Part shown: one piece after another, positions 1 to 64,000 of the stretch | Numbering within the stretch: position 1 is the stretch's first letter | How the letters are laid out: each line of letters opens with the position of its first letter | Assembly: GCA_032622095.1 (NCBI GenBank) | Contig: CP136066.1 | Coordinates: 60,728,609-60,792,608, forward strand | Direction: 5' to 3' | Length of the DNA: 64,000 bases | DNA from: Siphonodentalium dalli | Taxonomy: Eukaryota; Mollusca; Scaphopoda; Gadilida; Siphonodentaliidae | Translations under genes and position numbers: made by a program | Notes under the pieces: model-generated | Databases searched by the model: none | Told to the model about the DNA's origin: nothing | The model's input: only the letters and a program-made list of their open reading frames with translations

Positions 1-1130
1 AGAGCTATTCATATGGTACTAGGTAAAATGTGTAGATCCTATTGTCTGTGTCTTAAAAAAGTAGTCATAGTTGCCTCCAGTCAAGTGATTAAACACGAAT
101 ATTTCGCTTTTATCACACAAATACATGGTGGTATACCATGAACGCAATTTATCAAAAATACAAAGTAGTACAATAGAATATCTTCAATAAATTTTCACCA
201 TAACCAAATTTGCCTACATACTCTGTGGCAGAGACTGTCTTTATACCTGGAAATTATATGTGCTTAAATGCACAAAGGCCACATATACGCGAAACATACT
301 ACCTTTTCTGCAACCGAATCATCGCGTTTACCCATTCTCCCTAATGTTACACATCTCTGCTGCATACAAAACCATAAATCGCAACATTGAGAGATTCACC
401 TGATACAGACCAATGTTACTCTGTAGTAATACAAAACTATTAGTTAAAATTCCTCAGTGATAAAGGGTATGTGGCATGCCACGCCAGCCGTTGAGGCATG
501 CCAATATCCCATAATATGTCAAATATAGCGAATTATCGAAATATGAAATACCACGAAAAAGCGAAATAGGAAAATACAGCGAAATTGGGGAATAAAAAAT
601 GCATCGAAATGACGAAATAGCGCGAATTATGAAATAAGAAATTATTTTTATTAACTAAATAACGGAGATATTTGAAGAAGTGTTTTTGACGAAATAACGG
701 GCATATTTGGAGAAGTTTTTTTTAAGAGATGAGTATTTCTTTACAGTATAATCAGCATTACGACATATATACGTGTATGGTTTATTATCACGGAGAGTGT
801 TGGAAATTCCGGAAATATAACTAGTAATTACACAGCAAGGGTGTTCACTTCAGTTTCTGCGTTACATTCAATAATTAATCATCATTCCAAATGAAACTAC
901 AACTCACTGTGTGACGAAATATTACTTCGTGTGTTGTATGACCGGGATAACTGTTTTGGCCGGACTGTTGGGTACATTCTAAGCAGAAAACCCGAACGTA
1001 AATTAGTGGGTTAACGTGCGTTGCAGTGATCCATAAATCATTCAGATAGATCTGTTTTAATTATATGTGTACCTTTAAAGATATATAACAACATACTTGT
1101 AAATTACCAATGTGTATTTTCGCTTATAGG
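1..1130. other. AT-rich intergenic DNA, no gene seen
   Basis: No open frame with recognisable content. Positions about 510-720 hold a degenerate run of CGAAATA-like words (cgaaat, gcgaaat, gacgaaat repeated with variation), which looks like a decayed short tandem repeat. Nothing else is supported here. Confidence 0.6.
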
Positions 1131-3401
1131 TGGTTATCCAATATAGTCCAGGCACATTAGGTTTCACTAGTGCAAAAAATCCCGGAAAGCTGAATTTTTC
1201 AGGGATTAATAAGAAAATGTTTATGAACAACTTGGCAAAAGTCCCCTAGAATCCGAGTTGAGCTTTTTGAGATATCATGATTTTTCGCAATGGTGCAATT
1301 TCTGACGAAATTCCATTAGACCATATGCGAATGCAGTCATATGTAGGCTAATTTATGGACTCAATCTTCACACATACCCGTCCATCATGAAGCATGTGTC
1401 GATAGATATGCGTAATTGGTGCTAGAGCTTACTAACAGTCGATATTCCATAATTGTGATGACATTTATTGGCGAAGAGAGCATATAAATCGCATGGTGAT
1501 TCAAAATTTTCCTAACAAAAGAGGGCGAGTAAAGATATTCAGACGACAATGAGCTAACATATGAACCATTATACTAGAAGAGTGGTTAGTTCAGAACAGG
1601 AAAGTGATGAGATATATCGAACCATCACCATCTTTAAGATTTTATAGCCGGAAACAAAACGTACCCCATGGCTTTGAGTATCTGAAAGGAAAAATACCAC
1701 ATAATAGTCCTGGCGTTTGACGTAACAATTGTACAAATGGTGATAACACTATGAAACTTGGCACATAGGTTCCTTATACACTATTAATCATTTTCAGATG
1801 TATAGACGTCGCGGCAGGTCCGTCCTTGACAACGGTTGCTAGGCAACTATCCCACATCGGAGAAATACAAATATGACTGATATTATGGCAGTTTTAACAA
1901 TCTAACCTACGTCATGCAGCATTTTTATGGTAAAAGTTATATTAGTTGTTGTTCGAGTAGATCTGGCTGGAAAATTACCATAGTTCTTACTTACAGGGGT
2001 GGTAACGGTTGCTAGGGACATACTCGAAATCGAAAAATGCCGAGCTGACTGATATTACGATAGTTTTGACAAACTAATATAAACTACGTCATTATAATTT
2101 TATGGTGAAACAATTGTAATAGTTATTGTTAGTGTGGGTTCGACTTTAAAATTACTATATATTTCTGGTAACGGTTGCTAGGGACATACCAGACATCGAA
2201 AAATGCACACATGGCTGATATTATGGTAGTTTTAACAAACTAAACTACGTCATGTAACATTTTTATATTGAAAACAATTAGTATAATTGTTGTTAGAGTG
2301 AACATGGCAGTAAAGTTGCCGCATTCGTTACCTAACGGGTGTGTAGTGGTTGCTATGGACATACCCACATTTGAAAGCATACCATATGTATGAGTTTCTG
2401 GTAATTTAACTGATATAACTGTTTCATGATATGGTATGAGTTTTGGGAAATTTGCATGATATAATTGTTTCATAATATGCCATATTATGCTTATATTGAC
2501 AATAATGCATAACTAAAGGTTGTTGTGTTGTGTACTGACGCATTCTCGTGTGGCAAATTGAAATTGAGGTTTCATTGTTGCTAGGTAACCACCTACCATT
2601 GACAAATCTTCTTTAAACTGACAGACTATTCAGTTATTTTATCAGAATCACATACATGTGTGGAGTTTACTATTGTTTCTTCCATGATTCGATTGTTGGA
2701 ATACATTTTGATGAGACATGTAAAAATATTGACCCACATTTATGTCGATACCACATGGAATCCGACATTCGCACTACATTTGACAATGGCATCCATGCAG
2801 AACACTCTATCACGGTGTGGTAGCATCCGCATACCAGTTGCTATACGGTGTGAACTAACTGTATTTCTTTCATATCCATGCCATAACTACATATATGTCA
2901 ATACATGGTCATGAGTCATTTACAAGTCTACAGGAGCTCGTACATGAGCGTGGCCTATATATTTCAGATTGAGATACCATGAACTACCCGTTGGAACCGG
3001 TGACCAATACCCATTTACATGGGCCCATTACCAACCCACAGTTACCAAGGAACAGCATCCAATGACGTGTCTTAACTACTGTGCCCATGTCATAGAAAGG
3101 GGCCTGTGCCGATGATATACTATTTAGGGTTCGTTCTATTGATTTGCCTGGGTACATGTCATGTGTACATAACTATAGACACTTGTGTATTTGCACTACA
3201 TGTGGTGTTCACATGTGTCCATAGCGTATGCGTGGCTGTGGTTATAACCTAGATAGTCATGGCACATGTACATTCATGGGATGGGTTCATGTTTTACATA
3301 TAAATGTCTTGTAATAAAGTCATAACTAAATCAGCCTGGATACATGGGCTGTCCATAGTGGCCCGTCTCAATTTCCTACCTATATGAGTCTGGGTCCATA
3401 G

Positions 3402-4480
3402 CAGGGTTTGGTCAATTACATTGCAATGTAATTAATTACAATTACAATTACATTGAAATATGTCAATTACAATTACAATTACATTGGAAATGCAATGTAA
3501 TTAATTACAATTACAATTACATTGGTCCAATTACAATTACAATTACTTTCAAGGAGGAAAGTCATTTGTGTTTGATGAACTTTATTGATATACATAAAAT
3601 ATAAAAGCAAATTAATGTAACACAGTGAAACAATGTAAACAAAACAATAAAACAACAACTACATGTCGAGCACAAATTGTTCATTTGATGTGGTGGTTAC
3701 AACTGACCATCATCATTCTTTCGAATGTGTCATCTGTCATTCGACACATGTCGTATCTGGATATTTTTCCTGCAATACTGAAGAGCCGCTCAACGGGTGC
3801 TGATGAGGGAGGGACACAGAGGTGCTTTACGGCTAGCAGGCTTAACCCAGGAAAGTTTGTACAATTAAGTCGCCAGTATGAAGAGGGCGCTCATATTGAT
3901 CCCTATGTTTCCGCTGAAACAAAAATAATTAACATTAAGATACATCATTATGTATAATTTGCCTACATACTAATAGCAGGGATTAAAACAATCAAGCCAG
4001 CTAGGGTTGTAAATCACACACAATGACATAATCAGGATTATGAAGTAAAACAGGCCACAGGTGCGCCTAATGCTGCCTTTGTTAGGGGATAAACGCATTG
4101 ATAAAATACTGCAGTTGAGACAGCAACACAGATTAAGTGCACAACACTGACCAGATATGGAGGTGAATACAGTTAAGCTCAAAACAAATAGATTAAATTA
4201 GGTTTTGTTATGAAGACAAAATGCATTTATTATTAATGTTATAAAACAATTATTGTTTTAAAATGAATGTATTACTTTTAAAGATATATTCCGGGAATGT
4301 TCAGAAACAACAATAATGTTTATGAATTTTTTTTTTTTTTTAAATTTAATACATATGTACTTGTATTAATTATGTACATATTGTCATGATGATATACACA
4401 TTATTGTAGGTGTATTAAAACATATACATATAACAATAACATATATAAATAATATAAAATAAAATTCAACATGACTTACC
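3402..4480 (-). mobile_element. Decayed hAT transposon, 3' part
   Basis: A CAGGG terminus typical of hAT elements starts at 3402 and is followed by a run of AATTAC-type direct repeats (3410-3550). Minus-strand sequence just inside encodes the hAT dimerisation domain (separate entry). The other terminus was not found; 4200-4480 is simple AT-rich DNA, so the right limit is approximate. The element lies inside the satellite core of fold-back 1. Confidence 0.55.
3678..3885 (-). pseudogene. hAT transposase C-terminal dimerisation domain, remnant
   Basis: Reading the minus strand from about 3885 down to a TGA at about 3680 gives a continuous frame with the hallmarks of the hAT C-terminal dimerisation region: a YWRLN-like start, FPGLSLLAVKHLCVP, then SSAPVERLFSIAGK, a C/R/D-rich stretch and a terminal TFERMMMVSCN helix before the stop. 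In hAT transposases this segment mediates dimerisation and completes the catalytic fold. Upstream of the YWR motif the same frame meets a stop, and the DDE core is not visible, so this is a dead fragment. The plus-strand open frame over the same bases is only its antisense shadow. Confidence 0.75.
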
Positions 4481-5675
4481 TTTAGATGTGTGATGAAATT
4501 TGAAGTTGCTTTTGCTGAACCCGAAATGGACTCCATAGCCAAGCTATGGTGGTGCAAACGACCAATCGATAGGGATCTTCATGCTATAGGGCGTTGGTCA
4601 AATGGCTGAAAACGGACGTACGTATACGGTATTCATATAGTATAGAGACGTGGATCCATGCACATGCATGGACTTACCCGTAGGCATGGGGTCCATGTGT
4701 CTCCTATATATGTGGATCAGTCCATGGCCTACCAGCATATATGTGAATCTATGAAATGATTGATAACGCCAGTGCCGTAGCTTTTATTTAGGGACATGTG
4801 TCCATGTCCTACATATAGGCACATGTATCACTGCATACATCATTATAGTCACTTGTGTATTAACACTATTTAAACTTGCCTGGGATTTGGTGTAGATATA
4901 TCACGTACAAGGGGTGGGTCCATATCCTACATATAGACAGACACCTGCTTATGCATGGGTATAATTCAATATGGCATGCATATATCGGCCTTGGTCCATG
5001 GCCTACACGTATGGATATGTGTCCATGGCCAACATACAGCGCCATATGTGTATGGGCTATTTATAAGGGCCCCCCATCCTTAACTTTCGTCTATGTGGCA
5101 TCGGTCCAATATCTATATATAGGTCGGTCTGTCATAAAACTGTCTCATATGTTCATACCATATATAGGTTCCTGAATCCATGGTGCACTAATCTATTGTG
5201 CATCGGATTTGGTCTATGGTATCTTAGTACATGGTCTATATGTGGGCACTTGGTTATTTGCACCATGTAACAGTGTCATGGTCATGATCATAGATATCAT
5301 ACATGTATGGTTATATGAAGCGGTCTGGTTCATGGAATATACATATCCTACGTACATAGCCTATATGTATGGACATGGGTCCTGTGAGTATATATGTGCC
5401 TGGGTTCCTAACCTAACTATTGTAGGCTAGGGCCATGGCTAACATATTGGTGGCTGACCCTAGCTATGTTCTTCATATATAGTAGAGTTGGTCCGTGACT
5501 TGCATTATATAACTAGCTGTCTGGGTCTATGCTTATATAACTATTATGGCCATGCCTCATATTAAATATAAGCAACAACTTTTCAACTCTCACTTTGAAT
5601 TCCCGATATCTAAACTGATGGACCACAACGGATAAGTGTACCCATATTCTGGTTAGACTCACACTAACATTTATA

Positions 5676-5934
5676 ATTGTTTTCACCATAAAAACGTTAA
5701 TACTACCATAATATCAGTCATATGTGCATGTTTGTATTTCGGGTATGACCCTGGCAACAGTTACCACTCATATAAGTAAGAATTATATGGTATTTTTTTC
5801 AGCCATTGTTTTCACCATAAAAACGTTAATACTACCATAATATCAGTCATATGTGCATGTTTGTATTTCGGGTATGACCCTGGCAACAGTTACCACTCAT
5901 ATAAGTAAGAATTATATGGTATTTTTTTCAGCCA
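5676..5934. repeat. Near-perfect 129-bp tandem duplication
   Basis: The block beginning attgttttcaccataaaaa at 5676 is repeated from 5805 with no differences that I can see over 129 bp, and contains one copy of the fold-back arm sub-repeat. The other sub-repeats in the arm are clearly diverged, so this duplication is much younger than the element. Confidence 0.85.
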
Positions 5935-6943
5935 TCTCAACACTAACAACTATTCTAATTGCTTTCAACACAAAAGTGCTATTAGGTGTAGTTTAGTTTG
6001 TTAATGCTACCATAATATCAGTCATATGTGCTTTTTTAGATTGTGTGTGCGTCCCTAGCAACCGCCACCCCTTGTAAGTAAGTAATATGGCAATTTGTCA
6101 GTCAGGTCAAAACTGACAACAAATATGTTCACCATAAACATGCTACACGACGTAGTTTAGTTTGTTAGAACACGTATACTATCAGTCACATGCATTAATC
6201 CGATGCCAGGTAGTTGCCTAGCAACCGTTGCTAAGAAGAGCCTGTTGCAAATGACGCCACATGTGAAAATGAGCAGTAGCGTATGAGGAACATATGTGCC
6301 AAGTTTCATGCTTTTATCGCCCTTTTCACAGTTGGTGTGTTTTCTACAACAAGCACTTGGACTAGCGGAAGGGCAAAAATGTGACGAGAGCCAGTTTAGG
6401 GGGTAGGGTTATGTTTTTACAAGTATTGACCACTTATCATAGGTATAGTTGCTAATCCCGCATATTATGTTGGAGGAGTGATATCTGTGCAGTTTTTAAA
6501 ACAAATTGCTTGCGCCTACGTAATGAATAGCCCGAGAAATTTGACATCGAATAATACAGATTGTCTGAAAAAATCGTCATTTTTTGGGGTCATTATGTTA
6601 TTTTATATCCATATCTGCGGAATTCATTCAAATCCCCCCGTTGAATTTGTATGTCTGGTTCGAGAATTGTGTATTGAACAATATTGAGTACATTTGGTAT
6701 ATGTTTCGGCTGAAAAATTGTTATAACATCCCATTATTCCTATGATTGTGAAAAATATATATGTTTTAATTTTTTTATGAAAAAAATTGGTTAACTCCGA
6801 AAGCTCAACTCCGATTTTAGGGGACTTTTCGTGACGTATCCGCGATGTTATGGCCTAAATAATATAAAAAAATCAGCTTTCCGGGATTTATTTCCTTACT
6901 TTTCCCCATTCACGCCTAATGTGCCTGGACTAATATGTTGCTT

Positions 6944-8336
6944 TCGTCGTAGCATGGATTGGAGTTGCGGCCATTTTGACAGCCATCCGCGATTGCATTA
7001 TTTTCTGTCCTTGTCACTCTATTCGCCCCTATACTCTAATTTCACACAAACTGATATATATCGGATGGAGGATTAATGCGTTCTGGTGTCGCCGATGAGA
7101 GATATTGTAGAAAAACGTACTTCACAAGGTCGAAAAATTGGCATTTAAAAAAATCTCTGTAAAAAAGTTTGCTCAAAGCGGATTTTAGCGGAGTTTGGAT
7201 ATGTTGTAGAGGATATATTCCTTTTCAAAATGGAATAAAAGCCAACTTAGTACAAATTTATTCTAGGTCAAACCTTTTATCGACCAGACTATGACTAATC
7301 TCTGACAAAATGCAAGCACATGAAAGCTCAAACTTGTTTGACTCGATTTTTTTATAATTCCGTCACGATGGATTTCATGATTGGCACACCCTGCAGCTCG
7401 CATTTATCGAAAAAAATATTTTGAAAATTTACAGATTTGTTTAGGATCATCATCTGACACCTCTAGGGGCTGGCGAATTTTTCCGATTTCGTTGAAAAAA
7501 TGGCCACCGGCTTCCATTTTTTATTGTACCCTTTATTTGCATGACTAAATCCTACGCCATGACCTACAGGCCACATCCCTTATCCGATTGTCACTAAATA
7601 CTGCATATCTTTGGGTTGACCACTTGATTGTCCAGCTAGAGTTTTACCCACCCCCCCCCGCGAATTTCGTTGAAAAACATCGTCGCCAAACAAGGCAATG
7701 CAATATCCCTTTACTGAAATTTTCTACTTCTTTAGCATTATATTGACTGTTCGTCATAACATTAACGTCTGCCCAAGTTCACTTTCATTACATGTACTTG
7801 TTGATGTGATATAATAGATGTTTTAGAGACTTAAATTATAAAATTTATTTTTATTTTGCATGAACCCCCATAAGGCCCCCATTAAAGTATAATGCATTTT
7901 AAGTGGGTTCATGCAAGTGTCACACAAGTGTCATTTTCTGTCCCCGTTTGTGTAACAAGTTAAAAAAAATAGTTTCCAATTGACAGCACCTCTTGTTGAC
8001 TGATTGACATCTCTGGGGAAAAAACAGTATTATTATAGTATCCTGGGAATCATAAGTAAGGGGTTAAAGTTGTAAGTACGAAATATTTTCAGTACGTCGA
8101 AATGAAGCGCCATCTAGTGACAGCCCAATTTTGTCGACCATCGAAGGAAGGTGAAATCTGGGTCACAAATTTTTACTTTTTGTCTTTTATTTTGGAAGAA
8201 GAGGAGAATATATCGCGGTATTCACAAATAACAAGTCTCATAGTTATAGTTGAATGTAAAAATGTGACAAATTTTCCATTGTTTGGATTTTAGTACCCAA
8301 AAATAGATTGGAGAAAAACCCAGATTTTTGTAAATA
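6944..8336. other. Upstream region of the ZNF839-like gene
   Basis: No coding sequence recognised. About 7370-7690 resembles the dispersed repeat carrying 'ggccaccgg...ccatttt' seen again near 55.0-55.3 kb. A C run lies near 7651-7659. Positions about 7857-7913 form a hairpin with arms TGCATGAACCCCC and GGGTTCATGCA. The transcription start was not identifiable; 5' UTR probably lies in the last few hundred bases. Confidence 0.45.
8107..8119 (-). promoter_or_regulatory. CTCF-like motif upstream of the ZNF839-like gene
   Basis: GCGCCATCTAGTG on the plus strand, i.e. CACTAGATGGCGC on the minus strand, matches the core recognised by metazoan CTCF. It lies about 220 bp before the start codon. Motif match only; occupancy is inferred. 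Confidence 0.4.
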
Positions 8337-9606
8337 ATGGCCGACGATGTAGACCAAGAAAATGGTTTGATCGAAACTGCGGTGCATAATTTGGCACCGG
8401 GGACAATCATTGTTGCCGGATCAGATATCCAGACAGAGTCTGATAATGTCGAGGAAGATATTCTGCAACAAGCTTTGGACAATGCTTCTGAAAATTTCGT
8501 CGAAACATCAGATTATACCGAGACAGTCGATGCACAGGAGATGGTTGACTGTGTTGCAGCGGATTCCAATAACCAGACGGCTGGTCAAATAGTTAGTTGT
8601 CTACCACCAGGAGTCAGATTGGTAGCCAATCCAGATGGAACTCACAGTCTGCAGGATGAACTGGGGAATGATGCTTTTGAAATAGTTTCTGCTTTGAATA
8701 ATTCGGAGAATTTGGAGTTGTCGGGAGAGAACATTTCTGAAGTTATATCTGCAGAAGACATCAATGATGGCAATATAATCAATGTTGAAAATGTTGAGGA
8801 AGATGTAAACAGTGAGCCGATTCAAATACAATCCACAGAGAAGACATTGCCAAATGTTCAGAGTAATATTATTCCTGTCGCTGTTACTAGCACCAATGAT
8901 CCGGAAACTGTTTTCACAGAGGCCTCTGGACCAGTCAATTCTAAGAACCAGCAGTCTAATCAGCCTGGAATTAATATCACTCTGCTGCCATCTAATGATA
9001 GTGGCGCACCTTTAGGATCAAGTCAGAATCCAATAAGAATAATCCAACAAGGAAATCAGTACACTCCAGTACAACAGCTGACGTCGGATCAGTTGCAGCA
9101 AATAATGCAGATTGTTCGGCAAAAACAGGTTGTGCAAAATACACAGAATACATCGGGTGGAACAAGTGTATTATTCAATCCAGAAACAAACACCAGAATT
9201 GTTTATCGAGTTATATATCCATCTGAACTTCACAAGAATGCGCCTAGAGTTATTAAGGTTGGTGCTCCTCCAGCCACACAAGTGGATGAAAAGGGGATTG
9301 TAAACCAAGGTCTACCAAAGAGACAATATAAGAAACGTAACAGAGAGGAGGAGGAAAGGATTGAAGGTCCTGAAATGTCAAAAGAGGAGAGGATAGAGAG
9401 AAAGAAAGCAAAAACGAAAACAAGATGTGGGAGAGTTTCAAAACCACCAAAGCATATGACCAAAGACTACAAGCACATTCATGTGTTGGATTGGGATGAA
9501 GAGCCTTATGACGATTCTGATGGTGGATATTCTGATTTCAAGTGCAGTGAAGAAGAGAGAGAAGCACTGAAAAGGAATGAAGAAGCGAGATCTGAAGATG
9601 GGTTTG
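8337..9606 (+). CDS. znf839: ZNF839-like gene, coding exon 1
   Basis: Codes residues 1-423 plus the first base of codon 424. The donor is TTTG|GTAATT at 9607; reading through instead gives three extra residues and a TAG at 9615, so the open frame overshoots the exon by 11 bases. Content: acidic Q/N-rich region, a glutamine-rich helix (QQLTSDQLQQIMQIV), a VYRVIYPSEL segment and the basic GRVSKPPK block. Overlapping frames on both strands are shadows. Confidence 0.88.
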
Positions 9607-12600
9607 GTAATTATTAGGCCTAAATAAAAAATAGTAATGTTTCCTGGTAACATAGCCTGGATGATTGATTACTAGTAGATCATGTCATGAATCTCTAATT
9701 TGGCTATCATAATAATCATATTCCACTATTTCAAAACCTGGGAACTTTTTTGATGTTCTGACCTGTTCTGACAGGGAACTTTATAACATTGAACAAACAC
9801 GACATGGAATATATTTCTTTGTTAAAGGCGGCGTTTGTTGCCGAAATATTCATATTTGTTCAAATCACCATAAACAGAAGGAATATTAAAATATATATAT
9901 AGTTTTGTTCATATGCCAAACATAATCAGCGCGTAAATAGTATATTGTCGTCAAGACGTACGATGGTGTACGTAAACAAGAACCTGCTCATGTTACAGAA
10001 GTTTTGCTGCTGTTTACATAACAGTAACACAGTGCAATTCTATTGGTTAATCACACACTAATGATATAAACGCTCTTTATTATTTCCATATCAGGAAAAC
10101 AGTCAAAATAACGCTCTTTATGTTTACCATATCCGGATCTAAACAAAAGCCAGGTTCTGTAACGTATTTTGCTTTTGTTTACATAACAAAGGAAAAACAT
10201 TTGACAATAACCTACTGTTTATGCCATATTTCTGATTAGTATAATAACAAAGTCTGTCTATATTTTACTATTGTTTCTGTTTATGTCGGTTTTTGATGGA
10301 GCTGAATATTTTAACAGCATACCCACTGCCAACGCCGCCTGTATCTTTAATACTTATTCCATTATAATCTACTGGTATTTCACATATGGGGATGGTCCCA
10401 GCTCGAGACTGAATGCTTTTCTGTGACTTGTGAGCCAATATTTCAATAAACATTGAATTAATTACCATTAGATATTCCATAAAATTCAGTGACACAAAGC
10501 AAAAGTGCTCACAAAGTCACTGTAAATCATGCAATTTCGAGTTGGGACCTTCACCCACTAGAGGAGCGGCCAAACGCCAAAAGTGGTCGGATACCCCTAC
10601 CCTCGGTAGAACAAGTTGAAACCAACATTTTCTGGAAGGTAAATCTATATCATTTATGAAAATGATTCTTGGCCTTGCCGGAATTGGTGGCAGCTATGTA
10701 TGATAAGACTATTTGTGAAGGTATCTTACCGAAAAATTAGCCTGTTTTCAGCGGTTGACTAGCTATACACAATTGGTTAAAAGTTAAGCACATCACCAAA
10801 AACAGAACGTTCTATTTGTTATTATGGGGTACATGGTGATACTAGATTGGAACGTTCTTAATTTTTCTGGTTTGTTTGAGATTTCACGACGTCACGGTAG
10901 AGAATGTAACGTTCTGCGTCAAAAAATCATGACGATTCATAGAAACTGTCGCCCGTCAACTCTATACAAAACTAGCACGCTCGACCTAGCTTATCGTGTC
11001 GTGTATGTTTGGAAAGTCTGGAGTATTTGCTACCGGGAGGTATTAACTTTATTATCCTGTTCCTACAAATATTGCAATAATAGGCAAACACTTAACCCTC
11101 CCCCCAATGTCATAAAATATTGAGTATACCGGTAGCCATCGCCGGGGATTGGATCCCAAAATAATAGAATAGTGCGTAGTATTTGCTTTTATTTAGTGTA
11201 GAACACACATAGTAAGTGTAAAGTGCGAATTTCCAACCATATTCACTATTAGAAGAGTATCAAAATCCAAGATGGTGTCCAATATGGCGGTCAGTTTTTA
11301 TTTTAGGACTTAATGAAGCGACATACGAAAAAAAATGAAAAAGAAACCTACCCAGTGGTAAAATCTATATTATTGTAATGACTACATAGAATAACATTTC
11401 ATATCAAACATTAATTTGACCATTAATACATCTTTTCAATTGGTAAAATAATAGGTAAAAATTTATCCCTCCATCCAATGTCATAAAATTCGAAATAAAG
11501 TTATCGCCTGGGATTGGAACCACGAATTATAGCTTGATGCGCAGTATTTTGTTTTATTTAATGTACGGTAGAACACACATACGAAATGACAGGTATGAAT
11601 TTCCATCCATATTCACTATTAGAAGAGTATGGAACTACAAGATGGCGTCCAATATGGCGTCCAATTTTAATTGTACCACTTAGCGAACGGACATACGAAC
11701 GAACTATAAAGGGGACGTCCCCTGTGGCATATTGTATATCATTGAAGTGACTACATAGACTATATTTCATATGGAACAGTAGTTTCACCATTAGTCCATC
11801 TTATCAGTTGGATAATTAGTAAAACAAAACTTAACCACCACCCAGTCACAAACGTCCACATAATGGCGGCACTTGTGACTATAGTCCAGCATGCAAGAAT
11901 TAAGCAAATCGTTTGGAATTACTTTGTGTTGAATACAATGAAGAAACATAAAATGTAAAATTTGCATCCACATCTGGTCTTAGGAGACGACCAAAATCCA
12001 AGATGACGTCCAACATGACGGCTAATTCTAATGTCAACACGTTGCAAACAATGAATACGAAGCCGCTCAAAATGTATCATACGGCAGTTTGAAGCGAAAA
12101 AATATTGTTTAGATTGTGTGTTTATATTAGACGTCGATATGTTGTGTTTGAGTGGTGGTGGTAAGACAACATTTTTTTTTCAGATAAAGCTTTGACATGA
12201 CTGTCTCAAATTAACTTCATTAAACTGTCGATCAGCTCCGTACGGGCGGGTAAACCGTGTCTTTCATGTTGCCATTGGTTTGGTAGTATCATACATCAGG
12301 TTCCAAATGTCACACCCGTAGCTATGACGCAATTGTGACGCCAGGATTAATACTGGATGGAAATTAGCATTTGTTGAATGTTTAGGTTGTTTTGTTTAGC
12401 AATTATCAGGAACTTTATATAAAATATTTGGAGAAAGACAAACCAACCAAAATAAAAAACACTTAGGGAAATTTCCGAGAATGACTTAAATAGTTTAATT
12501 TGCTGAATCGTGTATCGATACCCAATGCACATTTTGACTATTGTTTGACACATTTGATGTCATTTTGAGACGGTAAGTAAGTAAAGCATTAAAAATATGT

Positions 12601-15600
12601 AGACAACTGGTAATAATAGAGGATGGTCATTAACCATTACAAATAATCATGCACTCGATGTGTACGAAGTGATGTTGTAATGTTCAATACTAACATATGA
12701 CTATCATTAATATATTGTGATAGTCTTGAATGTGCAGTCCTCCTTAACATGTCCTTTTGATCTTCCACCAGCCTTGCAACAGTTTTGGCCAAAATGAAAC
12801 ATTAAATAACAGAATCACTATCTGTTGTTATATGCGGTAACGTAAAAAACAAAAATGACATACATTTTGAAATCCAGCAAATAAGATATCTAAATCGATC
12901 TCTGGTTTTGGGAAAGTGGGATATGAGTCCATGAGCAATCAAGGTTCACACATCATACTAACGTAACACGGAAATCATCATCGCACACACACAAAATGCT
13001 CTTTAATGACATAACATGGGACCACAAATGATGTCCATATAATGCAATCAGCGTGAACATAGGTTATAAATAGGCGTTATAGTGATCGAGAGGTTGCTGC
13101 TTTTATAATAGTCCGAGTTTCGGCTCCGCGTCAAACAAGAGAACAACACCGCATACCTACATGTATGCATATAAGTTGTTCTCGCCATATGTTGCTTGAT
13201 GTGCATGTTTTTCCATACATTGATATTTTAGTCTCGACTAATATGTGAGTTAAATTGTTGTGAATGTCAATCGGATTCATATATGTTACAAACAGAAGAT
13301 ATTGAGTTTCCGGGCTAGACTAATTGAAATTGAATCTTCTATATATCCGGCGGATATCATATCTGTATTAGTTCTTAGGGACGTGGGTCCGGACTACATG
13401 TATAGTAATATCTATCATGCTAATACATGTTGTTGATACATAGGTGATAGTGCTATAATCTCCACTGAATAAGTAATGAAAAACTGTAGGCTAGTAGCAA
13501 ATATAAACACAATTGAAATGGCGACAGTCATAAGGCAATTCACAATAAACAGTAGTCATTAGTCTTGATATATAGATATTCAAATTGTGTTTATGGTTTT
13601 GTCTATGGCGACTAGACCATATCACGACATACATTGTATTCTTATGGGTGGCGGAAAGACAGCGCCGATCTTACCGCGGAATCAATATACTCAGTCCACA
13701 CATAAACCACCTACCCACCCCCAAACTGGCACCGATATTCAAAAGTTATTTTCACTTCATATCAGTGTTGCTGATCCGGATTCATAACACCTTCGTCGTT
13801 GATCTAGTGTTTTATGGGGATGCAAGTAACTGAGTGTAAGTGAGAGTGATGTAATCAACTCAAAATCACTGGAATATAGTGTTGTGTTCTTGTTCACCCA
13901 GTAGAGTCCTTTGCGTTCCTCAAGAAAACCTGGACATGCCATGCTCAAGTGCCCATTGCTGTAAATGCATAGATTCACATTGTATGACTCATATTCAATG
14001 ACAATGTGGGAATTATAAATGTATTTCTCAGATCCATCTGTCTCTATGTCTATAAACATGTCGTCACTGGAGTCATGTTTTACCTTTAGACACTGAACGT
14101 TAATTTAATGGTTGGCTATCAGAGCCATGTAGTTTTTTATGATTGATAAAAGCAAATGTTCCTCATCTTTATGAAGATAACATATATGTTGATGTTATTC
14201 CATTCCAAGATATTATTATTGAAAAGTTAACTATCGCGTGATACCTGCAATCAACTACCGGCACTAGAGCGAACAAACAAACCATTTGAACGGTTGTTGA
14301 AAACATCTGGCACTTCAACAACAAATCCAGCGCAAAGCATCACAAAAGGACGTCTCTTCTCTGGCTGTTGTACTTCTTCGCAAAATTGAAGTGACATCCA
14401 TATTATGGGATACCATCTTGTATTTTGAGATCCCTCTGATAGCGAGTGTGGTTCTCACATAATTATGTCGCACAAAATGACTTCTACAACTGCGCATTTG
14501 TTGTTTTGTTCTTGGTTACGTTTCTCAGAGGTACCATTGTGCGCAATGTTATAACTTTAGAGATGAGGAATGTTGAGTTTTGTGTTTATTATTTCGCAAA
14601 TTTAAAGATATGTTAATGACAGAACTACTATTTCATATGACTAATGTAATGAAATGGATGTAATGAATCGCCAATATATATACCACTGGAGACGTTATAT
14701 TTGTACTATTTTCCCGTATTTGTTTTCGCAAAGTGTTATAAATTCGAGACATGACAAAGCTCATCTTATTTATTTTTTTTATATACTTGACTACCATATT
14801 TTGGTCTCCGTCATCACGCAAACAATAAATTGCCATTTAATAATGGAAACACACATTCTAGCTAATACATCGAATACGATATTACCATAAGAGACGTTCT
14901 TTGCCCGCATATCGTATTCGTTGTTCACAAAGTGTTGACATTAAACTTAACTGCCATGTTGGCCGCCGTTATGGCGCAATAGTGGGTGTGACTTCAAACT
15001 TTTGTTTCTTTATCGTATTCAGCACAAATGAAATCCAAAATGTATGCTCATTTCTTTTTAGCCTGTACTACAATCCCCCGTGGCCCATTTGTGTGGAAGT
15101 TTGTGACTGTAGGTGTGGTTAAGTTTTATGTCTAATTATTTCATCAATTGATAATATGGATTAATGCTGAATCTAATGTTTGATATGAAATATTCTATGT
15201 AGTCAGTACAATGATATACCGGTATAATATACCAATGGGGACGTTCCTTTTCTGTATTTGTCGTATGCGCGTTCACAAGTTTTAAAATTATAATTGGCTG
15301 CCATATTGAACGCCATCTTGGATTATGATTCTCTTCAAATAACAAATCTGGATGGCAATTTTCTTTGGTCAATTTGCATACATGTGTATTCTACATTAAA
15401 TAAAACAAAATATTGCGCATTATATGATCATTCGTGGTTCCAATCCAAGGCGACAACTTTAGTTAGAATTTTATGACATTGAATGGCGGAATAAATTTTT
15501 TACTATTATTTTACCAATTGATAAGATGTATTGTTGGTGAAACTAATGTTTCATATGAAATGCTATTCTATATGGTCATCAGACCTGTTACCCTCAAAAA

Positions 15601-18600
15601 ATATTTTCCGGGAGATTGGTCACTCGTTTCCTTGAGATTGGGGTCACCGTCCGGGAGATTTTGTAAAGTTTAAAATCTAGAACGCATGTTTCTTTTGATT
15701 TTTATCATACCATTTCAAGAGACCACGAGTCCTTCAACTTTGAATCATATCGTCGGCGTTTTGCCTGTCTTTCCGCAGAATCAGACATTTAAAAAATATA
15801 ATGTATTGTCGCCAATTTACTGAGACATATATAAATGACCATATATGAAAACAATCTGGCATAGTTAATATTAGTTTTATAACGTGAGGTTCATTCATCC
15901 TTTGTTTGTTAAAACATGTGGGTGACAAACCATTTATTGCCAGACTAATTACCCGCGGCACATTCAAATGGCAGCTACTCCAAGCTATCGTGTTATCATT
16001 GCGTAACAGCAGTGTCTGCACCATTGGTCATTAAAATAATATACATTTTATCACTGGGGGACGTTCCTTTTCTGGATTTTTCGTATGTCGCTTCACTAAG
16101 TCTTAAAATAAAAACTGAATGCCATATTGGACACCATCTTGGATTCTGATACTCTTCTAATAGTGAATATGGTTGGAAATTCGCACTTTACACTTATTAT
16201 GTGTGTTCTACACTAAATAAAAGGAAATACTACGCACTATTCTATCATTCTGGGATCCAATCCCCTGCGATGGCTATACTTAGCATTTTATGCAGACATT
16301 GGGGGAGGGTTAAGTGTTCGCCTATTATTGCAATATTTATAGGATCAGGAAAATAAAGTTAATACATGTACCTCCAGGTAGAAAATACTCCAGTCTTTCC
16401 AAACATACATGAAAATGACAAGATAAGTTCAATCCAGCGTGCTAGTTTTGTACAGAGTTGACAAGCGACAGTTTCTCTGAATTGTCATGATTTATTGACG
16501 CAGAACGTTACATTCTCCACGATGACGTCGTGAAATCTCAAACAAACCAGAAAAAATAAGAACGTTCCGATCAAGTATCACCATGTACCACATAATAACA
16601 AATAGAACGTTCTGTTTTTTGTGATGTGATTAACTGTTAACCAATGGTGTATACATGTAGCTGGTCACCCGCTGAAAACAGGCTAATATTTCGGTAGGGT
16701 ACCTTCACAAATAGTCTCACCATACATACTAGTAGCTGCCACCATTTCCAGTAAGGCTAAGAATCATTTTCATAAATGATATGTATTTACCTTCCAGAAA
16801 AAGTTGGTTTCAACTTGTTCTACCGAGGGTAGGGGTATCTCGAAAACTAAGGCCCTTTTTGGATTTGGCCGCTCCTCTACACAGTGAAGTACATTATTAA
16901 GAACAGGATTTATCTAAGAAATATATTCCCTGCATTATTTTTTCTACTTTACAAGGTTCCCTGTCAAACTTCAAAAAGTTCCCAGGTTTTGTTCTTGTGG
17001 AATATGATCTCTACAGGCGTTAGCCAGAGTAGAGATTCATGGCATGATCTAAGCCATTATAGGGTAAATAAGTAGGGGTCGCCCGGAAATTATTATTTAA
17101 AAAAAAAACATTCATAAGACCATACATGTAATTGTATGGTACATGTACCGGTATATGGAATATACTAGTATATTCACTCTGAATATATGCCCCTTGCTGC
17201 ACAAATGATATAACATGACACATTGAGCATGTAGGTATTGGGAGGGATAATGAAGCCCTGGCAGTATTTTTAATAAAAAACTATTGCAACATTACAATGA
17301 TTACATTAACCGCCAGTGATTAGTGATGCCGAATTGGTCAAGTTTGCATGTTTCTGTTGGTTATGGTACCCAGAAGGGATGGCTGCAGGGATTTTTTGTT
17401 ATGTTTCTGTTTGTTAGGGTACCCAGAAGGGATGGATGCAGGTATTTTTTTTTATGTTTCTGTTTGTTAGGGTACCCAGAAGGGTTGGCTGCAGGTATTT
17501 TTTTTATGTTTCTGTTTGTTAGGGTACCCAGAAGGGATGGATGCAGGTATTTTTTTTATGTTTCTGTTTGTTAGGGTACCCAGAAGGGATGGATGCAGGT
17601 ATTTTTTCGATGTTCCTGTTCACAATGGTTAGGGTACCCAGCAGGGATGTATGCAGGATTTTGGGACACCTGTTTTCTGACCATGATATGGCGAGTGAAT
17701 TTCTCAAAGACTGTAGGCCTGAGCTGGGGTGGGTATTGGAAGGGGTGTCTCCCTCAGATTTATGGGGGGTTATCCCCATAGAAAATTTGAATGCCATGCA
17801 TTGAGAGAGAATCTAAGGCTCTCTCAGCCTCTCTGAAGACTCACTATTTTGGAGGTGAATTTAAACCAGTTTATCAATACATGTACCAGTATTTAAACTT
17901 CCTTTTGAATTAAATCCAATAAATGTATATATTGTAATGGGGTTGATACTATCCATAGATTCATGGGGTATGATGGTCATAGGTATGTAAATATTGTACT
18001 GTCACTGTCTCTGCTTACCCGCCTTAGTGTATCCCTTGTGTCATTGGTCAATTCGATCACTCCTCATAAATACGGAAGACAACCAAATGGGTTTGCTGTT
18101 GGGGGGGGGGGGGGGACTATATCAAACAAAATAAGCAATAAAACCATAAGAGTATTTTTTGGGACTGAACAAATTGACTTGAAAAAAAAAATATTCTCAA
18201 ATTATTTTTTTTTGCCATTTCACGCCATACAATGTACCGGTACTAATTCCTATAAAATGAAAATAATTTTAGGAGCGAGATATCCATGGTGGCTGGGGGG
18301 AGATATCCAGAGGGAGATGATGTGGTACACTGGTACATGCAATGTATGATTAAATTATTATAGATTACACTGCACTTACAAAACCCAGAAACTGGAAATG
18401 TTCGACTTGTGGAAAAGGTTACGTAGGAAGAGGAGGACTTGCTCGACATTACCGTTTGGTTCCAAGTCATGGATCTATTGCTGATGTCCCAGATTATGAG
18501 AATGGACAACCAGAGAAAGGTACTAGTAATTAATCTTCGAATAATATCATTTGAGAAACACGTAAAACTTATGGTATGTGCCTACTAGTATTTTAAAGGC

Positions 18601-21600
18601 ACGTGAGGCTTTAGTTGTCGAAAATATTCGTATTTGTTATAATCACCGTAAACAGAAAAACATTAAAACGCATACAGTTTCGTTCATATATACCATGACC
18701 ATCACGTAAACAGCATGTTATCATAAAGACCTATGTACTATATTTTACCTAAGCAAGAGCCTGATTGTCTTACAGAAGATAGCACAATGCTACTGGCTAA
18801 TCACACTTAAATGGCATAAACGCTCTTTATTAGTTCCATATCAGGAATTCACCAACAAAGAACGCTCTTTATGTTTACCATCATAATATAAACAAACACC
18901 AGAAATGTAACTTTTTATGCTTTTGTTTACATAACAATGGTCAAACATTTGACAATAAGTTATAACATACTGTTTATGCGATATTTCTTATTTGTATACG
19001 GACAAAGTATGTCTACATTTTGATGTTCTTTCTGTTTGTGGCGGTTTTTGACGGGTGGAAATATTTTCACAGGATACCCACCGCCAAGGCCAACCGTACC
19101 TTTAATAATTTAAAACAGTAATGCCCTAAATAATCAACTATTTAACCACAGCAGAATTATGGGTAATTTTTCAGGATTTAGTAGGACATATGGCTTGTTG
19201 CCATTCATCTGAAAGCTCTCAATTTCAAGACTACAAATACTGCAGCTCGTTCGTGAATAAAATACAGATACAACTGAAGATCTGGGATATTATTTGTCTG
19301 AAATCTAGTCGAAATGCAATTTGTCTTCTTCGTACACTTTTGTTACTTTGTTGTTGGTTTTTAGCCAGGGTTTCCGCTAGGGGTTGGGGGAATGTGGCCT
19401 TATTTGGGGAGCACATATCAGGAAACAAATTTTGTTGTTTATCACTGAAAAGTAGCCATTTCCTTGCACTTGAGACAACCAGCAGGAACATTGAAGCTTC
19501 ATATAGAAACCAAATTAAAACAGATTGTCTTTCTTAGATATAAAGTTAATGAACTAAAAGCATGTAAGCACAATGCATACGACTTTTATATAAACAGTAG
19601 CAATATTAAAAGTCGACATTAAAGACTACCGCAGTTAGCAAAAGACACATTGTCACACTGTCTAGCAGTAACATGTGTTACGTCAGAGCAGAGCTCATGT
19701 CACGTGCTATACGTTCTACATGCCCGCTTTCTTTATATTTTGTTCACAGTACCAATCAAAATCCATTCCTCAGATGGAGATGACCTCATGCTGGAATTGT
19801 ATAATGGACAATTTTGTATTAATTGTATAGGGAATAAATACACCGATAATAACTATTAATATTATAATTGTTTTATTTTTAATTAAACATTTCTTTGATA
19901 CAGACCTTGTGTTGGGGGAAAAAGGTCTGCACTGTTCGTTGCAGCGACTGCCAAAACTCACCTGTGATCATGGCTGTAGCTCAGAATTTAGCCCCCCTTA
20001 ATGACTTACTGATGTATATGGCAAATTCTGAGGGGAAATAGTGGGTCAGAAAGTTGGGACTTATAGACAGAAATCTACGGTAAATTATAATACGAGAGGC
20101 TGATTACTACTAAACACTCGCATGACAAAGTGTTACCAGGATGGTGTAGACAATGTGCACGTGGTCCGCGCTACTGATCATGTCTTTACTCAGGAACCAA
20201 GTGCAGGATTCCTTGCAATCTGTTAATCATCACTGTTGGTGCTGAGCTAGGTCTGTGGCTATTTTGTGACCCATATTAAGTCAAGGTTGGGGAGGGGAAT
20301 GAGGCCGTTGGACGGCCGGCCTGCCGTAGTAGCGGAAACCCTGTTTTTAGCTCACCTGAGAAGAAGTCTCCGGTGGAGCTATAGTCATCACTCCTCGTCC
20401 GTCCGTCAAGAATCATCTTCTCCTCCAGAACCGTAAGACGGAATGGGTTCATAACTGGTGTGGATGTTCCCTAGGTGAATCACATTCAGATTTGTTCAAA
20501 TGAGGTCACCCGGTCAAATAGTTGCGAAGCTAGGACCATAACTCTTTCCCACCATAGTAATTCTTACAACGACTTCTTCTCAAATTTCATTGGGACGAAT
20601 GGGTTCATATTTGGTACAAATGGTCCTTGGGGGGGACTGTGATACAGATTTGTTCAAATGAGGTCACTGGGTCGATTGTGGGCAGAGCCAGTGACATAAC
20701 TCAAAAAAAATTAATACCTGTTCTATCCAGAAGCAGATAGATATATCTAGATTAGAATGATATACTAGTATGTCATCTGGCAGCTTGTGTAAACAACACT
20801 GCTAGCAATTTAAAACAAACTGCCTGAATTTATTGTGTCTGACATTTGCAGAATGAGGTCCCCAGAGGTTGAACTTAGTGTTGCTACCCTGTACAGCAGG
20901 CTAGCATCACCAAAACACCCTCCAGGGACCTAATTCTGCTTAGGCATTATCTTCTGGGAAGTATGTTAAGTATCAAATTGAAATTTTGTTTTAGTTACTT
21001 TTTGACTTTTTCCCTTCTGTCCAGTTTCTATGTCCCCATAATTTGCAGAAGATAAAATGCTATATAAATGATATACATTACATTATTATCCAGATGAAAT
21101 CATACCCTGATTTTTCAAAGAAACATTGGGGGGTATATTGGATTGAATTTGTCTTCTGTCTGTCAGGCGGTCCTTCCATCCGTCTGTCTGTTGGGATGTC
21201 TATCCATCCGCCTATCAACAATTGTTTTCTTGTGCATATTAAAGACCAAATATGTTTATATATTTCAGCGTGCATGTTCCCTAGGTGACTCACAATCAGA
21301 TTTGTTCAAATAAGTTCATCAGATCAAATAGGTGCGAAGCTAGGGCCATAACTCTTTCCCTCCATAGTAAATCTTAAAATAATTTCTTCTCAAGAACCAT
21401 TGAGCCTATACATGTATTAGCTTACATGTATATTTGGTATGGATGGCGCCTTGGGTGACCGGTTTCAGATTTGTTCAAATGGGGTCATTTTTAGGAAATG
21501 AGGTCCCCAGAAGGTGAATTCGTTGATGCTATTCCACCTTGGGGAATAGTGTCATTAAATTCACCTTTTGGGGACCTCATTCTGCAAAGGTCAGACACAC

Positions 21601-24600
21601 TAAATTATACAGACTTGGCTGTTCCAATATTATTTTCTTAACCACCACTTATCCAGGTGAAATCATACCCTATTGGATATTGGGGGGTATATTTATATTA
21701 CTAGATGAATGGGTCTCATACCGGTAGATGGGGATTCACATTTGTTCCAATAGGGGCAGAGATAAGAGATTTGACTCTCCTCTATCCTGCTTGGTACTGG
21801 TATAATAATATTGATTTCTAGGCAGCCTGGTGGGGGCAATGTTTGAGGCAATGGGGAAGGAGTGTAGAGGAGGTGGAGTTTTGACCCCCTACTTTGATCA
21901 AAATTTAAACAGTTGAAAATTTCATGCCTGGTATAACATTAGTTGTAGATTAGATGTTCACATCAAACATAGGTTATAATTGTTCTCATAGTTTGGTTTG
22001 ATTTTCCAACATGTATGTTTTTAAACCAACAGTCCATGTGTTCCTACTTCAGGTTAAACTGTTGGACCAAATTTGCCACAAATTTTAACTTTATGGGGTT
22101 AGTAATTTTCAAACGTTTGAGAGCTTGAAGTACTGGTACCAGTTGTAAAATTCAACCTAAGAGGGATGTGCAAAAAGATTTTTGTGAACTTAGTACTGTG
22201 GTATGGTTGTCTTCTTTAAAAGGTAAGAGGTTGGAGATTTGTCAGTGGTGTGAATTTCAAGTTGAAGAGCCCTGCTCATCTGAGAACCTCCAGCTATGTC
22301 CATGTTTAGAACTACTTGTCTTAAGTGATTGATTGATTGATTGTTTATTTTGTACAATATTTACAAACATAATGCTGACAGTGAATTATTCAGGAATAAA
22401 CATGATTATATTGTACAGTGATATTGTCACATACTGACTCTTGTAGTCTTCCGAGGTCCAGTCTTCTCAGTCTTAACAGTCTGGTGAGCGACCCACAGTC
22501 ATTGACTGTCTTGTTTCTATCCGAGCAGATATCAGCCATAGGTTGTCGGATCTAAATGAAATATCATATGGATGTTCAGCAATATCAGGACATTCAATGG
22601 AGTTTTCAACCGTTTTGTTCAGGATTTTCCATTCCAGGTTATTGATCTTTGTTTATCTGAAAATGTTAATTATTTTTCCGTTTGCCTTCAGGAGTATCTC
22701 AGCCATAGGTTATACCAGTAGGTATGCCCACACCAGGCGGTATGCCACATGGGGGGTATGCTATGCACCCGGTGACAGCCCAGCTCTTGGTATTGTTTTG
22801 TGTTGCGTACTGCCATACAAGGTGTATTATGCTAATAATTGTCATGTCCAATCCGATCAGATGGTCCCCATACCATCAAGATACAACAACAACATTTATT
22901 AAAAATGTGCTTTACTTATCAGAATCGATTTATTGCAACAAAATAATGCTATCCACTGTCAACTATGATATAAAATTTCCCAAAACTTGTCATTTATCAA
23001 CATTTTATTCAATAAAATATGGCTGTTTTTTATCAGTAAAGTATCACAATATTTTAACGTATTACCACTTGATTTTAGAGTTATCCATCTTCATCTGCAC
23101 TTTTGTCCGAGACCCTCCTTTTGACCACGTGTTTCTGGGCCACATATTATTACACATCTCGAGAAATAACAAACTTCAAAAATCTATATCTGATCACTCT
23201 GAGCATTGATGGTGGGTTCCGAGATTCGAATAAATTTTTTTTACCCCCGAAGCCAAAGAAATAGTAATTTAGGAGTGTCTGATCGGATTGAGTACCTTTA
23301 ATATGTTAAGATAGAAACAATAAATTAAGCAAACAATATACTTCAAAGCCATTTGCGATATACATGTATATCTACATACTAGTACATGTACATGTATATG
23401 TATATGGTTACAGTATGGGGTAATCGTACAAGCAAAAGATACGCTAATTAAACCATCTTTAACCGTTTTGTTTCCAGGGGTTTTAACTGATGTGAATGGT
23501 GTTCAGAATACGATGGAGAATAACATATCTGAAGACAGCACGACAACAGATTCGTTACCTCCGATCGCTCCTGTTGACCAGCCGTCTCCTGTCGAACCAC
23601 CGCCTGTCAGGAGGCCTGGAAGGCCAAGAGTGAAAAAGCGTGGTAGAATCGCTTATTATGGCCCAGAACGGAAGAGGCACAAAATTTCCAAACTACAAGA
23701 AGTAAATACATGTACCCCATTGATTTAAGGCCAAATAAAATAATAATTTCGTGTTCTCAGGCACCTCCCTCGTCACTGAAATATTATTTTAAAAAGCCTC
23801 GTCAAACATTAATTTCAACATTTGGAGTATGTTTTCCAGATTTCGAGAAAAAAAGTAAAAATAAATAGCCTACTCTCCCTCATCGTAAAATTGCCTGAGA
23901 ATACAGCTATTTTATTTTAATGGCCCAATACATGCATCCATTTCTTTTTGATCCCTTCCATGACTGGAGCTTCCTGAAATTTTGCGAAAACCATGTTCCA
24001 ATGCATACGCATTCTCTTACCGGTATGTATATGCGATATTCCCTATGGGAGACTCGCATACATAACAGAATGCAATGGCATAGGATCTTTAATGCTGCAT
24101 CAGCGCAGCTCCCGTCATGAAAAGGGATAACTGTGTAAAATGAATTCCCCCCCATTCAGTTCCACTAGTCTACATTGTTTATATTGAATTGTAATTCAAG
24201 AAGTATATTTGTCGCTGAAACACGCATTCTGTTCGGCTGAGGGCAGCTAACTTTAGTTTTCTATTCACCAAGCATCGGTCGCTGATCGGAAGACACATTT
24301 TGAATGGAGCAAGGTGTCATTGGCAACGTGCGTAAAGTGGTACCAGGAGTCTTGTAATCCAGTTAAATGTAACATTGTTTTCTATTAATACGGTTAACAG
24401 GAAGTTGTTCTCACGCTGTTGCGAGTATCCCGATGGAGTGCACCCAGAGATTTTGCATAATCGAAGTGACCAATGGATGCACATCACCATCTTCAACATC
24501 TAGGAACTTAAATCTGAGTCTAGGTCTCCCATAGAAGATGAGGAAATGCAGAATGAGGTCATCAGAGGATGAATTTGGTGATGCTAGCCCACTCTGCGGG

Positions 24601-27600
24601 GGAAGCATCACTAAATTAACCCTCTGGGGACCTCATTCTGCAAATGTCTGGCACCATATTCTCTGGCCTGTTCATCCTTTATCTTAGAAGATGAAGATGA
24701 TTACTTGATGGTTGCCTATTTGCCGAGATTGTCTTTGATAACGTCTTTCTCTTCAGAAAATCAGTACATATGAAAATGACGACTTGATGGTTGCTGTTTT
24801 GCCAAGATTGTGTTTGATAACGTCTTTCTCTTCAGATAATCAGTACATATGAAAATGACGACTTGATGGTTGCCTATTTTGCCAAGATTGTGTTTGATAA
24901 CGTCTTTCTCTTCAGATAATCAGTACATATGAAAATGACGACTTGATGGCTGCTGTTTTGCCAAGGTTTTCTAAGATAATGTCTCTCTCTTCAGATAATC
25001 AGTACATATGAAGATGATGATTTAATGGTTGCTGTTTTGCCTAGATTGTCTGAGATAATGTCACTCTGGGAATTCCTTCTTATAAAAAGTGAAAGCGGCG
25101 ATCAACCAAAACCACAAGTTAACAAAATTTTCAATGAATTCAAAGCGCTCCATGAAAACGTGCAGAAGTTGTGTCAGGAATATCTTACGCCTGTCAGCAA
25201 AAACAGAGAAAATGAGCAAAGCTTATTTGAGGTGAGTGATCCTGACTACAGAGACATATAATCTAGTGATGAATCAATATGGGGAAATCACCTTTGGCCT
25301 ATACCCAATTGTTAAAATATAGTATATCTAGACATAATCTAGTACAAAAGGTCAAGCACAATGACACTTATTATAAGCAAAATTCATTGAAACTGATTGT
25401 CTCCTGATCTAACAGCAAAGTATAGTCACAGTTACCGATTATAAAGTGAAATTCCACATACGATATTGGATATTGAACTTCATCATACATGTAATTGCCG
25501 GTATGTCAAGTGTCCAAGGACAGTTTATTTGCACATTGTGCCATGTTCTACTTTCACTTACTGCAGAGTTAGTGCTTACAATGTTTATTTTGTCGTGGTT
25601 AATATATCAAAACGCCCTCATTCCAGATTACTCCTCAATATTACTAAGGCTTAAACAAATTGTACCTGTGTTTCCAGTAACGGACCAAAAATATTTTTGG
25701 TAGGTAGGTAGGGAATTAAATTTTAATTTTTAATTTTTTTTAACCCCAAATAAAAAAATTGGAGATTATTTTGCTGGGAATTATGACTGAAAACAGCTAT
25801 TATGACTTTCTGAATTATTTTATTGTATTAAATGAATGAATATCTAATAACAATTATATTCATGCATATATGAATACAATTATATATACATTATGTAGTA
25901 TACATGTATGTAAATACATATACAAGTAATATAGTATTTTTGCCTTGGAGCTATTTACTAGTCTGTAATTAAGGATGAGTTTATATACAGATGTACCAGT
26001 CACACCACTCAAACCCAAATAACATCCCACCACCCCCACTGTTTCTATGAATTATGGTGGTTTAGCTTGGTAAGCCCACGCTGATCAAAGGTGTTTATCG
26101 AAACAGTTAAGGGGCGACAGACCGACATCCATGTGCAAGGGCAGAAGATATACATTGTAATGTAAGAACAGGACAGTCGGATTATACCCAAATTAAATTC
26201 AAAAGGCAGTGTTTGTATATTATATATAAAGCCAAATTAATCACCTACATTGTACGAAAACCGATTGAAACCAAATTTGGTACGTGAGTTTCTCAGCCCA
26301 AAATACAGATCGAGTTCGAATATGGGATTGATACAATTTTTTTCAATTCAGTTATGGCCCTATTATGAAAACAAAACAAAACAAAAATTAATAGATTGAA
26401 CTCCTTGCTCGATTTAAAAAAAAATTATTTAAAGATTTTTTAAAAACCTTTTGTAATAAAAAAATAAATTTTAATTTATATAACTTTTTTTTTATTGACA
26501 CTTGCATTTATTTTCATTTAGATATCCAGTTCTTACACCTGCTATCTTTATAAAGGTCTGAGTTATCCCAACAATACTGTGTTCACTGGACTTCTGTAAA
26601 ATTCCTAAAATGCACATGTTATAAGACAGGCTTTCCGCTAGGTATAAATTACCGGGGCCGTTTGGCAATTTGGGGGAAAACTTCAAAACAGTATAGTCAG
26701 TAACACATCTCCGAGATATCGTTGGCCGAATGATCTGCAAGCACTCAAAATGTCTTATTTCTTGAGGTATTATTTACTAGCTTAATGTGGGTTGTTAGTA
26801 TGCCAATTTAAAACACACAAAAAGAAATTTTCGAGATTAAACATATGTCAAAATGCGTTGAATATACGAGTTCACTTTCGATTTCCGGTTTGTATAACCA
26901 CGTGACCCTACGGATATAGAGTTTTCCAACTTCGATGGAACAGGCCCAAGGCAGTACGTCCCATCCATGGACATTTTCGTGTATGCCTATCTGGCTGCCA
27001 ATCATGCTTTCCACGTGGCCTGATTACTAATTATAGCCAAAATGGCAAAAGAGAAATGACAACAATCAGTGATGGAGCAATGGAGTTATTTCCCATTCAA
27101 CACGAGTAACACCGATGGGCCAGTACGTGTGACTATTTACAACTTTTTCCAAAATAAAATACAAGAGGTGTGCACTCGAGTGCTAGCATACCCCCACCGT
27201 GGCAAATTCAACCCGCATTATCCGTAAACCCAACAAAAAAGATTTTTTACTAATAATATCGATATGGTGTCACAAGAAGCTTGTACAGAAAAAATTATTC
27301 AAATTGGTTCATATTTGTTAAAGTTATTAAGTCGGACAGAATTTTCTAAGTCAAAATAAGTCGAAAATGAAGTGTAATATTACGAAAAACAGTCTGAGCC
27401 AATCCCTAGCCGCATCATGTAGAGAGGGTATTGTGAGAAGCATGTATACCAAAAATTATTGAAATCGGTTCATATTTGTTAAAGTTATGAAGTCAGACAG
27501 AATTTTCTAAGTCAAAATAAGTCGAAAATGAGGCGTAACTTTAGAAAAAAAAGTCGGACCGAACCGCAATTAGCATCATGCGGAGAGGCAGTCCTACTAG

Positions 27601-30600
27601 TAAGGAGATTGCATACAAATTTTTATTTGAAATCGGTTCATAGTTGTTCGAGTTATGAGGTCGGATGGATGGACGGAAGCCGGACACACGGAGGGAGAAA
27701 GCGTGACGGACGGACGCAGTCAATCCAGTATACCCCCCATTTTCTTCGAAAGTGGGGGTATAATAAGAGAATAGATGTATTTATTTGAGAAAATATTACT
27801 ATTGTCAGAGCTACATGTAGCTAGGGGCGTGGAAAGTCCTGTGTGTAGATTGTCCAACAAGGTCAAAAGAGTGCCGGTGACGTATATAACTGCTGAATGG
27901 TTACGTCGCCCCAAAATTGTGTTTTGGGTACCTATATAGGATCTCTGATCTGTGCTCTACTCAGCGTGAGCGTTCTTGATTCTTCATTAATTAAGGTGAA
28001 GTCGAAACTTTTTTGTTCCCGAATTCGAGAACAATTCAATTTTCTCAGTTGTTGTCACAACTGTGCTTGTTTGTTGTGTTTGCAATAGAGGATTTAATAT
28101 AGGCGGAGACTAAATACTCAAGCCCCACAGGTCATATGCAAATATGCAAATGACTGACAGCCAAATGGGCGTAAACGAAAATGTCCGTGGATGAGACGTC
28201 GGGTGAAGGCAGTCAGTGAAGATTGTGAAGTTATTTATGTATTTGATGACAGATTTTTTTTTTTAGGCGGACATAGTTCATGGTGGAAAACTTGGATCGG
28301 GGAATGGGACCCATAAAGGGATCCCTTGCCCATATAGCGGAAACCCTGTATAAGAGCAATGACTCCCAGGAGGCTAGCAATATTTGTTTATCAGATACCA
28401 CCTGTTAAACTCTCCCATGTATTATGATGCTCAATATATGCATTGTGCTCCTAGGTGTCTAATTCCATCATATAACCACCGCTTGTCATGTTGTCTTGCT
28501 AACAGGGTTGGTGATTTTTTTGATTATTTTAAATAAATCCATTTTTTTTTTTTTTATTTAAATCAAGATTTTTTTGATTTAAATCAATTTTTTGATTTTT
28601 TTATCTAACTGTTATGAAAATATGTAATTGTGCAATTTCTCTGATAAATGAAGGTTCTGAAAGGTGGTGCTTATTATATCCAAGGCTGGATTAATAAGAA
28701 TTCTATGATCATGTTAGTATTTAATATTTTTTGTATACCAATCAAACACAAATATCATGGCTGTACAGATATATCGATCATGTACTTTATGCATACACTA
28801 AGGTTTATGTGGTGTCCAATGTTGTGATATCTGGAAATGTAGACCTGTGCTTAAACTTTTACTAATAAATTTAGTCAATTTTCACTGAAATCTGAATATT
28901 ATCAATCATATTTGCTCTCAGTGACAGTAATCACATCATACTTGTATATCGAGTATAGACACTAGACAACTACTAGTAGAGTAGTTAGATGGCAGAATAT
29001 ATCGTGGAGTTACTCAGTTAGCATTTACATGTATGGCAATCAGAAAAGGAAACAGAATTAAACAGTGTAGTTGCAAACAATACTAACAATGCTAAGCAGA
29101 ACAGGCCATTTGCTGGAGCAGTAAATACGGTACCATGCAGTAAACCTGTAGTTTCTATAGGTTGATAATTACAGTACAATTTCATATCTATTATCCAATT
29201 TGTATACTGTTTAATCATAGTCATGTTATAGTTTACAGAAACACCGTTAGATATTGCAGTTCTTGACTTTTTATCATGATTTAAAAAATTTCAACCCTGC
29301 TTGCTAATTTGCTATTATGTTTCTGGGGATGCTGAATTGCTATGATATTGGTAGAGCAAACTGATGCTTTTGAGAAAAATTAACACTATTTTTATGTTTA
29401 CTCATACATTGTATGGTACACAGTGTCGACATTCGGATTGATCACTCATCGATCGTAAATGTACATCTTTCTGTCTATCTGTAGACACTTTACGCATGGT
29501 GTGATAACTCAAACATTATCTATCCGATCGGTACCAAATTTTGTATATGAGTTTCTCAGCTCAAAATACAGATCAAGGTCAAATGTTTTTTTTTAACAGA
29601 GTTAGGCGACACCAATTTTTAAGTCTGGTTTACAAACGTTGTGGGGAGAAAACAAGTAGATGCAGGAGGGAAAAAAAAACCAAAACCAAAAAAATTGTTC
29701 CCCCAATTTATATCAAGTAAATCGTGGAATTTTACATAAATTTTACAAAAATTGTGAAAAAATGTTTTTGAATGAAGTTCTGAACCAAACAAGAAATTTC
29801 TTGTCATGAAATACATGAAAATATGGATCTGTAAATGATCCTAAGCAGAACCGGATGCGACAGCACATGAAAATAAGTACGCGTGTACAAAATTTTGGGA
29901 GAAAAAAGTTTGTTTTTTTCTTCATGAAATGGAAAAAAAGCTGTAGGAGGTGTTCGTAAACCAGACTTAAAAATTGGTGTTGCCTTATGGCCCTTTTTAG
30001 AAAAACCTTTTTTCATTTTTGTCTTAGATTGAACTCCTTGTTTATATATTTCAATCCAATTTTTCATTTCCAGGTTTTTGATAAAGCACCTCTCACCCCC
30101 CATCGTTTTTGGTACTGTCAGTTGATCGATTTGTAAAATATTAACCTCTTTTACCCATTCCATCAGCTGATTCCATGTCATTTAACCTTTTCCATTATTA
30201 TATAACTATATTATTTTAAAATCTGAAATGGCAAATTGCAACAACAAAAATAGAACTGCTTACACTATGGAAGTGATGTTGAAGACATAATGATTAACAT
30301 GTTCACTGCCGACGCCCATTCAATTACATGCAAAAAGTATGAGATGACTTTTAGTCGGCAGTGAATGTGTAAACAGGCTTTTGAGGATAGATTCTACATC
30401 GCTTGGAAAATTGTTGGATTTTTTACCATAAAATTACCATCATTAGTTTCTAAAATTCTTGGAAAAATAAAAATAAAAAGCCTCCCTCCCTCATCCAATT
30501 TCCCATATATAATTGCCTGAGAACACAGGTATCTATTTCTACAGGCCTTATTATAACAAGACAGATTTTGTACTTTTTATGACCTGATCGATATATCTTT

Positions 30601-32248
30601 TCCCTTATAGATTAAAGATGATGAACTGGCACGATGTCTTGGACTAGAACATGGGACATACCTCCCATTAAATGACGTTCAGACGGAACATCTCCCGGAA
30701 AGTTACAAGACATTCTGTTCATCTCGAAATCCACCTCTGCTCCCTCCTCCTACAACTAATGTCGTCACCATTCCCGTCATATCTACCAATGACAAAACGA
30801 AAAATCGCAACATTGTGTTTCCAGCTAATATCACATCATCATTAAAATTCATTCAGCCTTCTCCACAGATTTCTACCATGTCTAAAATGACTCCTACCTC
30901 TCAAGTGTTCACTACGACCTCCACTAGTCCGAAAATAATTACAGTATCGCCAAGTAAACTTTATTCCGGCAGCAGCAGACAGAACTTACAAGCTCCTAGA
31001 ACGTTTGGTGACTCGGTTATAACAACTGGTAATATTAGTAGTTCGTCCATGTCAACTAACACTATCGTGCCAGTTATATATAGTAACAATACTGGTGCTA
31101 TATATAGTAACGATCCTAGTGCTATGAATCAAATTGTTCCGATAAGTGTGCCAAGTAGTAATGTTCCAGTTCCTATTAATACTGTTGTTCAGACTGTTCC
31201 GGTGTCTATCATAATGAAGGATAACTATCGTGCCATTCCTGCCGTCAGTTCTAGTTCTTCATCATTGGTTATGTCATCCGTTCCATCAACAGTTCCATAC
31301 AAACCTGTTGTAACGACTGGGATATTTTCTCATAAATCTAGTGCTGAACAAACGTCACTTCTAAAGACTTCTTGTGCTAACTCTGAGCAAACTTCACTTT
31401 TAAAGAATTCTAGTGCTAACACAGAGCAAATGTCACTTCTGAAAGGTTCTAGTCAAGGTTCTACGAAAGTAGTTCTTCCACAAGGGGAGGCAACTAATAG
31501 TTTTGTTGACATCAGTTCTCTCATTCCGACTCCGAAAGCAGCTATCACGTCATCAGCGAACGCAGTCAATGGAATCAGCGTCCTTAAAGGAATGACAAGT
31601 TTGTCTGCAAGGAGTTCTGCAAGTCCAGATCTGAATGTTTCTCCTTCTAAATTGGTGAACTTTGCGACGAACAGTTCGACTATTTTGGTGAATTCCGTTG
31701 GCGATCCAATATCTGCGTCTCCGGAGAAGTACATCTCGTTATTGAGTGGTAGCACCGTGCTCATGCCAGCAGTGGAGAACCAGTCTAAATCTGTGGTAGA
31801 TGGTTCTGGTGTTGAGGCATTTATCGTCGACCAATCAGGATTGAATTCCACAGAGACAAGCTTTGTTTCGAATGTGTTGTCTCAAGACGGAGATAATAAT
31901 GAAGCGAACGTTGATGCAGATTCGTCGGAAATGGTCCCGGTGATTGAAATGGATTGCAATAATTCAAACATAATCATTACCGACGACGGGAGTTTAGAAG
32001 ATGGTTCACAACTCATCGACGTTGACAATCTTGCCGGAGACCAGCTTGATGCTCCTATTCTCACAACCCCCGAGCAAATAATATCGGCGGATTCACAGAT
32101 ATATCAAACACCCGATGGAGTTATTATTATTCAGAATCCGGATGGTTCTACTTTCCAGCTGCAGGGAGCACAGGATGATCTCATTCAGACGATAAATGAC
32201 TTATTATCGAGTCAGGTTACTCAAGTTGAGGAAGAAGCCACCTCCTGA
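8337..32248 (+). CDS. znf839: ZNF839-like zinc-finger/AT-hook nuclear protein (five coding exons)
   Basis: Spliced CDS joins 8337-9606, 18364-18519, 23478-23701, 24995-25231 and 30611-32248: 3525 bases, 1174 residues. Every junction has GT/AG and keeps frame. Order of parts: acidic, Q/N-rich N-terminus; basic nuclear-localisation-like region about residues 320-362; CGRVSKPPK at 364-372; one atypical C2H2 finger (C436, C439, H452, H459; spacing C-x2-C-x12-H-x6-H); Pro-rich linker; AT-hook RRPGRPRVKKRGR near 520-532; helical segment in exon 4; long Ser/Thr/Asn-rich C-terminus ending in a PDG-containing acidic stretch. The finger plus the GRVSKPPK motif and the CINP neighbour point to ZNF839, whose molecular function is poorly known; DNA binding is inferred. 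Start choice: ATG with A at -3 and G at +4, preceded by an in-frame TAA at 8331. It is longer than human ZNF839. Confidence 0.85.
9822..10350. mobile_element. MITE family G, copy 1
   Basis: Starts TTAAAGGCGGCGTTTG and ends CAACGCCGCC...CTTTAA, so it has terminal inverted repeats. Its interior (caccataaacag, aaacgctctttat, cttttgtttacataacaa) is shared with 18592-19105. It splits the left arm of fold-back 2 from its counterpart, so it inserted later. Confidence 0.75.
12100..14300. other. Central region of fold-back 2
   Basis: No recognisable gene, transposase or strong repeat. Scattered short open frames are not protein-like and have no splice context. Confidence 0.5.
17341..17665. repeat. 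52-bp minisatellite, about six units
   Basis: GGGTACCCAGAAGGGATGG recurs near 17364, 17417, 17470, 17522, 17574 and 17632 (spacing 52-58 bp), each followed by gcaggtattttttt and atgtttctgtttgtta. Because 52 is not a multiple of three, apparent repetitive proteins in several frames are artefacts. Confidence 0.9.
18102..18116 (+). repeat. G homopolymer run (about 15 nt)
   Basis: An uninterrupted G tract between ttgctgtt and actat in intron 1 of the ZNF839-like gene, about 250 bp before exon 2. Confidence 0.9.
18364..18519 (+). CDS. znf839: ZNF839-like gene, coding exon 2 (C2H2 finger)
   Basis: 156 bases between TTATAG and G|GTACTAG; phase 1 in and out. It encodes the single zinc finger, with C436, C439, H452 and H459 and the linker GKGYVGRGGLAR, followed by an acidic tail. 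It is too short for simple open-frame scans, but both splice sites and phase agree with the flanking exons. Confidence 0.9.
18592..19105. mobile_element. MITE family G, copy 2
   Basis: Starts TTAAAGGCACG and ends CGTACCTTTAA; shares the ordered internal words of the copy at 9822-10350. About 514 bp, non-coding. Confidence 0.75.
19116..19213. mobile_element. MITE family D (mariner-like), left-half fragment
   Basis: Begins CAGTAATGCCCTAAATAATC and follows the family D left arm to the gccattcatctgaaagctct region, then diverges. The right arm is missing. Confidence 0.75.
19366..20343. mobile_element. Non-autonomous hAT element with 8-bp target duplication
   Basis: Ends are CAGGGTTTCCGCTA and TAGCGGAAACCCTG. 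Both sides carry the direct repeat TTTTTAGC (19358-19365 and 20344-20351), the 8-bp duplication expected for hAT. Length 978 bp; no intact transposase seen. It landed inside an AGCTCACCTGAG-type dispersed repeat, which resumes at 20352. Confidence 0.85.
20352..20720. repeat. Dispersed mollusc-type repeat (AGCTCACCTGAG family)
   Basis: Begins with the ctcacctgagaagaagtctcc block and continues with cagatttgttcaaatgaggt and accataactctttccc words that recur at 21280-21490, 50880-51745, 51746-52180 and 52620-53060. Non-coding. Confidence 0.65.
20830..21600. mobile_element. MITE family C, double-palindrome copy with an internal insertion
   Basis: First palindrome 20848-20939 (gcagaatgaggtcc to ggacctaattctgc), then the family spacer to about 21060. 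Foreign dispersed-repeat sequence follows to about 21490, then a second palindrome (about 21494-21585) ending gcaaaggtcagacacac. Confidence 0.65.
22847..23300. mobile_element. MITE family K, copy 1
   Basis: Terminal inverted repeats CAATCCGATCAGA and TCTGATCGGATTGAGTACC; interior shared with copies at 43546, 46433, 53284 and 53777 (ttatcaacattttattcaa, cttgattttagagttatcc, gaagccaaagaaatagtaa). About 454 bp. The open frames over it are not genes. Confidence 0.8.
23478..23701 (+). CDS. znf839: ZNF839-like gene, coding exon 3 (AT-hook)
   Basis: 224 bases from TTTCCAG| to GAA|GTAAAT; enters in phase 1, leaves in phase 0. Encodes residues 476-550: a Pro-rich linker, then the AT-hook-like RRPGRPRVKKRGR and a second basic cluster ERKRHK. 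AT-hooks bind the minor groove of AT-rich DNA; that role is inferred here. Confidence 0.88.
23953..24126. mobile_element. Family P2 TTAA element, decayed copy
   Basis: Left end cccttccatgactggagctt and right end cagctcccgtcatgaaaagg match the P2 termini seen intact at 62591-62824. Internal palindrome words (gcattctctt, gggagactcgcata) are present but degenerate. Confidence 0.6.
24548..24641. mobile_element. MITE family C palindrome
   Basis: Arms gcagaatgaggtc and gacctcattctgc around a tggtgatgctagccc/ggaagcatcactaaatt centre. The family spacer lies on its left (24425-24547), so this is the right half of an element. Confidence 0.7.
24680..24994 (+). repeat. Tandem array of decoy 5' ends of exon 4
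   Basis: Units of 79-80 bp, each containing a pyrimidine tract with TTCAG and the first about 55 bases of exon 4 (ataatcagtacatatgaaaa). Acceptor-like AG ends fall at 24756, 24835, 24915 and 24994; a worn first copy starts near 24680. Only 24994 leads to an open exon: from 24836 the frame stops after 27 codons, and from 24916 after 31. Copies are nearly identical to each other. Confidence 0.85.
24995..25231 (+). CDS. znf839: ZNF839-like gene, coding exon 4
   Basis: 237 bases, phase 0 at both ends, from CTCTTCAG| to GAG|GTGAGT. Encodes residues 551-629, a helical segment rich in Leu and Glu with no familiar motif (LMVAVLPRLSEIMSLWEFLL). The acceptor is the last of four equivalent tandem copies; earlier ones would insert a premature stop. 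Confidence 0.88.
26628..28350. mobile_element. hAT-ended composite element
   Basis: Ends CAGGCTTTCCGCTAGG and TAGCGGAAACCCTG match the family of the element at 19366-20343. Flanks share TATAAGA on both sides, a probable target duplication one base short of eight. The interior contains a GGGGGTATA-type dispersed repeat. Confidence 0.6.
27165..27765. repeat. Dispersed GGGGGTATA-type repeat with internal sub-repeats
   Basis: Three diverged sub-blocks (near 27290, 27430, 27600) share 'cggttcatatttgttaaagtta' and 'cagaattttctaagtcaaaa' words, followed by a gacggacggac stretch and the end tccagtatacccccca...gtgggggtataa. The same ending occurs at 48370-48415. Confidence 0.65.
29605..29983. mobile_element. 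PIF/Harbinger-like MITE with TTA target duplication
   Basis: Terminal inverted repeats GGCGACACCAATTTTTAAGT and the complement at the right end (AAAAATTGGTGTTGCC). Flanks are TTA on both sides. A paralogous copy of the host repeat at 26340-26400 shows the uninterrupted site cagTTAtggccc, supporting the boundaries. Non-coding; superfamily inferred from TSD and GGC ends. Confidence 0.75.
30298..30369. mobile_element. 72-bp hairpin at a TTAA site
   Basis: TTAA followed by CATGTTCACTGCCGACG and ending GTCGGCAGTGAATGTG, then a mutated TTAA. Ends resemble the 845-bp element at 42056-42900 (CATGTTGAGTGCC). Confidence 0.6.
30611..32248 (+). CDS. znf839: ZNF839-like gene, terminal coding exon 5
   Basis: Starts after TTATAG| in phase 0 and ends at TGA 32246-32248; 545 residues (630-1174). 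It is a long low-complexity Ser/Thr/Asn/Val-rich region with a threefold repeat of about 17 residues (SAEQTSLLK, NSEQTSLLK, NTEQMSLLK near 31345-31445), then an acidic end with PDGVIIIQNPDG. Such regions suggest a disordered activation-type segment; this is inference. The antisense open frame at 31453-31851 is a composition shadow. Confidence 0.9.
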   Translation: MKDDELARCLGLEHGTYLPLNDVQTEHLPESYKTFCSSRNPPLLPPPTTNVVTIPVISTNDKTKNRNIVFPANITSSLKFIQPSPQISTMSKMTPTSQVFTTTSTSPKIITVSPSKLYSGSSRQNLQAPRTFGDSVITTGNISSSSMSTNTIVPVIYSNNTGAIYSNDPSAMNQIVPISVPSSNVPVPINTVVQTVPVSIIMKDNYRAIPAVSSSSSSLVMSSVPSTVPYKPVVTTGIFSHKSSAEQTSLLKTSCANSEQTSLLKNSSANTEQMSLLKGSSQGSTKVVLPQGEATNSFVDISSLIPTPKAAITSSANAVNGISVLKGMTSLSARSSASPDLNVSPSKLVNFATNSSTILVNSVGDPISASPEKYISLLSGSTVLMPAVENQSKSVVDGSGVEAFIVDQSGLNSTETSFVSNVLSQDGDNNEANVDADSSEMVPVIEMDCNNSNIIITDDGSLEDGSQLIDVDNLAGDQLDAPILTTPEQIISADSQIYQTPDGVIIIQNPDGSTFQLQGAQDDLIQTINDLLSSQVTQVEEEATS

Positions 32249-32492
32249 AATTAGAATTCAGCGACTGCGTTGTGTTCACAGGGCTTTTACCGTTTTTGTA
32301 TGCATTTTCATAGTACTGTAGTTTGAGGCGGAAAAAATCCTGATTTCGCCCAATGATGAACTTCCTAATTTCATGCAACTGATTAGCAAGATTTGTTTTT
32401 AAACAGCTATTTGTCGGTGTCTCAGCAGAATGATGACACCAAACATGAACTTTATTCAGTTATCACCGGTGACATATAAATGTTGAAATCTA

Positions 32493-33475
32493 CATGGATT
32501 GTTTGTTATAACTTTCAGAAAAAAAAATTCTGGACACCAGGTGTTGTCGCCCACTATACCGATAGTATAATAACACTCCGCCTCGCATTACAGTACAGCA
32601 AAAATGTGTACAAATAATTACGTTCATCCACAGTGACACATAATTATGCATGCCTGTGTACATAAAACCCTGTGCCAAATACATTCTCTTATAAATGCGA
32701 GTCAACCATAGGTCGCCTCGCATATATAAGAGAATACATTGGCCTAACAAATTTTATAATATTTTTTATAATTGTTAAAAAAATGTAAGAAAACATAAAA
32801 AAAAGAAGATAACATATTGTTAAAGAATATAAGAAATAATGATAAAAAAAATGATAAAAATTGTTAAAGAATGTAAGAAAAAATGATAAAAATTGTTAGG
32901 CCAATGCATTCTCTTATATATGCGAGGCGACCTATGGTTGACTCGCATATATAAGAGAATGCATTGGCACAGGGTTTTTGTAACAGTTCAGGAAGCTCCC
33001 ATCATGATAGGGTTAATGAATTGTTTGTTATAACTTCATAAAATTGTTTTCTGGCCACCAGCTGTTGTCGCCCACTATACCGATAGTATACATGTAATAA
33101 CACTCTGCCTCGCATTACAGTACTATGAAATTATTCCCGTTCATCCACAGTGACACATAACAATGCACGCCTGTGTACATAAAACCCTGTGCCAATGCAT
33201 TCTCTTATATATGTGAGTCGACCATAGGTCGCCTCACATATATAAGAGAATGCATTGGCCTAACAAGTTTTATATTATTTTTTATAATTGTTAAAAAAAG
33301 TGTAACAAAAAATGAAAAAAAATGATAAAAATTGTTAGGCCAATGCATTCTCTTATATATAAGAGGATGCATTGGCACAGGGTTTTCGAAAACAATTCAG
33401 GAAGCTCCCATCATGAAAGGGTTAATGGATTGTTTGTTATAATTTCATAAAATTGTTTTCTGGTCATCCACAGTG
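32493..33475. repeat. Large tandem duplication containing TATATAAG palindromes
   Basis: Unit 1 (about 32493-33012) and unit 2 (about 33013-33430) share ordered words: ttgtttgttataactt, ttgtcgcccactataccgat, acgcctgtgtacataaaacc, then two palindromes (ccaatgcattctcttatata) split by an AT spacer, and caggaagctcccatcatga. A third partial unit begins at 33431. Unit 2's second palindrome has lost most of its centre. Confidence 0.75.
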
Positions 33476-33671
33476 GCATTGGATTCATTGAACCGTTTAT
33501 ACACATCGTTGCGCTGTAGCACAGAGCTTCCAAATGTAGAGTTTGATAATGTAATAAATGCAAAATTGAATATCAGAGATCAGTTTGACGCTCTTATTCT
33601 CAAAACGGCCAGGAACATACCCGGTACGACATAATTTTCTCGAAAATGGCGGAAATATATTACGCCTGCTA

Positions 33672-34134
33672 GCCTGAGTTTAGTGTGCCTGTCATTTGCA
33701 GAATGAGGTCCCCAGAGGGTGAATTTAGTGACGCTATCCCACATAGCGGGCTAGCATCACTAAATTCACCCACCCTCTGGGGATCTCATTCTGCTAAGGC
33801 CTCATCTTCTCTGGAAGGTTTCTTTGTTATTATATTTCTATAGAAACTTCTTTCTTCACATATTCTATTTCTTTTTTAGTTTAGGTTCTCTATATCCCCC
33901 AATTGGCAGATGACACATTGCATAATCAATGTTCCCAATGGGTGTACATCACAATATTCACCATTTGGGAACTTCAATCTGAGTCTATGTCTCCCATAGC
34001 AGATCAGGCCATGCAGAATGAGGTTCCCAGAGGGTGAATTTAGTGATGCAAGCCCGCTATGCAGGATAGCGTCACTAAACTCATTCTCTGGGGACCTCAT
34101 TCTGCAAATGACAGGCACACTAAACTCAGGCTTG
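33672..34134. mobile_element. MITE family C, complete double-palindrome copy
   Basis: Outer inverted repeats AGCCTGAGTTTAGTGTGCCT and its complement at the right end enclose two palindromes (33698-33794 and 34013-34105) joined by a non-palindromic spacer of about 220 bp. Both palindromes carry gcagaatgag arms and a gtgatgctagccc-like centre. Non-coding. Confidence 0.8.
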
Positions 34135-34313
34135 TATGCCTGGGCCCTGGTAATTTCAACAATAATATTTGTCATAGACTAATGAGCTACATGTATCCCA
34201 ACAAAAAATGGATATCGGAACAGATTTTTTTTTAAACGAGATTTTGGCATAAATTTCATAACTCAAAAAAGGTGACCTATAGAGCTATAATTAAAGTAAT
34301 TGACCACTGTTAA

Positions 34314-34692
34314 CCCTTTACCCAACAGAACGGCCCTGTGCCAATGCATTCTCTTATATATGCGAGTCGACCATAGGTCGCCTCACATATATAAGAGAAT
34401 GCATTGGCTTAACATATTAAAAATGATAAAATTGTCAAAGAATGTAGAAAAATATTATAAAAATAGTTTTTTAGGCCAATGCATTCTCTTATATATGCGA
34501 GGCGACCTATGGTCGACTCGCATATATAAGAGAATGCATTGGCACAGGGCATAACTGTAACCATCACAATGTGGTCAATGAACCGGTTCCAATGATATCC
34601 ATATTTGTATGGTGTTATTGAGACAGACCGAAGATATTTTAGGCTGTTGAAGCTTTATTTGGGCGTTTTTGGCCGCCTTGTTGGGTAAAGGG
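34314..34692. mobile_element. Family P1 TTAA element (palindrome of palindromes), copy 1
   Basis: TTAA (34310-34313), then CCCTTTACCCAACAGA; right end TTGGGTAAAGGG followed by TTCA, a mutated TTAA. Two palindromes (near 34339-34408 and 34472-34541) each read ccaatgcattctcttatata inwards on both strands, with a GTCGACCATAGGTCGCC centre in opposite orientation. TTAA duplication and CCC/GGG ends fit piggyBac-type elements. Confidence 0.85.
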
Positions 34693-35219
34693 TTCAGGTG
34701 GTGTCATCCCCGGTAATACCGCGGTAACCTCCAACACCGTGGTAAGGTTACCATTTATTACCGCTTCAACACTGCACATACCGCGGTTACACCACGATGC
34801 ATGCGGTCACGTTTGCAATTTTTACCGTATGGCATTATTGATCACTCCACGTACTCATGTTTCTGCATGCTTAAGACCTAAGTCAAGCCATGTTCCATGT
34901 GTGAGAGAGATAATACATCGGTTCATAGTATTCCAAGTATAAGACATGATAATGCTCAATATAAAATTTGTATATGGGGGTTAAATGTAGCATGCCAAGA
35001 ACTTTATGCAACTTTAAAGTTGCCGACATTGTTTCGGCTGTCAATTTATAAACTCCACCCATCGCCTGGTATCAGACCACATTGATTGGCATTACACATG
35101 CAGGCAAGAAAATAAAATACAGTGATTCATCTTGTATCTTTAGAACTTTTAACGAAATTCTTGTGGATGTATTTCTTTTTCAACTTCATTCCTGCATCAA
35201 CATCAATTCATGATAACTA

Positions 35220-35515
35220 AAGGTATTATAAAGCTCATGTTTGGTGTGATTTTATGCCGAAACACCGACAAATAGCTGTTTGAAAACAAATCTTGCTACT
35301 CTGCGCGAAATTAGCATTTTCGTCGTGTGTGAAATTATGTTTCTCTACCTGGAATTACAGTGTAATGTAATACGAAAACCCGTACAAATTATTACTTCAT
35401 CCACAGTGCCGTTGGATCCGTTGAACCGCTTACACACATACGTTGCATTATAACTCAGAACTTCCTGTTGTTGAGTTTGATCTTGGATTAAATGCGATAT
35501 TGAAAATCAATTTGT
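35220..35515. repeat. Inverted and direct copies of ZNF839 3'-flank sequence
   Basis: 35220-35310 is the diverged reverse complement of 32385-32465 (caagatttgtttt, aacagctatttgtcggtgt). 35400-35510 is a direct diverged copy of 33465-33575 (ttggatccgttgaaccg, gagtttgat). Together they bracket the hairpin-rich 3' flank. Confidence 0.65.
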
Positions 35516-35639
35516 TGCAAATGAATTCTACGATAATTCCAAACATGTCAAATCCCAACAGCTAAATCTTCATTCTCAAAAATGATTTAGTGTACAATAC
35601 CCCTTTAAGAATGATCATTGAATTTGCTCACGATCAACA

Positions 35640-35780
35640 TGTGTTGTCATGAATAATCAATTATAGTCGATTTGGTTGTTTTCATGAATGATCAATTATA
35701 GTTGATTTTGGTTGTTTTTATGAATGATCAATTATACCGTAGTCGACTATGGTTGTCATGAGTAATCAATTATAGTCAGA
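35640..35780. repeat. Short tandem repeat, about 45-bp unit
   Basis: atgaatgatcaattatagt recurs about four times with tcgatttggttgttt between. AT-rich and non-coding. Confidence 0.75.
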
Positions 35781-35967
35781 CCTGTACGAGGAACACACCT
35801 TTTCGTTTGTTATAATTTTTTGTGGGGGTTTGAATTTCGATCAAAATATTTGTTATTAGAACCTTTACAACCATGTCATCAACCAGTCTTATTGAAACGC
35901 CAACGATAATGTTTCATATTGCTGTCTCTGGAAGTCTACTACAAACTGAGGTTTGTTATTATTATTA

Positions 35968-36141
35968 CAGTAATGCCCTAAATAGTTGACTATTTTTCAG
36001 GATTTAGTCGGAAATATGGCTTGTTGCCATTCATCGGAAGCTTTCCAATGAATGACAACAAGCCATATTTCGGACATAAACCATGAAAAATTACCCATAA
36101 TTTTGCTGTGGTTAAGGAGTTGATTATTTAGGGAATTACTG
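35968..36141. mobile_element. MITE family D, shortened copy
   Basis: CAGTAATGCC left end and GGAATTACTG right end between TA dinucleotides. Arms pair (tcggaaatatggcttgttgc with the complement) but part of the left arm is deleted. Confidence 0.8.
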
Positions 36142-36156
36142 TATATTATCTGTTAA

Positions 36157-37026
36157 CCCTTTCTATACTAAAGTATCATTGACGAGTAGTTATCCCATAG
36201 GAAATGTTCAGAACATAAGTTTAACCATTACTATACTAAAGCATCATTTATGAGTAGTTATCCATAGGAAATGTTCACATAATAAGTTTAACCCTTTCTA
36301 TACTTAATAAGTATCACTGATGAGTAGTTATCCCATAGGAAATGTTCAGATAATAAGTTTAACCCTTTCTATGCTAAATCATCATTGGTGAGTATGGTAG
36401 TTATCCCATATAAAATGTTCAGATAATAAGCTTAACCCTTTCTATACTAAAGCATCATTGGTGAGTAGTTATCCCATAGGAAATGTTCAGATAATAAGTT
36501 TAACCCTTTCTATACTTAATAACTATCACTGATGAGTAGTTATCCCATAGGAAATGTTCAGATAATAAGTTTAACCCTTTCTATGCTAAATCATCACTGG
36601 TGAGTAGTTATCCCATAGAAAATGTTCAGATAATAAGCTTAACCATTTCTATACTAAAGCATCATTGGTGAGTAGTTATCCCATAGGAAATGTTCAGATA
36701 ATAAGTTTAACCCTTTCTATACTAAAGCATCATTGATGAGTAGTTATCCTATAGGAAATGTTCAGATAATAAGTTTAACCCTTTCTGTACGAAAGCATCA
36801 TTTATGAGTAGTTATCCCATATGTTCAGATAATAAGTTCAGTCTTTTCTATACCAAAGGCAAAGTCTAAAGCATCAGTTTGTTGACTTATTATCTAAACA
36901 TTTCCCACCAATAAATACGTAACCTTCTGTACGTTTATTTACCTGTACATCCCTGCAAATGAATAATAGACCATTCTGATGGACACTTTTTAATGGACTG
37001 GATGAATTCATTTAGTATGGAAAGGG
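36157..37026. mobile_element. Family P3 TTAA element with amplified internal minisatellite
   Basis: TTAA then CCCTTTCTATACTAAAG at the left; right end CATTTAGTATGGAAAGGGG. The left end sequence is repeated about 11 times (unit near 64 bp: ctatactaaagcatcattga, gtagttatcccataggaaat, gttcagataataagttt) before a unique tail (36880-37026). The copy at 62081-62528 carries only one unit. Not a CRISPR: there are no distinct spacers and this is a eukaryotic genome. Confidence 0.85.
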
Positions 37027-37286
37027 GCATGGCTTGCCACATAAACTATTATATCATTGGATGGGAATTCCAGAAAAAGAGAAATTCACAGACATCAGTG
37101 AATAATTATCAGCTTTCAACGAGATGAGACTGGTTGTCAACTTAATATAATGAATTAATTGTTGCAATAATAATTAATGTTATTTGTCAAATTTTTTCCC
37201 AATATTTTCTAGAATAAATATTGGACATTATCTCCTGTCTATTTCCTATTTCCTGCTGGTAATGTGTTTCATGTTATTACCCCATA

Positions 37287-37499
37287 CAGTAATGTCCTAA
37301 ATAATCGACTCCTTAACCACAGCAGAATTATGGGTAATTTTTCAGGATTTAGTCGGAAATATGGCTTGTCGCCATTCATCGGAAAGCTCTCACTGAGAGC
37401 TTTCCGATGAATGGCAACAAGCCATATTTCCAACTAAATCATGAAAAATTACCCATAATTCTGCTGTGGTTAAGGAGTCGATTATTTAGGACATTACTG
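37287..37499. mobile_element. MITE family D, full-length copy (213 bp)
   Basis: CAGTAATGTCC to GGACATTACTG between TA dinucleotides, an almost perfect hairpin meeting at ggaaagctctcactgagagc. TA duplication and CAGT termini fit Tc1/mariner. Confidence 0.9.
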
Positions 37500-37519
37500 T
37501 AAGACGAAGCCTGGAAATA

Positions 37520-37640
37520 GTGTGTCTGACATTTGCAGAATGATGTCCTCAGAGGATGAATTTAGTGACGTTATCCTGCACAAATGATGCTAAGCATCAC
37601 CAAATTATCCCTCTGGGAACCTCATTCTGCATGGTAGGCA
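37520..37640. mobile_element. MITE family C, single palindrome
   Basis: gcagaatgatgtcc and ggaacctcattctgc arms with a diverged centre. Confidence 0.65.
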
Positions 37641-37876
37641 TAAATTATTTGGTTGCTAATTAATAAAGACGTTTTGGTCAGAATACAGATCGGAACCGCA
37701 GGTCAACTGCTCATCGTCGCGGTGAGATGGTTTGACCACAGTGGACTTGTAGTATTACTGGGGTCATGATTGGCCTGTAACCTCGTTAAAGGGCTCAATT
37801 ACTGAGGCATAGCTGTATGTGGTTCAATTGGAAAATAATATTGAAATTCATTCAAAGACCCCACAATGGATCCATG

Positions 37877-37882
37877 TTTATT
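37877..37882 (-). promoter_or_regulatory. Candidate polyadenylation signal of cinp
   Basis: AATAAA on the minus strand about 190 bases after the cinp stop codon, with no closer signal seen. Confidence 0.55.
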
Positions 37883-38069
37883 GAGTTGAATGCCTTTGTC
37901 TCTACTGTACGGCTTGTTGTATCACCTGTAAAACGTGTGAATTGTATCACCAAATTACAAGAGTCCCATGAATCCTAATTATTCAACGTCACATGTATTC
38001 CATGTTGTACACTATGCGAAAGGATTTAAAATGATGTTTTAAACTTGCTCCCCAGTTTTATCCTGTAAA

Positions 38070-38266
38070 TCACTTATGCATTGTCTCAACAAGCATACTC
38101 TCCAACAATGTATCACTAGAGATGTCTATATATGGCTCATGTAACCATAGCGATGAGTAAAACATTGACGTGTTTCTGTCTTTGGAATGAGCAACATTTT
38201 CCACAATCTTTTTCTTCAGATTCATCTCTGTTGAATACATCCTTCGTAGATTTTGTGTAGTGCTCA
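38070..38266 (-). CDS. cinp: cinp coding exon 5 (C-terminal)
   Basis: 197 bases, phase 1 in, ends at TGA. Encodes residues 163-226 and carries the diagnostic SSLWLHEPY and LLESMLVET motifs. Acceptor CATTTCAG|TGAGC; a partial copy of this acceptor and exon start lies about 550 bp upstream. Confidence 0.92.
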
Positions 38267-41200
38267 CTGAAATGAAAACAGTGTTTTATAGGTAACCAAT
38301 AAGTGGTAAGTGGGTGTCTTGACCAGGTGACACATCATGTAGGGTTAGCGAAAATCACACCTAGCATCCTGGAATGACTGTAAAAAGTCATAATGAAATG
38401 CTGGCTGATGGCTTAAAAGATTTTCGAAATGTCAATTAGCATAAGCTGAATGAAAAACGACCTGAAACCAATTAATCATATAACATTTTCTCACAAAGTG
38501 AGGGTGGTACCAAATGTATGGATGACAAGAGAATGAGGAGGGAGTCTGCAAAACATGAAAGAGGGGGGGGAATAAAGGAACAGAGAACCAATTTTTTTCA
38601 GAACCTGATTCCTCGTTGGAATTTGGTGACTTATATTGTTTAAACCCAAAAGTTACAAATTACAATTTATAAATGATATCACCGAAGACGTAAAATAGAG
38701 AAAGCCAATAGATCTTCATCCGCTGCAAGTTGCTAACCTGTGCCATACTAAACATATGAACACCAACTTTTCGACTGTTGAATACATCCTCCGTAGATTT
38801 TGTGTAGTGCTCACTGAAATGCAAACAGTTGTCCTGTAAATACCACACGCATCAAGCCTGGAAATAATGTGTCTGTCATTTACAGAATGAGGTCCCCAGA
38901 GGGTGAATTTTCTACTATTTAGTGACACTACCTCACAGTGGGCTAGCATTACTAAACTCACCCTCTGGGGACCTCATTCTGCTTAGGCCTATTTTCTGGG
39001 AATTATCTAGTCCCAAGTTAACAATATTTATTGTACTTTTTCCCTTCTGGGAAGTTTTCTCAGTGAGAGCTTTCCGATGAATGGCAACAAGCCATATTTC
39101 CGACTTAATCCTGAAAAGTTACCCATAATTCTGCTGTGGTTAAGGAGTCAATTATTTAGGGCATTACTGCACTGGTAAACTAGGCAGCGTCACAATAACA
39201 GACAGAAATTTAATTCAACAGGACATTAACCCTTTCGTGATGGAATGCAAGTCTGAGTTTGGTGTGTCTGACATTTGCAGAATGAGGTCCCCAGAGGGTG
39301 AATTTAGTAACGGTGGGCTAGCATCACCAAATTCACCGTCTTGGGACCTCTATTCTGCTTAGACCTCATCTTCTGCGAAGTACCTATGGTCTCAAATTAA
39401 CATTATTTTAATTACTTTTTCCCTTCTGTTGAGTTTCCATAAACCCTAACTTGCAGCAGAATGAGGTCCCCAGAGGGTGAATTTGGTGATGCTAGCACTG
39501 GGGACCTCATTTTGCAAATGTCAGACACACTAAATTCAAGCTTGATGGGAGCTGCACAGGTGCAGCACAATTAAAGATCCTGTGCCAGTGCATTTTCTTA
39601 TGTACGCAAGTCTCCCATAGGGAGCCTCACATATATAAGAGAAGCACTGACTTAAAAAGTCAAGGTAAATATTGTTAGACCAATGTATTCTCTTATATAT
39701 GCGAGGCTCCATATGGGAGACACATATATAAGAGAATGCATGGGCACAGGGTTTTCGAAAAAATTTCAAGAAGCTCCAGTCATGGAGGGGTTAACCCTTT
39801 ACCCAACAAACCGGCCAAAACCGGCCAAATAAAGCTTCAACAGCCTAAAATATCTTCGGTCTGTCTCAATAGAACCATACAAATATGGATATCATTGGAA
39901 CCGGCTCCTTGACCACATTGTGATAGTTACTGTTAGCCCTGTGCCAATGCATTCTCTTATATATGCGAGTCGACCATAGGTCGCCTCGCATATATAAGAA
40001 AATGCATTGGCCTAAAAAAAATCTTTTTTTAACACTTTTTACCATTTTTTCTTACATTCTTTAACAATTTTATAATTTTTAATGTGTTAAGCCAATGCAT
40101 TCTCTTATATATGCGAGGCGACCTATGGTCGACTCGCATATATAAGAGAATGCATTGGCACAGGGCCATTCTGTTGGGTAAAGGGTTAAGTGATTTTTAG
40201 GAGATTTCAGCCTGTCGGGGACCATAACAGGCCAGCTATTTCAAGGCATGACTGACTCACCAAACTGTGATGTATCCCACGTCTGGAACAGTACGACCTC
40301 CTCAGATTCTGGGAGCTTGTGGTGCTCTAGTTTGTGTACTCCCTCTAATGCTCGGAGTGTCACCTCCAGTTTCTTGACGACTTTACACTGTCGGAAAACA
40401 AAAATAAAGCTGGTGATAATAATAATCGATGCATTTATATAGCGCATTCCATGGTAAATTAGTTATACCCCCACAACGGGCGGTATACTTGTCAATCCAT
40501 CTGTCCGTCCGGCGCGTCGTGGACACAATTTTGTCCGAACTTTTATTCCTACATTTTTCGGCCAATTTATTTTAAACTTGGCGGAGATATTTAGAACCAT
40601 GGGAAACTGTGCACCCGCAATTATGAGGTCTGTACAACTTTTTTTTTCTATAGATACATAATTTGTTCGAGCTTTTATTCCTAAATTTTTCTGTCAATTT
40701 TTTTAAAACTTGGCACAGCTATTTAGTACCAAGGGAACCTGTGAACCTGCGATTTTCCGGTCAGTTTTTTAAAATCTTGGTACCGAGGCTGATTGGGCAA
40801 TTTTTTTTGCAGTTTTACCCAACTGCCACAGGGGGTATCCTTAGTCCCATTGGGACAACCCACCTCTAGTTTCAACAGGTCAGGGAAATCCCAAAATGGA
40901 GGTACTAACCCTTGAATTATGTAATAAACCTTGATCAAGGTACTTTGATCAGTTACATGTACCTTGACTGCCTTGTACAGTATAAGTTGTAATACTCCAC
41001 ATTATATTAGTATCAATGTTGGTTTAGAGTATTTCCCCTTTATGCCATGGGTGATAATTTTGACCAGTAGTCACATGATTTCCAAGAACCTCGATCAAGG
41101 TTTTGTACCCAATTCAAGGTTTAACACCTCCATTTCAGGATTTCCCTGACCTGTTCAATGCGCTTTACATAATTATTACCCCAAGTCATCACACGAGATG

Positions 41201-44200
41201 CTAAACCAAAGATTCCGGACAAATGGACAGGTATATATTATCTGTTTTAGGTTTGCCCAGTAATATGGTTATTGTCCAACATGCAGTGAGTGGTGAAATG
41301 ACAGAGAAACGATATTAAATGATCTAGGTGTGTCATAGGGCATTGATTATTCACCTATCCTCGCACAGGAGAAAACAATCTGTGCAGCTAATGTGTGCAT
41401 CAGGATTAGCATACTGACTATCACTCACCATAGACTGATGTATAGACTGTAATTTGTCACAGAGTGGCTCGAGAGATTGTGGTAGAGGGTTAACTGTCTG
41501 GGTACCATCCTCTGTGTCAACATTGAATCTGTATATATAAAAGATAGTGTATCTCTTCCGGATCACAATTACAACAACAACCCATCAACACACGATTATG
41601 TCACAGTTGAAAGTGTGATTTTTGAAAATGATAAAATTTCCAATCAAGCAACAGTCAGAAGAAAGATAGAAAATCAATGGGATAATTGACTCCCACAATG
41701 TACAGTAATGCCCTAAATAATCGACTCCTTAACCCTTTACCCAACAAACCGGCCACAACCGGCCAAATAAAGCTTGGCCACTTTGTGATAGTTACAGTTA
41801 TACCCTGTGCCAATGCATTCTCTTATATATGCGAGTCGACCATAGGTCGCCTCGCATATATAAGAGAATGCATTGGCCTAAAAAAAATCTTTTTTTAACA
41901 CTTTTTACCATTTTTTCTTACAATCTTTAACAATTTTATAATTTTTAATGTGTTAAGCCAATGCATTCTCTTATATATGCAAGGCGACCTATGGTCGACT
42001 CGCATATATAAGAGAATACATTGGCACAGGGCCGTTCTGTTGGGTAAAGGGTTAACATGTTGAGTGCCAGAGTTATCTCGTACTACACTATATTCTAGGG
42101 TGCCACAACGAGTTATCTCATACTTTATATGGGGTCTAGATATTCTGCTGTAGAAATTTAAGAAATTGAGTTCCCCACATAATAGTGATTTCAACCATCT
42201 TAGGAAGCTCAAATATATGTGTGATGTGAGTGGTGCCACTGCATATGTGTAATAAATTAACCTACATGTAATTTGGGCCGAAAGTATGGTTATACTGACG
42301 CATTGGCCCCTAACTCCATTGTGCCATCTGAATTGGCATTATATGATAAGATCCACAAAAGCCCCTAACATTCTGCACTCCAGAATAACAAATTAGTCGT
42401 GTATTTGAACAGTAGACATCAATTTTGAGGTACATGTAGCACGATCACACATGTAAGATTGTATATGTCAAAATGTAGGTACGAGATAACTCATAGTCGG
42501 CACCCAGCACCACCCATCTAAACCTGGAATGTGGGATACAAATATATTTTCTGGCTGTGACAACGAGTTATGTTGTTGCCAGAACTAGAGCAGGTACTAC
42601 AAAAGGTCAAATGAGCACATGTTTATTATTTACAATATCGATCATGATCATCTAATGAAGTACTCATGAAAAATATGTAGTAAAGTGTGGATATGAGATA
42701 ACTCGTAGTCGGCACTCAGCCAAAATACCATGAGATGGCATTGCTCTGTGCCGACTACGAGTTATCTCGTAGTGCATTTATGCCATGTTTTTATGTGATC
42801 TAAGCTGATAAATGACCAGTTTTGGAGTTTGAGGGTGGTTATGTGGTGCTATCTACCTATTTAATACATAATACACTATAGGATTCCAGCACTCAACGTG
42901 TTAACCACGGCAGAATTATTGGTAACTTTTCAGGATTTAGTCGGAAATATGGCTAATGTTGCCATTCATCAGATATTTCCGACTAAATACTGAAAAGTTA
43001 CCCATAATTCTGTTGTGGTTAAGGAGTCGATTATTTAGGGCATTACTGTAAGTACTGCCTTTAGTATGTTATTAATTCCTTCAAATTTCAACACGATACA
43101 GGGTATTATATGAGGCATCCAGGGACTTACTTTTTTTTAGGTGTTTATATAACATGTAAATGAAATGTCATGGTAATTTGTAAATGGAATGGGCATAATT
43201 TTTTATGATGAAGATTACCATCTACAGACAACACATATGAGATACCATCTACAGACAACACATATGAGATACCATCTACAGTCAACACATATGAGATACC
43301 ATTGACGGAATGCAATCATCTGAATTAAATATAAAATTTGCTATCTTGTTGATAGTTGCAACTCACACTTGTTCTATTTTGATGTTTGCTATCTCGTTGA
43401 TGACGCCCAGTCCATCTTTATTTAGTTTTTTCCATTTGAGGATGTAGTTATGTATATCAGCTGCAGAGTCTTTTATTTTTCTTGCACTGCCTGTCAAGTT
43501 ACCCTGCTTCGGAGAGCTCACTGGAATTATTTAAATTGTCAGTTTAAAGGTACACAATCCGATCAGACGATCCCCATACCATCAAGATACAACAGCGACA
43601 ACATTTCTTCAAAATAAGCTTTATCAGACTCGATTTATTGAAACAAAATAATGCTAACCACTGTCAACTATGGTATCAAATTCCCAAAACTTGTTATTTA
43701 TCAACATTTTGTTCAACAAAATATGGCTGTATTATCACTAAAGTATCATGAAATTTGACCGTATTACCACTTGATTTTAGAGTTATCCGTCTTCATCCGC
43801 AATTTTGTCTGACCTTCCGTTTGACCACGTGTTTCTGGGCCACATATTATTATACATCTCGAGAAATAACAAAATTCAAAAATCAATATCTGATCACTCT
43901 GAGCGTTGACGGGTGGGTTCCTCGACTCGAATCAAATATTTTTTACTCCCGAAGCCAAAGAAATAGTAACTTAGGAGCGTCTGATCGGATTGAGTACCTT
44001 TAATTGCAAGTTATCATTTTGGAATAATGTTTTACCTTCATTGTTATTTGCACTAAATGTAAAAGATTTGCTCTTTAATAAGTTCAATTCATATCACTTT
44101 AAAAGATGGCCACCTCTTCTGGGCCATAATTACAACAACAACATAATTTGTAAAACCTGATTTCAAGACTACAAATAACTTTTTCTGTGAATAAAACAGA

Positions 44201-45003
44201 ATAATACACTGAATAATACACTGAATAATACACTGAATAATACAGATAAAACTGATCAAATTAAGATTGGGTATATTATTTATCTATCAAGGATTCAGAA
44301 AATGGTTTATTACTGCAAAATACTAAATCAAAATGACATTTTGCCTAATTGATGGAGAGTGCTATCATGATAGAGTTCTCCCTCTTGCTAAGCTCCAAAT
44401 GTACCTGAAGTTTCTATTCTGAAATTAGCCCGTTAAACTGTTCTGAAAAGTGGTATGTATTATACCAGAAAAAAATAAAAACTAATTGATAGAAGCACAT
44501 GTGTCTTCCATTTCAGAACACTGCGCATCAGCGTGTATGGTCAAATTTGTCCACAAAGAAACTGCTTGTAGGACGATGCGAAGCAGAGTCCTATATACAA
44601 TCAGTTTCTGTGGTCAAATTCGACTATACACGTTGATGCGAAGTGAAAAATGCCAGGCGGAACCCAAGTTCGAACTTGACCTGTATTTTTGGCTAGTAAA
44701 CCCAAAACCAAATTTCATGTCATTCAGACTTACTAAAGTTAAGGCCTGGAAACGAAAAAGGCAAACAGATGGACGGGCACACGGTACGACACATGGATGG
44801 CAGATAGACAGACCATTAACATTATATAGTTTTTTTTAAACGGGCATATAAAAAGTAATGGAAAGTAGTTTTCATTTGGAAACTATGTTTATAGGCATAC
44901 CTCTGACAGTGGGTTCATATGGGCTGAATTCTAATTTTTTTCCTGAGTCTCCAGTTGCTTTAGTTTGTGCTGCTTTGGTCTTTGAGTCAGGTGTTGAGGA
45001 CAT
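38070..45003 (-). CDS. cinp: CINP, CDK2-interacting protein orthologue (five coding exons)
   Basis: Minus-strand CDS joins 45003-44901, 43520-43367, 41528-41429, 40387-40261 and 38266-38070: 681 bases, 226 residues. All junctions are GT/AG and in frame. Family hallmarks: SARKIKDSAADIHNYILKW (46-64), an acidic/coiled-coil middle, a LFQTWDTSQF segment at the end of exon 4 and SSLWLHEPY (199-207) with LESMLVET near the C-terminus, as in human CINP (212 residues). CINP binds CDK2/CDC7 and ATRIP and is a subunit of the SPATA5-SPATA5L1-C1orf109 AAA-ATPase complex acting in replisome and ribosome maintenance; those roles are from the family. Convergent with the ZNF839-like gene, as in human. Confidence 0.92.
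38738..38813 (-). pseudogene. Decoy partial copy of cinp exon 5
   Basis: Minus strand: GCATTTCAG|TGAGCACTAC matches the start of exon 5 for about 40 exonic bases plus part of the acceptor, then diverges. It stays open to a possible donor CACAG|GTTAGC, giving a 76-base pseudo-exon. 76 is not a multiple of three, so inclusion would shift the frame before exon 5. Confidence 0.7.
38867..38990. mobile_element. MITE family C, left part
   Basis: Starts gtgtctgtcatttacagaat, palindrome to cctcattctgcttaggcc, then about 60 bp of spacer cut off by a family D half element at about 39059. It lies in cinp intron 4. Confidence 0.7.
39059..39169. mobile_element. MITE family D, right half
   Basis: Begins at the hairpin centre (cagtgagagctttccgatga) and runs to GGGCATTACTG. 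No left arm. Confidence 0.8.
39249..39541. mobile_element. MITE family C, double-palindrome copy with worn halves
   Basis: Outer inverted repeats gtctgagtttggtgtgtctg and complement; two shortened palindromes (39276-39358 and 39453-39520) around a spacer. Confidence 0.75.
39542..39794 (-). mobile_element. Family P2 TTAA element, copy in cinp intron 4
   Basis: Left gatgggagctgcac and right cttgaaatt/ctccagtcatgg ends match P2 in reverse; TTAA at 39791-39794 is shared with the adjacent P1 element. It contains two palindromes with gcattctcttatata words. Confidence 0.7.
39795..40185 (-). mobile_element. Family P1 TTAA element, copy 2
   Basis: CCCTTTACCCAACAAACCGG to CTGTTGGGTAAAGGG between TTAA at 39791-39794 and 40186-40189. 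Reverse orientation relative to copy 1; both TATATAAG palindromes intact. It lies about 75 bp past the donor of cinp exon 4. Confidence 0.9.
40261..40387 (-). CDS. cinp: cinp coding exon 4
   Basis: 127 bases, phase 0 in, phase 1 out; CCGACAG|TGTAAAG acceptor and TTTG|GTGAGT donor. Encodes residues 120-161 including a charged helix and VVLFQTWDTSQF. Confidence 0.9.
40440..40870. repeat. Dispersed repeat in cinp intron 3
   Basis: tatacccccacaacgggcgg start, two sub-blocks sharing 'cttttattcctaaatttttc' and 'aaaacttggc...atatttag', ending gggtatccttagtcccattg. It resembles other mollusc-type repeats in the window; non-coding. Confidence 0.55.
40872..41158. mobile_element. MITE with about 70-bp terminal inverted repeats
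   Basis: Left end CAACAGGTCAGGGAAATCCC and right end GGATTTCCCTGACCTGTT pair over about 70 bp, continuing to CCTTGATCAAGG on both arms. The interior is non-coding. Confidence 0.75.
41429..41528 (-). CDS. cinp: cinp coding exon 3
   Basis: 100 bases; acceptor TATACAG|ATTC, donor ATG|GTGAGT. Encodes residues 87-119, the acidic TVNPLPQSLEPLCDKLQS region corresponding to the coiled segment in human CINP. Confidence 0.88.
41733..42051 (-). mobile_element. Family P1 TTAA element, shortened copy 3
   Basis: CCCTTTACCC to GGGTAAAGGG between TTAA at 41729-41732 and 42052-42055. About 70 bp is missing next to the left end compared with copies 2 and 4; both palindromes are kept. Confidence 0.9.
42056..42900. 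mobile_element. 845-bp TTAA element with repeated ACGAGTTATCTCGTA words
   Basis: Ends CATGTTGAGTGCC and GCACTCAACGTG, bounded by TTAA at 42052-42055 and 42901-42904. The interior repeats a palindromic word, acgagttatctcgta, at least five times in both orientations together with gtcggcact. No transposase frame. piggyBac- or Kolobok-type by target site only. Confidence 0.8.
43213..43300. repeat. 27-bp tandem repeat, about three units
   Basis: taccatctacagacaacaca plus tatgaga repeated three times, the third with one change, followed by a partial unit. It lies in cinp intron 2, about 65 bp past the exon 2 donor. Confidence 0.9.
43367..43520 (-). CDS. cinp: cinp coding exon 2
   Basis: 154 bases; acceptor ATTCCAG|TGAGC and donor CAAGT|GTGAGT (phase 2, required by exon 3). 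Encodes residues 35-86 with the conserved SARKIKDSAAD and the following LKWKKLN helix. Confidence 0.9.
43546..44001. mobile_element. MITE family K, copy 2
   Basis: AAAGGTACACAATCCGATCA to TGATCGGATTGAGTACCTTT, 456 bp, in cinp intron 1 about 25 bp from exon 2. The open frame over it is not a gene. Confidence 0.88.
44901..45003 (-). CDS. cinp: cinp coding exon 1
   Basis: ATG at 45003, 34 codons plus one base, donor AGAG|GTATGC. The N-terminus (MSSTPDSKTKAAQTK) is Ser/Thr/Lys-rich, as in vertebrate CINP, and poorly conserved. Splicing into exon 2 restores the frame at SSPKQGN. Confidence 0.85.
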
Positions 45004-45119
45004 CTCAGTTGAAATTATTCATAGACTTGTACTGTTTGAGTCATGTAGATCCTACAAAGAAAGCATCAAATGTTGCTATATGTACTGAGGAGTATGTATG
45101 CAGTAGTCAATCTAGATGA

Positions 45120-45639
45120 AACAAAAAGGTTGCACCTCCTGTGACCTCCAGTGATGGCATACCCCCATGGAGGCAATTGAAACATGGGCAGGACGGAAAC
45201 CAAATTTATAAATATGTATGAGCAGATGGACAAAAATATATTTCAACATTTTCAGAATAACAAAGAGGGATAACTCTTGAACAGAGAATGCAAACAACAT
45301 AACTGAACCCTCTTTTGATACTAAACCTCCATACCAAATTTCAACAGAATCTAAAAACACATGGTTGAGATATCTCAGCGGACAACAGGATATCAAACAT
45401 TTTCACATAAACAAAGAGGGATAACTCTTGAACAGAAAATGTGAACAATGTCAATGAACCCTCTTTAGAAAGCCCTCCTGATGACAAACGGGCATACCAA
45501 ATTTCATCAAGATCCAAAAGACCCCATGGTTAAGATATATGAGCGGACGGATGGTTTCCAACATTTTCAGATAAACGAAGAGGATAACTCTTGAATGGAA
45601 AATATGAACAATGTCAATAAACACATTTTTGAAAGCCCT
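45120..45639. repeat. Dispersed repeat interrupted by the 45648-48294 element
   Basis: Three sub-blocks share gagggataactcttgaacag and cataccaaatttca; the sequence resumes after the insertion at 48295 and ends in the gagggggtataa tail near 48415. Non-coding. Confidence 0.75.
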
Positions 45640-46432
45640 CCTGATGGCACTGTGGAGGATATGCTCCTCAAAATCTCATTCTGCCCGAGCAAAATTCCGA
45701 TTCCGAGCGGTATAACTTCCGATTCCGCGAACGTTTTGCTCGATTTTCCACGACCATGTTTACTAATTGGTGTATATCGAGGGAGCAACTCATGGGATGA
45801 CACATTCAAATGTTAGGATTTGTTTCTAAGGTATTCTACTCTTCACTTACTTATTCTTTAGTCCCAGATATATCACGCTGAACTAAATTACAAGGGTTGC
45901 TCACTAAAATCCACACACACAGAAGAAAAGTATGGTGTACAAATGTGAATTTCGAAGGGAAAAAGATCATGTTTTGTAGAACAAATTGCTTACGTGTATC
46001 CGCAAACAACCCATCATTACTTAAAAAATCAAGTTAAAGAAAATACGCGATTTTAGCATGACATGTTGCCTTAAAAGTAACCCTACCATACATTCAGATT
46101 CTGTTTTCGGAGTGTTCCGATTCACGACACGCACATTTTCAGCGTTCCGATTCCTGACATGGATAAATGTTTACCGTAATCCAGTTAATTGCTTCATTTT
46201 GCCGGCTCCACGGCAGTTCTACATGACTGTAAATTGTCCTACAATGATTACCTAAGTAGAAAGAATTAGTAACTTATACTACAACAGATCTACAACGTCA
46301 CTGGTGTTGATTTTGATGCGATGTTTTTTTTAAATTTTCCTATGATATCTTGAGGTACTTTATTAAAAAGACCAAACATACATGTACATGTATGTGGGAA
46401 GTAAAATGGGCATTTATAAATAATTGAGCGTG

Positions 46433-46896
46433 AAGGTACTCAATCCGATTCGATGATCCCCATATCATCAGATTCCAACAACAACAACAACAACGTTTTT
46501 TAAATGCTGCTCCAGTTATCAGAATCGATTAATTGCCCAAAAATAAACCAGTCAACTACATGTATAGTACAAAATATCCCAAAACCTCTTATTTATCAAC
46601 ATTTTGTTCAATGAAATTTTGCCGGTTTGTCAATTATATGACACAAAAAGCCACTTTATTTTAGAGCTATCCATCTTGATCTACAAGTTGGACCAAGACC
46701 GTCTTCTCATCGACCTTTTACTGGGCCCTAAACATTATCGGTGGTAAAAAATAATAGATTTCAAAAATCAATATTTGATCACTCTGAACTTTGATGGGTG
46801 GGTTCCTCGACTCAAAATCAAATATTTTTGACCACCGAATTATTAAGCCTAGGAAATAGTAATTGTACGAGTGTTAATTCCGACTATGCGCCTTTA
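46433..46896. mobile_element. MITE family K, copy 3 (diverged)
   Basis: AAGGTACTCAATCCGATTCG start; interior words shared with other K copies (ttatcaacattttgttcaat, gatgggtgggttcctcgact); worn right end. Confidence 0.75.
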
Positions 46897-47480
46897 AGCA
46901 CAATAAGGAATCTATAATTGCGCTTAAGCGCAATAGGGGGAGATCTAATTGCGCTTAAGTGCAATAAGGAAATATCTAATTGCGCTTAAGCGAAATAAGG
47001 CATATCTTATTGATCTTATAATCACAAAAAGGAATCTCCAATAAAAGCGCAATAAGGAATAGTATTATTGCGCTTAAGTGCAATAACAGCTAATTGGGCT
47101 TAAGTGGAAGTCAAAATCTTCCTTAATACGGTTAAGGACAATTAGCCACATTACATGAACACTAATTCAAATGGTGTAGTCCATAGTGCAATGGGTGGAG
47201 TTTATTTGTGACCTGGTTACTGTCCACACGTATGCCAATTCGGATTCTACTATTTGCACAGAGGGGTGATCTCATGATGGAGATATTAATTGCGCTTAAG
47301 CGCAATAAGAATGAGAAGCCAGATATGTAATTGCGCTTAGGTGAAATAAGAAATGTCTTATTTCGTTTAAGCGCAATAAGGAGTCCCCAATTGCACTTAT
47401 GCGCAATAAGGACAATTATAATATAATATAATATATAATATAAGGAATTTTCTTATTGCACTTAAGTGCAATTCCGTCTA
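46897..47480. repeat. Cluster of ATTGCGCTTAAGCGCAAT palindromes
   Basis: At least ten perfect or near-perfect copies of an 18-bp palindrome (or half of it) at irregular spacing of about 30-50 bp, each usually followed by aagga or a variant. A 150-bp non-repeated stretch (about 47110-47280) interrupts. Similar but weaker words reappear at 48630-48930. Confidence 0.85.
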
Positions 47481-48555
47481 CAGTTAATTCGACAAAACAA
47501 TCGCCTGACAGCAATAATTGTAAATTGAAATCACGAAACCGCATATAATAAAAAGGAAACCTACTGCTTTTGACTGGATATTATATCATTCGTTGGTAGG
47601 TGTACACGCAAATATCGATTTACCAATCGGTATTTGCTTGTACCCGTTCATGATAATTCTCGTTTTCAGTCAAAAACCATAGTCTCTCGTATCATCGTTG
47701 ATTATTTGCACTGCTAATCGATATATCGATCGCTCAGCACAATTTCAAAGTAAAATGTGCTACTTAATTCCGGCGCGAAACTGACATAGGAAAGTTTTCA
47801 ACGATGAATACTATATTTATATCCGGAAAATGAAGACATTGATAACATTTGATAACATTATCCGAAAATGTACTGCATAAAGAGTCTGAATGCATGCCCC
47901 TTTAATACTTTCATCATCATTTTGAACACAAAAGCTAAGGGCCGTCCCATGGCGCCATTTATCGCTCGAAAACTGGACGTTTCTAATCAAAATCTAAAGA
48001 GCATTGCTCGGGCGACAATTGAACTTACTTGGGCGACAACGGAACATACAGGGCGGGAATCGGAGCGAAAACATAAATAACCAATTACAGCATTTTGATG
48101 GCTTGATAGGCAACAAAATTTGTAACTAGAGGTAAATATTAACATAATATGCTATTAAACTTGCATTATATCTGTTTTTACATTTTTCGGCCAGTAAATT
48201 TGAAATTTGCTCGGTCGACAAGCGGAAAAACTCACAACAGAATAAGAATTTGCTCGAGCGGAATGAGATTTCGTGGAGCGGATCCTCCACAGTGCCTGAT
48301 GGCAAATCTGCATACCAAATTTCATTGAGATCCGATAACCCATGGTTGAGATATATGAGCGGATGGACGGATGCAATCCAGTATACCACCCATCTTTTTG
48401 GAGGGGGTATAATAAAATCAGGAACTACCATAGAAGGCGATATGGAAGACATCTTCTCCCTAAATTGTGCAACTTCTCCCTATTCTTGTCCTAGGGAGAT
48501 GCGACTTCTCACTCATATACCGGTATGCATATGTCCTAACAGCATATAATTATTT

Positions 48556-48622
48556 GACCCTTTCATGACTGAAGCTTCCTGAATTTTTTTTAAACCCCGA
48601 GCCAATGCATTCTCTTATATAT
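48556..48622 (+). mobile_element. Family P2 left-end fragment
   Basis: accctttcatgactgaagct through ccaatgcattctcttatata, then unrelated sequence. Confidence 0.6.
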
Positions 48623-48929
48623 GCAATTAAAAATTAATTGTGCTTAACCACAATTCAATTGCACTTCAGCGCAAATATTGATATGTAATGGGTAACCCCC
48701 CTCCCCAAGTAATATTAAAATAACCCAACTGGTTTAATAGGAATAACACATCACTAGTCTGAGTGGTCTCACAATCCGAATGGCTCCACAATGGAGTCCA
48801 TGCACAGACTTTAATAGGGGTTCTAGTCATCTGGCAGGTGTGAGAGATAGGAATAATAATTACGCTTCATCTCTTACATTGAATTGCACTTGAGTTGTGA
48901 TTCATTGCAATTGTATTGTGCTCTAGCAC

Positions 48930-49970
48930 AAATTATTAATAAATGTGAATTTGGCCTCCCATAGATTTCCTTAAAAGAGTCATAAAAATTGATAGTTGGC
49001 AGGTACCGGGTACATGTAGGCTAACAAATTATTTTTCTAATAATTTTTTTTATTTTGACATGTCTTATATTTTTATCTGCAAGATTGAACTATATAAAGA
49101 TTAAACTTGGCTGGCTTTGTATTAGTCCACCAAAGTAGACTTATCTGCAAATACCTTATTTTATGTTTGGACATTTACAACTGTTCATAATTAAGGTGAC
49201 TCGACGACTCATAAATGTCCAGATATTAAAATACATTTTTCTTGGTAAATAAATACTGGAATAAAGTTAATAAGATGTATACTCTCAGAATTGGAGTATA
49301 CTGTTAATTGTATCACGGTTTGAGAAAACTTTTTTGTTTTTTTTTTGGGCCAAAGTTACCCCTGCGGGCCAAAGTACTAGTAACCCCGCTTTACAGTACC
49401 CGAAGTTATATCCGATTAGTCTACTTTGGTGTAGATTAAGCTTTTCTAAACAAAAATTTATATGAAATATCAAGATATATGTGCATAATTTGTCTGAAAT
49501 ATGTCAGAGCTAAATTTTACTGTATGGAACATGACAAATATCGTTTCGTTTCATAAATGTTTTAAATCCTAATTTTTAAACTGTCAAAGGTAAGGCAGGT
49601 ACACGTTAACCCTATTTAAATGTCATGGCAATGATGTCTTCCCATTAAATATAACTTTTAAATGTGAAATACAACTATAGTTGTCTTACCATCGGATCGC
49701 AAAGCCAAACAATATTCAGTAGATGACGTGAAGCGATGGTTTCTCTTGTCACCATTTTTCGAGGTAGAACGTTGTCGTTTAATTGATTCCGCAAATAGTT
49801 CGCATTAATTAACGTATAAGCTTACCTAATCACCTAGTATACTACGTGTATCATGTCGGTGTCAATATTTTATCCTCTGCACCCAAAATAATAGTAAAAG
49901 TTTGCCTGAAAATATCAGTTATGAATCCAAAGGAACCATGATTCAATTTAACGGATTCGGAAACGGATCA
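48930..49970. other. AT-rich intergenic DNA
   Basis: No gene or clear repeat structure. The 'agtctactttggtg' word occurs in both orientations near 49130 and 49420, suggesting a weak inverted repeat. Confidence 0.45.
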
Positions 49971-49974
49971 TTTT

Positions 49975-52900
49975 AGCTCAAATTCAAGTTGGTTGGCGTC
50001 ATCCGTCTGTACGTAAGTCTAGCCGTGCGTCAACAATTTTTTTCAAATTTTTTAAAAAAAACATGGATGCCAGCAGCCATCTTGGATTTCAAATTGGAAT
50101 CCATCGTCACATAATTTAGCCCAAATTTATTGGGAGTATTGTTTTGAAAATTCAGACATTTTTAAAATCAACTCTAGATGAGGGTGACGACCCCCCTTTT
50201 CGTACGCCGGATGCGGGGTCTGTTATGGCGTATTCCGGATGCCAGACCACCGTACGCCGGATGCCGTCGGCCACATATATCGGATGCCGGATGCTTCCAT
50301 TGATAATTTTCTTGACGTTAAACAGCAAAAACACAACGAAATTACGTCCGCTAATTTATATTTCTTTGCTCGGACACTTTATTTTCCACAATTTAGCTAA
50401 TTTTACGTCTCGTTATCACATCTGACATATCTAAATATAATTGATGTCTGCTTGGCAATAATTTTGAATATGTAATTAATTTTTATTAAATTTTGAAAAA
50501 TGTAGTTAGAAGCCTGCATGCTACTTCAATTTAATAACACCATTAACAAGACAGTCAATGACTGTGGAGACGTTCACCAAACTGTAAAGACTAGGAAGAC
50601 TGGGACTCGGAAGACCATAAGAGTTAGTACTTGTCATATTCACTTAAATTAAAAACAAGTAGCCATAAAGAGGGACATAGCCTAGAGGGTCTCCGTTGAG
50701 CAGTGGGTGTCCACCTTGAAATATGGTCCAGATCCCCCAACCCCACATAGTCCATAGTCTGCTCCCTCTCAACTGAAGCAAACACACTCCCAAGTTCGTA
50801 AAATTCCTTTGCACATGTTGGAATAATACAACTGACACTTCAAGCTTTCCTAACTGTGACAAAGTTACAACCTGACATGCTCCCCTGTTTTAATGGTGGA
50901 CCCCATTCAAACGAATTTTTATTCCAACTCTCCATAGGCCATTTACACCAAATGCCATTTCTTGATTGGTCGAACCCATTTTAACAAATATGTAACCCAG
51001 TCCCAAGTAACACAATGATCCTCCATACTGGTTACTACATATAGGCTAAATATGACTGATGGCTCTTGAGGAGCGCCATTTTAAGAATTACTTTGGGGGG
51101 AAGAGTTATGTCAATGGTCGCACCCCTATTTGACCTGGTGAACCCATTTCAACAAATCTGAACCCAGTCACCCAATGACTCTCTATACCAAATGTATACC
51201 AAATATGCCAAACGGTTCTTGAGAAGATGTTTTAAAAATGAAAGTGTCAATGACACTGTAACTCAACTTGGAAAGGGAATAATTTCATGTGTTAAAGTCA
51301 ATTGAGTTATTAGAAATGTGGAAAGTTGAAAGGCCTAGTTATGCAAAGAGTAAAATCTAAGATGGCTGCTGGCAGCCATGTTTTTTTGCCGAATGACCCC
51401 AAAAATGATTAATTCCCATCTACATGTCATTGTTAACATCCGTAACAAATTTCATGAAGATCTGACCAAAGATACGACCGGTAGCGCGTGTCAAAGGATT
51501 TAGTCATGCAAAGAGTAAAATCCAAGATGGCTGCTGGCGGCCATGTTTTTTTGCCGAATGATCCCATAATGACTCGTTCCCATCTACATGTTAATGTCAA
51601 CATTCATGACAAATTTCATAAAGGTCAGACCAAAGGTATGACCTGTAGCCCGGGGGAAGGAAATTGTTGACGGACACATGGACACAAGGACGACGGACGC
51701 CAATCCATGGCAATAGCTCAAACTTACAAAGTAAGTTGAGCTAATAACTGATGAGGGAAAGAATTATGTCACTGGCTCTGACCAATTCTGAATCCTAGTC
51801 ACCCATACCAAATATAAGCTGAATAGGTCTTATGGTTCTTGATAGGAAGACATTTTAAGAATTACAATGGATGGCCAAGTTACGTCCCTGGCTCCGCCCT
51901 TATTTGACCAGGTGACCTCATTTTAACACATCTGTATCCCCGTCACCCAAAAACCTTCCATACCAATTATAAGGTAAATAGTCCCGATGATTCTTGAGAT
52001 GTTTTAAGAATTACTATGGATGGAAAGAGTTAGGTCCCTAGATTCTTGAGAAGATGTTTTAAGAATTGCTATGGATGGAAAGAGTTAGGTTCCTAGCTAT
52101 GCCACTTTTTTGACCATGTGACCCCCATTTGAACAGAACTGAATCCCAGCCACCTAGGGACCATCCACACAAAATATGTCTCAATTCTTCATCTCAGGTA
52201 AGCTAAGAAAATGCCTCCATCTTTCTCATCCAGTTTCCGATATGTAATCGCCTGAGAAAACAGGTATTTAGTTTTACTGGCCTAACTGTCAGATTCACCA
52301 TTCACACTTGGCCTTGGGAGTGGAGTTGTTATCATAAGCAGGGTAATTTATATACAAACTCTCTTACAGGCAGAGAAATTTAGGCTATTAATCAATGCTG
52401 TCATTCCAAACAGATTTTGTTAACACTGCCATTTCATTTATTACTTTATAATCAATGTGACTTCTATATGGTTTAAGCATGTTCTCGATTTTAGACTGAT
52501 TTAAACCAAATTTTGTTGTCACCCTGGTGGATGTTATAATGGTGTTATTTTTTTTTAAATTGAGCCTGATTGAGCAAGAAATTAATCTCAATTAAAGTAA
52601 AAAAAATAATATTTTTTTTGTTGAGAGTTGTGTTCCTGGCCCGGCCCACATTTGACCCAGTGACCTCATTTGAACAAATCTGAACCCCAGTCACCCAAGG
52701 ATCATTCAAACCAAATATGAACCCATTTGGCCAGATGGTATTTGAGAAGATGCTTAAAAGAATTACTATGGAGGGAAAGAGTTATGGCCCTGGCTTCGCA
52801 ACTATTTGACCCAGTGACCTCATTTGAACAAATCTGAATGTGAGTCACATAAGGAACATCCACACCAAATATGAACTCATTCGGTCCATTGGTTCCAGAG

Positions 52901-53060
52901 GAGAAGATGTTCAAAGAATTGTTGACGGACGGACGGACGGTGGACGGATGGACGTACTGGCCAAAGTATACTTGTGGGGTGACTGCACATACCCATGAAT
53001 ACTTGTGGGGTGCGATCTTTTGTTTGAGTAAATTGTGGGGTGCAACCCACAACTGACGAT
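49975..53060. repeat. Complex of mollusc-type dispersed repeats
   Basis: Repeated blocks: TTTAGCTCAA end (49975) and TTGAGCTAA end (51738) around 'agatggctgctggcagcc' modules (50070, 51360, 51530); then 'tttgaacaaatctgaaccc' and 'gttatggccctggct' modules at 50990-52180 and 52620-52930, with gacggacgg tails. A GGATGCC-rich patch at 50195-50300 recurs inverted at 54895-54985. Block 50510-50640 is the inverse of 22370-22520. No coding potential. Confidence 0.6.
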
Positions 53061-53283
53061 TTTTTAAAGAGCGTATTTTTAAAGAGCGGGACCATGAGTG
53101 CCCGTGCCTCACAAATGCTTCAATAATTAATCACTGATCAAATTGCATGATATTGCGAGTGTGACATGATGAGGTGTTTGTAAACATGAATTATTATAAT
53201 CTTAACTCCTAGAGTTATGTGAAATCATAACATTGTTAGATTTATTATACTATACTGCACATGTATAATGCTATACGTTTGTT

Positions 53284-53333
53284 AAAGGTACTCAACCCGA
53301 ATCAACGCTCGCAAATTACTATTTCCTTGGCTT

Positions 53334-53388
<55 letters not shown>

Positions 53389-53763
53389 AAAACATTTGAT
53401 TCGAGTCGAGGAACCCATCCATCACAGCTCAGAGTGATCAAATATCGATGTTTGAAATCTATTATTTTAGGTGGCCCAATAGACAGTCAAAGAGAAGAAT
53501 TTCATTGACCAAATTGCGGGTTTAAGATGGATAACTCTAAAATCAAGTGGCTTTTTGTGTTAGATATTTGACAAACCGGCAAAATTTCGTTGAACTAAAT
53601 GTTGATAAATAACAGGTTTTGTGGAATTTTATACTATAGATGATTGTGCTTTTCGTTATATTTGGGCAATTATTAGATTCTAATAACTGAAGCGGCATTT
53701 CAAAATATGTTGTCGTTCTTGTTGGAATGTGATGATATGGAGACCCTCTGATTGAGTACCTTT
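53284..53763. mobile_element. MITE family K, copy 4, with expanded G tract
   Basis: AAAGGTACTCAACCCGAATC to GATTGAGTACCTTT; reverse orientation relative to copies 1-3. The short G run present in other copies (cttcgggggt) is 53 nt long here. Confidence 0.85.
53335..53387 (+). repeat. 53-nt uninterrupted G tract
   Basis: Directly countable run of G between ggcttc and taaaac inside MITE K copy 4. Confidence 0.85.
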
Positions 53764-53776
53764 AATTTGAAATATT

Positions 53777-54260
53777 AAAGGTACTCAACCCGATAAAACT
53801 CCTCTCAATTACTATTTCAATGGCTTCGGGGGTCAAAAATATTTGATTCGAGTCGAGGAAGTCACCCATCAAAGCTCAGATTTGTTAGATATCGATTTTA
53901 GAAATCTATTATTTTTCATTATCGGGAATTCTTTCTGGCCCAGAAGATAGTCAAAAATTCGTTATTATTACCCACTTGATTATAGAGTTATCCATCCTTG
54001 TCTGTTTGAATAGAATTTTGGCGTAATATCTCGAGCAGGTTACCAAATTGACGGCAGTTATAAGTACTCATCTCGAGAACATAAGAATTTTCAAAAATCA
54101 ATATCTAATAACTCTGAGCTTTGTTTGATGGGTTCCTCGACTCGAATCAAATATTTTTTACCCCCAAAGCCAAAGAAATAGTAATATAGGACCCTCTGAT
54201 CGGATTGTTGTTGTTGGAATCTGTTGAGATGGGGACCCTCTTTACGGGTTGAGTACCTTT
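53777..54260. mobile_element. MITE family K, copy 5
   Basis: AAAGGTACTCAACCCG to CGGGTTGAGTACCTTT, 484 bp, flanked by AAATATT on both sides, a likely target duplication. Only 13 bp separates it from copy 4. Confidence 0.85.
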
Positions 54261-54453
54261 AAATATTAAAAAGATGTTAGTTTTCTATTTGCGTGTCCCT
54301 GGTGTTCAATACTACCGTGTACGACCATGAACGGTCACCCAAGATTAGCTAGGTGGTTTCCGCACATGCCACTACAACTTCGCCTCATTCAGTATATTAT
54401 ACCACTCCTGTCATTTGGAACATGGTTTATGCCTTTCACCCCCACCCAATACG

Positions 54454-54727
54454 CCCTATCATGTCATTAATTCGCGGCCTTATTAGATCCACCATGCAGG
54501 TCCGGTTCCGTGGTATCAGAAATTCTTCCATGCAGCCCGGTTGTTTTATTGCTACAGATCAAAGTTCTGGAGTAGCATTTCCATATATGGAGCTTTTGAA
54601 TATTCATGACTTCCATTTATGTCATATATGGAAATGCTACTGCAAAACTTTGAACTGTAGCACTAAAACCACGGAACCGGACCTGGCGGATCCAATATGG
54701 CCGCGAGTAAGTTAGACAGGGCGTATA
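54454..54727. mobile_element. Hairpin MITE (about 270 bp)
   Basis: ATACGCCCT end pairs with AGGGCGTAT; arms share tcgcggcc, aggtccggttccgtggt, agcatttccatatatg. The folded arms meet near 54600. A 120-codon open frame here simply reads through the hairpin. Confidence 0.85.
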
Positions 54728-56250
54728 TATGTATGATATGAGATCATACATTTAGTATTTTATTAAAAGTTTAATCTTTCCGTAAAGCTGTTAAATCAAA
54801 TCATTACTAGCCAATACGGAGACTAATTCCAATACCTCATGCCAACGTTCACTTCGTTCCCGAGTCTGTTTTCAATAAATTTAATCAAATAGTATTCCGG
54901 ATGCCGCCTCTCTGTTATGGCGTATTCCGGATGCCGGTGTCCATTTTAAGCCGGATGCTGGATGCCAGGGGGAGGGGGGTCGTCACCCTCCTAGATGCCA
55001 GGGAACTATCAAATTTTCTATGGAAAACATGGCCACCGGCAGCCATCTTAAATTTTACTCTTTGCCTGACTATTTCCTTTGTCACACCATACAGACCTCA
55101 TCCCTCATCCGATCATCAGATTCATCACTAAACTTAATATGGATCTTCAGGGTGACCTCTAGATGGGAGCCATCAATTTTTGCCGAATTTCATTAAAAAA
55201 CATGTCTGTCAGCAGCCATCTTGGATTTTAGTCGTTGATGACTAAATCTCTCAGCACACCTAGATGGGAGCTATCAAATGTTTTGAATTTCATTGGAAAA
55301 CATGGCCACCAGCAGCCATCTTGGATTTTACTTAATATATATACATGTATCTCTTCATGTTAACATCTAGTATTATACTTAGATATTTCAACTTTCCGCA
55401 TTCCTAATTGCTCCATTGACTGTAACACTTGAAATTATTTCCCTTCCAAGTTGATCGAGCTATATGTCATTGACACTTCAATTCATTTTAACCACTGACA
55501 ATTGCCAATAAATTTGATTAAATCTGTAACTCTTATTCACTTGGACAGAACTTATACATGTATGTATAAGATTATATATATATATACATAATAATGATTT
55601 TTTTTTTTCGACAAACATCACTGCGGCTGAAATTCCTGAGTGTAAGCCTTCGTAGGTTTTAAGAGTTATCTATACTAGAAATGCGCAAACCTATGAGTTA
55701 ACCATCTGCGCCTTTCCGCACACATTTTTGTAAATATGTTTATTCCTTGTAGTCCTATTTCATCGTAAATCTTCCATAGCTGTGTATCGGTGAACATGCA
55801 GATCAATGGGAACTATTATATAAAATGTATGTGGACTGGTGGTTATCCCATATGCTAGCATGTTTTCAGGATAGCTAACTCTTGAAAAAAAACAACGAAG
55901 ACAACACCTTTCGCATCACTGTGCTCATATTGAATGAGTCACTTTGTGAACAGGCCTAGTATATGTACATGTCGCTTTATAGCTCTAGCAATACCCGAGG
56001 ACATCCATATAAAATACAACTTCAAGGAAACAACAAAAATGTATTTGTCGTCCAGGGCTCAATTTAACTGGATTCGTATCGCAATTCACAATGTGATCTC
56101 CAAATTCTGCTAACAAATTTACAATAAAAACATGGGGTAGGGAATTTTATACAAAATCTACCCAGTCCTGCAAAATTTTATACAAATCAACTCCTGTCGT
56201 CGTCAGTGTTGATTCACTGACTGAGTTCAAAAGAATGATTGATGCCTGTT
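54728..56250. other. Intergenic DNA with dispersed repeat fragments
   Basis: 54895-55000 is a GGATGCCGG-rich patch, followed by 'agcagccatcttggatttta' modules (55030, 55210, 55310) shared with 50-51.6 kb. The remainder is AT-rich with no gene recognised. Confidence 0.5.
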
Positions 56251-56259
56251 TAATACGAT

Positions 56260-58272
56260 TTAGAATCTTTCACTGATAATTTATTGTGAATTATATTAAT
56301 ACACAAACAATATATTCTATATAGAAGTCAATATGACTTCAGAAAGAATCACTCAACTATTCTGGCACTATAAACTGATCTCTTAGAGAAAATTACCCAA
56401 GCCCTAGATAATAGAGAACACACCATTGGGGTATTCCTTGATCTATCAAAGGCATTTGATACAATAAATCATAATATAATGCTAAATAAACTTGAAAACT
56501 ATGGATGTCGTGGGGTTGCACTGAACTGGTTCCAAAGCTATTTGACTAATAGAAAACAACCTGTACAATATGAAGGCCACTTGTCTTCACAAACAGATAT
56601 AATATGTGGAGTTCCACAAGGATCTATACTTGGCCCTCTACTCTTTCTGATATATATGAACGATCTTCCAAATATTTGTAAGGACCTGAATCTAATACTA
56701 TTTGCTGATGATACAAATGCATTTTACTCTTATAAAGATATAAATAAGGCATATGATGTAGTCAACAAAGAAATGGAGACAATGAGCAAATGGTTTCTTG
56801 CTAATAAACTATCTCTAAACCTAGAAAAAACTTATTACATGATATTTACGAATACAGATCTATGCAAAAAAATAACTGTCCTACCCGAGCTCAAGATCAA
56901 TGAAAATCAGATACAAAGAGTTAAAAACACTAATTCCTAGGAATTAATATTGAAGAAAATTTATCATGGAATATGCAAGTGGAATCTATTACTAAAAAAC
57001 TGTCAAAAATTTAGGAGTCATCAGGAGTCATGAGAAAAATCAGTGATTTCATACCCAGAGATACAATGAAAACAATCTATTCTGTACTGATTATCCCACA
57101 TCTCACATATTGTAATGCCATATGGAGTGCTACAACAAAGAAAAACCTTGAAAATCTTGAAAAAATACAAAACAAAGCTATCGCCACACTATCTTACAAA
57201 AAAAAAGCATACCAGAAATATGCAGGGACCACACTTTGCTATTGATGAATGACATTGGAAACATGCAACTAATACAAATTTTACATGATTTCCATCAAAA
57301 GAAACTCCCCAAATCACTGTCTTCAATATTTACTAATATACATGATATCCATAACCACAATACACGGTTCAAAGCAAATTCAAATCTGTATTGTGAATTC
57401 AGAAGAACAAAAAAGCAAGAAGTGTCATATCAACCAGAGCCAGATGTCTATGGAATGAACTCCCATGTGATTGTAAGCTTCGAGTAGAAACTAGTGACAA
57501 ATATCATAAGTACCTAAAATCACATTTCATTAATAAATACACCCCAAATATCAAATAACAATCCAGTTTGTATGTATTCTCTCCTCTATTATATATACTA
57601 AGGCAATACCAGCCAGCAGTCCCTTACGGCAGAGACTGACCAGAAGAGGGGGCAGAAATTAATGAACTTCTCTTTATTCTCATAGTATAATCCTCCCTCT
57701 CCTGGCCAGCAGCTCTCCCGGTGAGGAACAGGCCAACCAAATTTATGCCACATTTCCTCCATGTGTTTCTATTTGTCACTCATCTGAACAACAGTGCAAA
57801 AATAATCAACTTGTCTATAACCATAACCAATTCCTCAACCAAATCAAGCAGTATTCACACCCATATTTCATTGATCACCTTAAATACTGGTATTCCCCAC
57901 ATTATTGAAAATTGCAAGACTATCGCGCAGGTCTCAGCATAAAGACATCAAGATAATCATATTGGCTACCAGATAAAGCATAACAACTAAAAAAATGACT
58001 ATAATCACCATCTCACAACCCGACCCCCCCCCCCCCCCACCCCATGCCCCCACCCCTTCTTGCCCATCTCTATACAATAATACACACATTGTAAATACGC
58101 ACCCGCACTATATACACCCAATATACGTACACATAACACTGTATCATTATACAAGCATAAGGGCCCTGCCCTTGCAAGTTAAACTTTTTGTGGGGTCCTG
58201 TTGATATATATATATTATAATTATATTGAATACGAAATAAATCTTATTGAATCTTGAATCTTGAATCTTGAA
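56260..58272 (+). mobile_element. 5'-truncated LINE (CR1/L2-like), inactive
   Basis: Contains a broken reverse-transcriptase frame (separate entry), a 3' region of about 770 bp with a C run near 58023, and a tail of TTGAATC repeats (58242-58271). Short-repeat 3' tails instead of poly-A are typical of CR1/L2-type elements. The 5' limit is approximate; no target duplication was found. Confidence 0.75.
56305..57487 (+). pseudogene. LINE reverse transcriptase, frameshifted and interrupted
   Basis: One frame holds QYDFRKNHST (near 56329), an in-frame TAA at 56371, GVFLDLSKAFDTINH, GVPQGSILGPLLFLIYMND and the catalytic LFADDTNAF near 56700, ending at TAG 56938. The reading then moves to another frame (LGINIEENLSWN), and a 10-base repeat of aggagtcatc near 57015 shifts it again into the thumb-like IYSVLIIPHLTYCNAIW segment. 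A third piece (57236-57487) holds the HNHNTRF motif. The endonuclease is absent. Order of motifs matches non-LTR retrotransposon RT. Confidence 0.85.
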
Positions 58273-58829
58273 AAAATTTGAAACCGTAAGTCTTTTCCAA
58301 ATAAATTGATATTGATGTTATTGATTATGAAATAAACTGTATTATTAAAATTTAAATTTATGTATTACATTCTTCGGGATCTGTGATGACTCGGGCCGGA
58401 GACATGAACTCGCCCCATTGATGATTTGGGTGACTTATGTTATCTGTCCAGGGTGACTTGTCTGAGGTGGATGACCATATACATTTTTTTTCTGAGCTAT
58501 TTTATTTGTGTTTATAACAGATTAACTTTCATTGTCACTTCAATTTAATCCATTTGTACGTGAATACAAAGACTTCCTTGAGGACAATGTTTTAGGGCAA
58601 AATGTTGTATAAACACAATTAATTGTCATTTTACAGTGTTTTTACGGCAAAATGTTGTATAAACAGATTTTTTTTTTTTTTTAGTTAGATTGAACTCTTT
58701 GCTCAAATTAACAAAACCGTTATATATATAGACATTCATATATTAGGCCTACATACATGTAGTAAAGTGATATATGAAGCCTGAAATAATTTAGAAAATA
58801 AATTGAAAAAAATAAATTGAGACAATAAA

Positions 58830-58931
58830 ATGTTATACATGTATCAATATAGTTGGACTATATTAAGACATATTATACATGTATATATCTAGTATTAATA
58901 TAATTAGACTATATTAATACATGTATAACAT
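58830..58931. repeat. Roughly 100-bp AT-rich hairpin
   Basis: atgttatacatgtatcaata near 58831 pairs with the complement of atattaatacatgtataacat ending at 58931. No terminal target duplication recognised. Confidence 0.65.
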
Positions 58932-59132
58932 AACTGCTTGTACATAGCTCGTACCAGGTAGGATATTGGGATAGTGAGATGCAAGTTTACAAATATCCTA
59001 ACTGGTTTATATAGGAGCAGACTTGGACTAGTATTAATACCGATACAGTATCTTTATCTAGTAGGCCTCTCTTTGATAAATATACAGTGACAATTATGAT
59101 TATCATGTCATAATCTTATCAAGCCACTTTAA

Positions 59133-59524
59133 CCCATTACCCAACAGAAGGGCCCTGTGCCAATGCATTCTCTTATATATGCGAGTCGACCATAGGTCGC
59201 CTCGCATATATAAGAGAATGCATTGGCTTAACACATTAAAAATTATAAAATTGTTAAAGAATGTAAGAAAAAATGGTAAAAAGTGATAAAAAAAGATTTT
59301 TTTTAGGCCAATGCATTCTCTTATATATGCGAGGCGACCTATGGTCGACTCGCATATATAAGAGAATGCATTGGCACAGGGCATAACTGTAACTATCACA
59401 ATGTGGTCAAGGAGCCGGTTCCAATGATATCCATATTTGTATGGTTCTATTGAGACAGACCGAAGATATTTTAGGCTGTTGAAGCTTTATTTGGCCGGTT
59501 TTGGCCGGTTTGTTGGGTAAAGGG
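59133..59524 (+). mobile_element. Family P1 TTAA element, copy 4
   Basis: CCCATTACCCAACAGAAGGG to TTTGTTGGGTAAAGGG between TTAA at 59129-59132 and 59525-59528; 392 bp with both palindromes intact. It lies about 320 bp upstream of the rbks start codon. Confidence 0.9.
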
Positions 59525-59844
59525 TTAAACATGCACCACAATTAACCCCCAAATTAAATTAGTACCCTAATTACCACTAATGGATCCTAATTATCGTTAG
59601 TATATCAATCACTCTAATTGGATGATACTAATTATGTTTCGCACCTGAGACAGTTGCTCTGGAAATATGGGCAGGGTGAGATGTCTTTACCATGAGTCGT
59701 CTTAGGTCCTTTGGCCCGAGTTGTCTTCGGCACGAATCATCCAGTTCCCCATCATTTGTAGGTTGACTGCAGGCAGTCCAGCTGGCACTGTGTTGCTCAT
59801 TGAGAAATTTTTGTTACCATTTGATATATTGCCCAGCTGCCCTG

Positions 59845-59888
59845 ATGGACGTCACTGTCGTTGGCTCCTGTGTGACTGATCTCGTCAG
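59845..59888 (+). CDS. rbks: rbks coding exon 1
   Basis: ATG plus 13 codons and two bases; donor TCAG|GTAACT. Encodes the first beta strand and VVGSCVTDLV. Very short, but the splice into exon 2 restores SFVPRAPKPGE. Confidence 0.82.
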
Positions 59889-62800
59889 GTAACTACAAAT
59901 TGTCATCCCCACAAGTCTCCAGAACAAAATTGACCCACCTCCATAATACATAAACCTATAGGATTAAGTATCACTGAGGGGTAGGGTCAATTGTGTTCTA
60001 GGGACCTGTGGTCATCCCATACCCCCACCTCCCTGAATTCATAGGGGGCTTCGCATATATAAGAGACTACACTGGCTTACACGGTCAAGGTAAATATTGT
60101 TAGGCCAATGCATTCTCATATATAAATGCGAGGCTCCCTTTAAGAGAATGCATTGACGCAATGTTTTCACAAAATTTCAGGATGCTCCAGTAATGAAAGG
60201 GTTTACACTCATTTGCTCAGTTCATCATACAACAAATGCAGGCCTTAAAATCCATCCATTTTTGCGAGTATCAAAGCTGATTCACAAGTTTGAGGGTACG
60301 AGAATCAAAATCAAATCCAGATATGCCTCAAATTGGATGGGAGGGGGATATGGTGTATCACTCATTCCATATTAGGGGCGGATTGAAGGACATCCCTCAG
60401 GAAAGTTTTGAAAATTCAATGCTCTGAGTCAATTTCTCAACAGTGTTATCTTACTTTCAAATCTTAAAAAGTTTACCATCTACCAAGCTGTATCTTCAGT
60501 CAAATGAGTTTCAAGATGTGAATGTGAGAGAAGTGCAGAATTGCAATATTTATTGTACATGCATAGTTTTCAATTTTGAAAGATTTACTGTTAGCCAGTT
60601 GAAAAAACAAAAAACACCCTGGCTTAATAGCTATGATGTGATGTCTTTATGTAACAAAGCAGAGATACAATGATATACATAATCAAAGTTGATTCTTATG
60701 TTTCACTTTGCGAGAATCATTTGCGAGAATTGATTCTGATTCTCTTACAAATTTTAAGCCATGAAATGGCTTCATTTGCCATAAGCTATAATCACTAAAA
60801 GCTCTCTAAATTCTGTTGATCCCAATACAGAACAACAAACCAAAATTAAAGAAAGGAAACAAGTCCTGAAAATAGACCTATTAACGATACATTTGTTCAC
60901 GATATGATATGAATCATGATGCAGGATCAACGATATGATACATATCATTACACACTAAATTGGTGTTCCGAGTACCACTTGAATTATCAGAACTCTTGAG
61001 AGAAAATTGCAGATTTTGCTCTTTTATACATGCCCATCTTCAGAAATTACTTGATTTTCTGTACCGCGAAATACATGTACATGACACGATATGATACGCA
61101 TATCATGTGATAATGTATCGCGATACATTGAATTCACGATGAATTGTTACAGCCCTACTATTTGACATACAGAATCTTATTCAGATCGCTTTTAAAGAAA
61201 AATTTACTGAAGAAACATAAAGGTACAGGAGTTTAATACAAAACCAGACAATTCATCAGTAGCATATGTCCAATTAAAAACCCATGTATACAGTTACAGT
61301 TTTCTATGATTTTTGTCTTGTTGTCGTCAAAACAGGACGCTGAATTACGTCATACTTCGGGCCTATAGTGTTTTGTTTGTATTATTGTGTAAATGTGCTG
61401 GCCGTTTAGGGCTGACACACAGCCATATCACACAGCTTATAGCGCTTGTGACAGTGTCTGCAAATAAGAGTCACTATTACTGTTTATTCATGGTGAATTA
61501 TCAGTAGGATGTATTCTCCTTTCAATTGGGCTAGTATCACCTAATTCACCCTCTGAGGACCTCATTCTGATCAGGCCTCATCTTCTGGGAATTATCTCTA
61601 GTCTCAAACTAACATTGTTTTTAGTTACTTTTTCCCTTCTGTTCAGTTTCTACATCCCCTAATTTGCAGAAGTTAACATGCATAATCGAGGTGACTAACA
61701 GGTGAACATCACCAACTTCAACTGGGGAACTTCAGTCTGATCCTAGGTCTCAAATAGCAGTTGAGGCCTAAGCAGAATGCAGTTCCCAGAGGGTGAATTT
61801 TGTGATGCTAGCCCACAGTGCGGGATATCATCACTAAATTCACCCTCTGGGGGACCTCATTCTGCAAATGACAGACACACTACCGTTATATCCACACTTG
61901 TCTCCTTTTCAGTTTTGTACCAAGAGCTCCAAAGCCAGGAGAGTCACTAGTGGCAACTGACTTCAAGCAATTCTTTGGGGGAAAAGGTGCAAATGCATGT
62001 ATTCAGTCAGCAAGGCTCAAAGCAAAGACGAAAATTGTTGCTCGGGTAAGCGGGTTATGTTTGTATGTTCTCTTACTTGACCCTTTCTATACTAAAGCAT
62101 CATATAACAAGTACAGTAATGCCCTAAATAATCGACTCCTTAACCACAGCAGAATTATGGGTAACTTTTCAGGATTTAGTCGGAAATATGGCTTGTTGCC
62201 ATTCGTCGGAAAGCTCTCACTGAGAGCTTTCCGATGAATGGCAACAAGCCATATTTCCGACTAAATCCTGAAAAATTACGCATAATTCTGTTGTGGTTAA
62301 GGAGTCGATTATTTAGGGCATTACTGTAGTTATCCCATAGAAAATGTTCAGATAATAAGTTTGTTGAACTTATTGTCTATAAATTTCCTTCAATAAATAG
62401 GTCTCCTTCTGTACTTTTATTTATCTGTTGTCTGCTTTTTTTACCTGTGCATCCCTCCAAATGAATAATAGACCATTCTGATGTACACTTTTTGACTGAC
62501 TGGGAGAATCCTTTTAGTATAGAAAGGGTTAAGGAGAGACGTCATTGGGAAACCATCACAGGTGAAAATATTTGTGAAATCTCTATTTAATCCTTTTATG
62601 ACTGGAGCTTCCTGAAATTTTGCGAAAACTCTGTGCCAATGCATTCACTTATATATTCGAGTCGCCCATAGGGAACAACGCGTATATACTAGAATGGATT
62701 GGCCTAACAATAATTACCTTGATCTTGTAATGCAGTGCTCCCTATGGGAGACTCGCATATATAAGAGAATGCACTGGCACAGGATCTTTAATGCTGCACC

Positions 62801-63100
62801 ACCACAGCTCCCATCATGAAATGGTTAATGAGATATGAAAATCACTCACATGGTCACGATTCCGAGACAAACCAAGCCAGAGATAAAATAACTGGGAGAC
62901 TCACCTATATAAGAGAATGCATTGGCACAGGGTTTTCACAATATTTCAGGAACCTCCAGTCATGGAAGGGTTAATAGTATGAACTATCCATCTATGATCC
63001 ATCAAATGATGTCTTATTTTACTCTCTTTATTTCAGGTCGGAGGAGATAGCTTTGGAGAGCAGTACATGAAAAACTTGGTGGATAACGACATAAACACAG
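59845..63100 (+). CDS. rbks: Ribokinase (RBKS), first three exons; runs off the window
   Basis: Joins 59845-59888, 61913-62045 and 63037-63100, 80 residues plus one base, in frame at both junctions. Ribokinase phosphorylates D-ribose to ribose-5-phosphate with ATP in the cytosol and nucleus. Evidence: start VTVVGSCVTDLVSF (as human VVVGSCMTDLVS), PKPGES, FFGGKGANACIQSARL (36-50; the GGKGAN PfkB signature that contacts the sugar), then VGGDSFGEQYMKNL (60-73). The family is about 310-325 residues, so roughly three quarters, including the ATP-site and catalytic aspartate, lies beyond the right edge. The next donor is ACAG|GTTTGA at 63101. The start could lie further upstream, since human RBKS has an extra N-terminal tail. 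Confidence 0.9.
59889..61912. other. Intron 1 of rbks
   Basis: Contains a worn family P2 element (about 60048-60206), AT-rich DNA with repeated cgatatgatac words (60900-61140) and a family C element (about 61528-61892). No exon recognised. Confidence 0.65.
61528..61892. mobile_element. MITE family C, copy in rbks intron 1
   Basis: Half palindrome (ctagtatcacctaattcacc, cctcattctgat), spacer, then a full palindrome 61774-61866 ending tgcaaatgacagacacacta. It ends about 20 bp before exon 2. Confidence 0.7.
61913..62045 (+). CDS. rbks: rbks coding exon 2
   Basis: 133 bases between CTTTTCAG| and CGG|GTAAGC. Encodes residues 16-59 with the GGKGAN motif at 37-42. Confidence 0.92.
62081..62528. 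mobile_element. Family P3 TTAA element, copy 2, with nested family D MITE
   Basis: CCCTTTCTATACTAAAGCAT after TTGA (mutated TTAA) to TTAGTATAGAAAGGG before TTAA (62529-62532). It has a single internal unit where the 36157 copy has about eleven. MITE D at 62114-62326 is inserted at a TA within that unit. Confidence 0.88.
62114..62326. mobile_element. MITE family D, full-length nested copy
   Basis: CAGTAATGCC to GGCATTACTG with TA on both sides; P3 units at 36.2-36.8 kb show the uninterrupted gagTAgttatccc site. A near-perfect 213-bp hairpin. Confidence 0.92.
62591..62824. mobile_element. Family P2 TTAA element, best-preserved copy
   Basis: TTAA (62587-62590), TCCTTTTATGACTGGAGCTT left end, CAGCTCCCATCATGAAATGG right end, TTAA (62825-62828). 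It contains two palindromes joined by acaataattaccttgatctt. Confidence 0.8.
62886..62971. mobile_element. Family P2 half element
   Basis: gggagactcacctatataag to cctccagtcatggaaggg then TTAA; only one half is present. Confidence 0.6.
63037..63100 (+). CDS. rbks: rbks coding exon 3
   Basis: 64 bases, TATTTCAG| to ACAG|GTTTGA, phase 0 in, phase 1 out. Encodes VGGDSFGEQYMKNLVDND, matching the conserved GxDxFG segment after the first helix. Confidence 0.88.
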
Positions 63101-63182
63101 GTTTGACGATTGCTTTTTTTAAAGCAAAACATGCATTGTCAGATTTTAGTCTAATTACGTTCTCAATGAGGTTCCTGTAATT

Positions 63183-63250
63183 TTGCGTGATAGTCCTAAC
63201 AATTTGGCGTAATAGTCCTAACAATTTGGCATAATAGTCCTAACAATATT
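63183..63250. repeat. 22-bp tandem repeat, three units
   Basis: tagtcctaacaatttggcgt repeated three times with small changes. Confidence 0.85.
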
Positions 63251-63267
63251 TACTTTTACCTTGTAAG

Positions 63268-63384
63268 CCTGCGCATTCTGTTATATATCCGAGACTCCCT
63301 ATGTGAGACTCGCATATATAAGAGAACGCACTGACACAGGATCTTTAATACATCATCAGCGCAGCTCCCGTCATGAAAGGGTTA
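63268..63384. mobile_element. Family P2 right-half fragment
   Basis: gcattctgttatatatccga, gtgagactcgcatatataag, ending cagctcccgtcatgaaaggg before TTAA. Confidence 0.65.
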
Positions 63385-64000
63385 AAAGCCTCATAAAACA
63401 TTTTTTTCAACATTTAATGGATTTGAACAATGAAAATGAATTTTTTTTTGTTTCTGGAGGATGTTTTCGAGATTTTGAGAGTTATATTGCGTATTATTTT
63501 TGGAGAAATGGCTGACTTGTGTTATTTTCTTATCATGACAAAATTTAGATGATTGCAGCATTAAAGCCACGTATAATCAATTATTGTCCGAATATTGCAA
63601 TATTTTGTATAGAATCGGTACACTGGGCATCTTATGTGATAACATCTGAAGTTTCATGTCATTAAGATCACTATTAATGAAAATAACTGGCGACAAAATC
63701 TGGTAGTGGTTTGTTTCGTGTTCCGGTTTCCTGCTATAAACAGATGAGCTGCTGCTGTTGATAGAGAAAATTATGTTTATATTGACAATAAAACTGGAAC
63801 ATTATATGCAGATCACAAAACGCTAAATCTTTTCCGGTAGTTTGCTTATGCGGTTTGAGGTTCACAACAAAACGAATGTGTTTATTTAGAAATTAATTGA
63901 TAATGGTCAATTTTGGACATTGTTGTTGATTATGTGGATAACTTATTATTAGTCCCCAATACAATCAGTACTGGTAGCCTTAACGCTATACTTAAAGTAA
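63385..64000. other. rbks intron 3, to the window edge
   Basis: AT-rich, no next exon or recognisable repeat seen before the edge. Confidence 0.6.

Follow-up and report, generated by a model that had tools for sequence, protein, structure and literature searches.

A minisatellite of exon-start copies sets ordinary-strength splice acceptors before exon 4 of a DUF4764 gene in Siphonodentalium dalli

In the scaphopod Siphonodentalium dalli, a DUF4764 gene within a 64,000-nucleotide stretch of contig CP136066.1 (the window) carries a tandem array where intron 3 meets exon 4. By sequence score, the array offers five acceptors of ordinary strength; one is productive, and four lead to early stops. 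We read it as a tolerated minisatellite that probably makes splicing leaky, an accident rather than a designed switch; judged from the sequence, this reading has a probability of about 0.6.

The host gene and the array before exon 4

The DUF4764 profile (PF15961) has 44 matches in the 2.23-Gb assembly (nine contigs). The three with E values of ≤7.4e-6 are all inside the window: an upstream coding match at 9378 to 9566 (contig positions 60737986 to 60738174; profile positions 113 to 173; the coordinates give the extent of the match only), the C2H2 finger of exon 2 (18364 to 18519; profile positions 187 to 219), and exon 4 (24995 to 25231; E = 3.8e-16). The remaining 41 have E values of ≥0.1 and align with the profile's finger region. 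The host gene appears to be present once; a search of the assembly, whose N stretches could conceal a copy, found no second instance of the gene or of the array, and the array used as a query matched only itself. The name ZNF839-like comes from an earlier, sequence-only reading; DUF4764 is linked to ZNF839.

All of these features are on the plus strand. Exon 3 (23478 to 23701) has the donor gaa/GTAAAT in phase 0, exon 4 spans 237 nt (79 codons) with phase 0 at both ends, and exon 5, which is open with exon 4, extends from 30611 through the stop at 32248. Joined, exons 3, 4, and 5 stay open until a stop after ...EEEATS. The introns flanking exon 4 measure 1,293 nt (intron 3) and 5,379 nt. Exon 5 also contains a 39-bp coding tandem repeat, with 13 residues per unit, at 31344 to 31453.

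TRF places the array at 24691 to 25062, with a period of 79, 4.7 copies, 89% matches, and a score of 553; it is thus a minisatellite, with head-to-tail units of tens of bases, and it crosses an intron-exon border, as in intron gain by tandem duplication. Four units upstream of the true exon start at 24995 are copies of that start: unit 1 (24688 to 24756, 69 nt, truncated at its 5' end), unit 2 (24757 to 24835, 79 nt), unit 3 (24836 to 24915, 80 nt), and unit 4 (24916 to 24994, 79 nt), all on the plus strand and ending in acceptors 24756, 24835, 24915, and 24994, respectively. The earlier, sequence-only reading had proposed units of about 79 to 80 bp before exon 4, which TRF and the unit alignment confirm. 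It named these four AGs correctly and overlooked a fifth acceptor, 24687 (ctttatcttag/AAG), which heads the truncated unit 1. It was also right that the units carry the exon start, but the exonic share that it put at about 55 bases is 73 nt (24916 to 24988 in unit 4, 86% similar to exon 4), and unit 1 is short of about 11 exonic bases.

Between units 2 and 3 there are 2/79 base differences and one indel, whereas unit 4 differs from the exon at 10/74 positions and unit 1 at 13/64, suggesting that the first duplication is old and some of the amplification recent. The array is known from a single assembly, and its copy number could in principle have been inflated by an assembly or read artefact; this is exceedingly improbable, as the units are separated by 2 to 15 substitutions and an indel, unlike the stutter of one unit, and the entire array is shorter than 400 nt.

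Positions 24453 to 24671 on the plus strand belong to a dispersed repeat family with an internal palindrome; this copy ends about 16 nt before acceptor 24687. Most of the 40 scored copies of this family end near 24670, and a few reach 24675 to 24679. The family was rejected as a source of the array units, since the three copies compared stop short of the array. Elsewhere in the window are a 68-bp minisatellite of about 10 copies (36153 to 36858), two copies of a 129-bp unit with 100% matches (5676 to 5935; a recent duplication or an assembly effect), and 53 consecutive G residues (53335 to 53387).

Sequence strength and predicted consequences of the five acceptors

Acceptor scoring matrices were built from sites located by homology in the same genome, first from 35 sites at EGF_CA loci and then from 78 non-redundant sites, obtained by adding 57 more EGF_CA exons to the 35 and removing near-identical sites. 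These matrices disregard branch points and exonic enhancers, and their training exons represent a single module family, EGF_CA. With the 78-site matrix, 24687 scores 8.32, the acceptors at 24756, 24835, and 24915 score 7.06 each, and 24994 scores 7.40, against an authentic median of 7.81; in leave-one-out percentiles among the 78 authentic sites, these values correspond to the 59th, 41st (all three), and 44th. The order is similar with the other matrices: the four upstream sites score 7.27, 6.33, 6.33, and 6.33 with the 35-site matrix (24994, 6.93; authentic median, 7.14) and 9.0, 6.88, 6.88, and 6.88 with a 92-site matrix that includes redundant sites (24994, 7.26).

The host gene's own acceptors score 5.04 (exon 2), 6.81 (exon 3), and 11.33 (exon 5) with the 78-site matrix, so that the decoys equal or exceed two of the three compared; the exon 3 acceptor, 23477, scores 6.77 with the 35-site matrix. 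Among the 83 AGs of intron 3 and exon 4, the top six by the 78-site matrix are 24687, its neighbour 24690, 24756, 24835, 24915, and 24994. The best AG of intron 3 outside the array (24159) reaches 6.17 with that matrix, and all AGs outside the array in intron 3 and exon 4 fall below 5.5 with the 35-site matrix. Window-wide, decoy-level scores are not rare: 105 of 3,229 plus-strand AGs attain them with the 92-site matrix.

The AG-free stretch before the site is 80 nt at 24687 and 27 nt at 24756, 24835, and 24915, versus 17 nt at 24994, a length of ≤17 nt being seen in 3/35 control acceptors. Branch-point-like TNAY motifs are found 15 and 18 nt before 24756, 24835, and 24915 and 13 nt before 24687, distances that fall inside the 10 to 53 nt separating the nearest TNAY motif from the AG in 34/35 controls. 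As in splice-site-bearing variable-number tandem repeats (VNTRs), each unit carries a splice-site-like sequence of ordinary strength; here these are acceptors, whereas the known cases bear donors.

Translation from the upstream acceptors meets a stop after 6 (24687), 31 (24756), 27 (24835), and 31 (24915) codons, located 523, 379, 312, and 220 nt, respectively, before the exon 4/5 junction. Only 24994 yields an open exon 4 among the array acceptors. Stops placed so far upstream of a junction are expected to trigger exon-junction-dependent nonsense-mediated decay (NMD), and the array has the layout of NMD-coupled unproductive splicing, in which the stop lies well upstream of the last junction. 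The sequence and the same-genome matrices thus support the earlier description of decoy acceptors with complete-looking splice signals of their own and premature stops, and its counts of 27 codons for 24835 and 31 for 24915 were right. Its statement that only the last acceptor gives a full protein holds for the simple use of one array acceptor; six in-frame detours exist through one extra intron of at least 40 nt, whose donors agree with the consensus at 5/9 positions or fewer.

Every GT in units 1 to 4 matches at most 5/9 donor consensus positions. The units were rejected as cassette exons and as mutually exclusive exons because adequate donors are absent, and, judged from the DNA, the array with such donors does not look like an intron gain in which the duplicate's donor gives a new spliced intron. 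Nor is it a case of tandem alternative splice sites (TASS), defined by successive sites at most 30 nt apart (PMC8055015); the array sites are 69 to 80 nt apart.

By score, acceptor 24994 has no clear sequence advantage over the decoys; what favours it is that it lies near the exon 4 donor and, perhaps, the sequence of the exon. In one alternative, exon definition from the strong exon 4 donor would make 24994 the sole site used and leave the upstream acceptors inert. Such a silent array is unlikely, although it deserves more weight than any other alternative to leakage. It draws on the donor itself (gag/GTGAGT, 8/9 consensus positions), on the shortest exon being the one from 24994 (237 nt, versus 316 to 544 nt from the upstream acceptors), on the length of both flanking introns, and on the dispersed-repeat copy that ends just before acceptor 24687. 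The upstream acceptors, however, score about as high as 24994 or higher, have TNAY motifs at 13 to 18 nt, inside the range of nearly all controls, and compete with a site that has the shortest AG-free stretch of the five.

A second minisatellite with splice signals (17348 to 17662; 52-bp units; one genome match, itself) is found farther upstream in the host gene, past the upstream coding match and before exon 2. Its acceptors score 8.4 to 9.4 in four units and 4.2 in the fifth, with 4.8 for the acceptor of exon 2 on the same matrix. Every unit is stop-free for 24 nt in every phase, and four units contain a cag/GTATTT donor (7/9), with only 28 to 29 nt from donor to next acceptor.

Border-crossing duplications at other exons and the question of selection

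Control acceptors were scored for an upstream copy of themselves, defined as at least 24/32 bases alike within 450 nt. The first set derives from 113 EGF_CA matches, of which 30 were taken as loci, giving 37 acceptors and 35 after redundancy was removed. For the second set, 60 EGF_CA matches were taken and 57 used, 3 having no AG at the match start; 23 matches in single open frames of 932 to 3,334 residues were left out. Among 150 LDL-A matches, 60 of the first 73 were taken, with 52 acceptors located and 8 not; the 13 skipped comprised 9 in what looks like a duplicated region, 3 in open frames of >500 residues, and 1 other. The 144 tests represent 143 places, as one tested locus (L072) is the identical genomic place to a first-set site.

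An upstream copy was present at 1/35 and 0/57 acceptors of the EGF_CA sets and at 1/52 of the LDL-A set, that is, at 2/143 places (95% interval, 0.2 to 5.0%), many of which lie in clusters of related exons; with near-identical EGF sites collapsed and LDL-A left uncollapsed, the count is 2/130 (78 + 52). In the EGF_CA case (L011, reverse-complement position 1501), a 49-bp unit present twice contains the acceptor plus the first 12 bases of the exon. With 9.08, the upstream copy outscores the real acceptor (6.93), and splicing to it runs into a stop. In the LDL-A case (L124, reverse-complement position 483), a more diverged 54-nt duplication lies across the acceptor, with 27/32 bases alike, and reading from the upstream copy meets two stops. 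At a further locus (L030), 22/32 bases are repeated, which is below the threshold.

Duplications across the border are thus seen again at other exons, where they occur as a single extra copy; what sets the array apart is its copy number and not its kind. This recurrence makes an accidental origin of the array easy. The genome is dense in such tandem repeats around genes; repeats with a period of ≥20 cover 8,809 of 93,672 bases in 30 EGF_CA loci (L011 to L040).

We do not rely on a depletion of tandem duplications at acceptors. They are fewer there than at random window positions (2/144 versus 102/1,500; Fisher P = 0.006, and the same with 2/143), and 101/1,200 random intronic anchors of the second EGF set have one, but only 11/57 loci contribute to that figure. 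The same-locus comparison is weak: a duplication is present at 1/109 acceptors, compared with 7/109 anchors at -100, 7/109 at -140 (two-sided P = 0.065), and 6/109 at -180. The LDL-A loci alone have no deficit at acceptors (1/52 versus 0, 1, and 0 of 52).

Substitutions bear on whether the copies are constrained. Of the differences between unit 4 and the exon, 6 are synonymous and 4 are replacements, against an expectation of 21% synonymous under free change (P = 0.008; P = 0.015 to 0.026 with transitions weighted 2- to 4-fold). For unit 2 and the exon, the 5 synonymous and 7 replacement differences are not a significant excess (P = 0.08, up to 0.19). The unit 4 pattern, with few changes behind it, is as expected if the exon is under constraint and the decoy is not. 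Within units 1 to 4, 2/20 positions vary in the acceptor 20-mer and 14/49 in the unit body; this lower variability of the acceptor is not significant (P = 0.12), which leaves room for decoys that are kept by selection.

Selection could have retained the decoys as unproductive-splicing control, setting or tuning protein dosage through NMD. The four upstream choices do end in stops 220 to 523 nt before the next junction, and all four acceptors are still at ordinary-site scores. We consider such control improbable, given that 79- and 80-nt units break the frame as a matter of expectation, that the two other exons described above show the same outcome, and that unit 4 differs from the exon like a free copy. 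The RNA fold is not unusual either: 97/100 shuffles fold at least as well as the native sequence (z = +1.72), and Rfam has no match in 24300 to 25400. Of the two options that the sequence-only reading had offered, dosage setting and neutral amplification, the latter fits better, with smaller duplications of this kind at 2/143 controls and a unit 4 that differs from the exon like a free copy. A copy-number rheostat, in which every added acceptor unit diverts more transcripts to a dead end and alleles that differ in unit number have graded protein levels, is a long shot, scarcely more probable than selected control; if it were true, border-crossing duplications would repeatedly supply such rheostats in a repeat-rich genome.

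Proposed origin, probable leaky splicing, and relation to known systems

We propose that a tandem duplication across the intron 3/exon 4 border of the DUF4764 gene was later amplified to four upstream units. The junction sequence suggests breakpoints in the exon after ...gataatgtcactct and in the intron just before its last ...cttcag. Exon 4 reads gataatgtcactctggg and the unit 4 junction reads gataatgtctctctcttcag; on the simplest reading, exon sequence after ...ctct became fused to the intron's final cttcag. The exon stretch coding Glu-Ile-Met-Ser-Leu, together with cttcag, would form a branch-point-like, pyrimidine-rich stretch, so that each copy has a complete-looking acceptor. Because the exon and the unit are similar over 73 nt, the decoy pyrimidine tract looks exon derived. 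The decoy tracts thus appear to be mostly former coding sequence, and the first duplication appears to have created its own splice signals.

Some of the splicing would go to the four upstream sites. The length of both flanking introns should favour exon definition and hence the last acceptor, 24994, while a share of transcripts may leak to the upstream acceptors and be destroyed or truncated, a loss that is probably tolerated rather than a selected control. Exon 4 has gaagatgatgat at the position where units 2 to 4 carry gaaaatgacgac, a difference that we presume might weaken the decoys as exons, on an enhancer argument. In human data, when 3' sites of equal strength are separated by 20 nt or more, the upstream one is strongly preferred if introns are short, and this preference is significantly reduced if they are long (PMC9225289). 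Given flanking introns of 1,293 and 5,379 nt, partial leakage would be the likeliest outcome.

The nearest known cases appear to be donor-carrying repeat units, in ABCA7 and IFI6, and a border-crossing duplication in potato. The IFI6 (6-16) minisatellite reportedly gives multiple splice donors, going by the title of Turri's 1995 paper. Like the array, it would offer several splice sites; the array supplies acceptors with an exon start, where that title speaks of donors. The ABCA7 intronic VNTR has a 25-bp unit with a donor, and its length variation and isoforms were measured (PMC5954066). There, too, the repeat unit holds a splice site, and the retention of one unit gives a frameshift and premature stop; unlike that VNTR, the array has units bearing acceptors and is read from DNA.

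In the potato RdRp gene, a tandem duplication across an intron-exon border led to intron gain with RNA-read support (PMC4974935). Both duplications reach from the last part of an intron into the exon that follows, copying the branch site, pyrimidine tract, 3' site, and exon start. The potato case, as described there, involves one copy, an activated donor, and a new intron spliced in RNA, in contrast to the several copies of the array, which have no good donor and are seen in DNA. Human internal tandem repeats that similarly lie on exon-intron borders change the structure of genes and may give rise to new introns (PMC2812944); those cases concern segmentally duplicated genes with transcript support, while ours comes from one assembly. 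Among the matches listed in our literature search (titles and abstract openings, with subscription journals thinly covered), we found no multi-copy acceptor-bearing minisatellite.

Near-identical acceptors about 79 nt apart before a single exon, with splice signals that are nearly equal, offer a natural experiment in which upstream-first choice competes with exon definition. The array suggests that one border-crossing duplication can build new acceptors partly from coding sequence. The two smaller cases among 143 controls suggest that such duplications generate decoy sites repeatedly in genomes rich in tandem repeats.
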